Source: Gracilibacillus suaedae (GTDB lineage: Bacteria; Bacillota; Bacilli; Bacillales; Amphibacillaceae). Taken from it: 64,000 bases of DNA. The position numbers and the translations under genes were made by a program. Every line of letters starts with the position of its first letter. The stretch's first letter is position 1. Location: assembly GCF_017599345.1 (NCBI RefSeq), contig NZ_JAGFVL010000045.1:29506-93505 (forward strand), in the 5' to 3' direction. Positions 1 to 64,000 of the stretch are shown here, piece by piece. The notes under the pieces are model-generated. The model searched no databases, was not told the DNA's origin, and was given only the letters and a program-made list of their open reading frames with translations.

Positions 1-255
1 AGCATGTACTAATCTTGCTATTAATTCTTTGTCAGCTTCTGAAATTGACGTTGGTATTGTCAGTTTCGCTCCAGGGTATAAAAGAGAAGAAGAGTAATTA
101 TTAACATTCATGAGTTCATTTGTAGATACACCATGTTTTTGGGCTACTTTCCAAAATGTATCCCCTTGTTTGACTGTATATCCTTCAACGAAACCAGGCA
201 TAATCGTAAGACCTGTAATAACCATTAAACTAGTTAATAAAACTTTTATTTTCAA
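1..255 (-). CDS. LysM plus SleB/CwlJ-type cell-wall hydrolase, N-terminal fragment
   Basis: The gene runs off the left edge; only the first 85 codons are present. The start is TTG at 255, with AGGAGG nine bases upstream. Residues 1-25 form a signal peptide (KIKVLLTSLMVITGL). A LysM domain follows (about 26-68: YTVKQGDTFWKVAQKHGVS, then LYPGAKLTIP), which binds peptidoglycan. The last visible residues (SEADKELIARLVHA) match the entry into the hydrolase_2 (SleB/CwlJ) catalytic domain, whose catalytic Glu would lie just outside the window. The full protein is probably an exported cortex- or wall-lytic enzyme of about 200 residues. The LysM part is seen directly; the SleB assignment rests on the short terminal motif. 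Confidence 0.75.
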   Translation of the reverse strand, partial: MKIKVLLTSLMVITGLTIMPGFVEGYTVKQGDTFWKVAQKHGVSTNELMNVNNYSSSLLYPGAKLTIPTSISEADKELIARLVHA

Positions 256-501
256 AATTCATTACCTCCTGTGATTAATCTATTAACTAGACTAGCAAAT
301 GTAACATAAAGAATCGCTATGATAATTTTTCCAATACATAGAAAGCCTGCTATAATAGATGACAGAAAAGTTTACCAACGTTTCATGATCTGGTAAGAAT
401 AGGAGATAATAGCAATAAAGCCTAAGATTATGACAATTGTAAAGGTATTGAAACAAGGAAATACACGATATGTTACAAGTGGGTATCTATCAGGTTATTC
501 A

Positions 502-530
502 TTGACATATTATGAGAGGTTGATTATATT
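502..530 (+). promoter_or_regulatory. sigma-A promoter for tRNA-Val
   Basis: TTGACA (502-507) and TATATT (525-530) are separated by exactly 17 bases. The tRNA begins about 50 bases downstream of the -10 box. Nothing else recognisable lies between the LysM gene and this promoter (about 270-500). Confidence 0.7.
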
Positions 531-579
531 ATTATTACGTACCTTTTCCGATAAATTTGATTGGAAAAATAATTTGTAA

Positions 580-651
580 GATCTGATAGTTCAGCGGGAG
601 AACGCTTGCTTGACAGGCAAGAGGTCGGGGGTTCAAATCCCTCTCAGATCA
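580..651 (+). tRNA. tRNA-Val (anticodon GAC)
   Basis: All four arms fold. The acceptor GATCTGA (580-586) pairs with TCAGATC (644-650). The D stem is GTTC/GAAC. The anticodon stem CTTGC/GCAAG closes loop TTGACAG with anticodon GAC at 612-614. The T arm is GGGGG/CCCTC around TTCAAAT. The discriminator is A651 and CCA is not encoded. It is a single isolated tRNA gene with its own promoter and a terminator directly after it. Confidence 0.93.
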
Positions 652-659
652 TTGTTTAG

Positions 660-694
660 AGGCACATTCCATAATTTTGGGTGTGTCTTTTTTT
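660..694 (+). terminator. terminator of tRNA-Val
   Basis: AGGCACA pairs with TGTGTCT (one G-U pair) across a 15-base loop and is followed by seven T. Confidence 0.6.
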
Positions 695-782
695 GTCATT
701 AAAGCTAGGAATTGGGAAGATAAAAAAAAGACGTAATATAATACGCTTGAATTTATCACAATGCTAACCATATAAAAGAAGA

Positions 783-820
783 AGCCCTAAATGTTAAAAA
801 GTTAACATTTAGGGCTTTTT
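783..820. terminator. strong hairpin terminator downstream of the LCP gene
   Basis: A perfect 15-bp stem (783-797 with 802-816) has a 4-base loop and T5 on the plus strand. On the minus strand a T/C-rich tract follows the stem, so it most likely ends transcripts of the minus-strand gene at 859. Confidence 0.75.
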
Positions 821-858
821 GAATTGATCGAATCCATTTCAAAAAACTCATTGGCAGG

Positions 859-1923
859 CTACTCCGTATTGAAATTTTGATCATCATCAGCAGAATAATT
901 GCTATTATTTTCCTCTTCCAGTTCTAATTCCTGCTGCAATTGCTGTGATGCTGTGTTTAATCCCTCTTCTGTCGGGATGAAATAGTAAGTACCATCAATT
1001 CGTTGATCTTCCCCTGTTATTTCATAAGTTTTGATATTAGAAGTATTGATGGAGGAGTATGCTTGCTGTAAACTAAAAATTTCGGTTGCACTCAAGCTTG
1101 TTGTCACATTTTCTCCTAAGATATCGGTGATTTCCCCTACTTTAAACAGTGTTTTTGTTGAAATAGCTTCATCAATAGCTGCTTGGATAAATTGACGTTG
1201 TCTTTCATCACGAGAATAGATGTTATTTACATCCCGTTTTCTCATGCGGACGAATGCTAAGGCTTCTTCCCCGTTTAATTTGCTTAATCCTTCTTCAAAG
1301 TATATTTTCTCTCCGCCTACATAGAAATTCTTTTCCCAGAAGGGTTCCTTTACATCAACTGTGACACCGCCAAGTGCGTCCACAATATCTCTAAACCCAT
1401 CAAAATTTACTGTGACATACTCATCAATGGGGATATCAAGCAATTGTTCTACCTTTTCAACAGTCAGTTTATTGGCACCATAGTCATAGATAGAGCCATA
1501 GGTATAAGCAGCATTTATTTTATGGAAGCCAGGATATTGACCAGCTTCTTCTGCCGAAAATTCTATTCTTGTATCACGTGGGACGGTTGTCATGGTCATC
1601 TGATCTGTATTTGGATTAATTGTCACAACAATTTGTGTGTCTGCACGCCCATTCTCCCCATCTGTTTCGTAATCTTCCACACCAATTAATAAAATCGAAA
1701 AAGGATCGTCTCCAACCGTAACTTCTGTTTCTCTTCGTTCTGACTTTCCATCCGGACGATCTATTTCTTCATGGGATTCATTCGTAGCACCATAAACGTT
1801 TATAAATAAGTAAATCCCATAGCCAATGATGGCGATGATTATAAATAAAATAATCCCTAGTATTAGTTTTTTCCACTTACTTGATTTTTTTCTGTTTTGT
1901 TTATCTGTGCGTCGTTCACTCAA
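859..1923 (-). CDS. LytR-CpsA-Psr (LCP) family wall-polymer ligase
   Basis: This is a membrane-anchored enzyme that transfers undecaprenyl-linked glycopolymers such as teichoic acid onto peptidoglycan (TagTUV-type role, known for the family). The 354-residue product has a basic cytoplasmic tail (1-18), one membrane helix (about 19-43) and an extracellular LCP domain. Visible hallmarks are GRADT (92-96), VPRDTR (about 114-119), the NFDGFRDIVDALGGV block and the Arg-rich FVRMRKRD...SRDERQRQF segment that binds the polyprenyl phosphate. The C-terminus is acidic and Asn-rich. The start is TTG, with GGTGAGG about nine bases upstream. The gene is monocistronic and shares its strand with the glycosyltransferase-like gene upstream of it, so both may serve cell-envelope glycopolymers. 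Confidence 0.9.
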   Translation of the reverse strand: MSERRTDKQNRKKSSKWKKLILGIILFIIIAIIGYGIYLFINVYGATNESHEEIDRPDGKSERRETEVTVGDDPFSILLIGVEDYETDGENGRADTQIVVTINPNTDQMTMTTVPRDTRIEFSAEEAGQYPGFHKINAAYTYGSIYDYGANKLTVEKVEQLLDIPIDEYVTVNFDGFRDIVDALGGVTVDVKEPFWEKNFYVGGEKIYFEEGLSKLNGEEALAFVRMRKRDVNNIYSRDERQRQFIQAAIDEAISTKTLFKVGEITDILGENVTTSLSATEIFSLQQAYSSINTSNIKTYEITGEDQRIDGTYYFIPTEEGLNTASQQLQQELELEEENNSNYSADDDQNFNTE

Positions 1924-2088
1924 AATAAATACCTCACCTTTATTGTCTATTATTCTACTAAAAAGTTTTGTGATGTGTTGATAACTATTTCACCTAATTT
2001 GACGAATTACCATATAAAAAGTTACAGGTATTTAATGATTTAGTCAAATAATAACAAAGCATTTGGAGTATCTTCTATCTAAATTATA

Positions 2089-3504
2089 TTAGTTCGAGAG
2101 TTTATTAATTAAACGCATTAACCGCTGACCAGACGAAATTTTATTTATATAGCTTTGTGATAAAAATTCAGTAATTGTTTTGTCCGTATAGGACTGTAAA
2201 TCTTTATTAGTAAAAAAATCTGAAACTAATGCGGATAGTTGCTTAGGGTCAGATTGAATAAGTTTCCCCATATCATCATAATAACCGGTGTAACCAGGCG
2301 AGGATTCATCTAATATGAACACTGGTTTTTTAGCTAACATGGCTTCCAAAGCTACTGTGGAAGCATAAGAAACAACCACATCCGCTATGCTGAAAAGATC
2401 ATAGTGATGATAACCTTTGGAAGAATAGACAAATGAATAGGTATCCTGAAGAGGGTGGTTCCTATTATATCTGAAATCTTTGATGATCACATTTACGCTA
2501 TCGTTAGTACTTAATTGATCAAGGAAAGCAGTCCAATCTTCCAAGAGCAGTTGCCCGCGAATAATCAGTAAAATAGTTTGCTTTGTTGAATCAATTGCAA
2601 GATTTCTTTTTATTTCTTCCTGTCGTAATTTTGGTACTCGTTTGATCATATCAAATCGTGGGTGGCCGATGATTTCTAAATCTTCTTTGTTTACTCCATT
2701 GTTTTGATACCAATCTATCTCATAAGGTCCATAAACAGCATCGACATCTGCAATTTTTGGTATATAACCGAATTCTTTACCGATAATTCCGTGTTGCATA
2801 CAAATAGTCGGAATCCCATATCCAGCTGCAACAAAAACTAATGTCCGGCTTTCCGGGTAATGAGTGGAAGGGACAATGACAGTGGATATGGACTCCTTTC
2901 TGAATAAATTTGCTGCTTCTTCAATCCGGTTGACGATTGTATCTAATTGCATAAACAATCTACTTCTGAATATTTTATTATTATAGACTAGATGATTTGG
3001 AAATTTTGATAAGATGGTGTTAGCTGTCCTTTTCAGTTCATTTATGGTCTGTCTCACGTTTCTGTTATACTTATCAAAATTTTGTATTGTATAACCTTGC
3101 AACCCAACAAGATAGTTTTTCTCTTTCCTTTGTGGAATAGTATCTTGCATAATCAATGTCTTTCTTTTGTCAAAATATTGATAGAACGTGTCATTTGGAA
3201 ATCGTAACAGGTCATATACATCGTGTAAGAGTATTTTACCATTCTCCTTTTTGATAATTGGTTTTTGTATCGCTTCTTTCTCTTTACTAAATGTTTGCTG
3301 AATTTCAGATAAATCGTTTAATGTATTATTAAGTAAGCTAGTGAATGAAGGATCATCTAATGACTTGATTAATTCCTTGTTGTTTCTGATTAAACTTCCG
3401 TAATGGAAAAGATAAGCTAGTGAGTAGCCTTTGTATTCTAATTCCGTAAAGTCATCCAAAAAATCGAGATAAACCGTCCAATAATTCTTTTCATAAGTGT
3501 TCAT
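2089..3504 (-). CDS. GT-B fold glycosyl- or glycerophosphotransferase-like protein
   Basis: A soluble 471-residue protein with no membrane segment. The C-terminal half looks like the donor-binding Rossmann domain of CDP-glycerol glycerophosphotransferase, UDP-GlcNAc 2-epimerase or capsule-type GT-B enzymes: ICMQHGIIGKEFGY, then IIGHPRFDM, LLIIRGQ and the nucleotide-end motif SYASTVALEAMLAKKPVFIL. The N-terminal 200 residues are divergent and helical. The ATG has a clear GGAG box. No cell-wall or capsule operon accompanies it, so the acceptor cannot be told. An envelope role is inferred from the fold and the neighbouring LCP gene. It could instead be a polysialic-acid or Kdo-transferase type enzyme. 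Confidence 0.6.
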   Translation of the reverse strand: MNTYEKNYWTVYLDFLDDFTELEYKGYSLAYLFHYGSLIRNNKELIKSLDDPSFTSLLNNTLNDLSEIQQTFSKEKEAIQKPIIKKENGKILLHDVYDLLRFPNDTFYQYFDKRKTLIMQDTIPQRKEKNYLVGLQGYTIQNFDKYNRNVRQTINELKRTANTILSKFPNHLVYNNKIFRSRLFMQLDTIVNRIEEAANLFRKESISTVIVPSTHYPESRTLVFVAAGYGIPTICMQHGIIGKEFGYIPKIADVDAVYGPYEIDWYQNNGVNKEDLEIIGHPRFDMIKRVPKLRQEEIKRNLAIDSTKQTILLIIRGQLLLEDWTAFLDQLSTNDSVNVIIKDFRYNRNHPLQDTYSFVYSSKGYHHYDLFSIADVVVSYASTVALEAMLAKKPVFILDESSPGYTGYYDDMGKLIQSDPKQLSALVSDFFTNKDLQSYTDKTITEFLSQSYINKISSGQRLMRLINKLSN

Positions 3505-3880
3505 TCCTAATCTCCTTTTCTATGAAGTAAGACTATGCTCAGTGGGGGTGACCCCATTGAGCATTAACAAAGCTTATCAGGGTGTTAGCATCTGTTATCC
3601 CAAAACCTTAATTTTTGTGTTACTTGAAATTTGAAGTGGGGGTCTTACAGACGTTTAGCAACGTGATAAAAGGTTAGCTTAACTTTTATTCGAAAAGCAA
3701 TCTAGAAAACGACAAGTTAAGCATAGTTATCAAAGTTCACAGTGCTGGCATAATATTTATTTATATTCCAAAAATTAATATCAGTGAGCGTAAAGGCCTA
3801 CTATAGAAGGATGTTTCAGTATAAATAGGCAAGTTCTGGTTACTATAAGAGTATTCTATTATCGTCATGGAGGGAACGAA
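3505..3880. repeat. gene-free stretch with hairpin and a dispersed repeat copy
   Basis: A 12-bp hairpin lies at 3536-3563 (TGCTCAGTGGGG, loop GTGA, CCCCATTGAGCA). It is followed at about 3565-3600 by CTTATCAGGGTGTTAGC. A very similar CTTATCAGAGAGTTAGC occurs inverted at about 15650-15700, also next to a TGGGGGTGA block, so this looks like a dispersed intergenic repeat. I see no gene in this stretch. Confidence 0.5.
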
Positions 3881-4000
3881 ATGTCGAAACAACGTAAAAA
3901 AGAAAAACCTAATTATGCTCCTACAAATCCGGATGAAAAAATGCCTGATAAGCAAAAAAGAGGAAGAGGGAAATCTCCTTCTCGAGGTAATCCGTTGTAG
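3881..4000 (+). CDS. small basic hydrophilic protein
   Basis: A 39-residue product starting MSKQRKKEKPNYAPTNPDE and ending RGRGKSPSRGNPL. GGAGGG lies six bases before the ATG. It is rich in Lys, Arg and Pro with no hydrophobic segment. The size and composition recall minor small acid-soluble spore proteins, but I cannot match it to a named Ssp family. It lies about 170 bases upstream of the phospholipase A2-like gene on the same strand. Confidence 0.55.
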   Translation: MSKQRKKEKPNYAPTNPDEKMPDKQKRGRGKSPSRGNPL

Positions 4001-4173
4001 AATGAGTACCTCATTAATTTGGAAGAAGGGAGGAAGTTCATCCTTCCTTCTGACTTTCAATCTCCACTCTACGATAAATCCACTTTTTCGCCATGCTATC
4101 TATCCTATTCATGACTTGAAAACGGAACATATAATATGACAAAGTCTATAAATTAGAAGGGGGAAGATCTCCG

Positions 4174-4413
4174 ATGCCGTGTTTACCTGGTTATCGATAT
4201 TGTGGTCCAGGCTGTAGTGGGCCGGGTGTGCCATTGAATCGATTAGATGTTTTTTGCATGGAACATGATGATTGTTACCGACGACATCGATCTCATCAGT
4301 ATTGTGATGATGTATTCTTGAAGAAATTACAACCATATATCCAACGTAGAGATGAAATCGGTAGAAATGCAGCTCTTATGTACCGAGCTATCTTATTTAA
4401 AAGAGGGTTATAG
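4174..4413 (+). CDS. small phospholipase A2-like protein (parvovirus VP1-type PLA2 motif)
   Basis: The 79-residue product carries the PLA2 signature. A calcium loop, YCGPGCSGPG (9-18), is followed by PLNRLD and then CMEHDDCY (28-35), where His31-Asp32 is the catalytic pair. Cys10, Cys14, Cys28, Cys34 and Cys44 can form the usual disulfides. This arrangement is known from parvovirus VP1 and from small Bacillus proteins annotated after it. There is no signal peptide, so how it meets its lipid is unclear. AGAAGGGGGAAG precedes the ATG. The length covers only the core of the fold, with one C-terminal helix after the active site. Function is inferred from motifs. Confidence 0.75.
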   Translation: MPCLPGYRYCGPGCSGPGVPLNRLDVFCMEHDDCYRRHRSHQYCDDVFLKKLQPYIQRRDEIGRNAALMYRAILFKRGL

Positions 4414-4427
4414 TTCAAATAGAAAAA

Positions 4428-4463
4428 CACATTAGTGTATTGAACTTTACTAATGTGATTTTA
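4428..4463 (+). terminator. terminator after the PLA2-like gene
   Basis: CACATTAGT pairs with ACTAATGTG across a 12-base loop and is followed by ATTTTATT. Confidence 0.7.
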
Positions 4464-4501
4464 TTGATTTCAATTTTTACCAAGTTGCTAACCGTCCGTA
4501 A

Positions 4502-4648
4502 AATCTTACTTGTAGAAAACAGGTTCTTCATAAAGCAGACAAACATCACTTGCTACACGGAATCCATTCACCAGAAGAATTGTGGAGTTATCACCGCCCA
4601 TTTTACCTAGACTTTTACCCAATTATGGTTTTGGTGAATAAGATGTAG
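4502..4648 (+). pseudogene. possible C-terminal gene remnant
   Basis: An open frame of 48 codons without a usable start reads like a real protein tail (HSPEELWSYHRPFYLDFYP, then an MVLVNKM end). It stops at 4648, twenty bases before the YqcI-type gene. I cannot identify the parent family. It could be chance, but the composition (W, Y, P, H) is unlike random AT-rich sequence. Confidence 0.2.
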
Positions 4649-4668
4649 TAGGGCGTGAGGTGATTATT

Positions 4669-5397
4669 TTGAACAAATTGTATAACAACGAAATAGCGAA
4701 GCGAAAACAGCTTGACCCTTGGGAAAAATCTATGGTTTTCCATTTTGAAGAAAATATGACAGACAGAGAATACCCGTTTCCTTGTATCCCGGCAACGATT
4801 GGCTATGTGTTAAATCAAATAAGGTATGGATTTGTAGGGGACCCAACTGAGGAAGAAACGGTTCAAGCACTTGCTGAATTATTGAGTATATATGCAGTGC
4901 AATGCAAGAAATTTGGAGAATACACTTCACTGATCATATTTTATAGGTTACCTGAGGAGATTAAGAAAACATATACGATCGAACAATACGAACAGTTATT
5001 TTGGCAACAGTTGAATAAGCTTGTCGGATACGATAAAGAAGCATGGCCGGGTGAAATTCCAACTGATCCCCATCACCATATGTGGGAATTTAGTTTTCAT
5101 GGTGAAAGATTTTTCATGTATTGTGCAACACCAGCACATCAAAAACGAAACAGTAGAGGTTTTCCTACATTGATGTTAGCTATTACTCCAAGGTGGGTGT
5201 TTCAACAATTTAACGAATCGAAACACGCTGAGAAGATAATGAAAAAAGTAAGAAAAAGATTAAAAAATTATGATTCCATCTCGGTTCATCCGGAGTTAAA
5301 ACCATATGGAGCAGAAGATAATTTTGAATGGAAACAGTATTTTTTACGAGATGACAACCAAACGTTATCGAGATGTCCCTTTCATTATAAAAAGTAA
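4669..5397 (+). CDS. YqcI/YcgG family protein
   Basis: Family of unknown function found in Bacillus and many other bacteria. Diagnostic blocks are FPCIPATIGY near the N-terminus, WPGEIPTDPHHHMWEFSFHG and the core FMYCATPAHQKRNSRGFP, then the C-terminal QYFLRDDN with a Cys and His near the end. I prefer the TTG at 4669 because GTGAGGTG lies six bases before it. A GTG at 4660 is in frame but badly placed relative to any ribosome site. The product has 242 residues, the usual family length. Conserved His and Cys residues suggest a metal- or haem-binding enzyme, but that is inference. Confidence 0.8.
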   Translation: MNKLYNNEIAKRKQLDPWEKSMVFHFEENMTDREYPFPCIPATIGYVLNQIRYGFVGDPTEEETVQALAELLSIYAVQCKKFGEYTSLIIFYRLPEEIKKTYTIEQYEQLFWQQLNKLVGYDKEAWPGEIPTDPHHHMWEFSFHGERFFMYCATPAHQKRNSRGFPTLMLAITPRWVFQQFNESKHAEKIMKKVRKRLKNYDSISVHPELKPYGAEDNFEWKQYFLRDDNQTLSRCPFHYKK

Positions 5398-5431
5398 ATG
5401 CATGGTGAAAATCTTTGCATTTACTTTTTTT
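5391..5431 (+). terminator. terminator overlapping the yqcI-like stop codon
   Basis: AAAGTAAATGCA (5391-5402) pairs with TGCATTTACTTT (5416-5427) and T7 follows. The stem begins inside the last codons of the gene. Confidence 0.8.
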
Positions 5432-5511
5432 GCTGTAAAATCCTTTCAAAACTTTTATAATTAAATAGTGGAAAGATAGTAAAATACAAAGCAGAAAGCG
5501 AGGGATCCAAA

Positions 5512-6042
5512 GTGAACAGGCCAGAATCAAATGAATATGCTGACTACTATGCAACTTATGTATCTATGGTACCAGAAGGTGCTATCATGGATATTTTGGA
5601 AATGCAGAGCGAGGATTTGTTGAGGCGACTGAACCATTTAACAGAAGAACAGGCTAGTTTTCGTTATGAACCTGAAAAGTGGAGTATAAAAGAGGTAATC
5701 GGACATTTAACGGACACAGAACGTTATATGGGTTATCGTCTTTTTTGCATAGCACGAGGGGAAAAGAACAATTTACCTGGTCACAATGAAGAGGATTTTG
5801 TACAAGAAGCAATGTTTGATACATATTCTCTACATACACTGCTAGAAGATTATACATCTGTTCGAAATGCTACCTTACAATTGCTCAAAAACTTACGAAA
5901 TGATGTCTGGACAAATTGGGGCAATGCAAATGGTTTCCCGGTAACCGTCCAAGCACTCCCATTTATTATTGCAGGGCATGAGCTTCATCATTTGAAAATA
6001 CTAACAGAACGCTATTTTCAGAATGAAGATTTTCCAGCTTAA
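5512..6042 (+). CDS. DinB-like superfamily protein
   Basis: A four-helix-bundle protein of the DinB/YfiT type, whose members are metal-dependent thiol transferases or of unknown role. The 176 residues include WSIKEVIGHLTDTER (first metal His) and IIAGHELHHLKIL (His pair near the C-terminus), the three-His arrangement expected for the metal site. The start is GTG at 5512, after GCGAGGGATC. The gene is followed by an inverted-repeat terminator and convergent genes. The specific substrate cannot be told. Confidence 0.8.
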   Translation: MNRPESNEYADYYATYVSMVPEGAIMDILEMQSEDLLRRLNHLTEEQASFRYEPEKWSIKEVIGHLTDTERYMGYRLFCIARGEKNNLPGHNEEDFVQEAMFDTYSLHTLLEDYTSVRNATLQLLKNLRNDVWTNWGNANGFPVTVQALPFIIAGHELHHLKILTERYFQNEDFPA

Positions 6043-6060
6043 TCTAACTGGCTAAACAGA

Positions 6061-6159
6061 TAAAAGAGGCTAACTAGGTACCGCCCCCCGAAAGTTAGAG
6101 TAGAAAAACTAACTTTTGAGGGTAACCACCTATTGACTTTATATAGTTAGTCTCTTTTA
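6061..6159. repeat. terminator hairpin carrying an IS3/IS150-like miniature relic in its loop
   Basis: TAAAAGAGGCTAACTA (6061-6076) pairs with TAGTTAGTCTCTTTTA (6144-6159). This is a bidirectional terminator between the convergent dinB-like gene and the small gene at 6160. In the loop, 6077-6130 holds a second imperfect inverted repeat (CCCCCCGAAAGTTAG against CTAACTTTTGAGGG) with GGT...ACC ends. CCCC...AAGTTAG-type ends are typical of IS150-group IS3 elements, so this looks like a MITE-like relic. Confidence 0.55.
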
Positions 6160-6345
6160 CTATTTACTCCATTTTCTTGGACTCCAAATCGTGCCTTCCA
6201 TTTCTCCTTCCATTTGGTCCATCCGTCTTTCTTGTTCTTCAATAATATCGACAGCTGCCTTTATCAGTGTGCGAAGATAGTAGTCATCGGTTGAGTTAAG
6301 AACTTGTTGTAATTGGTGGATCATCCATTCATTTTCTTCCGTCAT
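6160..6345 (-). CDS. small helical protein, unknown
   Basis: A 61-residue acidic, helical product (MTEENEWMIHQLQQVL start, IIEEQERRMDQMEGEMEG middle, WSPRKW end). The start is set by AGGAGG just upstream of the ATG at 6345. An earlier in-frame ATG would overlap the preceding gene and lacks a ribosome site. It lies ten bases after the quinone-oxidoreductase gene on the same strand, so the two are probably one operon. I do not recognise a family. Confidence 0.7.
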   Translation of the reverse strand: MTEENEWMIHQLQQVLNSTDDYYLRTLIKAAVDIIEEQERRMDQMEGEMEGTIWSPRKWSK

Positions 6346-6355
6346 TTTTTGCCTC

Positions 6356-7045
6356 CTATTCAAGAAACATTTCATCGAGTACCATTTTTAGCTCGTCTAT
6401 TTTGTCTCGGTTCTCTTGAATTCGCTCTATCGCAAATGTTATCGTATTAGTTTCAGTTGTAGATTCGGCCGTTTTCTGCAACTGTTTAATCAGCCATTCC
6501 TCTCTGGTTGCTAAACTAATATCTTTTTCCATTGTGAGCATCTGCCAATATTTGATTAAAGTATTCTTTTTCTCTTCTTCTTCCATATAAAAAAACTGAA
6601 ATACGGGAAATGGTCTAAGATAAACCATCCCTAGTTTATTTGCCATCGCTTGAAATGGTTTCGTGAGTTCGCTTATCGTAAATAATTCTTCACCGCCTGC
6701 CTGGTATTCTCTCTCAGCTACACCGATCATCATAATTAATCCAAATTCCTTTCCGGCAAGTGGCTTTCTTCTAGTACCATAACCAAAACCTTCTCCCAAC
6801 ACTTCATCTTGCCATTTCTTTAAAAGAGGTGTTCCACTATACCAATAAAAAGGAAATTGGAAAATAATCCGATCGTGCTTTTTTAATAGATTCTGCTCTT
6901 TCACTACATCTATCCTGCCATCTGGGTATAAATGTTCTAAATGGTGGATGGTTATGTCTGTTTGATTTTTGATGGAGTTTAAGAAGTATTGTTGACTACC
7001 AGATTCGATAATTTCTGGATGAGATATGATTAGTAAGGTTCTCAC
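6356..7045 (-). CDS. NAD(P)H dehydrogenase (quinone), flavodoxin-2 / KefF-MdaB type
   Basis: An FMN-dependent two-electron reductase of quinones, soluble. Motifs in the 229 residues are LLIISHPEIIESGSQQYFL (phosphate loop), IIFQFPFYWYSGTPLLKKWQDEVLGEGFGYG (FMN and substrate loop typical of KefF, YwrO and MdaB) and the G-V-A-E-R-E-Y block. Beyond the usual 175-residue core there is a 50-residue C-terminal helical extension. The start is GTG at 7045 with AAGGAGA upstream. The following small gene is ten bases downstream and likely co-transcribed. The physiological electron acceptor is unknown. Confidence 0.8.
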   Translation of the reverse strand: MRTLLIISHPEIIESGSQQYFLNSIKNQTDITIHHLEHLYPDGRIDVVKEQNLLKKHDRIIFQFPFYWYSGTPLLKKWQDEVLGEGFGYGTRRKPLAGKEFGLIMMIGVAEREYQAGGEELFTISELTKPFQAMANKLGMVYLRPFPVFQFFYMEEEEKKNTLIKYWQMLTMEKDISLATREEWLIKQLQKTAESTTETNTITFAIERIQENRDKIDELKMVLDEMFLE

Positions 7046-7194
7046 GTCTAGTCTCCTTTCGGTTGCGAAGATATTTTACTTATGTATTCTTTTTATAACC
7101 GAAAACATTCGCCTTTACACATAAAATAACTCCTAAACTAAATAAATTTCCATATTATCCGATATTATACTGTAGGAACTAAAGGAGGAATAAG

Positions 7195-8052
7195 ATGGAA
7201 GTCAACATTGAACAGTATCATCCGGTATTACAGGCTTTTGTTAGAGTAGGTCCATTTTTACAAACGCTTATCAATGACGATATCACTATTGGCATTTATG
7301 ATGCAGAGAAACTAATCATTAATTACCCAGCTCAAAATTTTTCTCTCAATGTTCAACCAGGTGATCCCTTAATGGATGGGGACATTGTGACCAAAGCAAT
7401 TAAAGAAAATAAAAATCAAGCAGCCGCTGTTCCGCCTGAATTATTCGGTGTTCATTTAATTGCAAGAGCAATTCCTTTACATGATGAGGAAGGTAATGTA
7501 ATTGGTGGAGTCGGAGTTGGACAAAGTATTGCGGATGCACAAAAATTAAATGAAACATCGAGCAACCTTTCAACAGTGATGGATGAGGTAACAAATACAG
7601 TGGAAGATATGGCAAATGCGATTAACACTCTGTCCAATGATATTCATCAGGTTTCTGACAGGGCCAACACAGTCAGTAGTAGTGCGGAAACCATTGAGAA
7701 AATGTCCAATGTGGTGAAAGAAATTGCCGAGCAAAGTAATTTGTTAGGACTTAATGCTGCGATTGAATCTGCTCGTGCCGGCGAGCATGGTAAAGGCTTT
7801 TCTGTGGTGGCAGATGAAATTAGAAAGATGGCAAATAACTCGAAAGAACAAGTGAATGAAATTCAATCGATAACGAATGAGATAAAGGATGCAATAAGTA
7901 ACCTAAATGAACGTATTCAGAATGTAAACGAGCAATCTGACTCACAAGCAGCATCTATTCAAGAACTAACAGCAACAATGGAGGAAGTTAACTCTAATGT
8001 TCAAGTTTTAGCAAACCTTGCAAAGAAAAACGTAGCAGTAAAAGAAAACTAG
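7195..8052 (+). CDS. yfmS: soluble methyl-accepting chemotaxis protein, YfmS-like
   Basis: A cytoplasmic chemoreceptor of 285 residues without membrane helices. Residues 1-110 form a small sensor domain ([15 protein letters not shown], then GGVGVGQSI). Residues 115-280 are the signalling coiled coil. The hairpin tip reads [35 protein letters not shown], the conserved MCP CheA/CheW contact region (positions 7732-7836). AAAGGAGGAATAAG precedes the ATG. In B. subtilis yfmS neighbours yfmT. Here the two are adjacent on one strand with eleven bases between, so they likely form an operon and the receptor may monitor aldehyde or redox status (inference). Confidence 0.85.
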
Positions 8053-8063
8053 GAGGTTTTGTG

Positions 8064-9524
8064 ATGTTAGATTTTCAAACTTTACATAGTCAATATATCG
8101 ATGGTAGTTGGAGAGAAGGCAAAAGCAGCTTGCAAATGGAAAATAAAAATCCTTATAATGATGAGGTGTTGGCAAGCTATCAAGCAGCAAGTAAAGAAGA
8201 TGTTGATAGAGCTTACCAATCAGCTAAACAAGCCCAAAAAAATTGGGGAACAGTGAATCCAGCTGTCAAACGTGAAATTTTTGAAAAAGCTGTTCTTGTA
8301 ATCGAAGAAAAACATGAATCAATTGCTCAAATCATTACCAAAGAAATTGGTGGTACACGGTTAAAGGCTGAATTTGAAATTGGTCTTGTGAAAAATATGT
8401 TGAAGGAAGCTGCAACCTTTCCTTTTCGGATGGAAGGAAAAATTCTCCCTTCTGTAACGGATGGGAAGGAAAATAGGGTGTACCGTGTACCAGTAGGTGT
8501 TGTCGGTGTGATCAGTCCGTTTAATTTCCCTTTCTTTTTATCGATGAAATCTGTTGCTCCAGCTTTGGCAGCAGGCAATGGAGTTGTGTTAAAGCCGCAT
8601 GAGCATACCGTCATTACTGGTGGAACTATGATTGCGAAAATATTCGAGGAAGCAGGATTGCCAAAAGGATTATTAAATGTGATAACAACCGAAATATCTG
8701 AAATCGGTGATGCGTTTGTGGAACATCCTATTCCGAAATCAATTTCATTTACTGGTTCAACTCAAGTTGGTCGCCATATTGGCAGTGTAGCCGGTAAACA
8801 TTTAAAAGAAGTACATTTAGAACTAGGAGGCAATAGTGGCTTAATTGTACTTGATGATGCTGATCTAGATTTAGCGGTTAGTGCTGCTGTGTTTAGCCGC
8901 TTTACACATCAAGGGCAAATTTGTATGTCTGCCAATCGTATTATTATTCATGAAGCAGTGTATGACAACTTCGTAAAGAAATACTTAGCAAAAGTTTCTG
9001 AGTTAACTTGTGGAGATCCTAGTGATGAGAAGACAATTATTGGTCCACTAATCAATAAAAAGCAAGTAGAAGTTACTTCCAAACTTATTGAAGCTGGTAT
9101 TAAGGAAGGTGCAAACCCGCTGATTAAAGGGGAGGTTCGAGGCAATATTGTAGAGCCAGTTGTTTTTGGTAATGTTACAAAAGACATGAAAATTGCGAAG
9201 GAAGAAATTTTTGCACCAGTTGTAAGTTTGATTAAAGCTAGTAATGATCAAGAAATAATTGAAATTGTTAATGATACGACATATGGATTGAGTGGTGCTG
9301 TCCATACGCAAAATATCGAAAGAGGCGCACAGCTAGCTAAACAAATGGAAACAGGTATGATCCACATAAATGATGGTACGATTAATGATGAACCTAACGT
9401 AGCTTTCGGTGGTATGAAAAATTCAGGTGTAGGGCGATTAAATGGGGAATGGAGTTTAGATGCCTTTACAACGACAAAATGGATTTCGATTCAGCATAAT
9501 CGAAAACAGTTTCCGTATTCCTAG
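8064..9524 (+). CDS. yfmT: aldehyde dehydrogenase, YfmT (benzaldehyde/vanillin dehydrogenase-like)
   Basis: An NAD(P)-dependent aldehyde dehydrogenase that oxidises (aromatic) aldehydes to acids. The 486 residues carry the cofactor motif FTGSTQVGRHIG, the general base in LELGGNSG and the catalytic Cys in FTHQGQICMSANR. The C-terminal EEIFAPVVS and FGGMKNSGVGR blocks are also present. I choose ATG 8064, seven bases after AGGAGG; the GTG directly before it is too close. Immediately downstream of yfmS. The substrate preference comes from the B. subtilis counterpart and is not visible here. Confidence 0.85.
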   Translation: MLDFQTLHSQYIDGSWREGKSSLQMENKNPYNDEVLASYQAASKEDVDRAYQSAKQAQKNWGTVNPAVKREIFEKAVLVIEEKHESIAQIITKEIGGTRLKAEFEIGLVKNMLKEAATFPFRMEGKILPSVTDGKENRVYRVPVGVVGVISPFNFPFFLSMKSVAPALAAGNGVVLKPHEHTVITGGTMIAKIFEEAGLPKGLLNVITTEISEIGDAFVEHPIPKSISFTGSTQVGRHIGSVAGKHLKEVHLELGGNSGLIVLDDADLDLAVSAAVFSRFTHQGQICMSANRIIIHEAVYDNFVKKYLAKVSELTCGDPSDEKTIIGPLINKKQVEVTSKLIEAGIKEGANPLIKGEVRGNIVEPVVFGNVTKDMKIAKEEIFAPVVSLIKASNDQEIIEIVNDTTYGLSGAVHTQNIERGAQLAKQMETGMIHINDGTINDEPNVAFGGMKNSGVGRLNGEWSLDAFTTTKWISIQHNRKQFPYS

Positions 9525-9560
9525 CAATAAGTATTCTAATAACTAGGTATATAATACACG

Positions 9561-9602
9561 GGAAGGAAATGTCTATAAATTAGATGTTTTCTTTCTTTTT
9601 TT
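9561..9602 (+). terminator. terminator of yfmS-yfmT
   Basis: An imperfect stem (GGAAAT...TCTA against TAGA...TTTTCTTTC) runs into T7. Confidence 0.5.
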
Positions 9603-9825
9603 ATGGTCGAGAAAATTAAAAATTTCACTATGTAGTGTTGAGTATCGCCCATGAGTCCCCCTACTAGAATAACATGTTCGTCGTGCCTTTAGCTGAAGGG
9701 GGCAACCCCACGGAAAGAGAAGTGGGCAGCCGGAGTGGTTGGTGATTTCACAATGGCGACTAAAACAAGCACAGATCCAAATAGCATTTAGTGATAAGGG
9801 CCGTGCGGTTTGCCCAGTTTTTTTC
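9603..9825. other. intergenic segment richer in GC than its surroundings, with stable hairpins
   Basis: No convincing gene. It holds GGGG-GCAA-CCCC (about 9698-9709), a CCAC/GTGG pair around GGAAAGAGAA, the palindrome CACTATGTAGTG (9626-9637), and near its end GGGC...GCCC followed by T7 (about 9798-9826), which would terminate a plus-strand RNA. It may be a small structured RNA or the relic of a mobile element. It matches no riboswitch class that I could recall. Confidence 0.35.
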
Positions 9826-10119
9826 CTAGTTATCAGGTTTAAGAATGGTCCTTTGCATTGGTACTCCGCCCATACTAATGTTTCTTTCAATGAACATATA
9901 GTTTTTTCCGTCGATGGAGAATCTTCTATCACCTAGGTATACGACAACCCTACCTTCACTTTCTAGCTTTTTTTGAATAGCTGCGACATATTCACTGTAT
10001 TGGATGTAACGATCATCTAAATCAATAATAATGTTTCCTTTTTTATACCCCATTAACCAATTAAATAAGCTGAAAGCTCCTATAAACATAATGATAACTA
10101 AAACAAAATGAAAGAACAT
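9826..10119 (-). CDS. small single-pass membrane protein, unknown
   Basis: The 97-residue product has one N-terminal membrane helix (about 3-24, FHFVLVIIMFIGAFSLFNWL) and a soluble domain with alternating beta-like segments (IIIDLDDRYIQYSEYV, GRVVVYLGDRRFSIDG). AAGGAGGGAG lies before the ATG. It is transcribed away from ectD and separated from it by about 240 bases. I do not recognise the family. Confidence 0.65.
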   Translation of the reverse strand: MFFHFVLVIIMFIGAFSLFNWLMGYKKGNIIIDLDDRYIQYSEYVAAIQKKLESEGRVVVYLGDRRFSIDGKNYMFIERNISMGGVPMQRTILKPDN

Positions 10120-10288
10120 AAATCTCCCTCCTTATTCGGATTACGTAAAATTCATGGCATTCGTTTCACAAACTAAGATTTAACTACGATAAAAGCCGTA
10201 AAAAATGGCAAAATATCGTAAGAAAGATGTATTTGAGATGGATTGGATTTCAGTGAAACACATTCTTTTACAGAGATTGTTATCAAAG

Positions 10289-10317
10289 TTGTTTAGTGAG
10301 TGCTAAAAGATTATACT
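10289..10317 (+). promoter_or_regulatory. candidate sigma-A promoter of ectD
   Basis: TTGTTT (10289-10294), a 17-base spacer and TATACT (10312-10317) lie about 40 bases before the ectD start. No osmotic-control element can be read directly. Confidence 0.5.
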
Positions 10318-10357
10318 GTAACCGTAAAATCTATATCTGACAAGGAGTGATCGAATT

Positions 10358-11290
10358 ATGAAAGATTTATATCCTTCTAGAATTAAAGGCATGCCTTCCA
10401 TTTTGGAAAGAAAAGATCCGATAATTCACAACTCCACAAAAGAGGATGGTCCTTTACAACGAAAAGAATTAGATTTTTACGAAGAGAATGGTTATCTATT
10501 TATGGAAAACTTTTTCTCTTTTGAAGAGGTAAAAGTATTACAACAAGAATTAAAGCGAAATATGAATGACAATAAGTCTTCTGATCAACCTTACGTAGTA
10601 AGAGAAACTGGCGGCGATGAAATCCGCTCCGTATTTGATGTGCATAACAATGATGAATTTTTCCACAATTTATCGTCACATCAACGTATTGTTGAAATTG
10701 CACAACAATTATTAGGAAGCCAGGTTTACATAAACCAATCTCGAATTAATTTTAAACCTGGTTTTAAAGGAAAAGACTTTTATTGGCATTCTGATTTCGA
10801 AACCTGGCATATGGAAGATGGAATGCCTAACATGCGTGCGGTTAGTTGTAGTATTATTTTGACGGATAATTATTCTTACAATGGCCCACTATTATTGATT
10901 CCTGGTTCACATCGTTACTTTGTCCAATGTGTTGGCGAAACACCTGAAAATCATTTCGAGCAATCTTTAAAAATGCAAAATATAGGTGTGCCAGATCATG
11001 ATAGTATTAACTGGTTATTAGAAAAGGGCGGAAGAATTGATAGTGCGACAGGACCTGCTGGATCTGTATTATTCTTTGAATCTAATACCATGCACGGTTC
11101 TAATAGTAATATTTCGCCAATGCCTCGCAGTAATGTGTTCTTTGTCTTTAATAGTATCGAAAATAAATTAGTAGAACCATTCGCAAATATATCACCAAGA
11201 CCAGAGTTTATTGCAAACCGAACAAATATTAAGCCGATTGAACCAAAACCTTTTGATATTAATAAGAAGAAAGTGTTATTACATCAATAA
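10358..11290 (+). CDS. ectD: ectoine 5-hydroxylase
   Basis: A non-haem Fe(II), 2-oxoglutarate-dependent dioxygenase that converts ectoine to 5-hydroxyectoine, a compatible solute made in response to salt and heat. The 310 residues contain the EctD signature FYWHSDFETWHMEDGMPNMR (142-160). The iron ligands are His144 and Asp146 there and His246 in TMHGSNSN. RSN after it holds the 2-oxoglutarate Arg. Length and ligand positions are close to those known for Salibacillus/Virgibacillus EctD. AAGGAGTGA precedes the ATG. It stands alone: ectABC is not in the window, which is common for bacilli with an unlinked ectD. Confidence 0.95.
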   Translation: MKDLYPSRIKGMPSILERKDPIIHNSTKEDGPLQRKELDFYEENGYLFMENFFSFEEVKVLQQELKRNMNDNKSSDQPYVVRETGGDEIRSVFDVHNNDEFFHNLSSHQRIVEIAQQLLGSQVYINQSRINFKPGFKGKDFYWHSDFETWHMEDGMPNMRAVSCSIILTDNYSYNGPLLLIPGSHRYFVQCVGETPENHFEQSLKMQNIGVPDHDSINWLLEKGGRIDSATGPAGSVLFFESNTMHGSNSNISPMPRSNVFFVFNSIENKLVEPFANISPRPEFIANRTNIKPIEPKPFDINKKKVLLHQ

Positions 11291-11297
11291 AACAAGA

Positions 11298-11325
11298 GCC
11301 CCGCTAATAGGTAGCGGGGCATTCT
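11298..11325. terminator. bidirectional terminator between ectD and bmrD
   Basis: GCCCCGCTA (11298-11306) pairs perfectly with TAGCGGGGC (11312-11320). T-rich tracts lie on both sides. It serves two convergent genes. Confidence 0.75.
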
Positions 11326-11349
11326 ATAGGTTTTCAATGTCTAGCCGAA

Positions 11350-13386
11350 TTAAACTGCTGGAATTTTGTTACTTGTTCCTTGTTGCATCTTATACATCTG
11401 ATGATAGTTCCCTCGTTGTTGCAATAGTTCTTGGTGTGTTCCTTTTTCAATAATTTGTCCACGTTGTAGTACGATGATCTCATCAGCATGTTGAATTGTT
11501 GATAAACGGTGTGCAATGACTAGCATTGTTCGGCCTTTGGCGAGAATTTTCATTGCCTCTTGAATCAACCCTTCTGTTTCTGTGTCAATATTCGCAGTAG
11601 CTTCATCTAAAATTAAAATAGCAGGATCGAATGCTAGTGCTCTAGCAAATGATAGCAACTGTCGCTGTCCGGTAGAGAATTCACTACCATTTTCCCCGAC
11701 AGGTTCATCATATTGGTTTGGTAGCTTTTCAATAAATTGATCAGCACCTACTGCTTTTAGTGCAGCAATTGCTTTTGCTCTTGTTATCGCTGGATCATTT
11801 AACGTGATGTTCGACAATACTGTTCCTGTGAAGATAAACGGATCCTGCAGTACAATACCGATATGATGGCGTACCTGTTGGCGAGTCAGGGTTGAGGTAT
11901 CTATGGAATCGATTTTGATCGAACCTTTTTGCGGATCATAGAAGCGAAATAATAAATTCATGATCGAACTTTTACCTGAACCAGTATGTCCGACAAACGC
12001 TACAGTTTCACCTGGTTTTACACGGAAGTTGACATTTTTTAAGATATAGTCGTCTTTTTCATAAGCAAAGCTTACATTGTCAAAAAGCACATCACCTTTA
12101 ATTCTGTTCATTTCCAGCTTTCCTATCTTCTCACCTTTTTCATCTAACAATTCAAACACTCTCGCACCAGCCACTCTTGCTTGTTCTAACTGTGGAAGTT
12201 GGTTGACGATTTGTGTCATTGGTTCAAACAAGCGGGTAAGATAATCAACGAATGCATATAATATCCCGGCTGTTATCAAACTCTCTCCAGATAAAGCATT
12301 AGAACCGAAGAACCAAATAAAAGCGACGAAAGCAACTCCACGTAATGCATTAACAAGATTGAAAGAGGTTAAGGCGGACAGAACAATCATTTTCTTTTGA
12401 TAAGTGTAATGACGTGAATTTAATTGCTCGAATTCACCTTGTGTTTCATTTGTTCTTCGAAATGCTTGAATAATCGGCATTCCTTGAATCGATTCGTTAA
12501 TCGAGGCATTAATCTCACTATTGGTAGAACGGATAACGCGATTATATTTTCCGGCGTATTTTTTAAATAATTTCATCCACACAAACAAAATCGGTATCAC
12601 AATTAAACAAATAGTTGCTAACGACGCATTTAATAAGAAGAGGGCAACGAATATTCCTGTCATATATACAAATCCATTAACAAAGGTTTCCAGCACCTTG
12701 ACATATAATTCTTTGATCGCTTCTGTATCATTGGTAACTCTCGCTACAATCTTTCCTGCTGGTCTTTTAACGAAATAATTCATTGGCAATTCTTCGACTC
12801 GTTGAAAAACATCATTTCGCATTCGTTGAATAATTTTGTTGGCTGATACTTGTAATAAATAAGTTTTAAAGTATTGAAAGATAGAAGCAATTAGTATTAG
12901 CCCTAGATACAATCCAAGTAATAAGACGATCGGTTTAATTTCTGGCTGAAAAAACTTGTACAGTTCACTAACAGTTAGTTGGGTACCATTTACCTGTTCT
13001 GTCGTATTATTATAACTAATTGTGATCAAATCATCATTAGCAGTTTGAACTGAACTGTTCGGTGGAACTTCTTGATCAACTAAATAAAAATTTTTCCCTG
13101 ATTGTAAAAGGGTATACTGATTGATCATGTGATCTTGATCTGTAAGACGATCAGTCCGTTTCAGGAACATACCATTGAAGTGGACTACGTCTGCATCATG
13201 TTGTTCTTCCACTTGTGTCCAGTTAGTTTGAATGCCGACGATATGATTATCTATGACTCTTTTGGCGATAAAAGGTCCAGTCAGCTCTAATCCAACTGCA
13301 ATGATTAAACAAACTAAACCGATTAGAATATATTTCTTACTAGTCAGTGCATATTGAAACAGTCTTTTTTCAGTTGAAGGTTTCAT
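11350..13386 (-). CDS. bmrD: multidrug ABC exporter half-transporter BmrD (YheH)
   Basis: A fused membrane/ATPase subunit of the heterodimeric drug exporter BmrCD. The 678 residues match BmrD in length, including the extracellular insertion after TM1 (about residues 45-130: HDADVVHFNGMFLKRTDRL and on), which BmrC lacks. Walker A is GHTGSGKSS, the ABC signature FSTGQRQLLSFARAL, Walker B ILILDEATANID and the H-loop IAHRLST. A canonical Glu follows Walker B, so this is the active-site half, as expected for BmrD. The ATG lies two bases after the bmrC stop with GAGGTG inside bmrC, so the genes are translationally coupled. Confidence 0.9.
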   Translation of the reverse strand: MKPSTEKRLFQYALTSKKYILIGLVCLIIAVGLELTGPFIAKRVIDNHIVGIQTNWTQVEEQHDADVVHFNGMFLKRTDRLTDQDHMINQYTLLQSGKNFYLVDQEVPPNSSVQTANDDLITISYNNTTEQVNGTQLTVSELYKFFQPEIKPIVLLLGLYLGLILIASIFQYFKTYLLQVSANKIIQRMRNDVFQRVEELPMNYFVKRPAGKIVARVTNDTEAIKELYVKVLETFVNGFVYMTGIFVALFLLNASLATICLIVIPILFVWMKLFKKYAGKYNRVIRSTNSEINASINESIQGMPIIQAFRRTNETQGEFEQLNSRHYTYQKKMIVLSALTSFNLVNALRGVAFVAFIWFFGSNALSGESLITAGILYAFVDYLTRLFEPMTQIVNQLPQLEQARVAGARVFELLDEKGEKIGKLEMNRIKGDVLFDNVSFAYEKDDYILKNVNFRVKPGETVAFVGHTGSGKSSIMNLLFRFYDPQKGSIKIDSIDTSTLTRQQVRHHIGIVLQDPFIFTGTVLSNITLNDPAITRAKAIAALKAVGADQFIEKLPNQYDEPVGENGSEFSTGQRQLLSFARALAFDPAILILDEATANIDTETEGLIQEAMKILAKGRTMLVIAHRLSTIQHADEIIVLQRGQIIEKGTHQELLQQRGNYHQMYKMQQGTSNKIPAV

Positions 13387-13388
13387 TT

Positions 13389-15128
13389 CTACACCTCACT
13401 TTCCATTTGCTGAATATTAAACTGTTCTTTATACCAGCCATTTAGCTTCATTAATTGTTCATGTGTACCACGCTCAGTGATCTTTCCATCCTCAAGGACG
13501 ATAATTTGGTCTGCATGTTTCACTGCAGAAAGTCTGTGGGCAGCAATTAAAGTTGTTTTCCCGTGGCGTTCTTTTCTGAGATGCGTGATGATATTTGCTT
13601 CTGTATTGCCATCCACAGCAGATAGTGAATCATCTAAAATTAAAATTTCAGGATCCATTAGCAATGCTCTGGCTAAAGAAACGCGTTGTTTTTGACCACC
13701 TGATAAGGTTACCCCACTTTCGCCAACTAGTGTTTCCAACCCTTTAGGAAGAGCTTCAATATCTTCTTTTAAAGAAGCGGATTCCAAAATATGATGGATA
13801 GCTTCGATCGATTTTTCCCCGCAACCAAACAAGAGATTTTCTTTTACCGTTTTCGAGAAAAGGACGTGTTCCTGTGGTACATATCCAATCCAGCTTCGGG
13901 TTGTATCGAGTGTAAAACGATCAATGGGAATCTCATTAATGGTAAGCTTTCCATTGGGTGGTACATATTCTCTTAACAATTGTTTAAAAAGCGTCGTTTT
14001 TCCTGAACCAGTTTTACCGACAATACCGATTGTTTCTCCACGGTGAATAGTGAGATGAATATTATCTAATTGATTTCCGACCGCTTCAGGATAAGAAAAG
14101 GATACATTATTGAAATCAATCACTTCAGGCACTTTAACGTACGCAGGGTTTGCTGGGTCCTGCACATCTGATTGTTGGGTGAGTACTTTATCAACTCGGT
14201 CAATGGATGCATTACCACGTTGCATGACGTTAATTAATTCTCCGATCGCAAACATTGGCCAAATCAGCATTCCTAAATATACGTTAAAAGAAACAAGGTC
14301 TCCTAGTGAAATCCGATTTTCAAAAACCATTAACGCTCCATAACCTAACCCAATCGTATAAGAAATCCCGACTAATATATTGATACTAGGTTCAAAAAAT
14401 GCTTCCATTTTGGCAACTGCTTTATTTTTTTGAAACACTTTTTCTGTCATGTTGGAAAATCGCTCGAAATCTTGTTTTTCTTGAACAAAAGCACGAATTA
14501 CTCGAACTCCTCTAGCGGATTCTAACGTATAGTTGTTCAATTCACTAAAAGCAGATTGCGCTTCCGTAAAGCGAGTATGAATAACCTTTCCATACTTATG
14601 CACAATAAACGCCATAATCGGCATAGGAATCAAGGCTGCAAGTGTTAATGGCCAACTAATTGTAAATCCCATCATGAGGATGATGAATAACATGAATACG
14701 GTAGAATCGACTAACGTAAGTATACCGAAACCTGCTGTCATCATAATGGCTTTTAAATCATTGGTAGAGCGAGCCATTAAGTCGCCCGTTCGATTTTTAC
14801 TATAAAATCTGGGACTCATCTTAAGAAAATGGCTCATTAAATTGGAACGCATTTTTCGTTCCAACAATAGGGATCCACCAAATAGGTTGTAATCCCAAAG
14901 AAACATAATTGCATAACTGATAATAATCAATCCAATAAAGATCATGATTATTTCAGTTAATCTTGCTGCGGTTAGTTCATTGTATTGAATGGCATCAATT
15001 GTCATCCCTACTAGTTTTGGGGGGATTAAATCAATAAAACTGACGATGATCAGTGCAGTAATCGCAACCGAATACCGTATCCAATGTTCTTTGAAGAACC
15101 ATGATAATTTGTTAAACACGGAAAACAT
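13389..15128 (-). CDS. bmrC: multidrug ABC exporter half-transporter BmrC (YheI)
   Basis: The partner of BmrD in a heterodimeric type IV exporter in the plasma membrane. The 579 residues have six N-terminal helices and a nucleotide-binding domain with Walker A GKTGSGKTT, signature LSGGQKQRVSLARALL and Walker B ILILDDSLSAVD. Asp (not Glu) follows Walker B, the degenerate catalytic site typical of the BmrC side. AGAAAGGAGATAG precedes the ATG. First structural gene of the operon. Upstream lie two small reading frames and two intrinsic terminators, an attenuation leader like bmrB of B. subtilis. Confidence 0.9.
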   Translation of the reverse strand: MFSVFNKLSWFFKEHWIRYSVAITALIIVSFIDLIPPKLVGMTIDAIQYNELTAARLTEIIMIFIGLIIISYAIMFLWDYNLFGGSLLLERKMRSNLMSHFLKMSPRFYSKNRTGDLMARSTNDLKAIMMTAGFGILTLVDSTVFMLFIILMMGFTISWPLTLAALIPMPIMAFIVHKYGKVIHTRFTEAQSAFSELNNYTLESARGVRVIRAFVQEKQDFERFSNMTEKVFQKNKAVAKMEAFFEPSINILVGISYTIGLGYGALMVFENRISLGDLVSFNVYLGMLIWPMFAIGELINVMQRGNASIDRVDKVLTQQSDVQDPANPAYVKVPEVIDFNNVSFSYPEAVGNQLDNIHLTIHRGETIGIVGKTGSGKTTLFKQLLREYVPPNGKLTINEIPIDRFTLDTTRSWIGYVPQEHVLFSKTVKENLLFGCGEKSIEAIHHILESASLKEDIEALPKGLETLVGESGVTLSGGQKQRVSLARALLMDPEILILDDSLSAVDGNTEANIITHLRKERHGKTTLIAAHRLSAVKHADQIIVLEDGKITERGTHEQLMKLNGWYKEQFNIQQMESEV

Positions 15129-15173
15129 TTATCTATCTCCTTTCTGCAGAAACATCTCATTTCTCTGGTGTTG

Positions 15174-15233
15174 CTATCCGCCGTCTTTCCTTTTTCTTTC
15201 GTTTGTGAATAGGTGAGACATCGTTTGTAACAT
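15174..15233 (-). CDS. small leader ORF 2 of the bmrCD operon
   Basis: A 19-residue reading frame (MLQTMSHLFTNERKRKDGG) with AGGAGG seven bases before its ATG. It ends 45 bases before bmrC and lies downstream of both leader terminators. Its product may be made constitutively whenever read-through occurs. It could help keep the mRNA translated, or be incidental. The strong ribosome site is the main evidence. Confidence 0.45.
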   Translation of the reverse strand: MLQTMSHLFTNERKRKDGG

Positions 15234-15266
15234 CTTTTTTCCTCCTTTTTTCTATTTGCATTGAAT

Positions 15267-15299
15267 AAAAAAAGCGTATACGTTCATGACGTATACGCT
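15267..15299 (-). terminator. leader terminator B of bmrCD
   Basis: On the minus strand AGCGTATACGT, loop CATGA and ACGTATACGCT form a perfect 11-bp stem followed by T7. It lies between the leader peptide and bmrC, so it must be bypassed for bmrCD expression. Confidence 0.85.
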
Positions 15300-15350
15300 A
15301 AAAAGTTACACTTATAGCAAATAATGAGGCCATCCTACAATAATGGCAAC

Positions 15351-15378
15351 AAAAAAAGATCACGAACGAATCCGTGAT
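15351..15378 (-). terminator. leader terminator A of bmrCD
   Basis: On the minus strand ATCACG (15378-15373), an 8-base loop and CGTGAT are followed by C and T7. It starts 35 bases after the stop codon of leader ORF 1, within reach of a ribosome stalled in that ORF. Confidence 0.75.
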
Positions 15379-15412
15379 TCTTCCGCTATTATGGAATTTT
15401 GATAATAAACGG

Positions 15413-15511
15413 TTACATGCTAGTTGTTTTTCGATTAGAGGAAGACACGGCAATATCGATATTCAATTGTTGTACGATAACAAGGTTCATATGATGATGT
15501 GTGCGATTCAT
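15413..15511 (-). CDS. leader peptide ORF 1 of bmrCD (BmrB-like position)
   Basis: A 32-residue reading frame (starts MNRTHHHMNLVIVQQL, ends SSNRKTTSM) with AAAGGAGGT nine bases before the ATG. It is about 38 bases downstream of the predicted transcription start. It occupies the position of bmrB, whose translation in B. subtilis controls read-through of terminators before bmrCD in response to ribosome-targeting drugs (known). I do not claim sequence similarity to BmrB, only the same architecture. The frame is open, has a near-ideal ribosome site, and is followed by two terminators. Confidence 0.65.
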   Translation of the reverse strand: MNRTHHHMNLVIVQQLNIDIAVSSSNRKTTSM

Positions 15512-15555
15512 TTTGCCGGACCTCCTTTTACTGTAAATTTTTTCAATGCTCAATT

Positions 15556-15584
15556 ATTATATATTCAAAAAATTATAACGTCAA
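15556..15584 (-). promoter_or_regulatory. sigma-A promoter of the bmr leader
   Basis: On the minus strand TTGACG (15584-15579), a 17-base spacer and TATAAT (15561-15556). The first transcribed base would be near 15549, upstream of leader ORF 1. Confidence 0.8.
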
Positions 15585-15644
15585 TAGAAATCACGGAAAA
15601 TTTTTCAATTTTAAGAAAAAGCTGAAACTTTAGAAGCTAAATAG

Positions 15645-15705
15645 GGGGGCAGGTGAGCTAACTCTCTGATAAGTTTCACTAGTCTTAGTGGGGGTGAATA
15701 GGCTT
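15645..15705 (-). repeat. second copy of the dispersed TGGGGGTGA / CTTATCAG repeat
   Basis: Read on the minus strand it gives ACCCCCACTAAGACTAGTG, then CTTATCAGAGAGTTAGC, close to the copy at 3541-3600 (CTTATCAGGGTGTTAGC). It lies between the bmr promoter region and the methyltransferase gene. Confidence 0.45.
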
Positions 15706-15714
15706 AAAGTGTTT

Positions 15715-16335
15715 TCATATCTTTCTAGCAACAATGAAATATTCTTGAGAGCTATTCTTCAAGCAATCCATTTCGACAATCGAAAAATTCTCTTGCTTCA
15801 TTGTGTTGACTAAATTGCGTATTTTAAATGGTCTTATATTAGGTACTAATCCAACTTTTGCTGCAAAGAATAACAAGTTTTTTAGCAAAATCTTTTCTCC
15901 CATGCATGGTGTCGCAGTAATCAAAAATTCGTCTGATTTTAGCATATCGTTCATTCTTTGTAGAGCGATATGTTCCTCTTCCAATAAATGCAGTACATGA
16001 AAAACAAGAATGACATCAAGTGAGCCTTCCTTATATTTTTTATCAAAAATAGTTGAATGAGAATAGTGAATATTAGCAATGTTTCGCTTTTTTGCTTTTT
16101 TTTCTGCTATTTCTATCATATTAGAGGATATATCAATTGCATGAATCTCTTTCACATATTCTGCAAGTTCAGTTGATATCAATCCAGTCCCGCAGCCGTA
16201 ATCCAGAACAGTGTCACTTGCTTTGAGATGTGTTTTCGTTCTTTTTATTATAGTATTGTATATTTGTTCATCCTTGTTCTCTATTTGATCATATTTACTA
16301 GCGATTTGATCCCAAAAATGTTCTGATGAATTCAT
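15715..16335 (-). CDS. class I SAM-dependent methyltransferase
   Basis: A 206-residue Rossmann methyltransferase of unknown substrate. Motif I is VLDYGCGTG, motif II EIHAIDISSNMIEIA, motif III region HSTIFD and motif IV DVILVFHVLHLL. The C-terminal region (KNLLFFAAKVGLVPNIRPFKI) resembles the small-molecule methyltransferases of the UbiE/Coq5 group. I start it at ATG 16335, with AGGTG seven bases upstream. A longer frame from 16365 would overlap the preceding gene by 26 bases. It is the last gene of a minus-strand group running from 18558 to here. Confidence 0.8.
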   Translation of the reverse strand: MNSSEHFWDQIASKYDQIENKDEQIYNTIIKRTKTHLKASDTVLDYGCGTGLISTELAEYVKEIHAIDISSNMIEIAEKKAKKRNIANIHYSHSTIFDKKYKEGSLDVILVFHVLHLLEEEHIALQRMNDMLKSDEFLITATPCMGEKILLKNLLFFAAKVGLVPNIRPFKIRNLVNTMKQENFSIVEMDCLKNSSQEYFIVARKI

Positions 16336-16339
16336 TTCC

Positions 16340-17059
16340 TTACACCTGCTTTTCTGAGATTTCACTCTTTATTGGTTGTTCCATTGGATTGAACCCTTGA
16401 ATGATTAGCCATATAGCCAAAACTAATTGTTGTAATGCTATAGGAATGTTCAAGATCATGTATGCTGTATCGAGACCAATGAAATGATTCATAAATAGTA
16501 AGCTTGCTAATATCGACAAAATGGAGCCAATAAGACCCGAAACAGCCATCCAACGAGGAACTAATTTTGTTTGGTAAAATATGCAGTTAAACAAGAACAT
16601 AGCGAAAACAAATGCCAGTGTAGTTGCCACATGGTTTACCAAATCACGTCCTACTTGCAACAATTCACCTAAGGCATGAAAATACGATATATTCTGTTCT
16701 CCAGCTATTGTATATTCGTCGCTTAATGTTAAGAACAAGAGAAGTATGATGACGCCTATAACAATGAACACACCAGCAATAATACCGAAAGCAACAGATC
16801 CAAGAGCTAAACCTTTATTATGTCTGCTTAAAATCGAATATAGCATAATAGGAATACCAACATATGCCACAACCATTAACAACTGCGAAAAAGCCCCTAT
16901 TAGCACCTGATTTGCATTTGTAGACGCCTTGATAAGATATTCTGGTCCATCTATAACAGGAACAACACTAAAAATACCTGTAACCAACCCGGCTATTAAT
17001 AACACTCCCGTAATTATTGCAGCCCTTCTATTAACCGAATTCGTTCTTTTTATCAACAT
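16340..17059 (-). CDS. DUF4386 family membrane protein (paralogue 1)
   Basis: A 239-residue integral membrane protein with about six helices (RRAAIITGVLLIAGLVTGIFSV; QVLIGAFSQLLMVVAYVGIPIMLYSI; GSVAFGIIAGVFIVIGVIILL; a TTLAFVFAMFLFNCIFYQ helix; VPRWMAVSGLIGSILSI; NIPIALQQLVLAIWLIIQGF). The KLVPRWM and LAIWLIIQGFNP blocks are those of DUF4386. The function of the family is unknown. Four bases separate it from the methyltransferase start. Its upstream neighbour is a second member, so the pair arose by duplication. Confidence 0.8.
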   Translation of the reverse strand: MLIKRTNSVNRRAAIITGVLLIAGLVTGIFSVVPVIDGPEYLIKASTNANQVLIGAFSQLLMVVAYVGIPIMLYSILSRHNKGLALGSVAFGIIAGVFIVIGVIILLLFLTLSDEYTIAGEQNISYFHALGELLQVGRDLVNHVATTLAFVFAMFLFNCIFYQTKLVPRWMAVSGLIGSILSILASLLFMNHFIGLDTAYMILNIPIALQQLVLAIWLIIQGFNPMEQPIKSEISEKQV

Positions 17060-17119
17060 ATATCCACTCTCCCTTTAGCATGTAATGGAAACAATCAATC
17101 GAACATAACTTTTTCTTGA

Positions 17120-17809
17120 TTACAAGGAAGAAATTGTTTGTTTGTCGGTTACTTTTGCAGTTGAATTGAATCCTACTATGATTAGCCATACTGCCATGAC
17201 CATTTCCTGTATGGCAAGCGGCATCATTAAAACCGTAAGTGTTGGTCCGAAAAGAGCAAAAACACCTGTCACTAAGTAGATTATGGCTGCAATCAAACCC
17301 CAGCTCGATAGCCATTTTGGTATTAGTTTAGCTTGATATAACAGATAATAGAGCATAAGGGCACCTACGCTAAATATAATCGTTGAAAGGGATTGAATCT
17401 GTTCTCCTGAATCTAATAATATATTACACATACTCTGAAAGCTGGTGCCGTCGAGAGAAGTGTTTACATATTCCTTACTAAATACTACAAGCAATAATAA
17501 GCTTATAGCATATGCAATATAAGTAAAGTTCTCAAGAGCTCCACGGAAGACAACATATCCAAGAGCCAAAGTTTCATTATACTTTTTTGCAATTGGATAG
17601 ATGATAACAGCTACCATTCCTAGTGAAATACCCATGATCAATATAAAAAACACTCCAAGTATGACATGGTTTTCATTCGCTGAAACTGTCATAAACAAAT
17701 CAGTACTCCCAAGGATCGATCCAGTAAATACGACACTTAGTATGCCAGAAATCGTCCCGATGATATATAACATTCCAACCCATTTAGCAATCCTATTACT
17801 GTTATTCAT
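17120..17809 (-). CDS. DUF4386 family membrane protein (paralogue 2)
   Basis: Paralogue of the next gene with the same six-helix layout and the same landmarks (KWVGMLYIIGTISGILSVVF; YQAKLIPKWLSSWGLIAAI; AVWLIIVGFNS). The start at 17809 is preferred because AAGGAGG lies eleven bases upstream. The longer frame beginning at 17833 has no ribosome site. It lies directly behind the XRE regulator gene and is probably co-transcribed with it. Role unknown. Confidence 0.78.
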   Translation of the reverse strand: MNNSNRIAKWVGMLYIIGTISGILSVVFTGSILGSTDLFMTVSANENHVILGVFFILIMGISLGMVAVIIYPIAKKYNETLALGYVVFRGALENFTYIAYAISLLLLVVFSKEYVNTSLDGTSFQSMCNILLDSGEQIQSLSTIIFSVGALMLYYLLYQAKLIPKWLSSWGLIAAIIYLVTGVFALFGPTLTVLMMPLAIQEMVMAVWLIIVGFNSTAKVTDKQTISSL

Positions 17810-17837
17810 TTTTTCGTTTTCCTCCTTGTTCATTTTT

Positions 17838-18059
17838 TTACTCTATAATCTCATAATCAAATACTTCCCCGATGTTTACACCAAATGTTGCAGCGACTTT
17901 AAAAGCAAGTTCCAGTGAGGGAGAATACTTTCCCGCTTCTATCGCAATAATAGTTTGTCTTGAGACTCCTACTTTTTCAGCCAGTTGTTGCTGTGTCATT
18001 TCATTGGCAAAGAAGCGTAGTCTGCGGATGTTGTTGGTAATTTGAATTTTCTTAGCCAT
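17838..18059 (-). CDS. XRE-family transcriptional regulator
   Basis: A 73-residue single-domain repressor of the YgzD/Cro type. The helix-turn-helix is at residues 22-45 ([23 protein letters not shown]), followed by [26 protein letters not shown]. The gene overlaps the membrane-protein gene upstream by eight bases. Such small XRE regulators are often paired with a 4-TM membrane protein; here the pair precedes two DUF4386 genes. Presumably autoregulatory. Confidence 0.88.
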
Positions 18060-18558
18060 TGTTTACTCCCTTTCGATAAAAGTACAACTGGGTCAATTCT
18101 CCAGATAATGATCCGATCAAGAATGATACAAACATAATATTAAGCATAACTGTACTTGAATAGTTTAATACCTGAGATAAGAGGGCTGTAACAAATCCAA
18201 TTGCTACAACAATGAATGCAATTCTCATTGATTTGAGTTCGATGAGCTGATTCATTTCATCCGTCACCATGTCTGACTCGATTGTTTTTTGTATTTCTTT
18301 ATCGTCACATGTACCATTACGTTTTTTTTCTTGTACAGTAACTGCCACCGAAAGCAGAATGTGAAATAAAATTTGAATGATAATGGCAGCAACAATACCT
18401 ACACCAATAAATAGGAGTATGGTACTTGACCAAGATTTCATATCATCTGTAGCAATTACACCCAACTGATACTTGCGAAATGTGTAGGTGCAATATGCCA
18501 ACAAAATAAGTGTCCATGTAATCATGGAGGCAATAGCTCTTTTTTCGTGATAAGACAT
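18052..18558 (-). CDS. four-TM membrane protein paired with the XRE regulator
   Basis: A 168-residue product beginning [15 protein letters not shown]. Four membrane helices can be seen (about 8-26, 45-75, 107-127 and 133-155), with an acidic cytoplasmic loop between helices 2 and 3 ([19 protein letters not shown]). ATG 18558 is chosen because AAGGAG lies eight bases upstream. First gene of the group 18558-15715. It resembles the DUF2178-like partners of XRE regulators; the function is unknown. Confidence 0.7.
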
Positions 18559-18680
18559 ATCCAACACTCCTTAATGTAATAGATTATATACATATTGTAT
18601 GTAATTTAATACACAATGTCAAAAATATTTAACATAGTTACGGCAGTTATTTTATATTCGCTCATAATTGTGAACCTTAA

Positions 18681-18699
18681 TAGTTGTTAAATACAACTA
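18681..18699. promoter_or_regulatory. inverted repeat, candidate MarR operator 1
   Basis: TAGTTGT, five bases, ACAACTA, just before the marR start. A very similar sequence stands before the permease gene (19227-19252). Confidence 0.6.
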
Positions 18700-18729
18700 A
18701 TTAACATATACTACAATCAGGTGATGAAA

Positions 18730-19200
18730 ATGGATAAAAATAGTAACAAAACACAAGATATGCAGGAAATGCGTCATTTGTTTGTGGTTCTTTCACGACA
18801 GTTTGGATTATTACAAAAAGAAAGCTCCCAATGTTGTGGAGTGACAACCATTCAAAGTCACATTCTATATGAAATAAAGCAAGGGCATCATATGACATTA
18901 AATGAACTTGCTCAAAGACTTTGTTTGGACAATAGCACAACCAGTCGTCATGTTCATGGATTGGTGGAAAAAGAATATGTAGTACGCTTGCCACACCCTG
19001 AAGACAGACGTTATGTTACATTGGAATTATCGGAAAAAGGGAAGAAGTTGGAAGCAGAAATTACGGAAATGATGACAACAAGCATTATGAATATGTTTAA
19101 AGATTTACCCGAAGACAAGATGATTAGCATGAGAACAGAAATAAAAGATTTAACGGAAATTATGCGAAAGAGTGATATATGTTGTTATCCTCCATTTTAA
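18730..19200 (+). CDS. MarR-family regulator with Cys-Cys pairs
   Basis: A 156-residue winged-helix repressor. The HTH lies at about 56-80 (TLNELAQRLCLDNSTTSRHVHGL) and the wing at PHPEDRRYVTLELSEKG. Unusual features are Cys35-Cys36 (SSQCCGVTT) and Cys151-Cys152 close to the end (SDICCYPPF), which could bind a thiophilic metal or metalloid. ATG 18730 is preferred, with AGGTGA upstream. Matching inverted repeats lie before this gene and before the permease, so it probably controls both. A hairpin (ATCCTCCAT/ATGGAGGAT) spans its stop codon. Confidence 0.8.
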   Translation: MDKNSNKTQDMQEMRHLFVVLSRQFGLLQKESSQCCGVTTIQSHILYEIKQGHHMTLNELAQRLCLDNSTTSRHVHGLVEKEYVVRLPHPEDRRYVTLELSEKGKKLEAEITEMMTTSIMNMFKDLPEDKMISMRTEIKDLTEIMRKSDICCYPPF

Positions 19201-19226
19201 AGGATGGAGGATATAAAATAGACAAT

Positions 19227-19252
19227 AGTTGCAAAATACAATAGTTGTATTT
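19227..19252. promoter_or_regulatory. perfect palindrome, candidate MarR operator 2
   Basis: AAATACAA-TAG-TTGTATTT (19234-19252). The overlapping TAGTTGCAAAATACAATAG (19227-19245) matches 18681-18699 at most positions. It lies 24 bases before the permease gene. Confidence 0.6.
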
Positions 19253-19275
19253 ACGTAATAATAGGAGGGGAGCGC

Positions 19276-19638
19276 ATGTCTAATGTAGTTTCATTTTTTC
19301 AACAATTTTCTATTTTGTTTATTGAATTGACATTACTGTTCATCGTTATCAGTTTTATTGTCAGCTTGATTCAACAAAAAGTAACAGAAGAAGAAATTAA
19401 GCAAATTCTTCATCGGCCAAATAAGTGGAGTGGCTACCTGTATGGTACGGGTTTAGGTGCTTTAACACCTTTTTGTTCTTGTTCAACGATCCCGATATTA
19501 GCGGGATTGTTATCTTCTAAGGCACCATTTGGACCATCGATGTCGTTTTTGGTAGCATCTCCCTTATTAAACCCAGTCATGATTATTTTATTAGTTACCT
19601 TTTTAGGATGGAAAATAGTCGCTGTTCTAACTGGATGA
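19276..19638 (+). CDS. COG0701 (ArsP/YraQ-type) permease, half-length
   Basis: A 120-residue membrane protein with three helices (about 10-32, 54-80, 88-118). It carries the family signature LTPFCSCSTIPILAG (63-77), with Cys67 and Cys69 in the presumed substrate path, and SPLLNPVMIILLVTFLGWK. Typical members have about 300 residues; here the frame stops after the first half with no recognisable continuation downstream. It may be a truncated gene or a natural half-permease that dimerises. AGGAGGGGAGCG precedes the ATG. Context (Cys-rich MarR before, Cys-Cys peptide after) suggests arsenite, organoarsenical or metal efflux. Confidence 0.7.
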   Translation: MSNVVSFFQQFSILFIELTLLFIVISFIVSLIQQKVTEEEIKQILHRPNKWSGYLYGTGLGALTPFCSCSTIPILAGLLSSKAPFGPSMSFLVASPLLNPVMIILLVTFLGWKIVAVLTG

Positions 19639-19668
19639 TTGAATTAATTCTTTAAAGGGGGTGAAATC

Positions 19669-19824
19669 ATGGCTATTAAAAAAGGATTGAAAAATATATT
19701 TTCTTCATCTAAAGATGATTCTTGCTGCAGTGTTGAGTTTGAAGAAGTTCAACCTAATCAGGATAAAGAACAAAAAGAACAGCACCATGACGATGTAAAG
19801 TCAGAAAATCAAAACTGCTGCTAG
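19669..19824 (+). CDS. 51-residue Cys-Cys peptide next to the permease
   Basis: A small hydrophilic protein with a basic amphipathic N-terminus (MAIKKGLKNIFSS), DSCCSVEFEEVQ, an acidic His-containing stretch (EQKEQHHDDVKSE) and a terminal NQNCC. AAGGGGGTG lies seven bases before the ATG. Two CC pairs with His suggest metal or metalloid binding. It probably acts with the permease and the CC-containing MarR protein; this is inference from composition and position. Confidence 0.65.
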   Translation: MAIKKGLKNIFSSSKDDSCCSVEFEEVQPNQDKEQKEQHHDDVKSENQNCC

Positions 19825-19841
19825 TTTTAAAGAAGTGTAAA

Positions 19842-19880
19842 GCCTATCATTATGCTCTTTATTAATGATAGGCGTTTCTT
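19842..19880 (+). terminator. terminator of the marR-permease group
   Basis: GCCTATCATT pairs with AATGATAGGC (19864-19873) and GTTTCTTT follows. Confidence 0.75.
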
Positions 19881-19916
19881 TCATTAGCAAATCTGTTCAT
19901 AGTTGAGATATGCAGA

Positions 19917-20045
19917 ATGCTTTATCAGTCCAAGATAGCAAATAAAAGTATACAAGAATGGGTAACTATAATTCATGAAGTTTTCAGTTATGACCGACAG
20001 TTTTTAATCACTACATTAAAAGGCTACCAAAAGTTACAAGGCTGA
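19917..20045 (+). pseudogene. short open frame, probable gene remnant
   Basis: The frame encodes 42 residues (SIQEWVTIIHEVF, then SYDRQFLITTLKGYQKLQG) that look like a protein tail but have no ribosome site. An antisense frame at 20034-20120 (starts MYQNEYLQDYQKEMEVHIP, 28 residues) overlaps its end and also looks protein-like. Together they suggest a decayed gene neighbourhood in the 500-base gap 19825-20328. I cannot name either family. Confidence 0.25.
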
Positions 20046-20328
20046 GTCCTTCTTCATGTGGTCTGGAATGTGAACTTCCATTTCTTTTTGATAATCTTGT
20101 AAATACTCATTTTGATACATGACAAAATCCCGAAATAATAATTAGTAATCAATGGCGAATTTCAAGCTTGCCACACTAATATCATATATATCATTTATTA
20201 TAAATAAGTAAATGATCTTGTGAAGGGGTTAAGATTAAAAAACTTGGATAAAATCACCTTTGTTTATTGACTACCGTTTTTATAGTGGGTATAATTACGG
20301 TATCAAATATATGGAAGGAGTCAATGAT

Positions 20329-20688
20329 ATGTACAAGTCAGGTTTAACCATTTGGTACAATGTGAAGAACATGGATGAGTCGGTTAAGTATTTTACAGAG
20401 GGATTGGGGTTTTCATTGGATTTTAAGGATGAAAAGCAGCGGATTGCGATTGTAACAACGAATACAAAAGATTGTTGTATAGGTTTTGCTGAAGCAGAAA
20501 CGGTAGCGCCTGTCACTTCATCAGCTGTATTTGAAGTAGAAGATATTGAAAAGGCTTATGTAGAATTGAAGGAAAGAGGCATTCACTTTACAGGCGAGAT
20601 TGAAACAATCCCTAACCTTGTAAAATTGGTAACTTTCCAGGATCCGGATGGCAACAGCTTTGAATTATCTCAAACCATAGCGGACTAA
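20329..20688 (+). CDS. VOC (glyoxalase/bleomycin-resistance fold) protein
   Basis: A 119-residue beta-alpha-beta-beta-beta protein. Visible blocks are LTIWYNVKNMDESVKYFTE, LGFSLDF, the mid-domain TSSAVFEVEDIEKAYVELK and the C-terminal TFQDPDGNSFELSQ, whose Glu is a metal-ligand position of the family. ATG 20329 is chosen because GGAAGGAGTC stands nine bases before it; the frame opens earlier without a ribosome site. The next gene starts immediately after its stop, so the regulator and this enzyme are one operon. The substrate is unknown. Confidence 0.85.
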   Translation: MYKSGLTIWYNVKNMDESVKYFTEGLGFSLDFKDEKQRIAIVTTNTKDCCIGFAEAETVAPVTSSAVFEVEDIEKAYVELKERGIHFTGEIETIPNLVKLVTFQDPDGNSFELSQTIAD

Positions 20689-21273
20689 ATGCATGTAAAA
20701 GAAGCAATTCAATTTACACATCAACTATCCGGACGCTGGGTAATGCCTATACTTCTTCATTTACATTCTTCGGGTGGGCGTTTTACACCACTGCAAAAAA
20801 AGCTGGAAATATCACCATCCAGACTAAGTGATAATATGACAAAGCTAGTTTCTGCGGAAGTAGTGCAGCGTTTAACACCTTATGATCGACGACATCCATT
20901 ATTGCCTGAATACAAATTGACTCCGTATGGAAACAGCTTATTAGAAATCGCGATGGTCATCCAATCGGCTGAAAAAGCTATTAATCACGGACCATTGCAT
21001 CGAAAGAACTGGAATTGGCCAATTCTGCTAGCTTTATTTCATCAATATGATCGCTTTCAATCTATATTAGAGCTGCTAGGCAAGCCATCGCCAAGAATAC
21101 TTTCTACAAGATTGAAGGAATTGTGTGAAATGGAGCTTGTAAAGAAAGAAATCAAGGAAGAACCAAAGCTAGTATATACGTATAAAATAAACGAAACTTA
21201 TCGTTCTTCAATGGCTGTTATTTGGAAGGAAATATCAGAGATAGAAGGGAATAAACCAAACACCAAAGATTAA
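20689..21273 (+). CDS. tandem HxlR-type winged-helix regulator
   Basis: A 194-residue protein made of two winged-helix units. The first half (8-95: LSGRWVMPILLHLHSSGGRFTPL, ISPSRLSDNMTKLV, then YKLTPYGNSL) is a clear HxlR domain. The second (105-185: WPILLALFHQYDRFQSILELL, SPRILSTRLKELCEMELV) repeats the same order. Normal HxlR proteins have about 110 residues and act as dimers, so this is a covalent pseudo-dimer. The ATG follows the VOC stop codon with no gap. It probably regulates the VOC gene. Confidence 0.75.
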   Translation: MHVKEAIQFTHQLSGRWVMPILLHLHSSGGRFTPLQKKLEISPSRLSDNMTKLVSAEVVQRLTPYDRRHPLLPEYKLTPYGNSLLEIAMVIQSAEKAINHGPLHRKNWNWPILLALFHQYDRFQSILELLGKPSPRILSTRLKELCEMELVKKEIKEEPKLVYTYKINETYRSSMAVIWKEISEIEGNKPNTKD

Positions 21274-21293
21274 TCGAAATCTTTGGTGTTTTG
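21261..21293 (+). terminator. terminator of the VOC-HxlR operon
   Basis: CACCAAAGATT pairs with AATCTTTGGTG and TTTTGG follows. The stem begins inside the end of the coding region. Confidence 0.75.
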
Positions 21294-21381
21294 GTATGTC
21301 TGACCATAATCCAGCAATTCTTAAGAAATTTTCATTTTGTAGATTGCTAAAATAGAAGAAAAATAGAGAAGGAGACTTTTA

Positions 21382-21939
21382 ATGAGACAAGTTATCTATT
21401 CCCAAATGGTGTCTGTTGACGGTTATATCGAAGACCAGAACGGAAGTATTGATTGGAGCAAGCCAGACGAGGAAGTGTTTCAACATATTATCGACCAGGA
21501 AAAAATGGTTGATACACATTTATATGGCAGAAAAACATATGAAAATATGGCTGGTCATTGGCCGGCTGTTTTGAATGATCCTAAAAGCAGTTCCCAAGAT
21601 AAAGAATGGGCACGTATGTGGGTTGACAGGAAAAAGATCGTTTTCTCCAAAACATTAGCTAAAGTGGAATGGAACAGTAAAATAGTAAAAAGTAACATAA
21701 AAGAAGAAATTGAGACAGAAAAGGCTATGCCGGGTAAAAACTTATCTCTTGGAGGAGCTTCAATAGCTCATACGATGATCGAGTTAGACCTCATTGATGA
21801 ATATTGGCTTTATGTTCACCCTGTCACTCTTGGCAGAGGTAAACCGATGTTTCACAAGCAGTTAACATTACAATTAGCAGAAGCTCAATCCTTTGCCTCT
21901 GGAATCGTGTTACTGAAATACCAAAAAGGAGGAGAGTAG
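21382..21939 (+). CDS. RibD C-terminal / dihydrofolate reductase-like protein 1
   Basis: A 185-residue reductase-fold protein (VIYSQMVSVDGYIEDQNGSIDW start, LYGRKTYENMAGHWP, KNLSLGGASIAHTMIELDLIDEYWLYVHPVTLGRGKPMF). These blocks are typical of the RibD_C group annotated as dihydrofolate reductase family. NADPH binding is expected from the family; the substrate is unknown. GAAGGAGA precedes the ATG. The next gene starts one base after its stop and encodes a paralogue, so the two probably form an operon or heterodimer. Confidence 0.82.
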   Translation: MRQVIYSQMVSVDGYIEDQNGSIDWSKPDEEVFQHIIDQEKMVDTHLYGRKTYENMAGHWPAVLNDPKSSSQDKEWARMWVDRKKIVFSKTLAKVEWNSKIVKSNIKEEIETEKAMPGKNLSLGGASIAHTMIELDLIDEYWLYVHPVTLGRGKPMFHKQLTLQLAEAQSFASGIVLLKYQKGGE

Positions 21940-21940
21940 A

Positions 21941-22495
21941 TTGAGGAACGTTATAAGTCAGATGATGGTAACAGTGAATGGATTGGTCGAAGGACCTGAT
22001 CATGCGTTAGATTGGCATGTAGTGGATGATGAATATGATCAATATAATGATGAGCTCTTCAGCAGAGTGGATACATTAGTATTTGGCAGAGTAACCTATC
22101 AACATATGGAAGCTTTTTGGCAAACTCCCATTGCTTATGAGAAATTTCCAGAGACAGCTGAACGGATGAATCAGTATGATAAAATCGTTTTTTCTAATAC
22201 ATTAAATCAGGTTACCTGGCAAAATACCACCTTGATCAATGGAGATGAATTAGAAAAACAGCTGAGGCATCTAAAGCGGCAAAATGGAAAGAATTTGTTG
22301 GTGTTGGGTAGCTCAGATTTAGTGTCAGCTTTAACCGAGTATGGACTTGTTGATGAGTACCATTTGATCGTTAATCCTGTTGCATTAGCAGATGGTAAGC
22401 GGTTATGGAGTGGGTTAAGCCATGCCATAACCTTACAGTTCCTAGATAGTAAAGTGTTCCAGTCAGGTAATGTGTTGTTACGCTATCATAAGTAA
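21941..22495 (+). CDS. RibD C-terminal / dihydrofolate reductase-like protein 2
   Basis: Paralogue of the gene before it, 184 residues: VISQMMVTVNGLVEGPDHALDWH, VFGRVTYQHMEAFW, the NADPH-loop equivalent NLLVLGSSDLVSALTEYGLVDEYHLIVNPVALADGKRLW. The start is TTG at 21941 with GGAGGAGAG overlapping the end of the preceding gene, so translation is likely coupled. It resembles YyaP-type Bacillus proteins. Function unknown. Confidence 0.8.
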   Translation: MRNVISQMMVTVNGLVEGPDHALDWHVVDDEYDQYNDELFSRVDTLVFGRVTYQHMEAFWQTPIAYEKFPETAERMNQYDKIVFSNTLNQVTWQNTTLINGDELEKQLRHLKRQNGKNLLVLGSSDLVSALTEYGLVDEYHLIVNPVALADGKRLWSGLSHAITLQFLDSKVFQSGNVLLRYHK

Positions 22496-22543
22496 AATAA
22501 CGAATGTTTTCGTGAATTAATTGAAAATAATTCGTTATTTATT
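22495..22543 (+). terminator. terminator after the reductase pair
   Basis: AAATAACGAA (22495-22504) pairs with TTCGTTATTT (22531-22540) and ATT follows. Confidence 0.65.
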
Positions 22544-22564
22544 GAATGAATATTGAAAAACATC

Positions 22565-22592
22565 TTGAAAACAAATGATAACATGTTACAAT
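22565..22592 (+). promoter_or_regulatory. sigma-A promoter of xpt-pbuX
   Basis: TTGAAA (22565-22570), a 16-base spacer and TACAAT (22587-22592) lie 25 bases before the riboswitch aptamer. Confidence 0.6.
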
Positions 22593-22616
22593 GTAGAAAC
22601 AATAATTTAATAATAT

Positions 22617-22689
22617 TCACTCATATAATCGTAGGGATACGGCCTACAAGTTTCTACCAGATTACCGTAAATGATCTGACTATGAGTGA
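22617..22689 (+). promoter_or_regulatory. purine (guanine-class) riboswitch aptamer
   Basis: P1 is TCACTCAT/ATGAGTGA, P2 GTAGG/CCTAC with loop GATACGG, and P3 CAGAT/ATCTG with loop containing ACCGTAAA. Conserved junctions ATATAATC, AAGTTTCTACC and GACTATG are present. The specificity base in GACTATG is C, as in the B. subtilis xpt guanine/hypoxanthine aptamer; adenine switches have T there. 22681-22694 (TATGAGTGAGCAAT) can also pair with 22747-22761, which is the antiterminator. Confidence 0.95.
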
Positions 22690-22727
22690 GCAATCGACGT
22701 TATGGCAATTTATATTTTTACCAATAA

Positions 22728-24709
<1,982 letters not shown>

Positions 24710-24712
24710 TAA

Positions 24713-24752
24713 AAAGCCAGTATACTGAATATGGAGTATACTGGCTTTCTTA
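24713..24752 (+). terminator. terminator of xpt-pbuX
   Basis: AAAGCCAGTATACT pairs with AGTATACTGGCTTT around an 8-base loop and TCTT follows. Confidence 0.8.
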
Positions 24753-24800
24753 AGGCATTATCCAAAACTTCACTTTTTCTGAAGATAACAAAAGGAGCAA

Positions 24801-24990
24801 GATTTGTTGAATAAACCAAGATAAACAACAAACCACTTAAGGATAACTACAGATCTGTTGAATAAACCAAGATAAACAACAAACCACTCAAGGATGACTA
24901 CAGATTTGTTGAATAAACTGAGATAAACAACAAATCTTTCTAGGATGATTCTAGATTTGTTGATAAAACAAGATAAAGAAGAATTCTCAG
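24801..24990. repeat. 51-bp tandem repeat array, about 3.7 units
   Basis: Units begin at 24801, 24852, 24903 and 24954. Each starts GATTTGTTGAATAAAC (GATCTG in unit 2) and contains TTTGTTG...CAACAAA, an internal inverted repeat. The last unit is degenerate. All frames contain stops, so it does not encode a protein. There are no unique spacers, so it is not a CRISPR array. It occupies most of the gap between pbuX and the convergent ATP-grasp gene. Confidence 0.85.
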
Positions 24991-25036
24991 AAGGTCTAAC
25001 CCGTTCAGATTAACAGATTGTTGTTAAATCTATCCA

Positions 25037-25849
25037 CTAAGAAATAACTTTTCCTGGTGAAGGAGAAGTCGGCTGCGGTGGTACAAAATTTTCGGATATA
25101 TAATGATGAATGGTTTGGGCAACCGTCTTTCTTTGCGTCTTAAGCCCTTGGTTACCAAACAATACATTAAATTCTAAGATATAATATCTCCCCTTACTTA
25201 CTAGAATATCAAATCCAGCGTGATTTATATTTAATAGCTTGGCAATCTGTAAGACTAAGTCAAGTGCATCCCCAGGTATCAATTGATGGCTAACTTCTCC
25301 ACCTTTTGCGACATTGTGGAGAAATTCTCCTTCTTGTCCAATCCGCCAATAAGCATCATAAATTTGATCACCAACGATACAAACACGCAAGTCCTTCCCG
25401 GCGTTTGGTAAATATTCCTGAACATAGAGTACGTCATTGTTACGGGCATAATCGATAAATTGCGTATCATTTTCAACAAGAAAAACACCTTTACCCATTG
25501 AGTTTTTCGCTTCTTTGACAACAAAAGGGAAGGGAAAAGTCTCTAAAACATTTGCGATATTACTATCTGTACTTGTCAAAATTTCGGTATAAGGCACATG
25601 TTCTTTTGCAACTGCCCATAAGGCACGCGTCATTTCAATTTTATTAGCACCAATTTGCACCGTTTCAATACTAGGGAAAATTTGCTTTTTTAATCCATAA
25701 ACGAGAGTAGGTATTTGCCAATTTTGAGGGAACAGAATCAAATCTGCTTCTTTAATAATATCGATCTCATTAAACATATGCTCTGGCTTGATATAGTGAA
25801 TTCCCGGTATACCAATCGTTCGGAAAGCGTTAAAAGAAATTAGTTTCAT
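25037..25849 (-). CDS. RimK-like ATP-grasp ligase
   Basis: A 270-residue ATP-dependent carboxylate-amine ligase fold. Residues 1-75 form the N-terminal domain. PFPFVVKEAKNSMGKGVFLVEND is the ATP-binding strand and loop, VLYVQEYLPNAGKDLRVCIVGDQIYDAYWRI the central strands, and the C-terminal HAGFDILVSKGRYYILEFNVLFGNQGL supplies the Mg-binding Glu and Asn. Related proteins add amino acids or build peptide-like metabolites. No carrier or partner gene is adjacent, so the substrate is open. The start is ATG 25849. Confidence 0.75.
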   Translation of the reverse strand: MKLISFNAFRTIGIPGIHYIKPEHMFNEIDIIKEADLILFPQNWQIPTLVYGLKKQIFPSIETVQIGANKIEMTRALWAVAKEHVPYTEILTSTDSNIANVLETFPFPFVVKEAKNSMGKGVFLVENDTQFIDYARNNDVLYVQEYLPNAGKDLRVCIVGDQIYDAYWRIGQEGEFLHNVAKGGEVSHQLIPGDALDLVLQIAKLLNINHAGFDILVSKGRYYILEFNVLFGNQGLKTQRKTVAQTIHHYISENFVPPQPTSPSPGKVIS

Positions 25850-25999
25850 TTTTCATTTCTCCATATTTAGTTTTTTAATATAATATTAGCATGGTTTTTG
25901 AGAAAAGCTAGACTTTTTTAGTAGATTCAAAATTTTAGCATCGAAAGACGAATATCGTTATCATAATGGATAAGAACTTTACTTATTTGGAGGAGTGAA

Positions 26000-27109
26000 A
26001 TGATGCTAGTAAAAGTGCTCAGTTTTTCGTTGCTTTTTATATTTTTTGTTACGGCTTGTAATGGTGATGAACAACCAAATTCAATGGAAGAGCAGCCAGG
26101 AAGCTCCGCAGAATTAGAGAACAAAAACGAATTAGACAGTTCAAATGAACAGGAAATCATTGCAGAGAACCTCCATGTTCCGTGGGCCATCGAAAAAGCA
26201 GATGATATTTTTTATCTGACAGAAAGACCAGGAAATATTGTGAAGATAGAAAATGGACAAGTAGAAAGACAAAATGTAGAGCTTGAAAGAGAGCTTGCAA
26301 CTGCTGCAGAAGCGGGGCTTTTAGGGTTTGTATTGGATGAGGATTTCTCCGAATCTCATGTGGCATATGCTTATTACACGTATGAGGATGAACAAGGGCA
26401 ATTTAATAGAATTGTGACTCTTCATTTAGATGGTGAAACCTGGAAGGAGGAAGAGGTATTATTAGATCAAATTCCAAGTGGTGCCTACCATCATGGTGGA
26501 AGGTTAAAGATTGGACCTGATGATAAACTTTATGCCACTGCTGGAGATGCATCCGACCCAGAAATCGCATAGGAAGTCGAATCGTTAGGTGGAAAAATTT
26601 TAAGAATGAACTTAGATGGTTCGATACCTGAAGATAACCCGTTTGAAGATTCTTATGTATATAGCTATGGACATCGTAATCCTCAAGGCTTAACGTGGGC
26701 GGAAGATGGCACCTTATATGCAAGTGAACATGGCAACAGCGCAAATGACGAAGTCAATCACATTGAGGCTGGAGAGAACTATGGTTGGCCGACTATTGAA
26801 GGTGAACAAGAGCAAGAAGGGATGATCACGCCATTATTTACCTCAGGTGCAGATATAACATGGGCTCCGTCTGGCATTGATTATTACGATGAGAGATTAT
26901 ATGTAGCTGCATTGCGCGGAACAGCATTACTTGAATTTGATCTTGAGACAGAAGAATATAGTGAAGTAATTTCCGATCTTGGTAGAGTAAGAGATGTACT
27001 AATTGATGTGGAAAATTTATATGTGATTACAAATAATACTGATGGGCGTGGTAACCCGGAAGGAGCGGATGATATATTATATAAAGTTCCACTTGAGAAC
27101 TTGAATTAA
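26000..27109 (+). pseudogene. PQQ-type soluble sugar dehydrogenase lipoprotein, interrupted by an amber codon
   Basis: A beta-propeller GDSL/PQQ aldose dehydrogenase-like protein (YliI group). The signal and lipobox are SLLFIFFVTAC at the N-terminus. Before the stop the sequence reads HHGGRLKIGPDDKLYATAGDASDPEIA; after it, ESLGGKILRMNLDGSIPEDNP, YSYGHRNPQGLTW and EHGNSANDEVN continue in the same frame. The TAG at 26570-26572 stands where relatives have Gln (a CAG to TAG change). No other damage is visible, so decay is recent, or an amber suppressor or sequencing error is possible. GGAGGAGTGA precedes the ATG. Confidence 0.85.
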
Positions 27110-27307
27110 AAAAAGAGGAAAGCGAGCATTTCCTCCCATGAGATTTACCCACTTACATCGAAAGGAGAGATGTCTCTTCCAAGGAAAAGTGCACCGCTTC
27201 CGTGGAAATAGTCCGTTATCCAAAGAAGAGTTGGCTTGAGGGAAGATAGGTAATTAGTATAAAATGGTAATTAAGTAACTGGTTTATTTTTAGGGGAGGA
27301 TTTAGAA

Positions 27308-28117
27308 GTGATTGCTAACATGTATAAACGGAGAGAAAGATTAGCGGTAATTTTTTTGGGTATCATAACGTTGATTTTTGCTGGATTTTTAATTGTTGAC
27401 ACACCATCAAATACTGATGAGTGGTTGGAAGCAGGCTCAATGCTTATACCTATTATCTTCTTAATTGTTATTGTTTTCATGAGTAGATCTAAATATCAAA
27501 AAGTTAAAGATGTAGATATTCCTGTATCTGCGCGAACGATAGAAGATATTGATCATGTAGTGTTAAAAAAAGATGCAACATTCATTACGCAACTACTTGT
27601 ATTTGAGCAAACAGGTAGTTTTTTAGGTACATACAAATTCACTTCCTTGTCATGGTGGCAATATCCAATTGCTATATTGATGAGTTCATTTTTTTCTTTT
27701 CTGCCTTATAGCGTAAGTTATTTTTCCAATCAAGATGAAAAATTGTTTACCTTTAAGAGAAAAGGATTTAAAAAGACAATGTTAGATGTGTATGACGAAA
27801 AGAATTGCTTTATTGGTCAATATGAACAAGAAGAGTTTAAAAGTATATTCCAGATTAAAGGGAGAGTATTGGATCAGGATGGTCAAATGATTCTTCCGGT
27901 AAAAGCGAGCGGGGGAAATGGTGATTTTGATATTCGTGATTCGGATGGTCGACGTTGGGCTTATTTCTATAATGGCAGATTTCCGCATGAGTACACAGAA
28001 GTTTTTAAAGAAATAGGTAACGATATGGTGGAAATTTCCAACCGAATTTCTCGTGAACAAAAGATATTGTTGCTGGCGATGATTGGATATATGTTTTTGA
28101 ATCGGAGCAAAACATAG
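27308..28117 (+). CDS. membrane-associated protein, possible tubby/scramblase-like fold
   Basis: A 269-residue product. Two N-terminal membrane helices (about 13-32 and 44-60), a third hydrophobic segment (about 115-138, WWQYPIAILMSSFFSFLPYSVSYF) and a beta-rich part after it (LFTFKRKGFKKTMLDVYDEKNCFIGQY, IKGRVLDQDGQMILPV, FDIRDSDGRRWAYFYNGRFPHEY) that reads like a tubby or scramblase-type barrel. That assignment is tentative. The start is GTG at 27308 with GGGGAGG upstream. It is monocistronic; a GAGGAAA/TTTCCTC hairpin lies before it at about 27114-27134. Confidence 0.6.
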   Translation: MIANMYKRRERLAVIFLGIITLIFAGFLIVDTPSNTDEWLEAGSMLIPIIFLIVIVFMSRSKYQKVKDVDIPVSARTIEDIDHVVLKKDATFITQLLVFEQTGSFLGTYKFTSLSWWQYPIAILMSSFFSFLPYSVSYFSNQDEKLFTFKRKGFKKTMLDVYDEKNCFIGQYEQEEFKSIFQIKGRVLDQDGQMILPVKASGGNGDFDIRDSDGRRWAYFYNGRFPHEYTEVFKEIGNDMVEISNRISREQKILLLAMIGYMFLNRSKT

Positions 28118-28468
28118 TGAAGACAATCTATGAATGCCATTCAAAACACTCCCATGCCAAGCTTAGTTGCAACCGGGAAAAGGAGGGGATCATTTATTTT
28201 TAAAGTATTTTCGACAATAACGTTCTATAGTCCATTATTTGGATCTTCCTTTTCAAAATGATAGAATAAATGCTGGATATTGGTGAAGTAATGATACTAA
28301 ATTAAAGAAGAATAAGACTCCCAAAAAGCTATATATTATATTGTGTAAATAATATAAACACCATTATTTAACAATATAGTATTAAAATAATAAATGATAA
28401 ATTGCTTATCTACAGTTCCTCTTTTAACAATGAAATGTACAAGTCGATCGAAAGCAAAACAATTGGAC
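28118..28468. other. AT-rich intergenic stretch
   Basis: I see no gene. AAAGGAGGGGATC at about 28180-28193 looks like a ribosome site but is followed by a frame that stops after three codons. Confidence 0.4.
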
Positions 28469-28501
28469 ATGGTCATGAACCAATTGCTAGTTCATGACCA
28501 T
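28469..28501 (-). terminator. hairpin downstream of the penicillin-binding protein gene
   Basis: ATGGTCATGAAC (28469-28480) pairs perfectly with GTTCATGACCAT (28490-28501). It lies 15 bases after the minus-strand stop. The T tract is poor. Confidence 0.55.
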
Positions 28502-28515
28502 CGGAAGTCCCTTGT

Positions 28516-30903
28516 TTAATCCCCTTCTTCATTTTCATCCGTTTTCTTACTTTCATCTTCCTTATTTGGCTCTTCATCAGAATCGGGTTGCTCTGTTTGA
28601 TTAGAATCATTTTCTTCTTTGGAATCTTCCTTATTTTCTTCCTTCTTATCTTTTTGCTCTGATTTGTTGTTGGTATCCTCATCTGGTTTTTCTTCTTTTT
28701 TATCATGGTTGGAAGCATTCTTGTCATTAGATTGCTGTTTTTCTTTTTTATGATTGGCTTCATTTTCAGTCTTTTCTTTTTTCTCTTCTTCTTTCTTTTT
28801 CTCTTGCTCGTTCTTCTTTTCTATCTGTTTCTGCTCCTTCGCTTTTTCTTTCTGCTGTTTCGCCTTCTCGTTTGTTGTATTCTTTTGTACAGGTATATAT
28901 TCAGTTGGCATTGTTGTTCCCTTCACAAATAACTCTGTTACGATGCTGCTGGAAGGTGTGTAATTAGATGCAACTTTGCCATTGCGCATATCAATCTTTA
29001 CTTCTTCAACACTTGCTGGTTTTGTGAAATCTGCTGTTTCAATATCTTGGGAAGCATGGGACATAATTTCCTTAAATAATAATCTGGAAATCCGTGCATC
29101 TTCTTGGCTGACGAATTGTTCTGTAGAAGTAGTCTCGTAGCCGGTCCAAACAGCAGCAGTATATTCTCTTGTATATCCGACAAACCAAGAATCAGTAGAA
29201 CCATTTGTAATACCTTCTGGAGGGTTTGTCGTTCCTGTTTTACCAGCCATAGGCAAACCGTCAATTTTGGCAAGTGTTCCGGTACCTTCTTCGACCACAT
29301 CTTTTAGCATATCCGTAACCATATAGGCAGTATAGTCATTCATCGCTTTTATTTCTTCTGACTGTAGTGGTTGTACTTCACCTGTTGGATGTTCTACTTT
29401 CGTAACCGCGTATGGTTCGTGATATTTTCCATTATTTCCAAATGCAGCATAGGCACCAGCCATATCTAGTGGTGAGATACCATCTTCATCACCGAAGCCG
29501 CCAATGGCATAGGAAGGATAAGCATGTTCCAGGTCGATGCCTAGATTGGCAGCAAATTGTTTTGCTTGATCATCTTCTAATTCTAAAAATGTTTTGATTG
29601 CCGGAATATTATAGGATTTTACCAATGCCTCTCTCATTGATACCATGCCATGGAAACTGCCATCATAATTTTTGAATTCTTTACCATCAATTTCCAGATT
29701 TTCATCTTTAATCTGTTGATACGTGGACCATTTGTTGTATTCAATAGCCGGGCCATAGTCTAAAATCGGCTTTATCGTTGAACCGGGTTGACGTTTTATA
29801 TCTGTAGCAAAATTGAATCCACGTTGTATCTCTTTACTTTCAGGATCACGATTACCACCGATTGCGCGAATAGCTCCTGTTTTCGTATCCATTAATACGA
29901 CTCCTGCCTTAAATGCTTCATCTGGAAAAGGAATCGTATCCGTCCCTGTCATTACTTCGTTCGTAAAGGATTGTGCATCTGTATCAAGTGTCGTATAAAT
30001 CTCCAAACCTCCATTATAAAGTTGATTTTCCTCAAAACCTTTCCTAATCAATTCTTCTATGACATAATCAATAAATTCTTGATAGGAATTGTTTTCTTGT
30101 TTTGGCGAGAGCATGCTTTCAATTTCAATATTCTTTGCTTCTTCTGCCTCTTCAGAGGAGATGAAATGGTGTTTCTCCATCGCTGATAATACAATATCTC
30201 TCCTATCTACCGCTACTTCTGGATACTTTATAGGATCATAACCACTTGGTCGTTGTGGAAGCCCGGCAAGTAATGCAGCTTCTGAAACAGTTAAATCACT
30301 GACATCTTTGTTAAAGTACACCTCTGCTGCTGCCCCGAGACCATATGCACCATGACCGAAATAGATGGTATTGAGATACATTTCTAAAATTTGATCCTTT
30401 GAATATTTCTGCTCCATTTGCACGGCAAGGTATGCTTCCTGTACTTTTCTGCTAAATGTTTTTTCCGGGGAAAGGTGCGTATTTTTTACAACCTGTTGGG
30501 TGATTGTACTCCCTCCCTCAGCTCCCCAGCCTTCTTCCAGATTGGCTAACAATGCGCCAGCGATCCGTTTTAAATCGACTCCGGAGTGCTTTTGGAAGCG
30601 GGCATCTTCTATTGCAATAAAAGCATTTTGGACTTCTATTGGAACATCATCAATACTTATAGGTAAGCGATGTTCAATCCCTGCGATATTGGCAACCTTC
30701 TTCCCATCTTTATCATAGATAACGGAAGTACTTGGATTTTGCAAATGATCTTCCGATAATTCCGGGGCATCTTGAATAAGAGCGAAAAGAGAGATACCTC
30801 CGATAATGAAAAGCGATAAGAAAATGAGAAATGTTGTGACGATGAATTTGATGAATCTTTTTTGTTTTCTTCGAGTGGATCTTTTCATGGTTACTTTACT
30901 CAA
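28516..30903 (-). CDS. class A penicillin-binding protein (PBP1-type transglycosylase/transpeptidase)
   Basis: A bifunctional peptidoglycan synthase anchored by one helix (about 18-42). The GT51 domain follows (EDARFQKHSGVD with the catalytic Glu, then GGSTITQQVVKN and GLPQRPSGYDP). The transpeptidase domain has RQPGSTIKPI (catalytic Ser), VKSYNIPA (SxN) and GKTGTT (KTG). The last 130 residues are a Lys/Glu/Asn-rich low-complexity tail (from about 28530 to 28900) of the kind seen in Bacillus PBP1 proteins. The total of 795 residues is within the family range. The tail produces spurious Phe/Leu-rich frames on the opposite strand. Monocistronic. Confidence 0.92.
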   Translation of the reverse strand: MSKVTMKRSTRRKQKRFIKFIVTTFLIFLSLFIIGGISLFALIQDAPELSEDHLQNPSTSVIYDKDGKKVANIAGIEHRLPISIDDVPIEVQNAFIAIEDARFQKHSGVDLKRIAGALLANLEEGWGAEGGSTITQQVVKNTHLSPEKTFSRKVQEAYLAVQMEQKYSKDQILEMYLNTIYFGHGAYGLGAAAEVYFNKDVSDLTVSEAALLAGLPQRPSGYDPIKYPEVAVDRRDIVLSAMEKHHFISSEEAEEAKNIEIESMLSPKQENNSYQEFIDYVIEELIRKGFEENQLYNGGLEIYTTLDTDAQSFTNEVMTGTDTIPFPDEAFKAGVVLMDTKTGAIRAIGGNRDPESKEIQRGFNFATDIKRQPGSTIKPILDYGPAIEYNKWSTYQQIKDENLEIDGKEFKNYDGSFHGMVSMREALVKSYNIPAIKTFLELEDDQAKQFAANLGIDLEHAYPSYAIGGFGDEDGISPLDMAGAYAAFGNNGKYHEPYAVTKVEHPTGEVQPLQSEEIKAMNDYTAYMVTDMLKDVVEEGTGTLAKIDGLPMAGKTGTTNPPEGITNGSTDSWFVGYTREYTAAVWTGYETTSTEQFVSQEDARISRLLFKEIMSHASQDIETADFTKPASVEEVKIDMRNGKVASNYTPSSSIVTELFVKGTTMPTEYIPVQKNTTNEKAKQQKEKAKEQKQIEKKNEQEKKKEEEKKEKTENEANHKKEKQQSNDKNASNHDKKEEKPDEDTNNKSEQKDKKEENKEDSKEENDSNQTEQPDSDEEPNKEDESKKTDENEEGD

Positions 30904-31603
30904 GCTCTCTGACCTTCCTTCTGGTTGAATTCTGATCGTTTTTTCAATCTGTAAACTATATGTAATTTCTATACATGTATATGATAATTATTGGAAAATG
31001 AAACCATTAACAAGGTTAATTCGTACATATGTTAAAGAGAAACTTAGTTTAATTCTTGTCCCTTTTCAGTATCGCTATTTAACTGGATTAGAAGAAGAAC
31101 TGAAGAGAAACGTACAAAAGCAAACAGCCTATTATGAAAGCAAAAGTGCTTCTGAGCAAATTCTACATGCCAATACGCAAGGAAATTATTGTTCGGACTT
31201 GCTAACGTCATAGCCTATGCAATATACCAAATAAAGAACTGAAGGAAATAATGGAATAAAAAAGGACATTGATATATGTAGAAGTTAAGTCTAGTACTTT
31301 TTGATCGTACACTCTCTTTATAGAGTAGAAAAGAAGTACTAGCAATTTTTTGCCTTTCTTTAAATAGTAATGACAAAAAAGTATTACGTTTGTTTGAAAT
31401 GTAAGTAAAGTCAATGGGTTCCGTGCTTTGCAAAAAAATGATATAGCCAGGAATATCAAAGGTTGCTAGGCTTGATGGAGAGATTATATTTCACACTACA
31501 ATAATGTATGCGCTTACTTTTTTGTGGGCGGAAAGGAGGAGAGAAGGGCGGTGTGCAAGTAATCTCCTATTGCGATTACTTTTAAAAGGAGCTGAAGTGC
31601 ATA
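30904..31603. other. long intergenic stretch with one weak small ORF
   Basis: Between the PBP start and the PL11 gene. A frame at 30998-31213 could encode 71 residues (MKPLTRLIRTYVKEKLSL, LVPFQYRYLTGLEEELKRNV). Its ribosome site is poor (GGAAA), I know no relative, and it may be a remnant. From 31214 to 31500 I see nothing. A catabolite-repression-like site lies at 31505. Confidence 0.3.
31505..31518 (+). promoter_or_regulatory. cre-like site (CcpA operator candidate)
   Basis: TGTATGCGCTTACT matches the consensus TGWAANCGNTNWCA at all but two positions. It lies about 85 bases before the rhamnogalacturonan lyase start, which fits carbon-catabolite control of a polysaccharide-degrading enzyme. 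Confidence 0.45.
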
Positions 31604-34600
31604 GTGCATGTTAAAAGTCGAATGAAAAAACAATGGATATTGCTGACGATTGGAATCTTGATTTTATCTTCTTTTTCTATTGTACCTACAGCCTTTGCAA
31701 ACGAAGATTATCAAACAGTTTATGTAACGGATTTTGGTGATGCTGAGCCGTTAGAAGTAGAAAATTGGGGATTCTCTACCTTTGCCGCCACATTGTCCAT
31801 TAATGAAGAAGAAATTGCAGGCAACGATACCAAAAAGCTAGATTTTAGTGTAGTTGATCAGTCAGGTGGACGTGTCGCCACAAAGGACTTTGACAATGCG
31901 GTTAAGGGTGCTGAAATGAAAGTGAAATTAGATTGGTATCCTGGTAAAAATAATGATAAAGGTGTTCACCCTCACGAAAATGGTGGAGAGCTTCGCATTG
32001 AAGATGAAGCAGGGAATACAGTATTTACCGTTAATAATACCAATAATGCACCTTTAACTTTTTTTGCTGGTGATCAGGAGCCAATTGAAACCGACATTAC
32101 AAATCCTGAAGCTTGGTATCAGGTAGAAATCATCTTTAACATTATTGACAATGAAATTCTATTTTCTATAGGAAATGAAAGTTATACGGTGTCTTTGAAT
32201 GATGTTCAATTTGATGGTTCCATTGACAAGCTGAAATTAGTCGGTGTACGTACATCAGGAAATAATCATACTTGGACAACTTATGTGGATAATATTGAGT
32301 TGAGTCACATTCCGATTGAAGAAAATGTGATTACAACAGTTGAAAGGCTTCCATATAAAAGAGTTTATGTTGGAGAGACCACATCCAATATTGACTCAAT
32401 TGGTTTGCCGGAAACAGTTCCTGTAACATTAGCAGATAATTCTACTGTTGAAGTTGGAGTGGAAAGCTGGCGAGAGGTGGGACAAGCTTGGAACCCGGAT
32501 GAATCTGCTGTCTATACGTTTGAAGGGATATTGGCAGAATCGGAAGCAGTAGAAAATCCATTTGAGCGAACAGCAACCATTCATGTTTATAATCGATTAA
32601 CACCACCTGACACAAACCGTGATACGGAATGGTTAGATCGAGGGCTTATTGCATTACCATCAGAGGATGGCATTTTCGCATCATGGCGATTATTGGCTGA
32701 TGAATACGATCAAGATGTTACCTTTAATGTATTACGTAATGGAGAACAAATAAATGACCAACCACTAGAAGTGACGAACTTTATCGATGAAGATGGAGAA
32801 AAAGGAGATACGTATCAAGTTGAAACGATGGTACATGGTAATGTAACGGAAACAAATGAAGTCGATAGTTTAGACGAAAATTATTTATCAATCCCACTTC
32901 AAAAACCTGAAGGTGGAACGACTGCAACAGGAGATTACACATACTCTGCCAATGATGCTAGTGTTGGTGATCTAGATGGTGATGGAGAATATGAAATTTT
33001 ACTTAAATGGCGTCCGTCCAATGCCATGACAGCACTTGAAGATGTGATTACTGGTCCTACTATTTTCGATGCTTACAAACTTGATGGTACTCCATTATGG
33101 AGAATGAATATGGGAATGAATTTAACATCAGGACCACAATATCATCAATTTGTTGTGGGTGACATGAATGGCAACGGCAAGTCAGAATTTTTGATTAAAA
33201 CTGCGGATGCTACAACGGTCTATGGTGTAACAGACGGTGTGTTTGATGAAGATAAAGTAATTAGTGTAATCGGAAACCCAGAGGATGATGGTAGATGGAT
33301 TAACGAAGGAGGACATGTTGTAACAGGTCCTGAGTATGTATCGGTTTTTGACGGTGAAACAGGTGAAGCTATTGATACGATCGATTTTGCGTTTCCGGTT
33401 GAAAAAGAAGAAGGAGATCAGGGGGCTTCATGGGGAGATACTTTCTATAACCGTTCTGACCGATTCTTGTCTGGATTAGCTTATGTAAATGGAACAACGC
33501 CGAGTGCGATTTATGGTCGTGGCTATTATCAAAGAACTACATTTGTATCCTATAGTCTCCAAAATGGTGCGCTTGTAGAAGATTGGACATTTGATACAGA
33601 TGAAGCAGGTCGTGGTGAAGGTTTAGGTAACCATAGTTTAGCTACTGGTGATCTAGACAATGATGGCTTTGATGAAATTATCGCTGGATCCTTAACTTTG
33701 GATCATGATGGTTCGATTTTATACGCAATGGATGGCGAAATGGGAAGGGTGAAAGGCTCCCATGGAGATGCCCTGCATGTTGGCGCTTTTGATCCAGATC
33801 GCGAGGGTCTTCATGTTTTTGGTGTACGTGAAGATTCAGAAGTAGCTTCATTAGAGTATCATGACGGAGCAACAGGTGAAACATTACAAGCGTTCTATGC
33901 CTATAAAGATGCGGGACGTGGAGTAGCTGCAAATATTACATCTAAACCAGGATATGAATATTGGGGAGCTGGCGGAGCAACTGTTGAAGCCGGTGGTGGC
34001 GTTTATAATGTCCAAGGTGATGTAATCGAGGATAGTTTCCGCAATATTGGCCTGCCAGTCAATTTCGTCACCTATTGGGATGGTGACCTGTTACATGAAT
34101 TACTTGATCATACTTCGATTACCAAATATGATGAATCCGCAGGTGAAGCAAATGTTATTGAAGAATTTGAACAGGTAGTAAGTAATAATGGAACGAAAGC
34201 AAATCCAAGTTTACAAGCAGATATTCTAGGAGATTGGCGAGAAGAAGTGATTTTCCCTACCGAAGATAGCACTGAATTAAGAATATTTAGTACAACGATA
34301 CCTACTGAATATCGCTTACCAACGTTAATGCATGATTCTGTGTATCGGATGGGGATCGCCTGGCAAAACACTACCTATAATCAACCGCCACATATAAGTT
34401 ATTATTTAGGTGAAGATGTTCGTGATCAAGTGTTAGCAGGAGAATTACATTTCCCATCAGTTGATTACACACCATCTTTAGCAAGTCTAAAACACCAAGT
34501 AAATCTGGCAGTAACAAAAGCAAATGAAAAAGTGTTAGTCAATAAATTAAAGCAGGTAGACCACCATTTGGAAAAAGGACGAACCAAACAAGCCGAAAAA

Positions 34601-34702
34601 CAGCTTAATGATTTCTTGAAACATTTAAATCGAAGTGATTTAAGAGATGATGTTAAAGCAAGACTAGTGAATGATACTGAAACAGTGATGAAAAACTGGT
34701 AA
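31604..34702 (+). CDS. secreted rhamnogalacturonan lyase, polysaccharide lyase family 11
   Basis: Cleaves the rhamnogalacturonan I backbone of pectin outside the cell (YesW/YesX family). The 1032 residues comprise a signal peptide (about 1-33), an N-terminal beta-sandwich (35-240), an Ig-like spacer (about 245-335, RLPYKRVYVGETTSNID) and the PL11 propeller (about 340-950). The propeller contains calcium loops such as DLDGDGEYEILLKW, DMNGNGKSEF and DLDNDGFDEII, and GRGYYQRTTFV. A C-terminal helical segment of about 75 residues resembles the FIMAH-type attachment domains of Bacillaceae exoenzymes. The start is GTG with AAGGAG twelve bases upstream. No transporter for the products is adjacent. 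The SBP/YesMN-like genes at 58 kb may sense related sugars (inference). Confidence 0.9.
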   Translation: MHVKSRMKKQWILLTIGILILSSFSIVPTAFANEDYQTVYVTDFGDAEPLEVENWGFSTFAATLSINEEEIAGNDTKKLDFSVVDQSGGRVATKDFDNAVKGAEMKVKLDWYPGKNNDKGVHPHENGGELRIEDEAGNTVFTVNNTNNAPLTFFAGDQEPIETDITNPEAWYQVEIIFNIIDNEILFSIGNESYTVSLNDVQFDGSIDKLKLVGVRTSGNNHTWTTYVDNIELSHIPIEENVITTVERLPYKRVYVGETTSNIDSIGLPETVPVTLADNSTVEVGVESWREVGQAWNPDESAVYTFEGILAESEAVENPFERTATIHVYNRLTPPDTNRDTEWLDRGLIALPSEDGIFASWRLLADEYDQDVTFNVLRNGEQINDQPLEVTNFIDEDGEKGDTYQVETMVHGNVTETNEVDSLDENYLSIPLQKPEGGTTATGDYTYSANDASVGDLDGDGEYEILLKWRPSNAMTALEDVITGPTIFDAYKLDGTPLWRMNMGMNLTSGPQYHQFVVGDMNGNGKSEFLIKTADATTVYGVTDGVFDEDKVISVIGNPEDDGRWINEGGHVVTGPEYVSVFDGETGEAIDTIDFAFPVEKEEGDQGASWGDTFYNRSDRFLSGLAYVNGTTPSAIYGRGYYQRTTFVSYSLQNGALVEDWTFDTDEAGRGEGLGNHSLATGDLDNDGFDEIIAGSLTLDHDGSILYAMDGEMGRVKGSHGDALHVGAFDPDREGLHVFGVREDSEVASLEYHDGATGETLQAFYAYKDAGRGVAANITSKPGYEYWGAGGATVEAGGGVYNVQGDVIEDSFRNIGLPVNFVTYWDGDLLHELLDHTSITKYDESAGEANVIEEFEQVVSNNGTKANPSLQADILGDWREEVIFPTEDSTELRIFSTTIPTEYRLPTLMHDSVYRMGIAWQNTTYNQPPHISYYLGEDVRDQVLAGELHFPSVDYTPSLASLKHQVNLAVTKANEKVLVNKLKQVDHHLEKGRTKQAEKQLNDFLKHLNRSDLRDDVKARLVNDTETVMKNW

Positions 34703-34712
34703 TTTCATAGCA

Positions 34713-34748
34713 AAGCCCAGGGAAAACTATTCTCTGGGCTTGTCATTT
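34713..34748. terminator. bidirectional terminator between PL11 and tetR
   Basis: AAGCCCAG (34713-34720) pairs with CTGGGCTT (34734-34741), then GTCATTTT. It overlaps the last codons of the convergent tetR gene. Confidence 0.65.
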
Positions 34749-35302
34749 TCCATTGTCCCTAGTCCTTTATTGCAAAATTGACTTATAAGTTCAGCCATTT
34801 GTTTCGGTGATTGTGTTTGATCATTCAGTAGCCAATCTTTAATAACATGGATGGCCCCTGATACGATAAAGGTGCTTAAGTAAGAAGCAGTGTCTATGTT
34901 AGCTGTATCTGTTTTGTTCATTAAGAAAAGTCTTGCAATATCCATCACTCTTTTTTCAAAGCTTGTCCCTGTATTATTCTCCAATAATGCTTCGAAGATT
35001 TCTTTTCGTTCTTTGATATATACTAACAACTTCTCCGTCATCTGAATCGACTCTTCTTCCACAACAAAATTAAATGCATGCAAGTATTTATTCATTTCCT
35101 CAATAATTTCTTCTTCGATGGAATAAAGTAAATCGTGAACATCGGTGAAATGTGTGTAAAAGGTAGAGCGATTAATATCAGCAAGAGCACATACTTCTTT
35201 GACAGTTATCGATGAAAAAGTTTTCTCATTCATTAATTGGATCAGGCTGTCTTTCAAGACCATTCGCGTATATTTTTTGCGACGATCTAATTTGTCAGGC
35301 AA
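34727..35302 (-). CDS. TetR-family repressor controlling the MMPL exporter
   Basis: A 191-residue regulator. The HTH reads ITVKEVCALADINRSTFYTHFTDVHDLL at about 34-60. The C-terminal ligand-binding part (TASYLSTFIVSGAIHVIKDWLLN) is of the TetR_C_8 (DhaS-like) kind. I start it at TTG 35302, eight bases after AAGGAG; the in-frame GTG at 35311 abuts that box. It is divergent from the MMPL gene. The intergenic region has two inverted repeats built from TGTTG/CAACA, one overlapping the -35 box, so this protein likely represses both transcripts. Confidence 0.85.
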   Translation of the reverse strand: MPDKLDRRKKYTRMVLKDSLIQLMNEKTFSSITVKEVCALADINRSTFYTHFTDVHDLLYSIEEEIIEEMNKYLHAFNFVVEEESIQMTEKLLVYIKERKEIFEALLENNTGTSFEKRVMDIARLFLMNKTDTANIDTASYLSTFIVSGAIHVIKDWLLNDQTQSPKQMAELISQFCNKGLGTMENDKPRE

Positions 35303-35338
35303 TAAAAACACTCCTTACTTTGTGAAATTTTTGTTAAT

Positions 35339-35423
35339 TTCCAACAAAAAAGTATGATATGTTGGAAAATAAACGCAATATTCAAAACTGTTTGTTGAAT
35401 ATCCAACACGGTGTCTATATAAT
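35339..35423 (+). promoter_or_regulatory. divergent operator region and promoter of the MMPL operon
   Basis: Promoter TTGAAT (35395-35400), 17 bases, TATAAT (35418-35423). TGTTGAAT/ATCCAACA (35393-35408) forms a near-palindrome over the -35 box. A second inverted repeat, TTCCAACA (35339-35346) with TGTTGGAA (35360-35367), lies toward tetR. Confidence 0.7.
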
Positions 35424-35466
35424 ATTAAAGTGGATTGAGGGAATTTGCAAGAGAGGATGAACAACG

Positions 35467-37524
35467 ATTGACCTTTCAACAAAAATAATTCAACATAAAA
35501 AAACAATTGTTATTACTTTTATCGTGATAGCTCTGATTAGTGTGATTACGCAATTTGCCGTATCTGTTAATTATAATATGGTAGATTATTTGCCAGACGA
35601 TGCGCCGTCAACAAATGCGATGGATACAATGGAAGAAGAGTTTGAAGTGTCTGTGGCAAATGCTCGGGTATTAATGCATGATGTAACCGTACAGGAAGCA
35701 TTAGAATATAAAGAACAGCTTGCAGCTATTGATGGTGTTAGTGATGTAACTTGGTTAGATGATGCCATTGACATCAAGACACCGATTGAAATTGCTGACG
35801 AAGAAACAGTGGAATCTTACTATAAAGATAACAATGCCTTATTTTCCTTTCACATTCGTGACGGGGATGAGGTAGAAGTTACTGATCAAATCTATCAGTT
35901 AATTGGTGAAGATAATGCCCTATCAGGTGAAGCAGTAGACACAGCAACATCACAGAAAATGGCAGGGTCAGAATCAGCATACGCTGCGTTATTATTAGTT
36001 CCAATCATTATCATCATTTTGATCGTCTCAACGAATTCTTGGATGGAGCCAGTTTTCTTCCTTACGGCGATTGGAGTATCGGTGCTGATTAACCTTGGAA
36101 CCAATATATTTTTGGGAGAAGTATCATTTGTCACTCAGTCGGTTGCACCAATCCTTCAGTTAGCCGTATCACTCGATTATGCGATCTTTTTGTTACATAG
36201 CTTTTCCGATTTTCGTAACAAAGGAGAGGAACCGGTCAATGCTATGCGTTTAGCGATGAAGCGATCATTTCCAGCTATCGCAGCGAGTGCATCGACAACC
36301 TTTTTCGGATTTATGGCTCTTACGTTTATGAACTTCGAAATTGGTGCTGATTTAGGTGTTAATCTTGTTAAAGGTATATTACTTAGCTTTATTAGTGTGA
36401 TGGTATTCTTACCAGCATTAACACTCACTTTTTACAAGTGGATTGATAAGACTCAACATAAACAGATTGTACCGAATTTTAAAAATCTCGGCAGACGTGT
36501 GCTGAAATTTAAAATTCCAAGTTTAATTCTTGTCTTGTTCATCATTGTGCCTGCTTTCTTGGCGCAAAGTAATACAAACTTTATTTATGGTGTAGGAGAG
36601 CATCCAGACTCTACTCGAATCGGTGTGGATGAACAAACGATTGAAGATTCATTTGGTAAATATACACCGATGGTTTTGCTGATACCAAAAGGGGATATTG
36701 CTAAAGAAGAAGAGCTGGTACAGGATTTAGAGCAACTTGATCATGTGTCCAGTGTCTTGTCTTATGTCAATTCAGTCAGTGCAGCAATTCCGCCTGAGTA
36801 TTTGGACGAATCCATCACAGAGCAATTTTACTCCGAAAATTATGCGCGTATTATTTTGCACAGCAATACTGATGCAGAAGGTGATGCTGCTTTTGCTTTA
36901 ATTGATGAGGTAGAAGAAAAGGCTGAAAATTATTACGGAGATGACATTCATGCCTTAGGGGAAAGTGTGACACTGTATGATATTAAAAATACGGTGGAGA
37001 AGGATAATGTCGTAGTTAACGTACTAACGATCATTGCGATTGCGGTAGTGTTACTGCTTACTTTCCGTTCCATTTCCATGCCAATTGTGTTATTACTAAC
37101 CATACAAGCGGCGGTATGGATTAATTTATCTGTACCATACTTTATGGATTCGTCACTTGTATATGTAGGGTATCTGATCATAAGTACAGTGCAACTGGCC
37201 GCGACAGTCGATTACGCGATATTGTTATCAGAAGCGTACCATGTAAACAGAAAAGAAATGCCTGCTCTCCAGGCTATTAAGAAAACAATCGATGAGAAAA
37301 TCTTTTCGATTTTGATTTCCGCTTCGATTTTATCAAGTGTTGGATTTATCTTATGGATGACGTCCACCAATCCAATTGTCGGATCGATTGGCTTGTTACT
37401 TGGTAGAGGGGCATTACTTGCGTTTATTTTAGTTGTGTTTTTCTTGCCAGCCATGCTATTAGTGTTTGACAAAGTGATTGAAAAAACAACATGGAAAGCA
37501 AACTTTTATAAGAAGAAGGGTTGA
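35467..37524 (+). CDS. MMPL/RND-family exporter, apparent ATT start
   Basis: A membrane exporter related to MmpL/YdgH proteins: two repeats of one helix, an extracytoplasmic domain and five helices (for example LLLVPIIIIILIVST, then QLAVSLDYAIFLLHSFSDFRN, and later QLAATVDYAILLSEAYHVNRK, the paired proton-relay Asp helices). The first ATG/GTG-type codon in frame is GTG 35524, which would cut off the start of helix 1. The frame is open to 35458, and residues DLSTKIIQHKKTIVITFIVI before it look authentic. Only ATT at 35467 is suitably placed, ten bases after GAGAGG. The stop overlaps the next gene's ATG. About 685 residues. Confidence 0.82.
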   Translation: MDLSTKIIQHKKTIVITFIVIALISVITQFAVSVNYNMVDYLPDDAPSTNAMDTMEEEFEVSVANARVLMHDVTVQEALEYKEQLAAIDGVSDVTWLDDAIDIKTPIEIADEETVESYYKDNNALFSFHIRDGDEVEVTDQIYQLIGEDNALSGEAVDTATSQKMAGSESAYAALLLVPIIIIILIVSTNSWMEPVFFLTAIGVSVLINLGTNIFLGEVSFVTQSVAPILQLAVSLDYAIFLLHSFSDFRNKGEEPVNAMRLAMKRSFPAIAASASTTFFGFMALTFMNFEIGADLGVNLVKGILLSFISVMVFLPALTLTFYKWIDKTQHKQIVPNFKNLGRRVLKFKIPSLILVLFIIVPAFLAQSNTNFIYGVGEHPDSTRIGVDEQTIEDSFGKYTPMVLLIPKGDIAKEEELVQDLEQLDHVSSVLSYVNSVSAAIPPEYLDESITEQFYSENYARIILHSNTDAEGDAAFALIDEVEEKAENYYGDDIHALGESVTLYDIKNTVEKDNVVVNVLTIIAIAVVLLLTFRSISMPIVLLLTIQAAVWINLSVPYFMDSSLVYVGYLIISTVQLAATVDYAILLSEAYHVNRKEMPALQAIKKTIDEKIFSILISASILSSVGFILWMTSTNPIVGSIGLLLGRGALLAFILVVFFLPAMLLVFDKVIEKTTWKANFYKKKG

Positions 37525-39293
37525 TGATGAGAATAAAACGATTTTTATTGTTAGTGATCGTGTGTATAGTTGCACTCTCTCCTTTTAATGGAGTTACAGC
37601 TAGTACTGTAGCTCCTAAGGATGAGGTGATATATGCCACATTGCAACCAAATGGTGAAGAGTTCAATATGTATGTCGTAAACAGTTTTGAAGTGGAAGAA
37701 CAGGAAGAGTTAGTCGATTATGGTGATTATACGAATGTGAAAAACTTGACTGACCTATCCGAAATAACGAAAGAGGGGGATGAAATTTCCTTTACTGCAT
37801 CTGAGGATACCTTTTACTATCAAGGTGATCTAGAAAATAAACCGTTACCTTGGGATTTTGCTATCCACTATCAGCTTGATGGGGAAGAGGTGAATCCAGA
37901 GGAAATATTAGGTCAGGATGGTCATTTACAGTTGGAGATTGAGACTTCTGCAAACGAGGATGTTAATCCGATCTTCTTTAAAAATTACTTATTACAGATT
38001 TCGCTTTCGCTAGATGGTGAGTTGTATCAAAATATTGAGGCAGAACAAGGAACGATCGCAAATGCCGGTAAGAATAAACAAGTGACATTTACGGTAATGC
38101 CGGAGAAAGAGGAAAATTTTCTATTAGAAGCAGATGTAACAGACTTTGAATTGGAAGGAATCGAGATCTCGGCAGTACCTTCCTCCATGTCGATTGATTC
38201 CCCAGATACTGATGAGGTAACAGAGGATTTTGAAACTTTATCAGATGCCACCGCAGAAATTGATGACGGAGTAGGCGAATTAGCGGGTGGTATTTCAGAA
38301 TTGAATAGTGGTGTGTCAAGCTTGAAAAGTGGTTCCAGCGATTATCAAGATGGTATTACCAAAATTAGTAATGGATCAGCTGATCTGATCAGTGGTAGTA
38401 AGTCTATCGATCAAGCATTAAGCACGATGAAAAATTCCATCGATCAAAATGTGGAAACAGGAGATATCAGCGCATTACAGGATGGTCTCGTACAAATCGC
38501 GGATGGCTTAAGAGAAGCAAGCACTGGATTAGAGACATTGCAGCAAAATTATACGAAAGCCTATCAAGAGTTGGATAAATCGATAAATGCTATTCCGACA
38601 AATGTTTCAGAGGAAGAGATTCAAGAATTGGATTTAAGTGAAGCAGATCAAAAAGTAGTAGACAAATTAGTTAGCACATATGAGGCTGCTCGTACAGCAA
38701 AAGGTACCTATGAAAAAGTCAGCAAAGCATTTGAAGCAGTCACCCCAACTCTTGACGAAGTAAGTAGTTCGCAAAATAAAATGGCGTCCTCACTGGAAAC
38801 AATGGCTGATCAAATCGCAGCAGCAAGTGAAGGAATGGATATTCAAGAAGGCTTAAAAGAATTACAAGAAGGGTTAGCGACACTATCCGGTAATTATCGA
38901 GAATTTCATGCAGGTCTTGAGGAATATACAAATGGTGTTGATGAATTGTCCAATGCCTATCAGGACCTCCATACCGGAATTGTAGAATTAGAAGACGGAA
39001 CTACTGCACTGGAAGATGGTGCAAGTGAGTTACATGATGGAACAACAGAATTGGCTGATTCAACAAGCGACTTACCTGACCAAATGCAAGATGAAATAGA
39101 TGAGATGATCAATGATTACGATAAGTCAGATTTTGATGCAGAATCATTTGTTTCCGACAAAAATGAAAATGTGCAATCCGTTCAATTCGTAATAAAAACA
39201 GAGAGCATTACCCAAGATGAAGAAGAGGACGAGGAAGAAGAGACAGAAGAAGAGAAGAGCTTCTGGGATCGCTTATTAGATTTATTTAGATGA
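37524..39293 (+). CDS. exported heptad-repeat protein (YhgE/Pip-like), partner of the MMPL exporter
   Basis: A 589-residue protein with a signal peptide (about 1-26), an N-terminal beta-rich part to about residue 225, then long helices carrying the LxxGxxxLxxG-type repeats of the YhgE/Pip family (VGELAGGISELNSGVSSLKSG; GIVELEDGTTALEDGASEL). The tail is very acidic and ends in an amphipathic FWDRLLDLF helix. A membrane helix at the C-terminus is lacking. Translation is coupled to the exporter (stop TGA overlaps the ATG). A shared operon suggests the two form an export or envelope complex, an inference. Confidence 0.75.
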   Translation: MMRIKRFLLLVIVCIVALSPFNGVTASTVAPKDEVIYATLQPNGEEFNMYVVNSFEVEEQEELVDYGDYTNVKNLTDLSEITKEGDEISFTASEDTFYYQGDLENKPLPWDFAIHYQLDGEEVNPEEILGQDGHLQLEIETSANEDVNPIFFKNYLLQISLSLDGELYQNIEAEQGTIANAGKNKQVTFTVMPEKEENFLLEADVTDFELEGIEISAVPSSMSIDSPDTDEVTEDFETLSDATAEIDDGVGELAGGISELNSGVSSLKSGSSDYQDGITKISNGSADLISGSKSIDQALSTMKNSIDQNVETGDISALQDGLVQIADGLREASTGLETLQQNYTKAYQELDKSINAIPTNVSEEEIQELDLSEADQKVVDKLVSTYEAARTAKGTYEKVSKAFEAVTPTLDEVSSSQNKMASSLETMADQIAAASEGMDIQEGLKELQEGLATLSGNYREFHAGLEEYTNGVDELSNAYQDLHTGIVELEDGTTALEDGASELHDGTTELADSTSDLPDQMQDEIDEMINDYDKSDFDAESFVSDKNENVQSVQFVIKTESITQDEEEDEEEETEEEKSFWDRLLDLFR

Positions 39294-39385
39294 TGATCAG
39301 TAGGGATTGTGAATAGATGTCGATGGCATACCTGTTAGTTGGGTATGCTTTCTTTTTTGTGAGAAGACCACTGTTGAGTCGATTT

Positions 39386-39568
39386 GACGGACATCTATTC
39401 CGTTATTTTAGCTAAAAGTAGTGATTTTTAGATATTCGCGGACATCTGTTCCTTTATTTACTGTAAATCATGCTATTTTTCTAATGAAATGGCTGAATAG
39501 CGGAATAGATGTCCGCGGGCATCCCCCAAATGGCATTTTTGTTATGAATAGCGGAATAGATGTCCGTG
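39386..39568. repeat. four-copy repeat of GCGGACATCTATTCCGCTATT, two direct and two inverted
   Basis: Copies: 39386-39409 (GACGGACATCTATTCCGTT), 39437-39459 (CGCGGACATCTGTTCC), and inverted 39495-39517 and 39546-39568 (GAATAGCGGAATAGATGTCC). The two halves can fold into a long cruciform or RNA hairpin. They fill the 340-base gap between the YhgE-like gene and the LLM oxidoreductase gene. Confidence 0.85.
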
Positions 39569-39636
39569 AAAAAAGATAAGCTTAATTGTTTTTCAAATTC
39601 CCGCAAAAAAATTACACTTAAGAAAAGGAGCGAAGA

Positions 39637-40632
39637 ATGATGAAATTAAGTGTATTAGATCAAGCACCCATTTCCAGGGGAGATACACCTGAACAAACAT
39701 TGGCAAATACGTTAGATCTTGCGCAGTGGACAGAGCAATTAGGTTATCATCGTTATTGGGTGGCGGAGCATCATAATACCAATGGATTGGCAAGCTCATC
39801 ACCGCAGATAATTATGACAAGAATTGCTGCTGTAACCAATACCATCCGCGTTGGATCAGGTGGTGTTTTATTACCACAGTACAGTTCTTACAAAATAGCT
39901 GAAGATTTTAAAACGTTAGAAGGATTTTTCCCTGAACGGATTGATTTAGGTGTCGGCCGTTCGCCTGGTGGTTCACAACTAACTCGGTCAGCACTTACGG
40001 ATAATCAAAACAAAAGATTAAGCGAATTTCCGCGTCAACTCACGGATTTACAGGGATTTTTACATAATTCATTACCAAGAGAGCATGAATTTCGTATGGT
40101 GAAAGCTGGTCCTCGTGTGGAGAAGTCCCCACCTATATGGGTATTAGGATTGTCGGAGCGTGGAGCAACGAACGCGGCAGAGCTTGGCGTCGGGTTTGTG
40201 TTCGGTCATTTTATTAATCCGACTAATGGTGAAAAAGTAATGCAGACATATCGTGAGAAATTTCAACCTTCTGTTTCCATGAATCAGCCTAAAATGATGG
40301 TTTGTATTTTTGTTATCTGTGCTGAGACAGAAGAGGAGGCAGAAGAATTAGCATTAACACAAGACAAATGGCTGCTTAGTGTAGGAAAAGGGGCAGATAC
40401 GAAAGTACCTTCGATAGAAGAAGTCCGAAAGAAATCATTTACGCAAGAAGAACTGGATATCATGAAGAAAAACAGAGAGCGTTGTATAATCGGAACACCT
40501 TCCAAAGTCAAACAAGAGCTTACTCGCCTGCAAAAGGTCTATCAAACAGATGAATTTATGCTGATCACGAATATTCACGACTTTGAAGCAAAAAAGAAAT
40601 CCTATCAACTGATAGCAGAAGCGATACTATAA
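39637..40632 (+). CDS. LLM-class flavin-dependent oxidoreductase (luciferase-like, YceB type)
   Basis: A 331-residue TIM-barrel flavin monooxygenase-like protein. Signature blocks are LSVLDQAPISRGDTPEQTL at the start, YHRYWVAEHHN, VGSGGVLLPQYSSYKIAEDF and RIDLGVGRSPGG. These define the group-1 bacterial luciferase-like proteins (YceB/YvbT). They use FMN or F420 in other species, and the natural substrate is unknown. AAGGAG lies six bases before ATG 39637; ATG 39640 is equally possible. Monocistronic, between two repeat regions. Confidence 0.85.
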   Translation: MMKLSVLDQAPISRGDTPEQTLANTLDLAQWTEQLGYHRYWVAEHHNTNGLASSSPQIIMTRIAAVTNTIRVGSGGVLLPQYSSYKIAEDFKTLEGFFPERIDLGVGRSPGGSQLTRSALTDNQNKRLSEFPRQLTDLQGFLHNSLPREHEFRMVKAGPRVEKSPPIWVLGLSERGATNAAELGVGFVFGHFINPTNGEKVMQTYREKFQPSVSMNQPKMMVCIFVICAETEEEAEELALTQDKWLLSVGKGADTKVPSIEEVRKKSFTQEELDIMKKNRERCIIGTPSKVKQELTRLQKVYQTDEFMLITNIHDFEAKKKSYQLIAEAIL

Positions 40633-40633
40633 G

Positions 40634-40743
40634 AAAAGCGCAAAGCGCCTGCGTAAAAACATAGTGACTGGACCGAAGCAACTGAGATAAAGGAATCACG
40701 GTGAGCATGCGAACCGATGATGACTTATCGTAGGGCGCTTTCG
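40634..40743. repeat. Bacillaceae-type intergenic repeat ending in GCGC..GCGCTTT
   Basis: It starts AAAAGCGCAAAGCGCC and ends GGGCGCTTTCG, with inner complementary pieces (GATAA...TTATC). The layout is that of the bcr-like dispersed repeats common after Bacillaceae genes. It lies directly behind the LLM gene. Confidence 0.55.
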
Positions 40744-40777
40744 TAGACATCTTCGTTTATACTTTCTTACCCAATAA

Positions 40778-40813
40778 AGCAAAAGAGACAGTGGTACAAA
40801 GAACCACTGTCTC
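40778..40813 (-). terminator. terminator of the 3-hydroxyacyl-CoA dehydrogenase gene
   Basis: GAGACAGTGGT pairs with ACCACTGTCTC (perfect 11 bp, 7-base loop) and TTTTGC follows on the minus strand. Confidence 0.8.
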
Positions 40814-40817
40814 CTCT

Positions 40818-41720
40818 TTATGCTTTAAGAAAATCAGGATCTTGATAGCTTGGGTTAGGATATTTATAAAATCCTTCACCGGTAGCCGTTCCTAATTTGT
40901 TCTGGTCAATATATTCTGTCTTTAATAGTTCTGCTAATTTTGCAGCACCTTGGTCACCGGTTTTAGCTGCTTTTTGTTTCACAATATTGTAGGCAGTATT
41001 AATTCCTATTATATCTAGGATCGCAAAAGGTCCCTTTGGTGACCCGGTCGCAGTCATCCAGGTTTTATCAATTGTCTCTGGATCTGCTACTCCTTTAATA
41101 AATAAACCTTGAGCGGCATCAAGTAATGGGACTAATAAGGAATTAAGGATATACCCGGGTTGTTCTTTATGTAGCGGTAGAGCAATCATGCCAATTTGTT
41201 TAGCAAATGCAAGAACATCCTCAAACACTTGCTCATCGGTTTGTTCATGTTTCATCACTTCAGCTGTATTATTTAGCCATATTTCGTTGGCAAAATGAAG
41301 TGCCAGAAATTTTTCAGGTCTACCTGTTACTTCTGCAAATTGACTAGGTAACAGTGTCGAAGTATTTGTAGCAAATATAGTGTCTTCAGGAGCAACTTGT
41401 CCAAGCTTTTGGTAAAATGTATTCTTAATATCCACTACTTCTGGAATCGCTTCAATGACCAGATCTGCTTTTGATACTGCCTGTTTTAAATCTGACTGAA
41501 AGTCCATACGGTCAATGGCCGCATCGACTTGTACTTGTGTTGCATTTAGGTCTACTTTATAGCGATCTTTTAGTTTGGTAATACGTTCTTTTGCCTGGTT
41601 TAACGCATCATCATTAATATCATAAACCACCACTTCAAAACCCTTGAAGGCAGTTTGGTAAGCAATCTGGCTTCCTAAAACCCCACCACCAGCAACGGTA
41701 ACTTTTTGATATGATGCCAT
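40818..41720 (-). CDS. 3-hydroxyacyl-CoA dehydrogenase
   Basis: An NAD-dependent oxidation of 3-hydroxyacyl-CoA (or 3-hydroxybutyryl-CoA). The 300 residues show the Rossmann motif VTVAGGGVLGSQIAYQTAFKG at the N-terminus, VIEAIPEVVDIKNTFYQKL, TNTSTLLPSQFAE and LHFANEIW (the catalytic His-Glu region). The C-terminal dimerisation part has GYILNSLLVPLLDAAQ and GFYKYPNP. The N-terminal motif reads GGGVLG rather than GxGxMG, a common variant. Monocistronic; no thiolase or crotonase next to it, so pathway assignment is open. Confidence 0.85.
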   Translation of the reverse strand: MASYQKVTVAGGGVLGSQIAYQTAFKGFEVVVYDINDDALNQAKERITKLKDRYKVDLNATQVQVDAAIDRMDFQSDLKQAVSKADLVIEAIPEVVDIKNTFYQKLGQVAPEDTIFATNTSTLLPSQFAEVTGRPEKFLALHFANEIWLNNTAEVMKHEQTDEQVFEDVLAFAKQIGMIALPLHKEQPGYILNSLLVPLLDAAQGLFIKGVADPETIDKTWMTATGSPKGPFAILDIIGINTAYNIVKQKAAKTGDQGAAKLAELLKTEYIDQNKLGTATGEGFYKYPNPSYQDPDFLKA

Positions 41721-41802
41721 ACCTATCCCATCCCCTTTTATTGTCTAGTAAAACACTACTATATTATGACATAAGGATAGATGATCATTCAATAATTAGG
41801 TA

Positions 41803-42363
41803 TTATGACTTAGATTCGTTATGCCTGATTGGTGCATAGTCGAACAATTTTCCTTCGTAAATTAATTCCATGCGATTATTCTTTCTGAAATCATCTGGTG
41901 TTACCATGGCGGGAAGTTTATCCGAAAATTTAATACCTGCTCGATAAAGAATATCTGCGACAAATTGCGAACAAAAATAGGAATTACTGAATTCAACAGG
42001 CTCTTTTAAGGAGACGCCAATCACACCCAATATATTGTAGAGAAATTTATCATTATTTTTAATAAACACTTCCAATATTCGTTTCATTTTATCCATTTCA
42101 CGTTTGGATACTTGTAGACGATAGATAACACAATGGGTATTACGATATTTACTGAATGTTCCAGTCAAGATATCTTCTTTTACAAATCCACCATTTAGAG
42201 GGTTCTTTGGATTCTTTCTGCCAAAGCTGTACATCTCTTTCAATTCAGGGTCAAAAGCAAGAGAAGCATGGTTATATGGTGCTTTCGTATATGTTTTGAT
42301 AACATTTGTAAATAAAGTGCCTGTATCAGATAACATAATATAAACATATTTTTCTTCACTCAT
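41803..42363 (-). CDS. permuted NlpC/P60-like (YiiX/YebB-type) cysteine peptidase fold
   Basis: A 186-residue protein. YNHASLAFDPEL supplies the His of the permuted papain-like triad and NSYFCSQFVADILYRAG the nucleophile Cys; this His-before-Cys order is that of YiiX/YebB/LRAT-like proteins. There is no signal peptide. ATG 42363 is preferred (GGTGATG six bases upstream) over earlier in-frame starts. Homologues are lipid- or peptide-acting hydrolases; the substrate here is unknown. It is divergent from the CdsA-like gene, which may point to a lipid role. Confidence 0.75.
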   Translation of the reverse strand: MSEEKYVYIMLSDTGTLFTNVIKTYTKAPYNHASLAFDPELKEMYSFGRKNPKNPLNGGFVKEDILTGTFSKYRNTHCVIYRLQVSKREMDKMKRILEVFIKNNDKFLYNILGVIGVSLKEPVEFSNSYFCSQFVADILYRAGIKFSDKLPAMVTPDDFRKNNRMELIYEGKLFDYAPIRHNESKS

Positions 42364-42454
42364 GTACATCACCAACTATTATCATTCTACTCTTTTCATT
42401 ATAACGCATTTACTGTAAAATGAATGCAGTTTTTAAAAAGATTGGGTGAGATTC

Positions 42455-43369
42455 TTGAGGGAAACGATTTGGACTTTATCTATTATCTTTTTTATTTTGT
42501 TGGTCGTATCGATAGTTTTTAAGATTATATCTAGATTACAACCAGAGAAGGATTTTGCCACGATTCAACTCCGTGTCAAAACATGGTGGGGAATGTTCAC
42601 CATTTTTTGTTTCGCAACATTATTCAATACAACAGTTTCTTTGATCGCTATTATGATATTATGTTTTTTTGCATTGAAAGAATATTTTTCTATGATGAAA
42701 ACAAGGAAGTCAGATAGACGAATTTTCTTATGGTCTTATTTAATGATTCCACTACAATTTTACTGGATCTATATTGGCTGGTATGGCATGTTCATCGTGT
42801 TTATTCCTGTCTATGTTTTTTTATTTTTACCACTTCCACGAATTATTGGCAAAGGTACCGTAGGTTTTCTGCGATCGGTTAGTTTTACCCAGTGGGGGTT
42901 AATTTTGATGGTATTTGGTTTAAGTCATTTAGCTTATTTTCCGATTGCTACTCCAGAATTCGGTGCGAACCTTGTCTTGTATTTAATTATTTTGACACAA
43001 GTCAATGATGTCACTCAGTATCTAGTATCCCTTTATCTCGGCAAAAGAAAAGTTGCACCAACGGCAAACCCTTATATTACGTGGGAGGGGTTTATTGGGG
43101 CGCTTATTGCTACAACTGTCATATCCTATTGTGTATATCCGTTATTAACACCGTTAGATCTAACATTTGGTATTATTTCAGGCATTTTAATCAGTGTTTC
43201 GGGATACTTTGGAAGTTTGACGATATCCGTGTTAAAGCGGGACCTTCTAATAGGAAACAAAGAAGCACTGGAGCGGTTAAAGGATCGTTATCTTAATCGA
43301 ATCGATAGTTTAACATATACGGCACCGGTCTTCTTTCATGTGATCCGTTACTTTTTTGATTTTATGTAA
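42455..43369 (+). CDS. CdsA-like phosphatidate cytidylyltransferase
   Basis: An integral membrane enzyme family that makes CDP-diacylglycerol from phosphatidate and CTP. About eight helices. The C-terminal signature is intact: KVAPTANPYITWEGFIGAL, then SVLKRDLLIGNKEALERLKDRYLNRIDSLTYTAPVFFH. Its N-terminal half is more divergent than housekeeping CdsA, so it is probably a second paralogue. I prefer TTG 42455 with GGTGAG upstream; GTG 42446 has no ribosome site. 304 residues. Confidence 0.82.
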   Translation: MRETIWTLSIIFFILLVVSIVFKIISRLQPEKDFATIQLRVKTWWGMFTIFCFATLFNTTVSLIAIMILCFFALKEYFSMMKTRKSDRRIFLWSYLMIPLQFYWIYIGWYGMFIVFIPVYVFLFLPLPRIIGKGTVGFLRSVSFTQWGLILMVFGLSHLAYFPIATPEFGANLVLYLIILTQVNDVTQYLVSLYLGKRKVAPTANPYITWEGFIGALIATTVISYCVYPLLTPLDLTFGIISGILISVSGYFGSLTISVLKRDLLIGNKEALERLKDRYLNRIDSLTYTAPVFFHVIRYFFDFM

Positions 43370-43383
43370 CTATTCAAACGAGA

Positions 43384-43412
43384 AAAATCCATGGGGCGAC
43401 CATGGATTTTTT
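43384..43412. terminator. bidirectional terminator after cdsA-like gene
   Basis: AAAAATCCATGG pairs with CCATGGATTTTTT around GGCGA. Confidence 0.85.
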
Positions 43413-43421
43413 AAGTATCAT

Positions 43422-43703
43422 TTATCGAGCTATCTGATATTCCTTTAAATGGATACATTTTGTTAGATCATGTAATGTTTGTTGCGGATTTTCTCCTTCG
43501 ACAATTAATTGAATCTCACATTTTGGGTTCATAGTTAACGATAATGACACGAGACTTGGTAAACTTTCAAGTGTGATCATATCATGATGGAAAAGAAGGT
43601 AAATATGACCTTTATAATTTTTCTGATAGGTATGTAATGCTAAGAGCTGGTTAATGGATAATCTTTCATTCAACTCCATATTTTTAGATAAAAACTCCTT
43701 CAT
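43422..43703 (-). CDS. HPr-like domain protein lacking the active-site His
   Basis: A 93-residue protein that aligns over its length with HPr. TLESLPSLVSLSLTMNPKCEIQLIVEGENPQQTLHDL matches the HPr stretch around Ser46 (NLKSIMGVMSLGI...AEITISASGADE). In that alignment Ser47 occupies the regulatory Ser46 position, but the phosphocarrier His15 is replaced by Ser16 (LNERLSINQLLAL against the HARPAT region). It therefore cannot act as a PTS carrier. Like Crh it might be a regulatory derivative. The alignment is my own reading and needs a profile search. Monocistronic. Confidence 0.6.
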   Translation of the reverse strand: MKEFLSKNMELNERLSINQLLALHTYQKNYKGHIYLLFHHDMITLESLPSLVSLSLTMNPKCEIQLIVEGENPQQTLHDLTKCIHLKEYQIAR

Positions 43704-43923
43704 GTTGCACCCTCTTCATACAAACTACTTATCTATAACCCGTTTACCAATCGACGAAACGGTCACTTGTATTAAAAATTAATGACAAATATTACAAAAG
43801 CGTAACCTTAAGCACTATGGGAGATCGAAACCCTCCACTGATGGTAGACTTACTTTGTCTAAAGGCCAATTACTATAACTCCTCAGCTAATTCTTATATA
43901 ATAATTGGAAGGGAGGGGTTAAC

Positions 43924-45144
43924 ATCGAACAGAAATTACATAATCCAACAGGAAAACAACGAATCGGCTTAGCATTCTTGCTTGCAATGCTAGCAATGTT
44001 AGGGCCGTTCAATATTGATATGTATTTACCAAGTTTCCCACAAATAGCAGATGATTTGGGGGCACGAGCTTCGCTTGTTCAATTAAGCTTAACTGCTTGT
44101 TTATTAGGTCTAGCTTTTGGCCAATTAGTAATTGGACCGATCAGTGATGCAATAGGAAGAAGAAAACCTATACTATTTTTCATTTCGTTATTTGCAATCT
44201 TTTCATTGGTTTGTGCCGTGGCACCAAATATTATTGTTTTAATTTTAGCTAGGTTTTTACAAGGGTTCACTGCTTCAGCAGGTGTAGTGTTATCGCGAGC
44301 AGTTGTGCGAGATGTATTTGATGGAAAAGCATTAACCAAATTTTTTGCTTTGTTAATGGTAATCAATGCTACAGCACCAATGATTGCTCCGATCTCAGGT
44401 GGGGCTGTATTATTACTACCCTTTGCAACATGGCATACTATTTTTATCTTTTTATTTCTATTAGGTATTGTGATGGTGATGATAAGTGCCTTTAAATTGC
44501 CGGAAACTTTACCAGAAGAAAATCGTCGACCAACTTCGATTGCCAGTTCATTAAAAACAATGGGGTATTTATTAAAAGACCCGTCCTTTATCGGCTATGC
44601 GATTGTAGTTTGTTTTGTTCAAGGTGGAACATTTGCATATGTTGCGGGGACACCGTTCGTTTATCAGGACTTATATCATGTATCACCACAAGTATTTAGT
44701 GTCCTATTCGGTATAAATGGATTAGCAATAATTTTTGGTAGTTTTCTCGTCGGTCGATTAAGCAGCCATTTTTCAGAAAGAAGTTTATTGAGAACCGGTG
44801 TTATCATGTCACTAACAGCAAACACGATATTATTAATAGCGACTCTGTTTCATTGGCCGTTGTATATGCTTGTTATCTCGTTATTTATCCATTTAAACTC
44901 AGTTGGAATTATCTTAACCAGTAGTTTTTCACTTGCAATGGAGAATCAAAAAGAACGGGCAGGGACAGCAAGTGCATTACTTGGTATGTTGCCTTTAGTA
45001 ATGGGCGCAATAGTTGCCCCTATTGTAGGATTAGATGAAACAACGGCAGTTCCAATGGGAGCAGTACTATTTACGAATTCTCTTATCGGGGCTATTATAT
45101 TTTTTACATTTACTAGACAAAAAAGGCAGGGCAAAACTAAATAA
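43924..45144 (+). CDS. Bcr/CflA-type MFS drug exporter, apparent ATC start
   Basis: A 12-TM drug/proton antiporter, 406 residues. Motifs: LGPFNIDMYLPSFPQIADDLG after TM1, LVIGPISDAIGRRKPIL (motif A) and ARFLQGFTASAGVVLSRAVVRD. The first normal start codon in frame is ATG 43978, which would begin inside helix 1. The frame continues upstream as EQKLHNPTGKQRIGLAFLLA, typical of family N-termini, to ATC at 43924, which lies five bases after GGAGGGG. No ATG, GTG or TTG is better placed. The substrate is unknown. Confidence 0.85.
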   Translation: MEQKLHNPTGKQRIGLAFLLAMLAMLGPFNIDMYLPSFPQIADDLGARASLVQLSLTACLLGLAFGQLVIGPISDAIGRRKPILFFISLFAIFSLVCAVAPNIIVLILARFLQGFTASAGVVLSRAVVRDVFDGKALTKFFALLMVINATAPMIAPISGGAVLLLPFATWHTIFIFLFLLGIVMVMISAFKLPETLPEENRRPTSIASSLKTMGYLLKDPSFIGYAIVVCFVQGGTFAYVAGTPFVYQDLYHVSPQVFSVLFGINGLAIIFGSFLVGRLSSHFSERSLLRTGVIMSLTANTILLIATLFHWPLYMLVISLFIHLNSVGIILTSSFSLAMENQKERAGTASALLGMLPLVMGAIVAPIVGLDETTAVPMGAVLFTNSLIGAIIFFTFTRQKRQGKTK

Positions 45145-45154
45145 GTAGAACGAG

Positions 45155-45333
45155 AATCCGAACAATCTGAACTAAGCGTAGGCAAAATACGCAGACCCCT
45201 GTGGGAAGAGCCCGAGCCGAAGATCCACTGTGTGAAGTGTTTTTCTTCACACAGTTAGCTCAAGACCGCCCATGGAAAGCGAAGTATTTTGCCGAAGCGG
45301 TATGTGTACTCAGACTTTCATGTTCGGATTTTT
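45155..45333. repeat. long Bacillaceae intergenic inverted-repeat element, may act as terminator
   Basis: AATCCGAACA (45155-45164) pairs with TGTTCGGATT (45321-45330) and T4 follows. Inside, GGCAAAATAC pairs with GTATTTTGCC, and the blocks ACGCAGACCCCTGTGGG and CCGCCCATGGAAAGCGAAG are those of a dispersed repeat common in Bacillaceae genomes. Confidence 0.65.
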
Positions 45334-45368
45334 CCTATCTAATTACTCATTTGTCTCAACCTCTTTTT

Positions 45369-45836
45369 TCAGTATTTTACTTTATCCGTAGCTTGCTCCC
45401 ATAATTGAAAAGGTAATTTATCACTATTTAAATCTAGTTTCTTCATTAATAAATTTCTTTCTTCGATATTCATAGCGATTTGGTCATAAATATATTGATC
45501 ATCGAATCCAACCTTTGCTGCTTCTTCTCTTGTATTAAAATAATAAACAGCTTTAGGACGTGCCCAATAAATCGCGCCTAAGCACATCGGACAAGGTTCA
45601 CAGCTTGTATAAATTTCACAACCTGTTAATTGGTAATCATTAAGGTGCTTACATGCGTCACGTATTGCACTGATTTCAGCGTGTGCAGATGGATCATTAG
45701 TCGTTGTGACAACATTTGCCCCTTTTCCTACAATTTTATTGTCCTTTACAACCACAGCACCAAATGGACCACCATTATTATTTTCTACATTGTCATATGC
45801 TATCTTTAAAGCATAATTCATAAATTCTAGCTTCAT
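45369..45836 (-). CDS. guaD: guanine deaminase
   Basis: A zinc enzyme converting guanine to xanthine, of the short cytidine-deaminase-fold type found in B. subtilis (156 residues there, 155 here). NDPSAHAEISAIRDAC has the His ligand and catalytic Glu; YTSCEPCPMCLGAIYWARP has the two Cys ligands. The C-terminal tail (FQLWEQATDK) is characteristic of GuaD rather than TadA. Its product xanthine is the substrate of PbuX/Xpt encoded at 22.8-24.7 kb. GGAGGTAGC precedes the ATG. Confidence 0.9.
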   Translation of the reverse strand: MKLEFMNYALKIAYDNVENNNGGPFGAVVVKDNKIVGKGANVVTTTNDPSAHAEISAIRDACKHLNDYQLTGCEIYTSCEPCPMCLGAIYWARPKAVYYFNTREEAAKVGFDDQYIYDQIAMNIEERNLLMKKLDLNSDKLPFQLWEQATDKVKY

Positions 45837-45856
45837 ATTAGCTACCTCCTTACAAT

Positions 45857-45874
45857 CTATAAAATATTTTATAG
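45857..45874. promoter_or_regulatory. perfect 18-bp palindrome before guaD
   Basis: CTATAAAATATTTTATAG lies about 20 bases upstream of the guaD start, next to the ribosome site. It could be an operator, an mRNA hairpin, or a chance AT palindrome. Confidence 0.35.
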
Positions 45875-46256
45875 TAGAAACCTCAAAAATATGAATCGTT
45901 TGTAATCTTCTTTAACATTGAAATAATTGAAAATGTTTTCGTTTGTTACTATAGTATTATGAAAAAGGACTTCATTGGACGAAGGGTTAATTTACAAATT
46001 TAGTAAGTTGGTCAAATTTACTTTTAAAAACAAAAAGGGATCTGCTCTTTGGATTGCATTGTCTGCTACATAGGTATAAATTTTATTTTAGTTGATACAA
46101 GAAAGTAGTTAAAAGTAAATAGTAACACAGGTAGGTCTAAATCAATAAATATTCCAGTTTTGTTTACAAGTCTCGACAAGTGGTTTATATTTAACATGAA
46201 AAATTCAAACTAATTTCAGGAAATATGTAGAAATTTTGTTCTTTATATAGTATAAT
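45875..46256 (+). promoter_or_regulatory. intergenic region and candidate promoter of the HD-GYP/peptide cassette
   Basis: About 400 AT-rich bases with no supported gene. A -10 box TATAAT lies at 46251-46256, with TAGAAA at the -35 position (46228-46233, 17-base spacing), 24 bases before the HD-GYP start. Confidence 0.4.
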
Positions 46257-46279
46257 TCTTGTTAAGAAGGGAATTGGAT

Positions 46280-47452
46280 ATGGAAAATGTACATAGATAT
46301 ACCAATCTATTAAATGAAGAAAAAAGAACTACAGTATGGTTTTTGTGGTTGTTTTATATTATTTATTTTGGATATGAAATAATATACTATTATATCTTAC
46401 CTCAAATGCCTTGGAATATAGTTGCTAGTGGAGTAAAAACTATATTAGATCTCTATTTATACGTCATTATTTTGGCGTTACTACCCATAGCATTATATTT
46501 ATTAAAACAAAATAGACCATCTTCTGTAAAATACATTTACTTTATTGTTTTTACCGTAGCAAATGTCATCATAGAATTAATATATTTTTCATCAAATAAT
46601 GAAACTTATAGTGCTGGAAATATTGTGGAAATGGTATTTGTTTTATTTTCCCCTATTTTTGTTAATAAAAGATTCTTTTACTTTGTATCACTAATACAAA
46701 TTTCTAAGTATATTTTTATTGGTATAGTTTTAAACCAGTTCGTGGTAATGATTCCTCTATTATTATTAGTAGTATTTGCAATAGTTGCATGTATAGTCTT
46801 ATACAGGTTCCTAGGGTACGTAAATTCTCTGAAAACTTCTTATGATAATCAGTTGGAAGGGATCGTAAAAGGTGTTATTGCGACCTTAGAGTTAAAAGAC
46901 CCATACACTAGAGGGCACAGTGAAAGAGTTGCTAATTATGCTATGATTCTTGCAAACTCTTTAGAAGAATTCAAAAAACAAGATCTAAAACTATTTTATT
47001 ATGCTTGTTTATTACATGATGTAGGTAAAATTCATATTTCAGATGTAATCTTGTCAAAACCAGGAAAGTTAACAACAGAAGAATTTGAACTTATCAAATC
47101 TCATCCCGTAGTAGGGGCAGAAGCTGTTCAAGATGTTGAAGGAATTAAAGAATACATAACAGTAATTAGAGATCACCATGAACGTTGGGATGGGAAAGGT
47201 TATCCTACTGGTAAAAAAGCCGAAGAAATAAATGTTTTTGCTCGCATAACAGCGATTGCTGATGCTTTTGACGCAATGACATCTTCTCGCTCATATCGTG
47301 AAGCAATGACTTTAGAAAAAGCGTATGAACAGGTTATTAATGCTAGTGGCTCCCAGTTTGATCCAATCCTTGTGGAAAAATTCAAAGAAATTTTTCCGCT
47401 ATGGATTGAATATCATAAACAATATTATGAAGAAGGGAGAGATAACAAATGA
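46280..47452 (+). CDS. six-TM HD-GYP domain protein (c-di-GMP phosphodiesterase-like), candidate peptide receptor
   Basis: A 390-residue membrane protein. Six helices fill the N-terminus (about 19-40, 53-75, 84-104, 113-128, 131-152, 154-178) with almost no extracellular domain, resembling the sensor part of AgrC-type receptors. A short linker leads to an HD-GYP domain (about 200-375). The metal and signature residues are present: His213, His246-Asp247 and Lys250 (LLHDVGK), His275, His299-His300, and GYP at 307-309 (HERWDGKGYPTG). The expected activity is c-di-GMP hydrolysis. ATG 46280 follows AGAAGGGA. Its stop codon overlaps the start of the 21-residue peptide gene, and a PqqD/M50 protease gene follows. 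A role as receptor for the mature peptide is inference. Confidence 0.85.
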   Translation: MENVHRYTNLLNEEKRTTVWFLWLFYIIYFGYEIIYYYILPQMPWNIVASGVKTILDLYLYVIILALLPIALYLLKQNRPSSVKYIYFIVFTVANVIIELIYFSSNNETYSAGNIVEMVFVLFSPIFVNKRFFYFVSLIQISKYIFIGIVLNQFVVMIPLLLLVVFAIVACIVLYRFLGYVNSLKTSYDNQLEGIVKGVIATLELKDPYTRGHSERVANYAMILANSLEEFKKQDLKLFYYACLLHDVGKIHISDVILSKPGKLTTEEFELIKSHPVVGAEAVQDVEGIKEYITVIRDHHERWDGKGYPTGKKAEEINVFARITAIADAFDAMTSSRSYREAMTLEKAYEQVINASGSQFDPILVEKFKEIFPLWIEYHKQYYEEGRDNK

Positions 47453-47514
47453 AGATCCGTAAACTAAAAAGCGTTAAAGCAACTTGTTGGTGGTGTGCAC
47501 ATGTATGGTGGTAA
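47449..47514 (+). CDS. Trp/Cys-rich 21-residue peptide, candidate RiPP or pheromone precursor
   Basis: ATG overlaps the HD-GYP stop (ATGA) and AAGGGAGAG lies eight bases upstream, an excellent ribosome site. The product is a basic 12-residue leader (MKIRKLKSVKAT) followed by CWWCAHVWW: four Trp, two Cys and one His in nine residues. A perfect intrinsic terminator begins four bases after the stop, so most transcripts would end here and the peptide would be made in excess. The next gene has a PqqD/RRE-like leader-binding domain fused to a membrane zinc protease. These four facts make it a probable processed peptide. The nature of the modification and the mature form are unknown. Confidence 0.8.
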   Translation: MKIRKLKSVKATCWWCAHVWW

Positions 47515-47517
47515 TTG

Positions 47518-47543
47518 GATGCTATTTTAGCATCTTTTTTTTT
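47518..47543 (+). terminator. intra-operon terminator between peptide and protease genes
   Basis: GATGCTA, loop TTT, TAGCATC (perfect 7-bp stem) followed by T9. It lies between the peptide stop and the protease ribosome site, and would lower protease expression relative to the peptide. Confidence 0.88.
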
Positions 47544-47556
47544 AGGAGGGGATTCT

Positions 47557-48741
47557 ATGAATCTATCATTGAATTCAACTATCTTGCTACATGATCTAAT
47601 TATTAAAAAAGAAAGTAACTTTTTCATAGTTGAGAACAGCTCTACAGGTGAATTTTATCAAATGCCAAAACCTGCTATAGAAGCAATAGACAAAATAAAT
47701 AAAAGTCAAAATCTAAAGGATATTGAACTATATTTAGAAAAAAACTATCCAGAAGAAGATATTGATATTATAGAGTTTATTAAACAACTTCTTGATTTAG
47801 GACTAATAAAAGCGATTGATAACGAAGAAATAGCTTTCAATAGTATCAATTCTTCAGCAACAGGTTTTAAATGGATATCTCCAAGGATTGCGAAGGCAAT
47901 GTTTAATAAGTGGACTTTACCCCTATTTCTCATTATTTTAACGATAAATGTTTGTATGTTTATTTCATTTCCACATTATACTCCAACTTTTATGGACATA
48001 TTTATATTCGATTCTATGGTAGCAAATTTGTTAATATACTTGCTACTATCCCTTATCCTAATCATATCTCATGAGTTTGGGCATATTTTAGCCATTAGGT
48101 CATTCGATTTGCCTGCTAGTGTTAATGTAGGACACAGATTGTTTTTGGTCGTTGTCGAAACTGACTTAACTGCTGGTTGGAAACTACCATCGAAAAAAAG
48201 GAATATACTGTTTTTGGGTGGAATGTTCATTGACCAACTGATTCTGTTTACTGTATTATTAGTCAAATTGACAGTAGCTATTGATCATTATCTTATTAAT
48301 GGAATCTTATCGGTAGTAGTACTTGACATATTTATTAGAACAATTTATCAGTTCTGTTTCTATATGAAGACGGACTTATACTATTTAGTAGAGAACATGA
48401 CAGGTTGTTATAATTTAATGGAGAACGGTAAGAATTATATGGCAAAATGGATCCCATTTATTAAAGTAGATAAAACAAGTACTACATTCGAAGGGGAAGA
48501 AAAAATAGTAAAATTATATGGTCTATTTTCCTTCATAGGAGTCATATTAACGATGAGTTTATTCATTATATATTTCATTCCCCAAACGATTTACTTAATG
48601 GTAAATACACTACCACACTTAATGAATCCGATCGGTAACCCCTACTTTTGGGATGCACTGGTAATCGTTGCACAATTCATTCTAATGATAAGTTTATTGA
48701 TTTATTCGATTAGAAAAAAGAGAAAATCAGCTTCAGCTTAA
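47557..48741 (+). CDS. PqqD-like domain fused to membrane M50-type zinc metalloprotease
   Basis: A 394-residue protein. Residues 1-90 read as a PqqD/RiPP-recognition domain (FFIVENSSTGEFYQMPKPA, LKDIELYLEKNY, a QLLDLGLIKAI end). Residues 120-385 form about seven helices. The zinc site is SHEFGH (His172, Glu173, His176) with a third-ligand candidate Asp273 in FYMKTDLYYLVENMTGCYNL, the order of peptide zinc metalloproteases such as YydH. ATG 47557 follows AGGAGGGG. Probably it binds the leader of the upstream peptide and cleaves or exports it in the membrane. No radical-SAM, cyclase or ABC exporter gene is adjacent. Confidence 0.85.
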   Translation: MNLSLNSTILLHDLIIKKESNFFIVENSSTGEFYQMPKPAIEAIDKINKSQNLKDIELYLEKNYPEEDIDIIEFIKQLLDLGLIKAIDNEEIAFNSINSSATGFKWISPRIAKAMFNKWTLPLFLIILTINVCMFISFPHYTPTFMDIFIFDSMVANLLIYLLLSLILIISHEFGHILAIRSFDLPASVNVGHRLFLVVVETDLTAGWKLPSKKRNILFLGGMFIDQLILFTVLLVKLTVAIDHYLINGILSVVVLDIFIRTIYQFCFYMKTDLYYLVENMTGCYNLMENGKNYMAKWIPFIKVDKTSTTFEGEEKIVKLYGLFSFIGVILTMSLFIIYFIPQTIYLMVNTLPHLMNPIGNPYFWDALVIVAQFILMISLLIYSIRKKRKSASA

Positions 48742-48752
48742 GTTATGTAATT

Positions 48753-48785
48753 AAAAAATCGAGCTGCAATAGCTCGATTTTTTAC
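48753..48785 (+). terminator. terminator at the end of the peptide cassette
   Basis: AAAAAATCGAGCT pairs with AGCTCGATTTTTT around GCAAT. Confidence 0.88.
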
Positions 48786-48889
48786 CTTGTTTGAAAGGCA
48801 TTAATCGTTAGCGAAGAAGCAGGATAGACGCATTTTACGTATATGGAGGGCAACTACAGTTCTGTTCTTCATCAATTGCCACGTTTTCT

Positions 48890-49696
48890 TTAGCTGAAGA
48901 CAGCCTCATTGATTACTTTCATTTTTTCTTGCTCTAGCATATTTTTAGGAATAAGTTTAGTTATCTCTTTATTCATATTACTAGACAAATCTTCCGCTTC
49001 CTCTTTGTTTCCAACTAGTATAATCTTCTTCCATTCTTTATCTTTTGCTAGTTTGTCGAGGTGTGTTGCGATACTTTTATACCATCGATAGCGATTAGCT
49101 TCAAAACGTGCTTCGAATTGTTCTTGTTTTGTGTTTTTTCCACCAGATCCCATAGATGGCTGGGCTCGATGTGGTCCTGTATGTTCACGCCAATCTTCGG
49201 TATCAAGATCTAATTGATACAATCTAGTATCTTTTAAGTTACCGAGTTCAGTGTCCAATATTTTGATCGATTCTTTCTGTGTCAGAATAATACCAGTTTT
49301 AGGGAACTGGTCAAGCATTTCTTTGATCTGATCTAATTTTGGTGTTTCTTCCCAACTAAACTCAGTTTCAACGGGCATTTGAAATTTCTCAGCAAACCAA
49401 ATCGATTGATCACCTGTTGCAAATATTACCACACTTTTTGCTAAGCTTTGTTCATTTTCATGGATATACTTTTCAACCATTTCTTTAACGGCCCAATAAT
49501 TCCTTTTTTCATCACTATCTCCGTCCATTTGTAAGTAGTTTTCAAAGCTATTTAATCCATTTTTTAAATGTAACTTCCATTTGCCACCTTGTTGTTCGGG
49601 ATCGGCTGGATCAGTATTTAAATACATACTAAATACACGTTGTGGTTTTTCTAAATAAACATTTTCCAACTTTTTGATTTCTTTATTGATATCCAT
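48890..49696 (-). CDS. VLRF1/aeRF1-like (bacterial eRF1-related) protein
   Basis: A 268-residue cytoplasmic protein. The N-terminal segment RVFSMYLNTDPADPEQQGGKWKLHLKNGL and the later HRAQPSMGSGGKNTKQEQFEARFEANRYRWYKSIATHLDKL correspond to the VLRF1-type bacterial eRF1-like family, with a glycine-rich loop in the place of the GGQ tip. The C-terminal part (WKKIILVGNKEEAEDL) is the expected third domain. Relatives are thought to act on stalled ribosomes. The product lies convergent to the peptide cassette. Assignment is from motif order. Confidence 0.7.
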   Translation of the reverse strand: MDINKEIKKLENVYLEKPQRVFSMYLNTDPADPEQQGGKWKLHLKNGLNSFENYLQMDGDSDEKRNYWAVKEMVEKYIHENEQSLAKSVVIFATGDQSIWFAEKFQMPVETEFSWEETPKLDQIKEMLDQFPKTGIILTQKESIKILDTELGNLKDTRLYQLDLDTEDWREHTGPHRAQPSMGSGGKNTKQEQFEARFEANRYRWYKSIATHLDKLAKDKEWKKIILVGNKEEAEDLSSNMNKEITKLIPKNMLEQEKMKVINEAVFS

Positions 49697-49922
49697 AAAG
49701 TGTTACACGCTCCTTTTTAGTATGATCGTTTCTAGTTATTCTCTAACCGTTGTGAATATGTTTAAACATCAATAATATTATTTAAGTATTAATACCTAAC
49801 AGAATGTAAATAGCTAATAAAGAACGAGCCCAAATAGCATACTAGCTTTAATCGTATTTCCTGGGAAATACCTTAGGTCTAGTGGAGAGAACCCCATATA
49901 ACATTAAAAAGAGGTGGTAAAA

Positions 49923-50579
49923 ATGTGTGGAAGGTTTACCTTAGACACATCGATTGAAGTTCTGGAAAGTGAACTAGGTATCTTTCTTACGGAATTTCAA
50001 CCAAGTTATAATATAGCACCTACGCAACAAGTACTGTCCATTGTAGGAACCAATGAAGGGAGAAAAGCAGGGTATCTTCAATGGGGATTAGTTCCAGGCT
50101 GGGCAAAAGATCCTAAAATAGGAAGTAAAATGATTAACGCTAGAAGTGAAACAGTTGATGAAAAGCCTTCTTTTAAACGATTATTATCCCGAAGACGGTG
50201 TTTAATTGTGGCAGATAGTTTTTATGAATGGAAAAGAAAAGAAAAAGATAAGCAACCATATCGAATTACTGTTAACGATGGTCAACTATTCACATTTGCG
50301 GGATTATGGGATCGTTGGAGCAGTGGAGATCAAGAGATTGTCTCATGTACGATTTTAACTACGACGCCAAATAAGTTCATGCAATCGATACATGATCGAA
50401 TGCCTGTTATTTTACAAGATAAAGACCTAGATAATTGGGTCGATCTAACAATCGATGATAAAACTTTCTTGAAAAGTCTTCTATTGCCGTTGGATGCTTC
50501 TTTGATGAAAGCCTATCCGGTTTCCAAAAAAGTAAATAATCCAGCAAATAATGATCAATCATTAATTGAACCTGTTTAG
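49923..50579 (+). CDS. SRAP (YedK/HMCES-type) abasic-site DNA-protein crosslink protein
   Basis: Forms a protective thiazolidine bond with abasic sites in single-stranded DNA. The catalytic Cys2 (MCGRFTLD) becomes N-terminal after Met removal, so the start must be ATG 49923 and not the GTG nine bases earlier; GAGGTGG precedes it. Other family residues are NIAPTQQVLSI, WGLVPGWAKDP, INARSETVDEKPSFK, SFYEWKR and TTTPNKFMQSIHDRMPVIL (catalytic His). 218 residues, the normal length. Monocistronic, with its own terminator. Confidence 0.92.
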   Translation: MCGRFTLDTSIEVLESELGIFLTEFQPSYNIAPTQQVLSIVGTNEGRKAGYLQWGLVPGWAKDPKIGSKMINARSETVDEKPSFKRLLSRRRCLIVADSFYEWKRKEKDKQPYRITVNDGQLFTFAGLWDRWSSGDQEIVSCTILTTTPNKFMQSIHDRMPVILQDKDLDNWVDLTIDDKTFLKSLLLPLDASLMKAYPVSKKVNNPANNDQSLIEPV

Positions 50580-50609
50580 AATGTACAAAATAATGTACAT
50601 TCTTTTTTT
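50578..50609 (+). terminator. terminator of the SRAP gene
   Basis: AGAATGTAC pairs with GTACATTCT and T7 follows. The stem overlaps the stop codon. Confidence 0.8.
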
Positions 50610-50623
50610 GAAAAACAAAACTA

Positions 50624-50655
50624 TTGACGTTTATACTATAGGGGGGTATAGTATA
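50624..50655 (+). promoter_or_regulatory. csoR-copA-copZ promoter with CsoR operator
   Basis: TTGACG (50624-50629), a 17-base spacer and TATAGT (50647-50652). TATACTATA (50632-50640) and TATAGTATA (50647-50655) flank six G, a perfect inverted repeat across the spacer and -10 box, as expected for a CsoR operator. Confidence 0.85.
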
Positions 50656-50684
50656 AATAAGGATATGGAAAGGATGTGAAAATT

Positions 50685-50987
50685 GTGAATGAATCCCTGC
50701 ACCAACATCCAAGTAAACCGCGATCTAAAGATGAAATTCAAGCTACCGTTAATCGCTTAAAACGAATAGAAGGTCAGGTTCGGGGCATACAAAAAATGAT
50801 TGAAGAAGATCGTTATTGTGTAGATGTTCTTGTCCAATTAAGTGCGATTAATGCTGCACTAAAAAAAGTAGGCTATTCCATTACGGAAAGACATATCAAA
50901 CACTGTGTCAGTGACGCTATTTTATCAGGAAATGGTGATGAAACGATTGAAGAGCTGATGGAAGTCATGAAACAATTCTCCAAATAA
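50685..50987 (+). CDS. csoR: copper-sensing repressor CsoR
   Basis: A Cu(I)-sensing DUF156 repressor that leaves DNA when copper binds. The core is intact: RLKRIEGQVRGIQKMIEEDRYCVDVLVQLSAI and ERHIKHCV, giving the Cys-His-Cys copper ligands. I prefer GTG 50685, ten bases after AAAGGA, over GTG 50676, which is too close to that box. About 100 residues. First gene of a three-gene copper operon; it autoregulates through the inverted repeat in the promoter. Confidence 0.93.
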   Translation: MNESLHQHPSKPRSKDEIQATVNRLKRIEGQVRGIQKMIEEDRYCVDVLVQLSAINAALKKVGYSITERHIKHCVSDAILSGNGDETIEELMEVMKQFSK

Positions 50988-51005
50988 AGGAGGGCGAGCT
51001 TAAAC

Positions 51006-53375
51006 ATGAGTGACAACAAAAAAGTAACACTAGGGATTACTGGCATGACATGTGCTGCCTGTTCCAATCGTATAGAAAAAGTATTAAACAAAATGAACGG
51101 AGTGGACGCACAGGTAAACTTAACAACAGAAAAAGCAAGTGTTTCTTATGATCCTGAGAATGTTCAAGTGGAGGACATCCAAGCAAAAATTGAAAAGCTT
51201 GGTTATGGAGTTCAGACAGAACGGATCGATTTTGAAGTATACGGTATGACATGTGCCGCTTGCTCCAATCGTATAGAAAAAGTTTTAAACAAACAACCAG
51301 GTATTCAAAAAGCAACCGTTAATCTGGCGACGGAAAGTGCGTCTGTTGAATACAATCCTTCCCTCATTGAGGAAACAGACATGATCGGTCGAATTCAGAA
51401 ACTAGGGTATGATGCCAAAAGAAAGGCAGATAATCAAGAACAAAACTCTCAAAAAGAAAAACAACTTCAAAAAATGAAGCAAAAGCTAATTATTTCGGTA
51501 ATATTGACTTTACCACTTTTTGCAACAATGCTCGTGCATTTATTTCATATAAGCATACCTAATATATTCATGAATCCATGGTTCCAATTTGCTTTGGCTT
51601 CACCTGTTCAATTCATTATAGGTTGGCAGTTCTACCGAGGTGCGTATAAGAACCTAAGGAACAAAACGGCGAACATGGATGTGCTAGTTGCGCTAGGTAC
51701 GAGTGCTGCTTACTTTTACAGTGTATATGAAATGTTGACGAGCAGCATGCCTCATTTATATTTTGAGACAAGTGCTGTCATTATAACACTCATTCTTTTT
51801 GGTAAATATTTAGAAGTTGCTGCGAAAAGTAAAACAACGATGGCGATTTCGAAATTACTTCATTTACAAGCTAAGGAAGCAAGAGTGATTCGTGACAACA
51901 AAGAAGTGCTGATTCCCATCGAACAGGTCGAAGTGGGTGATCATTTAATCGTAAAACCTGGTGAAAAAATACCTGTAGACGGTATTGTTATTGATGGTCA
52001 GACTGCAGTAGATGAATCGATGCTAACCGGTGAGTCTATTCCAATTGAGAAAACGATCGATGATAAGATCATTGGTTCAACGATGAATAAAAATGGTTCG
52101 ATAACAATGAAAGCAACCAAGGTGGGGAAAGATACCGCATTGGCTTCGATTATTAAAGTCGTTGAAGATGCTCAAGGGTCAAAAGCACCAATTCAACGTC
52201 TCGCAGATGTGATTTCAGGTTACTTCGTCCAAATAGTGGTAGGTATTGCGATTATCACTTTTCTAACCTGGATTACATGGGTATCGCCTGGTAATATCGA
52301 AGCATCATTAGTCGCGACTATAGCGGTACTAGTAATCGCCTGTCCATGTGCATTAGGACTTGCTACACCAACATCGATTATGGTTGGAACAGGAAAAGCA
52401 GCCGAATCAGGTATCTTGTTTAAAGGTGGAGAACACCTGGAAAAAACGCATAAGTTAGATGCGATTATCTTTGATAAAACCGGTACACTGACAAAAGGAA
52501 AGCCGGAAGTGACCGATTTCAATGGTGATGAGGAAACATTACAATTGCTTGCCAGTGCAGAAAAGGGATCCGAGCATCCTTTAGCAGAAGCTATTGTAGC
52601 ATATGCAGAAGAAAAACAATTACAATTAAATAAAACAGAATCATTCGAAGCAATACCCGGGCATGGTATTAAAGCGAAAGTAAATGCGAAAAGCCTTGTA
52701 GTAGGTAATCGAAAGTTACTCCAAGATAACGGTATTCAAACGAATGATAAAGAAGATGTATTAAAAAGTTATGAACAACAAGGGAAAACGGCAATGCTAA
52801 TTGCTGTTGACGGCAAGCTTAGCGGTGTGATTGCTGTAGCAGATACAATAAAACCTTCTGCCGTTGAAGCCATCCAGCAGTTACAAGCACAAGAACTGCA
52901 AGTGATCATGCTAACTGGCGATAATGAAACTACTGCACAAGCTATCGCAAAACAAGTTGGCATTGATCAAGTGTTTGCAGAAGTATTGCCAGAACAAAAA
53001 GCAGACAAAGTAAAAGAAGTCCAGTTACAAGGAAAAACAGTCGCAATGGTAGGTGATGGTATAAATGATGCACCTGCATTAGCTATTGCTGATATCGGAA
53101 TTGCGATAGGAACTGGTACAGAAGTGGCAATTGAAGCTGCAGATGTTACGATATTAGGCGGCGAATTATTGCTAATTCCAAAAGCTATTAAACACAGTCA
53201 TGCAACCATACGAAATATTCGGCAAAACCTCTTCTGGGCATTTGCCTATAATAGTGCAGGGATACCGATTGCGGCAGCTGGTTTGTTAGCACCATGGATT
53301 GCCGGTGCAGCAATGGCGTTTAGTTCTGTAAGTGTAGTAACAAATTCTCTGCGATTGAAGAGAGTAAAAATATAA
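51006..53375 (+). CDS. copA: Cu(I)-exporting P1B-type ATPase
   Basis: Pumps Cu(I) out of the cytoplasm. Two N-terminal metal-binding domains carry GMTCAACSN (Cys16/Cys19 and Cys83/Cys86). Eight membrane helices follow, with the CPCALG copper channel motif, the TGES actuator loop, the phosphorylation site DKTGTLTKG, the SEHPLAEA nucleotide-binding motif and the hinge [16 protein letters not shown]. 789 residues, the normal length for Bacillus CopA. AAGGAGGGCG precedes the ATG. It follows csoR and precedes copZ. Confidence 0.96.
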
Positions 53376-53395
53376 AAATAAAAGGAGAGATTCAA

Positions 53396-53602
53396 ATGGT
53401 TCAAACAACACTAAAAGTACAAGGTATGACATGTGGTCATTGTAAAGCTTCTGTAGAGGGAGCATTACAAGAAATAGCAGGTGTATCCAAAGCAGAAGTG
53501 AATCTAGAAGAGGGTACTGTAAATGTATCCTATGATGAAGCAGAAGTGAAGATTGAAACAATGCATGAAGTAGTAGAGGAACAAGGTTACGATGTCTTAT
53601 AA
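53396..53602 (+). CDS. copZ: copper chaperone CopZ
   Basis: A 68-residue heavy-metal-associated domain (ferredoxin-like fold) that carries Cu(I) to CopA and CsoR. The metal loop is GMTCGHCKASV (Cys13 and Cys16). AAGGAGAG precedes the ATG. Last gene of the csoR-copA-copZ operon; B. subtilis has copZ before copA, so the order is reversed here. Confidence 0.95.
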   Translation: MVQTTLKVQGMTCGHCKASVEGALQEIAGVSKAEVNLEEGTVNVSYDEAEVKIETMHEVVEEQGYDVL

Positions 53603-53667
53603 AAGATTGTTCCAAAAAGTCACCAAATGATAAGCGATGAATCTCGTTGCTGGTTTGGATAAAGGGG

Positions 53668-53699
53668 GGGATACCAAATCAAATTGGTATTCCCTCTTT
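53668..53699. terminator. terminator shared by copZ and the PilZ gene
   Basis: GGGATACCAA pairs with TTGGTATTCCC and CTCTTTA follows. The genes on either side converge. Confidence 0.75.
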
Positions 53700-54240
53700 A
53701 ACGTACGCCGACCATATTTGACTTTTTCTTCTTTTCGACCATTACTTCATTTAATACTTTAGTGAGACGAATTCTTTCTTTTTCTGACATTTTATGAAAT
53801 TGTACACCATACGCTATTTGTTTCTTTTTCTTATGCTCTTCTTTTCGGATAACCTCCCCATTTAAAGTAAATTGGTACGATTTAATCGAAATATTTAATT
53901 TGACTATCACGCGTTCTTTAACGGGAAAATTAAAATTGCATAAAAACATTAAGCCACTAGTACTGATATTATCTACGTAGCCATAAAATTGTTTGTCCTT
54001 TAATCGCGATAGTTGAGCGTTTTCTAAGTGGATTAGTGTAATTAAACATGGGTGATGATGTAAAGTAATACGAAAATTATTTCGTATGTTTGCTTCAGTC
54101 AGTTCAGGATTAGCTGGAGTACGAGACTTTTTTTGATGGTCTTTTGATTTTTTATGCTTATAACAGAATGTAAAAGTGATGATAAGAGCAATTACAGATA
54201 TGACGATTTGAGTCAGGACAATCAGTTCAATATGAAACAC
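53698..54240 (-). CDS. membrane-anchored PilZ domain protein
   Basis: A 180-residue protein with one N-terminal helix (about 5-27) and a PilZ domain (about 52-165). The c-di-GMP-binding residues are present: Arg53-x3-Arg57 (RNNFR) and DNISTSG (90-96). It ends in a Lys-rich stretch. It is probably a membrane-bound c-di-GMP effector, which is relevant because a HD-GYP protein is encoded 7 kb away. Monocistronic. The target is unknown. Confidence 0.82.
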   Translation of the reverse strand: MFHIELIVLTQIVISVIALIITFTFCYKHKKSKDHQKKSRTPANPELTEANIRNNFRITLHHHPCLITLIHLENAQLSRLKDKQFYGYVDNISTSGLMFLCNFNFPVKERVIVKLNISIKSYQFTLNGEVIRKEEHKKKKQIAYGVQFHKMSEKERIRLTKVLNEVMVEKKKKSNMVGVR

Positions 54241-54443
54241 CCCATTTCCATTAACATTAGTTACTATGATAAATATATTATTGAAGTTTTTTATTACATA
54301 TTACCTATATTACATATGTATATTTCGTCATGCATATAGTGATTTCCTTCTAAAATTTATAGGAAAATAAAACTATGTATGTTTTTTTGGTTTAATATTG
54401 TTTCAATGTCGCAATCCCATATGCAGGATATTTTAAAAAGGGA

Positions 54444-54491
54444 TTGACAACCAATTCCATTTTTTATATGATTTAATTGAACAGTGGTTAA
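54444..54491 (+). promoter_or_regulatory. tetR promoter with repeated operator motif
   Basis: TTGACA (54444-54449), a 17-base spacer and TATGAT (54467-54472). From 54468 to 54491 lies a 24-base block (ATGATTTAATTGAAC then TGGTTAA) that recurs at 55092-55115 before the next gene with two differences. Confidence 0.75.
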
Positions 54492-54508
54492 AAAAAGGGG
54501 TTATATAT

Positions 54509-55084
54509 ATGGCACCGCGAAAAGCAGTGGATCAGGAACTTTCAAGAGAAGCAATTATCGATGTAGCGCACCAGCTCTTTGTGGATCAAGGATTTCAGGC
54601 CGTTTCGATGAGGATGATTGCAAGGGAATTAGGTTATAGTCATGGAGCTATTTACTATCATTTTAAAAACAAAGCTGATTTATTTTATGCGATGATTGAG
54701 CAAGATTTTGCAATGATTAATAAAGAATTAAAACGGTTAGACAAATTAGAGCTTTCACAAGAAGAGAAGTTAAAAGAACTACTACTAGGTTATATTCGTT
54801 TTGGCCTGACGTACCCTAATCATTATGAAGTGATGTTTATTATGAATGATAAGGAATTGCAGCATTATGCGACCAATGCACCTGAACAAAGTTATCAACA
54901 ATTTGCCCAGGCAGTTGCGGCTTTAACAAACCAGCAAATAGAAATTAAAAAAATTTGGTCTGTCTTTTTAATGTTACATGGATTTGTTGCTCACTATTGT
55001 AGAATCGGTCATTCTTTTCAGGAGGTAGAGGAACTGGCAATGTCACATGTTGATATGATTTTAGGGATGATATACATGGATTAA
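54509..55084 (+). CDS. TetR-family regulator
   Basis: A 191-residue repressor. The HTH is near the N-terminus (MRMIARELGYSHGAIYYHFKNKADLFYAMIEQ, about 38-70). The C-terminal domain (GYIRFGLTYPNHYEVMFIMND, VFLMLHGFVAHYCRIG) is of the WHG-containing kind. GGGG at 54498-54501 lies before the ATG. The gene is followed by an NAD-binding reductase and a membrane protein. A repeated 24-base block stands before this gene and before the reductase gene and is probably its operator. Confidence 0.85.
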   Translation: MAPRKAVDQELSREAIIDVAHQLFVDQGFQAVSMRMIARELGYSHGAIYYHFKNKADLFYAMIEQDFAMINKELKRLDKLELSQEEKLKELLLGYIRFGLTYPNHYEVMFIMNDKELQHYATNAPEQSYQQFAQAVAALTNQQIEIKKIWSVFLMLHGFVAHYCRIGHSFQEVEELAMSHVDMILGMIYMD

Positions 55085-55091
55085 TTTTTTT

Positions 55092-55115
55092 ATGATTTAA
55101 TTGAACGATGGTTAA
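55092..55115 (+). promoter_or_regulatory. second copy of the TetR operator motif
   Basis: ATGATTTAATTGAAC then TGGTTAA, matching 54468-54491 except for two bases between the halves. It lies 15 bases before the reductase start, between tetR and the reductase gene. Confidence 0.7.
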
Positions 55116-55130
55116 TAAAAGGAGGATATG

Positions 55131-56066
55131 ATGAAAAAAGCAATGGTTTTAGGAGCAAGTGGTGGGATGGGTCAAGCAATTGTAAGGGAATTAGTAAATA
55201 GAAAGATAGAAGTAGTAGCATTTGCGCGTAATGAAGCAAAATTACAAACACTTTTTGGCCATGACGATCGAGTAGCTATTTACCCAGGTGATGCTCAGAA
55301 TAAAGACGAATTGAAGAAAGGATTACCTGACATCGATGTTATTTTTCATGCATTAAATGTTCCATATTCTCAGTGGGAGCAAAAGCTTGAAAAGATCATG
55401 AATAATGTCGTTGAATTGGCTAAAGAAAAGAATATCAAACTAGCGATTGTGGATAATGTCTATGCTTATGGGGAAGGGAATGGAAAGGAAATTAGAGAAG
55501 ACTATCCAAAACAGCCCCATACCAAAAAAGGCAAGATACGACTACGACTCGAGAAAATAGTCAAAAATTCTGGAGTTTCTGCACTATTTGCTCATTTTCC
55601 TGATTTCTATGGTCCAGGTGCTGAGAAATCGATGCTCCATTATTTTTTCGCGTCGGTGAGACAGGATAAAACAGCGATGTTTATAGGAAATCAAACAGTG
55701 AAACGTGAGTATATTTATACACCAGATGGTGCCAAGGCAATTATTACGTTAGCACAACATCCTGATGCGTACGGGCAGCATTGGAATATCCCAGCTACCG
55801 ACGTTATATCAGGAAAAGAAATCATCGCACTAGTAAGGGAAGTTGAACGATTTACGAAAAAGGTGTTTACAGTAAAAAAAGGACTTATCTCCTTTTTGGG
55901 ATTGTTTGATAAAGATATGAAAGAAGTGGTGGAAATGCTTTATTTAACAGAAGACCCTGTTGTCTTGAGTGGAGATAAATATGAAAAGCATATCGGTACT
56001 TTACCGCGTACCCCATACAGAGAAGGAATCAAACAAACGTTATCCTATTATAAGGGGGAAGAATAA
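55131..56066 (+). CDS. NAD(P)-dependent epimerase/reductase-like SDR protein
   Basis: An extended short-chain dehydrogenase fold of 311 residues. MVLGASGGMGQAIVRELVNR is the dinucleotide-binding motif. DVIFHALNVPYSQWEQKLEKIMNN, VDNVYAYGEG with the catalytic-type Tyr, and REYIYTPDGAKAIITLAQ are typical of the NmrA/epimerase group. ATG 55131 is preferred to ATG 55128, because GGAGG is only two bases before the latter. The gene is in an operon with tetR and the DUF2306-like gene. The substrate is unknown. Confidence 0.8.
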   Translation: MKKAMVLGASGGMGQAIVRELVNRKIEVVAFARNEAKLQTLFGHDDRVAIYPGDAQNKDELKKGLPDIDVIFHALNVPYSQWEQKLEKIMNNVVELAKEKNIKLAIVDNVYAYGEGNGKEIREDYPKQPHTKKGKIRLRLEKIVKNSGVSALFAHFPDFYGPGAEKSMLHYFFASVRQDKTAMFIGNQTVKREYIYTPDGAKAIITLAQHPDAYGQHWNIPATDVISGKEIIALVREVERFTKKVFTVKKGLISFLGLFDKDMKEVVEMLYLTEDPVVLSGDKYEKHIGTLPRTPYREGIKQTLSYYKGEE

Positions 56067-56070
56067 AAAT

Positions 56071-56748
56071 ATGCTTTTTGAATTGTTTCGCATTTCTCAT
56101 ATTATTGCAGGTTTTCTGGCATTATTTATTTTTTGGATTCCAATCGTTGTACGTAAAGGTGGAAAGGTCCATCGTAAAATTGGTTGGGTGTATACCTATT
56201 CCATGGCGGTTGTGGCTATTTCAGCATGTTATATGGGTTTTTACCGGATTTTTTATGACCCTTCAGGGGACCAAACTTTTTCCTGGTTTCTTGTCTATAT
56301 TGCGATACTAAGTGCCGCAACAGCCTGGTACGGTATACGGGTATTACAATTTAAAAAAAGAAAAACGCCTCATCGGCATGTAGCAGATCTGGCATTTTCC
56401 TTCACTTTGCTTACAAGTTCAGCTTTGATCAGTGTCTATGGGTTTTATATTGATATGCCATTATTAAGTTATTTCCCTGCTGTTGGCTTGTTTGTAGGTG
56501 GAAGCCAGCTGTATTATTGGCTTCATAAGCCTAGCAAAAAGGGACATTGGTATATTGAACATTTAATTGGTATGTTAGCCTGTTCCATTTCGACAATTAC
56601 TGCATTTATGGTTTTCGGAGCACCGAGATTATTGAATATTGAATCGGTTAATATTTTCTTATGGTTTGCACCAACCATTGTCATTACACCAGTGATCATA
56701 GGGTTCAGTTTATATTACGGAAGGAAGTTCAATCAAAAAGTTATATAA
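56071..56748 (+). CDS. DUF2306-like multi-TM membrane protein
   Basis: A 225-residue protein with about seven helices (SHIIAGFLALFIFWIPIVVRKG, WVYTYSMAVVAISACYMGFYRI, FLVYIAILSAATAWYGIRVLQF, ADLAFSFTLLTSSALISVYGF and others). The His/Lys-rich VRKGGKVHRKIGWVY segment after helix 1 is a family landmark. ATG 56071 starts four bases after the reductase stop; a longer frame from 55969 would overlap that gene by nearly 100 bases. Last gene of the operon. Function unknown. Confidence 0.72.
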   Translation: MLFELFRISHIIAGFLALFIFWIPIVVRKGGKVHRKIGWVYTYSMAVVAISACYMGFYRIFYDPSGDQTFSWFLVYIAILSAATAWYGIRVLQFKKRKTPHRHVADLAFSFTLLTSSALISVYGFYIDMPLLSYFPAVGLFVGGSQLYYWLHKPSKKGHWYIEHLIGMLACSISTITAFMVFGAPRLLNIESVNIFLWFAPTIVITPVIIGFSLYYGRKFNQKVI

Positions 56749-56794
56749 AAGAATCGTTACCTACTGGTTTGATTGCTGACACAATTTCAACAAA

Positions 56795-56828
56795 AAAGCA
56801 CACCTAAGTTAATAGGTGTGCTTTCGTA
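56795..56828. terminator. terminator between convergent operon and guaC
   Basis: AAAGCACACCTA pairs with TAGGTGTGCTTT (perfect 12 bp); on the minus strand T6 follows. Confidence 0.82.
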
Positions 56829-57803
56829 TTAATCTCCATTAAAAATAGAATTCTTCACTACGACATAATCGACTGTGCGAATCGCATTTAATGTTTTTCC
56901 GCCTGCGTATGAGATAGAAGATTGCAGGTCTTGTTCCATTTCAGTTAATGTATCTTGTAAAGCTCCTTTATGCTCCACATACATTTTTTTACCTTCTACA
57001 TTTTTCTTCTCACCTTTTTGGTATTCAGAGGCAGAACCGAAGTATTCTTTGTACAGTTTACCATCATGTTCTACCGTTGTACCTGGTGATTCCTCATGGC
57101 CGGCAAAAAGAGAGCCGATCATTACCATAGATGCTCCAAAACGAATTGACTTGGCGATATCTCCATGTGTACGTATACCACCATCAGCAATGATTGGTTT
57201 CGTTGCAGCTTTTGCACACCATCTTAAAGCAGCAAGCTGCCATCCACCAGTACCAAAACCTGTTTTTACCTTTGTTATACACACTTTACCAGGGCCAATA
57301 CCTACTTTAGTTGCATCCGCACCAGCGTTTTCTAATTCACGAACAGCTTCTGGCGTACCAACATTACCTGCAATCACAAAGCTGTCAGGTAAATGCTTTT
57401 TAATGTGTTGAATCATTTCAATTACAGCATCAGAGTGGCCGTGTGCAATGTCTATAGTAATGTAATCCGGAACAAGCGCTTGATCGGCAAGTTCTTCAAT
57501 AAAGCTATATTCTTCACCTTTCACTCCGACACTAATGGAAGCGATTAAGTTCTTCACCCTCATAGATTTAATAAAATCTTTTCTCGTTTCAGGCTCAAAA
57601 CGGTGCATCACATAAAAATAGTTACGCTCTGCTAAAAAAGTAGCAATTTTTTCATCAATAATTGTCTGCATATTAGCAGGGACAACAGGCAGGCGGAATC
57701 TATGCTTTCCAAATTGAATCGACGTATCACATTCACTCCGGCTTTTCACGATACATTTTGCAGGAATTAATTGAATATCTTCATAATCAAATACATTTTC
57801 CAT
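56829..57803 (-). CDS. guaC: GMP reductase
   Basis: NADPH-dependent conversion of GMP to IMP, cytoplasmic. The 324 residues match the IMPDH/GMPR barrel of the GuaC2 type. [41 protein letters not shown] contains the catalytic Cys loop; [21 protein letters not shown] and [16 protein letters not shown] complete the phosphate site. The CBS domains of IMPDH are absent. GGAGTGAG precedes the ATG. A promoter and an inverted GAACA repeat lie upstream. Confidence 0.95.
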
Positions 57804-57821
57804 TTATCTCACTCCTAAAGA

Positions 57822-57893
57822 CGAACATTTTTTAACGGTTTGTTCATAATCATTCGCCTTAGGTAATATAATATAGATAAAGAATTTTGTCAA
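57822..57893 (-). promoter_or_regulatory. guaC promoter and candidate PurR box pair
   Basis: On the minus strand TTGACA (57893-57888), a 17-base spacer and TATATT (57870-57865). Downstream, CGAACA (57822-57827) and TGTTC (57841-57845) face each other across a short spacer, resembling the inverted CGAAC halves of a PurBox. Confidence 0.6.
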
Positions 57894-58001
57894 TGCTAAT
57901 GCGTTTTTACCTGCTAGTAATCAAATAAAAGTAGTGATAAAATCTATGTAGGTAAGAACAGAGTGGTCTCGTTGATTCTTGAAGGACTAGGGGGGATAGC
58001 T

Positions 58002-59048
58002 TTGCAGAGAAAGTATCTACTAATAGGTGTCTTATTAGCATTAATTGTAAGCGGTTGCAATATGAAAGGGACAAGTAAAGAGCCATACCATGTTGTCTAT
58101 TCATCGGAAGAAATAACAGAACAGACAGAATATCAAAATCGTAGTACATATAAAATTGCTATTGTTCCAAAGGTAATGAACATTCCATATTTTAATGCGG
58201 TTGAGCAAGGGGTGATGGAAGCGGGCGATGATTTGCAAGTAGAAGTAATTTATCAAGGTCCATCTGTAGCAAATGCCCGGCAGCAAATAGAAGTAATTAA
58301 TCAATTAGTCAAAAATGAGAATATTGATGTTCTAGCAGTATCAGCTAATGACCCAGAGCAATTATTACCTTCTTTGAAGAAAGCAGAGCAAATGGGGGTC
58401 AAAGTCATTACATGGGATGCTGATACTGCACCTGAAGGAAGGTCATTTTTCATTAATATGGTTCAAGATGAAGCGTTAGGCAGGCATTTGATGGATACGT
58501 TAGCTTGGAATATTGATGAAAAAGGAAAATTTGCCATTATGACAGGTGCAGATACAGCAGCTAATTTAAATGAATGGCTTTATTGGATCAACCAGCAACA
58601 CCAGGAGTTTTACCCTGACATGCAGTTAGTGGAGACAGTGGCGGCTAATGATGATCCACAACAGGCTTATACAAAAGCGAAAGAATTATTAGCAAAATAT
58701 CCTGATTTGGATGGTATTATCGGTAATTCCTCTGTTGCACCTCCAGCAGCCGCACAAGCCGTTTTGGAGGAGGAAAAGGTTGGAGAAGTAGCTATCGTAG
58801 GTTTATCTTCCCCTAATCCGATGAATGAATATTTAAAAAAAGATGTTGTGCAGGTCGTAACATTATGGAGTCCGAAAAAGCTAGGCTATCTAACGGTTGC
58901 GTTGAGTAAGCAATTAGCACAAGGAGATCTTCCTTATGATAATCAGGAAATCAGTGGAGTTGGAAAAATAAGCGTAATGAATGACACAGTTATTATGGGG
59001 GAGCCGATTGACTTTACGAAGGAGAATGTGGATCAATATGATTTTTAA
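58002..59048 (+). CDS. sugar-binding lipoprotein (RhaS/LsrB-like periplasmic-binding fold)
   Basis: A 348-residue lipoprotein with a signal and lipobox LALIVSGC. The binding domain follows rhamnose- and AI-2-binding proteins: IAIVPKVMNIPYFNAVEQGVMEAG, VIYQGPSVANARQQIEVINQLV, AVSANDPEQLLPSLKKAEQMGVKVITWDADT and SFFINMVQDEALGRHL. TTG 58002 is chosen, with AGGGGGG upstream. It overlaps the histidine kinase gene by eleven bases, and no permease or ATPase follows. It is therefore likely the ligand-binding part of a three-component sensor (as XylFII-LytS-YesN in other Firmicutes) rather than a transport protein. Confidence 0.85.
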   Translation: MQRKYLLIGVLLALIVSGCNMKGTSKEPYHVVYSSEEITEQTEYQNRSTYKIAIVPKVMNIPYFNAVEQGVMEAGDDLQVEVIYQGPSVANARQQIEVINQLVKNENIDVLAVSANDPEQLLPSLKKAEQMGVKVITWDADTAPEGRSFFINMVQDEALGRHLMDTLAWNIDEKGKFAIMTGADTAANLNEWLYWINQQHQEFYPDMQLVETVAANDDPQQAYTKAKELLAKYPDLDGIIGNSSVAPPAAAQAVLEEEKVGEVAIVGLSSPNPMNEYLKKDVVQVVTLWSPKKLGYLTVALSKQLAQGDLPYDNQEISGVGKISVMNDTVIMGEPIDFTKENVDQYDF

Positions 59049-60825
59049 CTACTTTCGTAATCGAAAACTAATGACAAAGTTAATGATCACTTATATTTTA
59101 GTCACGGTTATCCCTGTGTCCGTATTAGGATACATTGCATATAAGCAGTATACTATGTCCATTGAAAATCAAGTAGGACAATATATTCCAAAATTATTGG
59201 AGCAAGCAAATACCAATATTAATAATCAGTTAAATGATTACAAAGCACTACCGGACGCATTATATAATTCTTCGCAGATAATTGAAGTATTAAGAAAAGA
59301 CGCCTATCAAAATAATTCTGCCCTTTTTCGAGATGAATTTTTGGTCAATGGCATTTTATCTAGAATGTATATGACTAGCGGTAATTCAGATATATTAGGT
59401 GTTTTTATTTTGAGTAAGAACCGTTTGTTTCAAAGTACAAAACACCCAGAGATTAATGTTAACATCGAAGAATTTCCTTCCTTTTTAGGGGAAGAGATTG
59501 ACTTAAAAGGTGGGACGGAGTTTATTTTGCCTAATCAAGTAGGTTTGGCATTTGAGGGTGATCCACCTTATCTTTTTATGATGCGAGAATTACGAGATTA
59601 TGAAAATCAGGAGAATCTGGGGACGATGTTTATTGCCATCCGTTTAAATTTTATCGAGCAAGCCATGCAAGGATTGACACAAGACCGTGATCCAACCATA
59701 TGGCTTACTGACCAAGATGGTCGTTTTATTTATCATAGTGATCCAAGTATGATCGGAAAAGTAGATGCACAGTTTCCACACTATCCAAAAATTAACGGCA
59801 GCTTTCGAACGACGGATTGGATCAATAATGATCTGGTTAGTTCGTATAAGTTCCCTTCCGTGAATTGGTACTCATTTCACAGAATTCCATTAAATGAGTT
59901 AATGAAAGATACGAATGTGGTAAGAAACGGCACGATTATTGCCTTTATTATTATCGTTATCCTAAGCAGTGTCATATCCGTTTTATTGGCATGGAATGTT
60001 TCCAGTCCAATCAAAAAGTTAACTTTTCTTATGAAACGAGTGGAGAAAGGAAATTTTAAAGTAGACCTACCAATGGAAAAGAAAGATGAAGTAGGAATGC
60101 TTGCCAAAAGTTTTAATTCGATGATTCAAGAAATAGAATATCTTATCAGGGAAAATTATCAGATAGAATTAAAACAAAAGGATGCAGAATTGTACGCTCT
60201 TCAATCTCAAATCAATCCACATTTTATGTACAATACGCTGGAAACAATTTGCTATGCAGTGGAGGAAGATGATAAAGAAGAAGTTATTAAGATGGTTACG
60301 TTATTAGGAAGAATGCTTCGTTATTCCTTAAATAACAAAGAAAAGCTCGTCCCGATATCATTAGAAGTAAGTCATACAGAAGACTACTTAACGATTCAGC
60401 AGTTTCGGTTTGAAGAGCGTATTCATTTTTCGCTATCGATAAACGTCGATCAAAAGAATTATGTGATACCGAAATTTATTTTGCAGCCTGTCATTGAAAA
60501 TGCGATCAAATATGGATTGGATCGATGTAGGAACATTAATATTGAAGTCCGTATGAAGGTGAATAACGATAAAAATCTACTAATTGAAATAGCAGATGAT
60601 GGACCTGGAATGGAAGAAGCAATCTTAAAGAAAATTCAACTATCATTACATCAGAACCCGATGTTACGGGATTCACAATATGGATTATTAAATGTACATG
60701 CACGAATAAAGATGATGTATGGAGAACGATATGGTCTTGACATTGAAAGTAAAGCAGGAAGCGGAACAGTAGTCTATTTATTGTTACCGTTAGAGAATAA
60801 TATAGAAAGAAAAGGGGTGTCTTAA
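59038..60825 (+). CDS. YesM-type sensor histidine kinase
   Basis: A 595-residue membrane kinase. TM1 (about 12-33, MITYILVTVIPVSVLGYIA), an extracytoplasmic sensor domain (34-290), TM2 (about 298-322), HAMP (SSPIKKLTFLMKRVEKGNF...) and a His_kinase domain with the phosphoacceptor in ALQSQINPHFMYNTLE. The HATPase part has PKFILQPVIENAIKYGL (N box) and IEIADDGPGM (G1). ATG 59038 lies inside the end of the lipoprotein gene. It probably contacts the lipoprotein and phosphorylates the next gene product. Confidence 0.9.
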   Translation: MIFNYFRNRKLMTKLMITYILVTVIPVSVLGYIAYKQYTMSIENQVGQYIPKLLEQANTNINNQLNDYKALPDALYNSSQIIEVLRKDAYQNNSALFRDEFLVNGILSRMYMTSGNSDILGVFILSKNRLFQSTKHPEINVNIEEFPSFLGEEIDLKGGTEFILPNQVGLAFEGDPPYLFMMRELRDYENQENLGTMFIAIRLNFIEQAMQGLTQDRDPTIWLTDQDGRFIYHSDPSMIGKVDAQFPHYPKINGSFRTTDWINNDLVSSYKFPSVNWYSFHRIPLNELMKDTNVVRNGTIIAFIIIVILSSVISVLLAWNVSSPIKKLTFLMKRVEKGNFKVDLPMEKKDEVGMLAKSFNSMIQEIEYLIRENYQIELKQKDAELYALQSQINPHFMYNTLETICYAVEEDDKEEVIKMVTLLGRMLRYSLNNKEKLVPISLEVSHTEDYLTIQQFRFEERIHFSLSINVDQKNYVIPKFILQPVIENAIKYGLDRCRNINIEVRMKVNNDKNLLIEIADDGPGMEEAILKKIQLSLHQNPMLRDSQYGLLNVHARIKMMYGERYGLDIESKAGSGTVVYLLLPLENNIERKGVS

Positions 60826-60826
60826 T

Positions 60827-62485
60827 TTGTCTATCAGGAAGGTAAACACAGTAATTGTAGATGATGAACCGAGATTGCGCAGAGGAATAGAACGACAAGT
60901 ATTACAAGCTGGTGATCAATTTGAGATTATCGGTAATTATTGCGACGGTGAAGAATGTTTAACAGCTATTCACCGAGAACAAATAAAGGTTGATCTTGTT
61001 ATTACAGATGTGAAAATGCCGGAAATAGACGGATTAACGCTTATTCAGCAATTGAAGCAACAGCAGAATTTTCATTCCATTGTTATTAGTGGATTTGATG
61101 ATTTTCAATATTTACAAAGAGCGATTCGTGAGGGAGCAAGTGATTATTTAGTGAAACCGATTGATCGAGAGGAATTCCGATTACAGTTATTGCGAATCAG
61201 TAAAGAGATACAATCACAGGAAATAGAAGAAAGAAGACATAGAGAAATAGCAAAAGAAGCAAAAAAAACAGCCTATTTGCAACAGCTTCAATTGCTACAG
61301 GAAATGATGCGTGAGGAAGAGATGGATGTTTCTTTATTAGAGTGGACAAAGCAATTTCCAAGTGGCGAATATGTTGTACTATATATCAGTGCAGATCAAT
61401 TAAAAAGTAAGAAAAAGAAGCTTGATGATGAGGAATGGAGTAATTGGCTATTTGCAATAAGCAATATTATGGAGGAAATGATTACTGATTGGAATAGTGA
61501 AAAACGAGCGGCTGCATGGAAATGGACGGAAAAGCATAACGAATGGTGGATCCTGCTTCAATCCATCCCATCAGATCATACCGCAGAAAAATCAAAACAA
61601 TTTGCTAAAGATTTATTAGAAAATATTAAGCAGTACACTGCATTATGCTGTTCCATTGCCATGAGTGACCCGTTTGATCAATTAAGCCTGCTTACTGCTA
61701 GAAAAAAGGATTTAAAAACAGCTATTAAATTACGTTTAATAAAAGGAACCAATCAAATTATTACAACAGATGAGCGAAGTCGTATTAATCTAAAAGAGAA
61801 CACCGTGGAGGATAAAGCTATTATTCTTCAAATCGAGAAAATAGTATGGGCAATTCACCATACTGATGATGTACACCTGAAGAAGGAACTGACCATTTTT
61901 TTAGATATGTTGAGCAATTTAAATTCTCCGGTAGAATTAGAAAAAGTATTGCAACTTTTAGGTGTTAAAATATGGAATGAGTTAAGTGGTCACACGTTTA
62001 GTCTGAGCAGTAAGCAATTTCAATATATCTTTACCATTACGGAAAGGACTACTAGTATAACGGAATTAAAGATTGAAGTATGGAATTGGATTGATCAATT
62101 ATTGGAAAAGACAACAATGATAGAATTACAGGATGAGCAGGATCAAATCGCGACTGCGAAAGAGTGGATTTTAGATCATTTAGATAAACAAATCACAATC
62201 AACCGAATTGCCCAACAAGTATTTATGAATCCAACTTATTTTTGTCAACAGTTCAAAAATGAAACAGGAGTGACCGTTCATGATTTTGTAACAAAAGAAA
62301 GAATGAAACAAGCTAGAAAACTAGTAATCGAAGATGCTTATAAAATTGGAGAAATTGCTAGAAAGGTCGGTTACAGTGATACCAAATATTTCAGTAAGCT
62401 ATTTAAACAACACTACGGTGAAACTCCGTCAAAATATAAAGTGAGACTTTCAGCAGTAGGGGTCACTGATGAAACAAAAAGTTAG
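60827..62485 (+). CDS. YesN-type response regulator with AraC output domain
   Basis: A 552-residue regulator. Receiver domain 1-125: acidic pair Asp12-Asp13, phosphoacceptor Asp61 (LVITDVKMPEIDG) and Lys110 (YLVKPIDREEF). A long central region of about 310 residues has no clear motif. The C-terminal AraC HTH pair is at 455-548 (ITINRIAQQVFMNPTYFCQQFKNETG and IGEIARKVGYSDTKYFSKLFKQHYGETPSKYK). The start is TTG at 60827 with AAAGGGGTG upstream, one base after the kinase stop. Targets are expected to be sugar-uptake or polysaccharide genes, none of which is adjacent. Confidence 0.9.
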   Translation: MSIRKVNTVIVDDEPRLRRGIERQVLQAGDQFEIIGNYCDGEECLTAIHREQIKVDLVITDVKMPEIDGLTLIQQLKQQQNFHSIVISGFDDFQYLQRAIREGASDYLVKPIDREEFRLQLLRISKEIQSQEIEERRHREIAKEAKKTAYLQQLQLLQEMMREEEMDVSLLEWTKQFPSGEYVVLYISADQLKSKKKKLDDEEWSNWLFAISNIMEEMITDWNSEKRAAAWKWTEKHNEWWILLQSIPSDHTAEKSKQFAKDLLENIKQYTALCCSIAMSDPFDQLSLLTARKKDLKTAIKLRLIKGTNQIITTDERSRINLKENTVEDKAIILQIEKIVWAIHHTDDVHLKKELTIFLDMLSNLNSPVELEKVLQLLGVKIWNELSGHTFSLSSKQFQYIFTITERTTSITELKIEVWNWIDQLLEKTTMIELQDEQDQIATAKEWILDHLDKQITINRIAQQVFMNPTYFCQQFKNETGVTVHDFVTKERMKQARKLVIEDAYKIGEIARKVGYSDTKYFSKLFKQHYGETPSKYKVRLSAVGVTDETKS

Positions 62486-62489
62486 GTTC

Positions 62490-62529
62490 CACCAAAAAAC
62501 ATGGAGCTAAAACTCCATGTTTTTTGGTG
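62490..62529 (+). terminator. terminator of the three-component operon
   Basis: CACCAAAAAACATGGAG pairs perfectly with CTCCATGTTTTTTGGTG around CTAAAA. Confidence 0.88.
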
Positions 62530-62808
62530 CAAGCAAAGAGTAATAAAGTTTTTTGTATTATAACGTAGCCATAGAGTATACTCTGGAAAATCCAGGGATG
62601 GGAGCAGACATTTTGGACTTCTGTCAAGAAAGTGGACACCTAAATAACGAATACATGTCAGATTACCGTAGCCTTTTCTTCACTTTTCAAATGATAGATG
62701 ATACCGCGGAGGCATCAAGCCCAAACCACTTGACCCCTCCACGGAATCATCTGGCTAGTCGCTAAGTGATGAAAAGGCAACTTACTGCTTCGATAAGTGC
62801 TCTTTCTT

Positions 62809-63684
62809 TTATGCCGCATGCTGCCTATCGTATTTTTGCTTGAACGCTACCGGAGATATAAAACCAATGGATCCATGTATTCTTTTTCGATTATAGAAAA
62901 GCTCTATATAACGATAAATCTCCGCGTAAGCTTGCTCCTTCGTTTGAAATCGTTGACCTCTCATTAATTCTTTTTTGATTAGGCTGAAGAACGATTCTGC
63001 ACAAGCATTATCATAACAATTTCCTGTACGACTCATGCTTGCCTCCATACCAAATTCTTTCAGTTTGTCCCGGTACTCCGTAGAAGCGTATTGTGTACCA
63101 CGGTCGGAGTGGTGAAGCAAGCCTTTTTCTGGGTTTCTTAACGTATAAGCATCTTCTAGTGCTTGAAGAACTAATGACGTTTCCATATGTCCATCTAAGC
63201 GCCAACCAACTATTTCACGAGTATATAAGTCCAGAATCGCAGCTAAATATAAGCGCCCTTGTCGACAAGGGATATAGGTGATATCAGCTACCCATATCTT
63301 GTTTGGTTCTGGTGCTGTAAAGTGTTGATTTAACCTATTAGGTGCTACAGGATCATCATGATTTGAATGCGTTGTAGATACTTTATATGGCTTAGATACA
63401 CAAGATCGTAAGTTTAGTTCTTTCATGTACACACTAACGGTTCTTTCTGTTACTTGATATCCTTCTTGGACTAATAGCTTTGTGATTTTGGGACTACCAT
63501 ATATACTGTCAGCATCGTAATAATGGTATTTAATTCGTTTCTTTATGGCTTCCCTACGTATTTCTTGTGGACTCGGCTTATGCTTTCTCCATTTGAAATA
63601 ACCGCTCGTAGACACCTCTAATACTTTACACATCTTCTCCACTGAAAACACCGAGCGATTGTCTTCAATGAATAGAAACTTCAT
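62809..63684 (-). CDS. IS3-family transposase OrfB (DDE integrase core)
   Basis: A 291-residue catalytic part. HTH_21-like start (SVEKMCKVLEVSTSGYFKWRK, IYGSPKITKLLVQEGY), then the rve core with Asp134 (WVADITYIP), Asp194 (HHSDRGTQYAS) and Glu230 (NACAESFFSLIKKEL). All three catalytic residues and the DDE spacing of 35 residues are intact, and the C-terminal FYNRKRIHGSIGFISPVAFK is complete, so the element may be active. Normally made as an OrfAB fusion by -1 frameshifting at the A7 run at 63684-63690. Confidence 0.93.
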   Translation of the reverse strand: MKFLFIEDNRSVFSVEKMCKVLEVSTSGYFKWRKHKPSPQEIRREAIKKRIKYHYYDADSIYGSPKITKLLVQEGYQVTERTVSVYMKELNLRSCVSKPYKVSTTHSNHDDPVAPNRLNQHFTAPEPNKIWVADITYIPCRQGRLYLAAILDLYTREIVGWRLDGHMETSLVLQALEDAYTLRNPEKGLLHHSDRGTQYASTEYRDKLKEFGMEASMSRTGNCYDNACAESFFSLIKKELMRGQRFQTKEQAYAEIYRYIELFYNRKRIHGSIGFISPVAFKQKYDRQHAA

Positions 63685-63998
63685 TTTTTTGGTCTGCTGA
63701 AGATGTGCACCGCCTTTTTTACGATAGCCAATTCTTCCTCGGTCTCCGCTATTTTCTTGTCTTTTGCCTTTAGTTCCCGTTCTTTTTCCTTTAGTTCTCG
63801 CTCCAGTTTCTTTAAACGTTCTTCCACCACCACCGGTTCGTTTTCAAATTCGCGATATTTACTCATCCATTCATGCAGACAACTTAGTGGAACCTTGATA
63901 TCTTCCGCAATCTCTGTCATGGTTTTCTTTTGCTTTTGCTCTTGCGCAAACTTTACCGTTTCTCTTTTAAACTCTTCACTGTATCTTTGCCGATGTTC
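63681..63998 (-). CDS. IS3-family transposase OrfA, 5' end outside the window
   Basis: The open frame continues to the right edge. Visible parts are RQRYSEEFKRETVKFAQEQ and a helix-turn-helix (TEIAEDIKVPLSCLHEWMSKY). A Glu/Lys-rich leucine-zipper-like coiled coil follows (ERLKKLERELKEKERELKAK, then EELAIVKKAVHIFSR), used for multimerisation. It ends with TGA overlapping the OrfB start. A few N-terminal codons are missing. Confidence 0.88.
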   Translation of the reverse strand, partial: EHRQRYSEEFKRETVKFAQEQKQKKTMTEIAEDIKVPLSCLHEWMSKYREFENEPVVVEERLKKLERELKEKERELKAKDKKIAETEEELAIVKKAVHIFSRPKK

Positions 63999-64000
63999 TC

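What the first reader, a model, noticed from the sequence alone, without database searches (positions are those of the whole stretch)
46280..48741. Three-gene cassette: six-TM HD-GYP protein, CWWC peptide, PqqD-M50 membrane protease
Seen: a gene order with an ATGA overlap between HD-GYP and peptide, a terminator, then a protease with a PqqD-like N-terminus and HEFGH. Known: PqqD/RRE domains bind leader peptides and M50-like membrane proteases process them (YydH, AgrB by analogy). Inference: a peptide-maturation system whose receptor would signal through c-di-GMP hydrolysis instead of a histidine kinase, an Agr-like circuit with a second-messenger output. I know of no described system with this arrangement, but novelty is unverified.
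Basis: partly seen in the sequence, partly recalled or inferred. Interest (0 to 1): 0.95.

Follow-up and report, generated by a model that had tools for sequence, protein, structure and literature searches.

The report
Peptide signal wired to c-di-GMP enzyme
A 21-residue gene for a Cys-Trp-Trp-Cys peptide with a fixed head and a rapidly changing tail lies between the genes of a predicted c-di-GMP-degrading membrane enzyme and a predicted membrane protease, an order kept in all 73 related cassettes examined, and it is likely the precursor of an undescribed bacterial signal that the protease is predicted to mature and the enzyme would sense.

Summary
The window (by its nearest relative, a Gracilibacillus) holds a MASE12-HD-GYP gene, a 21-aa peptide gene starting on the ATGA of its stop, a terminator-like hairpin and an M50 protease with an RRE/PqqD-like N-terminal fold. 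All 73 distinct cassettes with a close M50 relative carry HD-GYP, peptide and M50 in that order. The peptide has a conserved basic leader (pN/pS 0.15 with CWWC), CWWC (72 of 73; one CWFC) and a hypervariable tail (68 tails in 73; pN/pS 0.86). None of 37 distant M50 loci read has MASE12 or CWWC. The MASE12 sensor occurs largely in genomes with the cassette, is the fastest-diverging domain, and diverges more where the peptide tail differs; RRE, M50 and HD-GYP domains do not show this. Best reading: an autocrine or quorum-type circuit in which the protease matures the peptide and MASE12-HD-GYP senses it and hydrolyses c-di-GMP. Against it: no dedicated exporter or tailoring enzyme, ten genomes with a MASE12 kinase but no cassette, and the adjacent kinase's sensor does not track the tail. 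Ten paper searches found no such system.

The parts
46280..47452 (+). MASE12-HD-GYP membrane protein (390 aa), predicted c-di-GMP phosphodiesterase and proposed peptide receptor
46316..46801 (+). MASE12 six-helix membrane sensor (residues 13-174)
   Evidence: helices; fastest-diverging of the four domains compared
46880..47365 (+). HD-GYP catalytic domain (residues 201-362), HDxGK and HHExxDGxGYP intact
47449..47514 (+). peptide gene, MKIRKLKSVKATCWWCAHVWW, 21 aa plus TAA; start overlaps the HD-GYP stop (ATGA)
   Evidence: sequence; peptide in 73 of 73 cassettes
47449..47484 (+). conserved basic leader, 12 codons
   Evidence: per-position entropies and codons; pN/pS 0.15 for codons 2-12 plus CWWC
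47485..47496 (+). CWWC motif
   Evidence: 72 of 73 CWWC, 1 CWFC
47497..47511 (+). hypervariable tail (AHVWW here)
   Evidence: 68 distinct tails in 73; pN/pS 0.86
47517..47535 (+). terminator-like hairpin followed by a T run, between peptide and M50
   Evidence: similar GGATGC/GCATCC stems in many relatives
47557..48741 (+). M50-type membrane metalloprotease with N-terminal RRE fold (394 aa)
47575..47823 (+). RRE/PqqD-like domain (about residues 7-89)
48070..48084 (+). HEFGH zinc motif (residues 172-176)
   Evidence: H172, E173, G175, H176 invariant in 35 of 35 aligned sequences; F174 varies
48373..48375 (+). Asp273 in KTD, candidate third zinc ligand
   Evidence: K271, T272, D273 invariant in 35 of 35; role as ligand inferred
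48752..48784 (+). terminator-like hairpin after M50

Best explanation
The cassette encodes a protein with MASE12 and HD-GYP domains, a peptide of conserved leader, CWWC and variable tail, and a protein predicted to be an RRE-M50 membrane protease, and it is likely a self-contained peptide-signalling circuit in which the protease is predicted to mature the peptide and the HD-GYP protein would sense it and hydrolyse c-di-GMP. Proposed steps: (1) HD-GYP and peptide are likely translated from one message, and the hairpin after the peptide would lower M50 expression (inferred). (2) The RRE domain would bind the basic MKIRKLKKIK-type leader as an added beta strand, as RREs do (inferred from fold). 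(3) The M50 active site would cut near the Thr-Cys junction and pass a CWWC-tail peptide across the membrane, perhaps oxidised to a small disulfide loop (inferred, by analogy with EpeP). (4) The six-helix MASE12 sensor would read the variable tail and set the activity of the HD-GYP domain (supported by tail-sensor co-divergence, not shown). (5) Lower c-di-GMP would favour motility or other non-biofilm states (established for c-di-GMP in general, untested here).
Against: No dedicated peptide exporter and no tailoring enzyme in the cassette or among the 8 neighbouring proteins scanned; one neighbour, two genes upstream, is an MFS transporter, whose link to the cassette was not tested. The family-wide tail-MASE12 correlation is small, pairs are not independent, Mantel-type tests do not fully remove shared ancestry, and over the 39 close pairs the rank correlation of tail distance with the ratio is only 0.28, p 0.09. 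The adjacent MASE12 histidine kinase has a sensor that does not track the tail (17 cassettes, r 0.07, p 0.32), and 10 of 397 genomes have MASE12 kinases without the cassette, so MASE12 may read something else too. The M50 match is below Pfam's cut-off, and its fold match is in a range that helical bundles can reach by chance. No secretion, cleavage or enzymatic activity was tested.
Confidence: 0.6

Rival explanations
1. The peptide is not exported: it is an unprocessed regulatory microprotein that binds the MASE12-HD-GYP protein or the M50 protease in the membrane.
For: The peptide is short, basic at one end and aromatic at the other, and no dedicated exporter is in the cassette. Tail-MASE12 co-divergence would also fit a direct intracellular partner.
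Against: The protease carries an RRE-type fold, of the kind that binds leader peptides, and the fixed leader with a free tail is what processed precursors show.
Confidence: 0.14
2. The peptide is an antimicrobial (epipeptide-like) matured by M50; the HD-GYP protein is a co-regulated bystander or a resistance switch, not a receptor.
For: EpeP, an M50 intramembrane protease, takes part in making the antimicrobial EpeX (PMC10885120, passages). Tails diversify as bacteriocins can.
Against: HD-GYP is the direct neighbour in 73 of 73 and its catalytic domain is the most conserved of the four compared. No radical-SAM gene or ABC exporter among the 8 neighbours scanned. Tail divergence goes with the MASE12 sensor and not with the other domains.
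Confidence: 0.12
3. The CWWC pair is a redox or metal switch: the peptide reports thiol-disulfide state or a metal to the membrane proteins.
For: Both Cys are invariant in 73 of 73.
Against: A redox or metal peptide would not need a hypervariable tail (68 distinct in 73) whose change goes with sensor divergence.
Confidence: 0.06
4. The short ORF is an attenuator leader: Trp/Cys codons stall ribosomes and control read-through of the hairpin into M50.
For: A Trp-rich ORF followed by a terminator-like hairpin.
Against: The whole leader is under amino-acid selection with free synonymous change (pN/pS 0.15). The window's region folds no better than shuffles (z -0.79). M50 is no Trp or Cys biosynthesis gene.
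Confidence: 0.03

Closest known systems
Epipeptide system EpeXEPAB (yyd) of Bacillus subtilis
   Same: Short precursor and an M50 intramembrane protease, EpeP, reported sufficient for EpeX production and thought to cleave and export it, though its deletion does not fully abolish production (PMC10885120, passages).
   Different: No radical-SAM epimerase or ABC pair among the 8 neighbours scanned; CWWC peptide; constant MASE12-HD-GYP partner; RRE fold on the protease.
Agr quorum sensing (AgrBDCA)
   Same: Leader plus variable signal region, membrane protease, membrane receptor whose sensor part diverges with the signal (Agr side recalled).
   Different: M50 metalloprotease instead of the AgrB cysteine protease; HD-GYP output instead of a histidine kinase and response regulator; no evidence of a thiolactone.
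ComS/SHP-Rgg pheromones of streptococci
   Same: Tiny precursors matured with an M50-type protease, Eep; some carry a WW motif (recalled; papers seen only as listing and abstract starts).
   Different: Those peptides are re-imported and bind cytosolic Rgg/ComR; here a membrane sensor is linked and no Rgg is in the cassette.
BDSF-RpfR and AI-2-dCACHE cyclase
   Same: Quorum molecule read directly by a c-di-GMP enzyme; [quoted passage not shown]
   Different: Neither signal is a peptide; the receptors tabulated use PAS and dCACHE domains, not MASE12-HD-GYP.
ThiF-linked PqqD-M50 loci
   Same: The distant M50 relatives of the order sample mostly sit beside ThiF-like E1 enzymes (by eye; Pfam-confirmed in the two tested); RRE-ThiF enzymes make RiPPs (PMC12250964, passages).
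   Different: No ThiF among the cassette and 8 neighbours scanned; MASE12 and CWWC absent from those loci.

Membership tests
Agr system | AgrB-type cysteine protease in the locus | tested here: not met
   Pfam scans of the cassette proteins and 8 neighbours show none
Agr system | Histidine kinase receptor and response regulator in the locus | tested here: not met
   None in the window cassette or 8 neighbours; a MASE12 kinase is adjacent in at least 22 of 71 relatives
Agr system | Thiolactone or lactone ring in the signal | not testable with these tools
   needs mass spectrometry
Epipeptides (Epe/Yyd) | M50 intramembrane protease beside a short precursor | tested here: met
Epipeptides (Epe/Yyd) | Radical-SAM epimerase and ABC transporter in the cluster | tested here: not met
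   None among the 8 neighbours scanned with Pfam
RRE-dependent RiPP | RRE fold in a cluster protein | tested here: met
   [not shown]
RRE-dependent RiPP | Precursor with conserved leader and variable core | tested here: met
RRE-dependent RiPP | Post-translational modification of the core | not testable with these tools
   No tailoring enzyme in the cassette; modification not excluded
HD-GYP phosphodiesterase | HDxGK and HHExxDGxGYP motifs and HD-GYP fold | tested here: met
HD-GYP phosphodiesterase | c-di-GMP hydrolysis | not testable with these tools
   needs enzyme assay; another cyclic dinucleotide is possible (V-cGAP3 is also a match)
M50 site-2-type protease | HExxH in a membrane helix plus distal Asp ligand | tested here: met
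   [not shown]
Rgg/SHP-type pheromone | Cytosolic Rgg/ComR-type regulator next to the peptide gene | tested here: not met
   No such gene in the cassette or the 8 neighbours scanned

The most novel reading that the evidence does not exclude
A new class of bacterial quorum sensing in Bacillus relatives: a leader-CWWC-tail peptide, matured and exported by a single RRE-M50 protease, is the ligand of the MASE12 membrane sensor, so that a peptide pheromone directly switches a c-di-GMP phosphodiesterase, with species-specific pherotypes written in the tail and in MASE12, and in some lineages a second MASE12 kinase beside it.
Probability: 0.5. Interest if true: 0.95.

Novelty: new variant of a known kind. 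Interest (0 to 1): 0.87.

Why it matters
[quoted passage not shown] It would give the sensor domain MASE12 a ligand, add an RRE-M50 protease as a one-protein maturation step, and supply about seventy natural signal-receptor pairs for specificity work. Each step can be tested in laboratory strains with a three-gene cassette of about 2.5 kb.

Full report
WHAT IS THERE. The window is probably from a Gracilibacillus: its M50 protein is 88% identical to that of G. lacisalsi. Three genes run on the + strand: a MASE12-HD-GYP protein (46280-47452), a 21-codon peptide gene (47449-47514) and an M50-type membrane protease (47557-48741), with a terminator-like hairpin (47517-47535) between the last two and another (48752-48784) after them. 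The 8 neighbours scanned with Pfam are ordinary: a cytidylyltransferase, an MFS transporter, a 3-hydroxyacyl-CoA dehydrogenase, a deaminase, a release-factor-like protein, SRAP, and a metal-sensitive repressor with a P-type ATPase. There is no radical-SAM enzyme, ThiF or ABC transporter among them; the MFS transporter is two genes upstream and its link to the cassette was not tested.

HOW CONSERVED. The M50 protein was searched in 159 genomes of the family, and its alignment A1 in 397 of the order, 299 of the class and 249 of the phylum; the samples overlap. Close relatives (324-856 bits with the single protein, at least 385 bits with the profile) were in 36, 43, 8 and 1 genomes, 73 distinct ones in all. 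In every one of the 73 the MASE12-HD-GYP gene lies directly upstream and a CWWC-type peptide lies between. The one apparent exception (L078) was a filter miss; its peptide is MKIRKLKKVKATCWWCGWKWY. The family search also found a decayed cassette (G022, L042), which still reads CWWC in one frame, and one weak match (G002, E 7.7e-4) that I set aside. Named relatives of the M50 protein include Virgibacillus, Ornithinibacillus, Lentibacillus, Aquibacillus, Sporosarcina, Solibacillus, Ureibacillus and Alkalihalobacterium (neighbourhoods of those protein records were not read). Distant M50 relatives were read at 37 distinct loci; none has MASE12 or CWWC. Not every distant match was fetched.

THE PEPTIDE. 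Seventy-one of 73 have a 12-residue leader, MK[IV][RK]KLxK[IVL]K[VTA]T in majority form; two have 13 and 14. CWWC is in 72, CWFC in one. Tails are 2-9 residues, with 68 different ones; the second tail residue is F, W or Y in 60 of 73. pN/pS is 0.15 for leader plus CWWC and 0.86 for the tail; pS is near saturation, so these are rough. This is the pattern of a precursor whose head is read by the cell's own machinery while its product diversifies. In the own genome the protein search found only this one copy.

CO-DIVERGENCE. Across 71 cassettes the mean p-distances are MASE12 0.57, M50 0.51, RRE 0.50, HD-GYP 0.32. Tail distance correlates with MASE12 after the other domains are taken out (r 0.08, p 0.022), and not with HD-GYP (p 0.42), RRE (p 0.36) or M50 (p 0.26). 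Among 39 close pairs, MASE12 diverges more, relative to HD-GYP, where tails differ (34) than where they are equal (5): medians 2.62 and 1.67, one-sided p 0.0016; RRE (p 0.38) and M50 (p 0.28) do not; in 18 disjoint pairs p is 0.023 for MASE12. The rank correlation of tail distance with the ratio over the 39 pairs is weaker (0.28, p 0.09). In the 17 cassettes with a kinase read, tail and HD-GYP sensor correlate (r 0.45, p 0.001), but tail and kinase sensor do not (r 0.07, p 0.32). In the close different-tail pairs the first predicted outer loop varies most (0.45 per site); the outer halves of helices 1, 5 and 6 vary more than their inner halves, helices 2 and 3 show no such difference, and helix 4 and the linker are as conserved as the HD-GYP domain (0.10) (topology inferred from the cytosolic catalytic domain).

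MECHANISM. Shown: gene order, conservation, predicted folds, co-occurrence, co-divergence. Inferred: RRE binds the leader; M50 cuts near Thr-Cys and exports; MASE12 senses the product; HD-GYP hydrolyses c-di-GMP. The M50 step has precedents: EpeP is reported sufficient for EpeX production and thought to cleave and export, although its deletion does not fully abolish production, and TglG and TmoG cut substrate peptides (PMC10885120, passages). c-di-GMP signalling is likely in the host (7 GGDEF matches).

NOVELTY. Each part belongs to a known family; the combination is new to my searches. [quoted passage not shown] Searches for MASE12, CWWC with peptide, HD-GYP with pheromone or autoinducing peptide, and M50 with PqqD returned nothing of this kind. 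I rate it a new variant of peptide signalling rather than categorically new, because no step has been shown at the bench.

Noticed in passing
L104-L115, L119, L121, L147, L194-L198 and others (at least 22 of 71 cassettes): A MASE12 histidine kinase (HisKA plus HATPase_c by Pfam for L104) sits directly beside the cassette, upstream or downstream; in 10 of 397 order genomes such a kinase exists without the cassette.
   Followed up: partly
window 47517-47535 and the same place in many relatives: The hairpin keeps nearly the same stem letters (GGATGCTA...TAGCATCC) across genera, more than a terminator needs, while a few relatives have a different stem (L030, L053, L104, L113).
   Followed up: partly
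L101 (second M50 of genome G300): A more distant M50 (156 bits; Pfam PqqD E 0.0019) is preceded by a small ORF MKLKVKKLKAVKLPMFRWQT with a ribosome-site-like stretch and a hairpin: same leader type, other core, no MASE12; a ThiF gene lies on the other strand.
   Followed up: partly
L084-L095, L097, L100: Distant PqqD-M50 proteins lie directly downstream of ThiF-like E1 enzymes (by eye; Pfam-confirmed for L094), perhaps uncharacterised RiPP clusters; L096, L098 and L099 instead follow a solute-binding-like protein (by eye).
   Followed up: partly
L146, 3962-5116: A second MASE12-HD-GYP gene in tandem upstream of the cassette's own.
   Followed up: no
L042: Decayed cassette with HD-GYP and M50 remnants in broken frames and a surviving CWWC reading.
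   Followed up: partly
L022: An insertion of roughly 600 bases lies between the peptide and M50.
   Followed up: no
window 53698-54240 (-): A PilZ-domain protein (E 5.2e-12) with a hydrophobic N-terminus, a possible c-di-GMP receptor, about 5 kb from the cassette.
   Followed up: no
[not shown]
   Followed up: no
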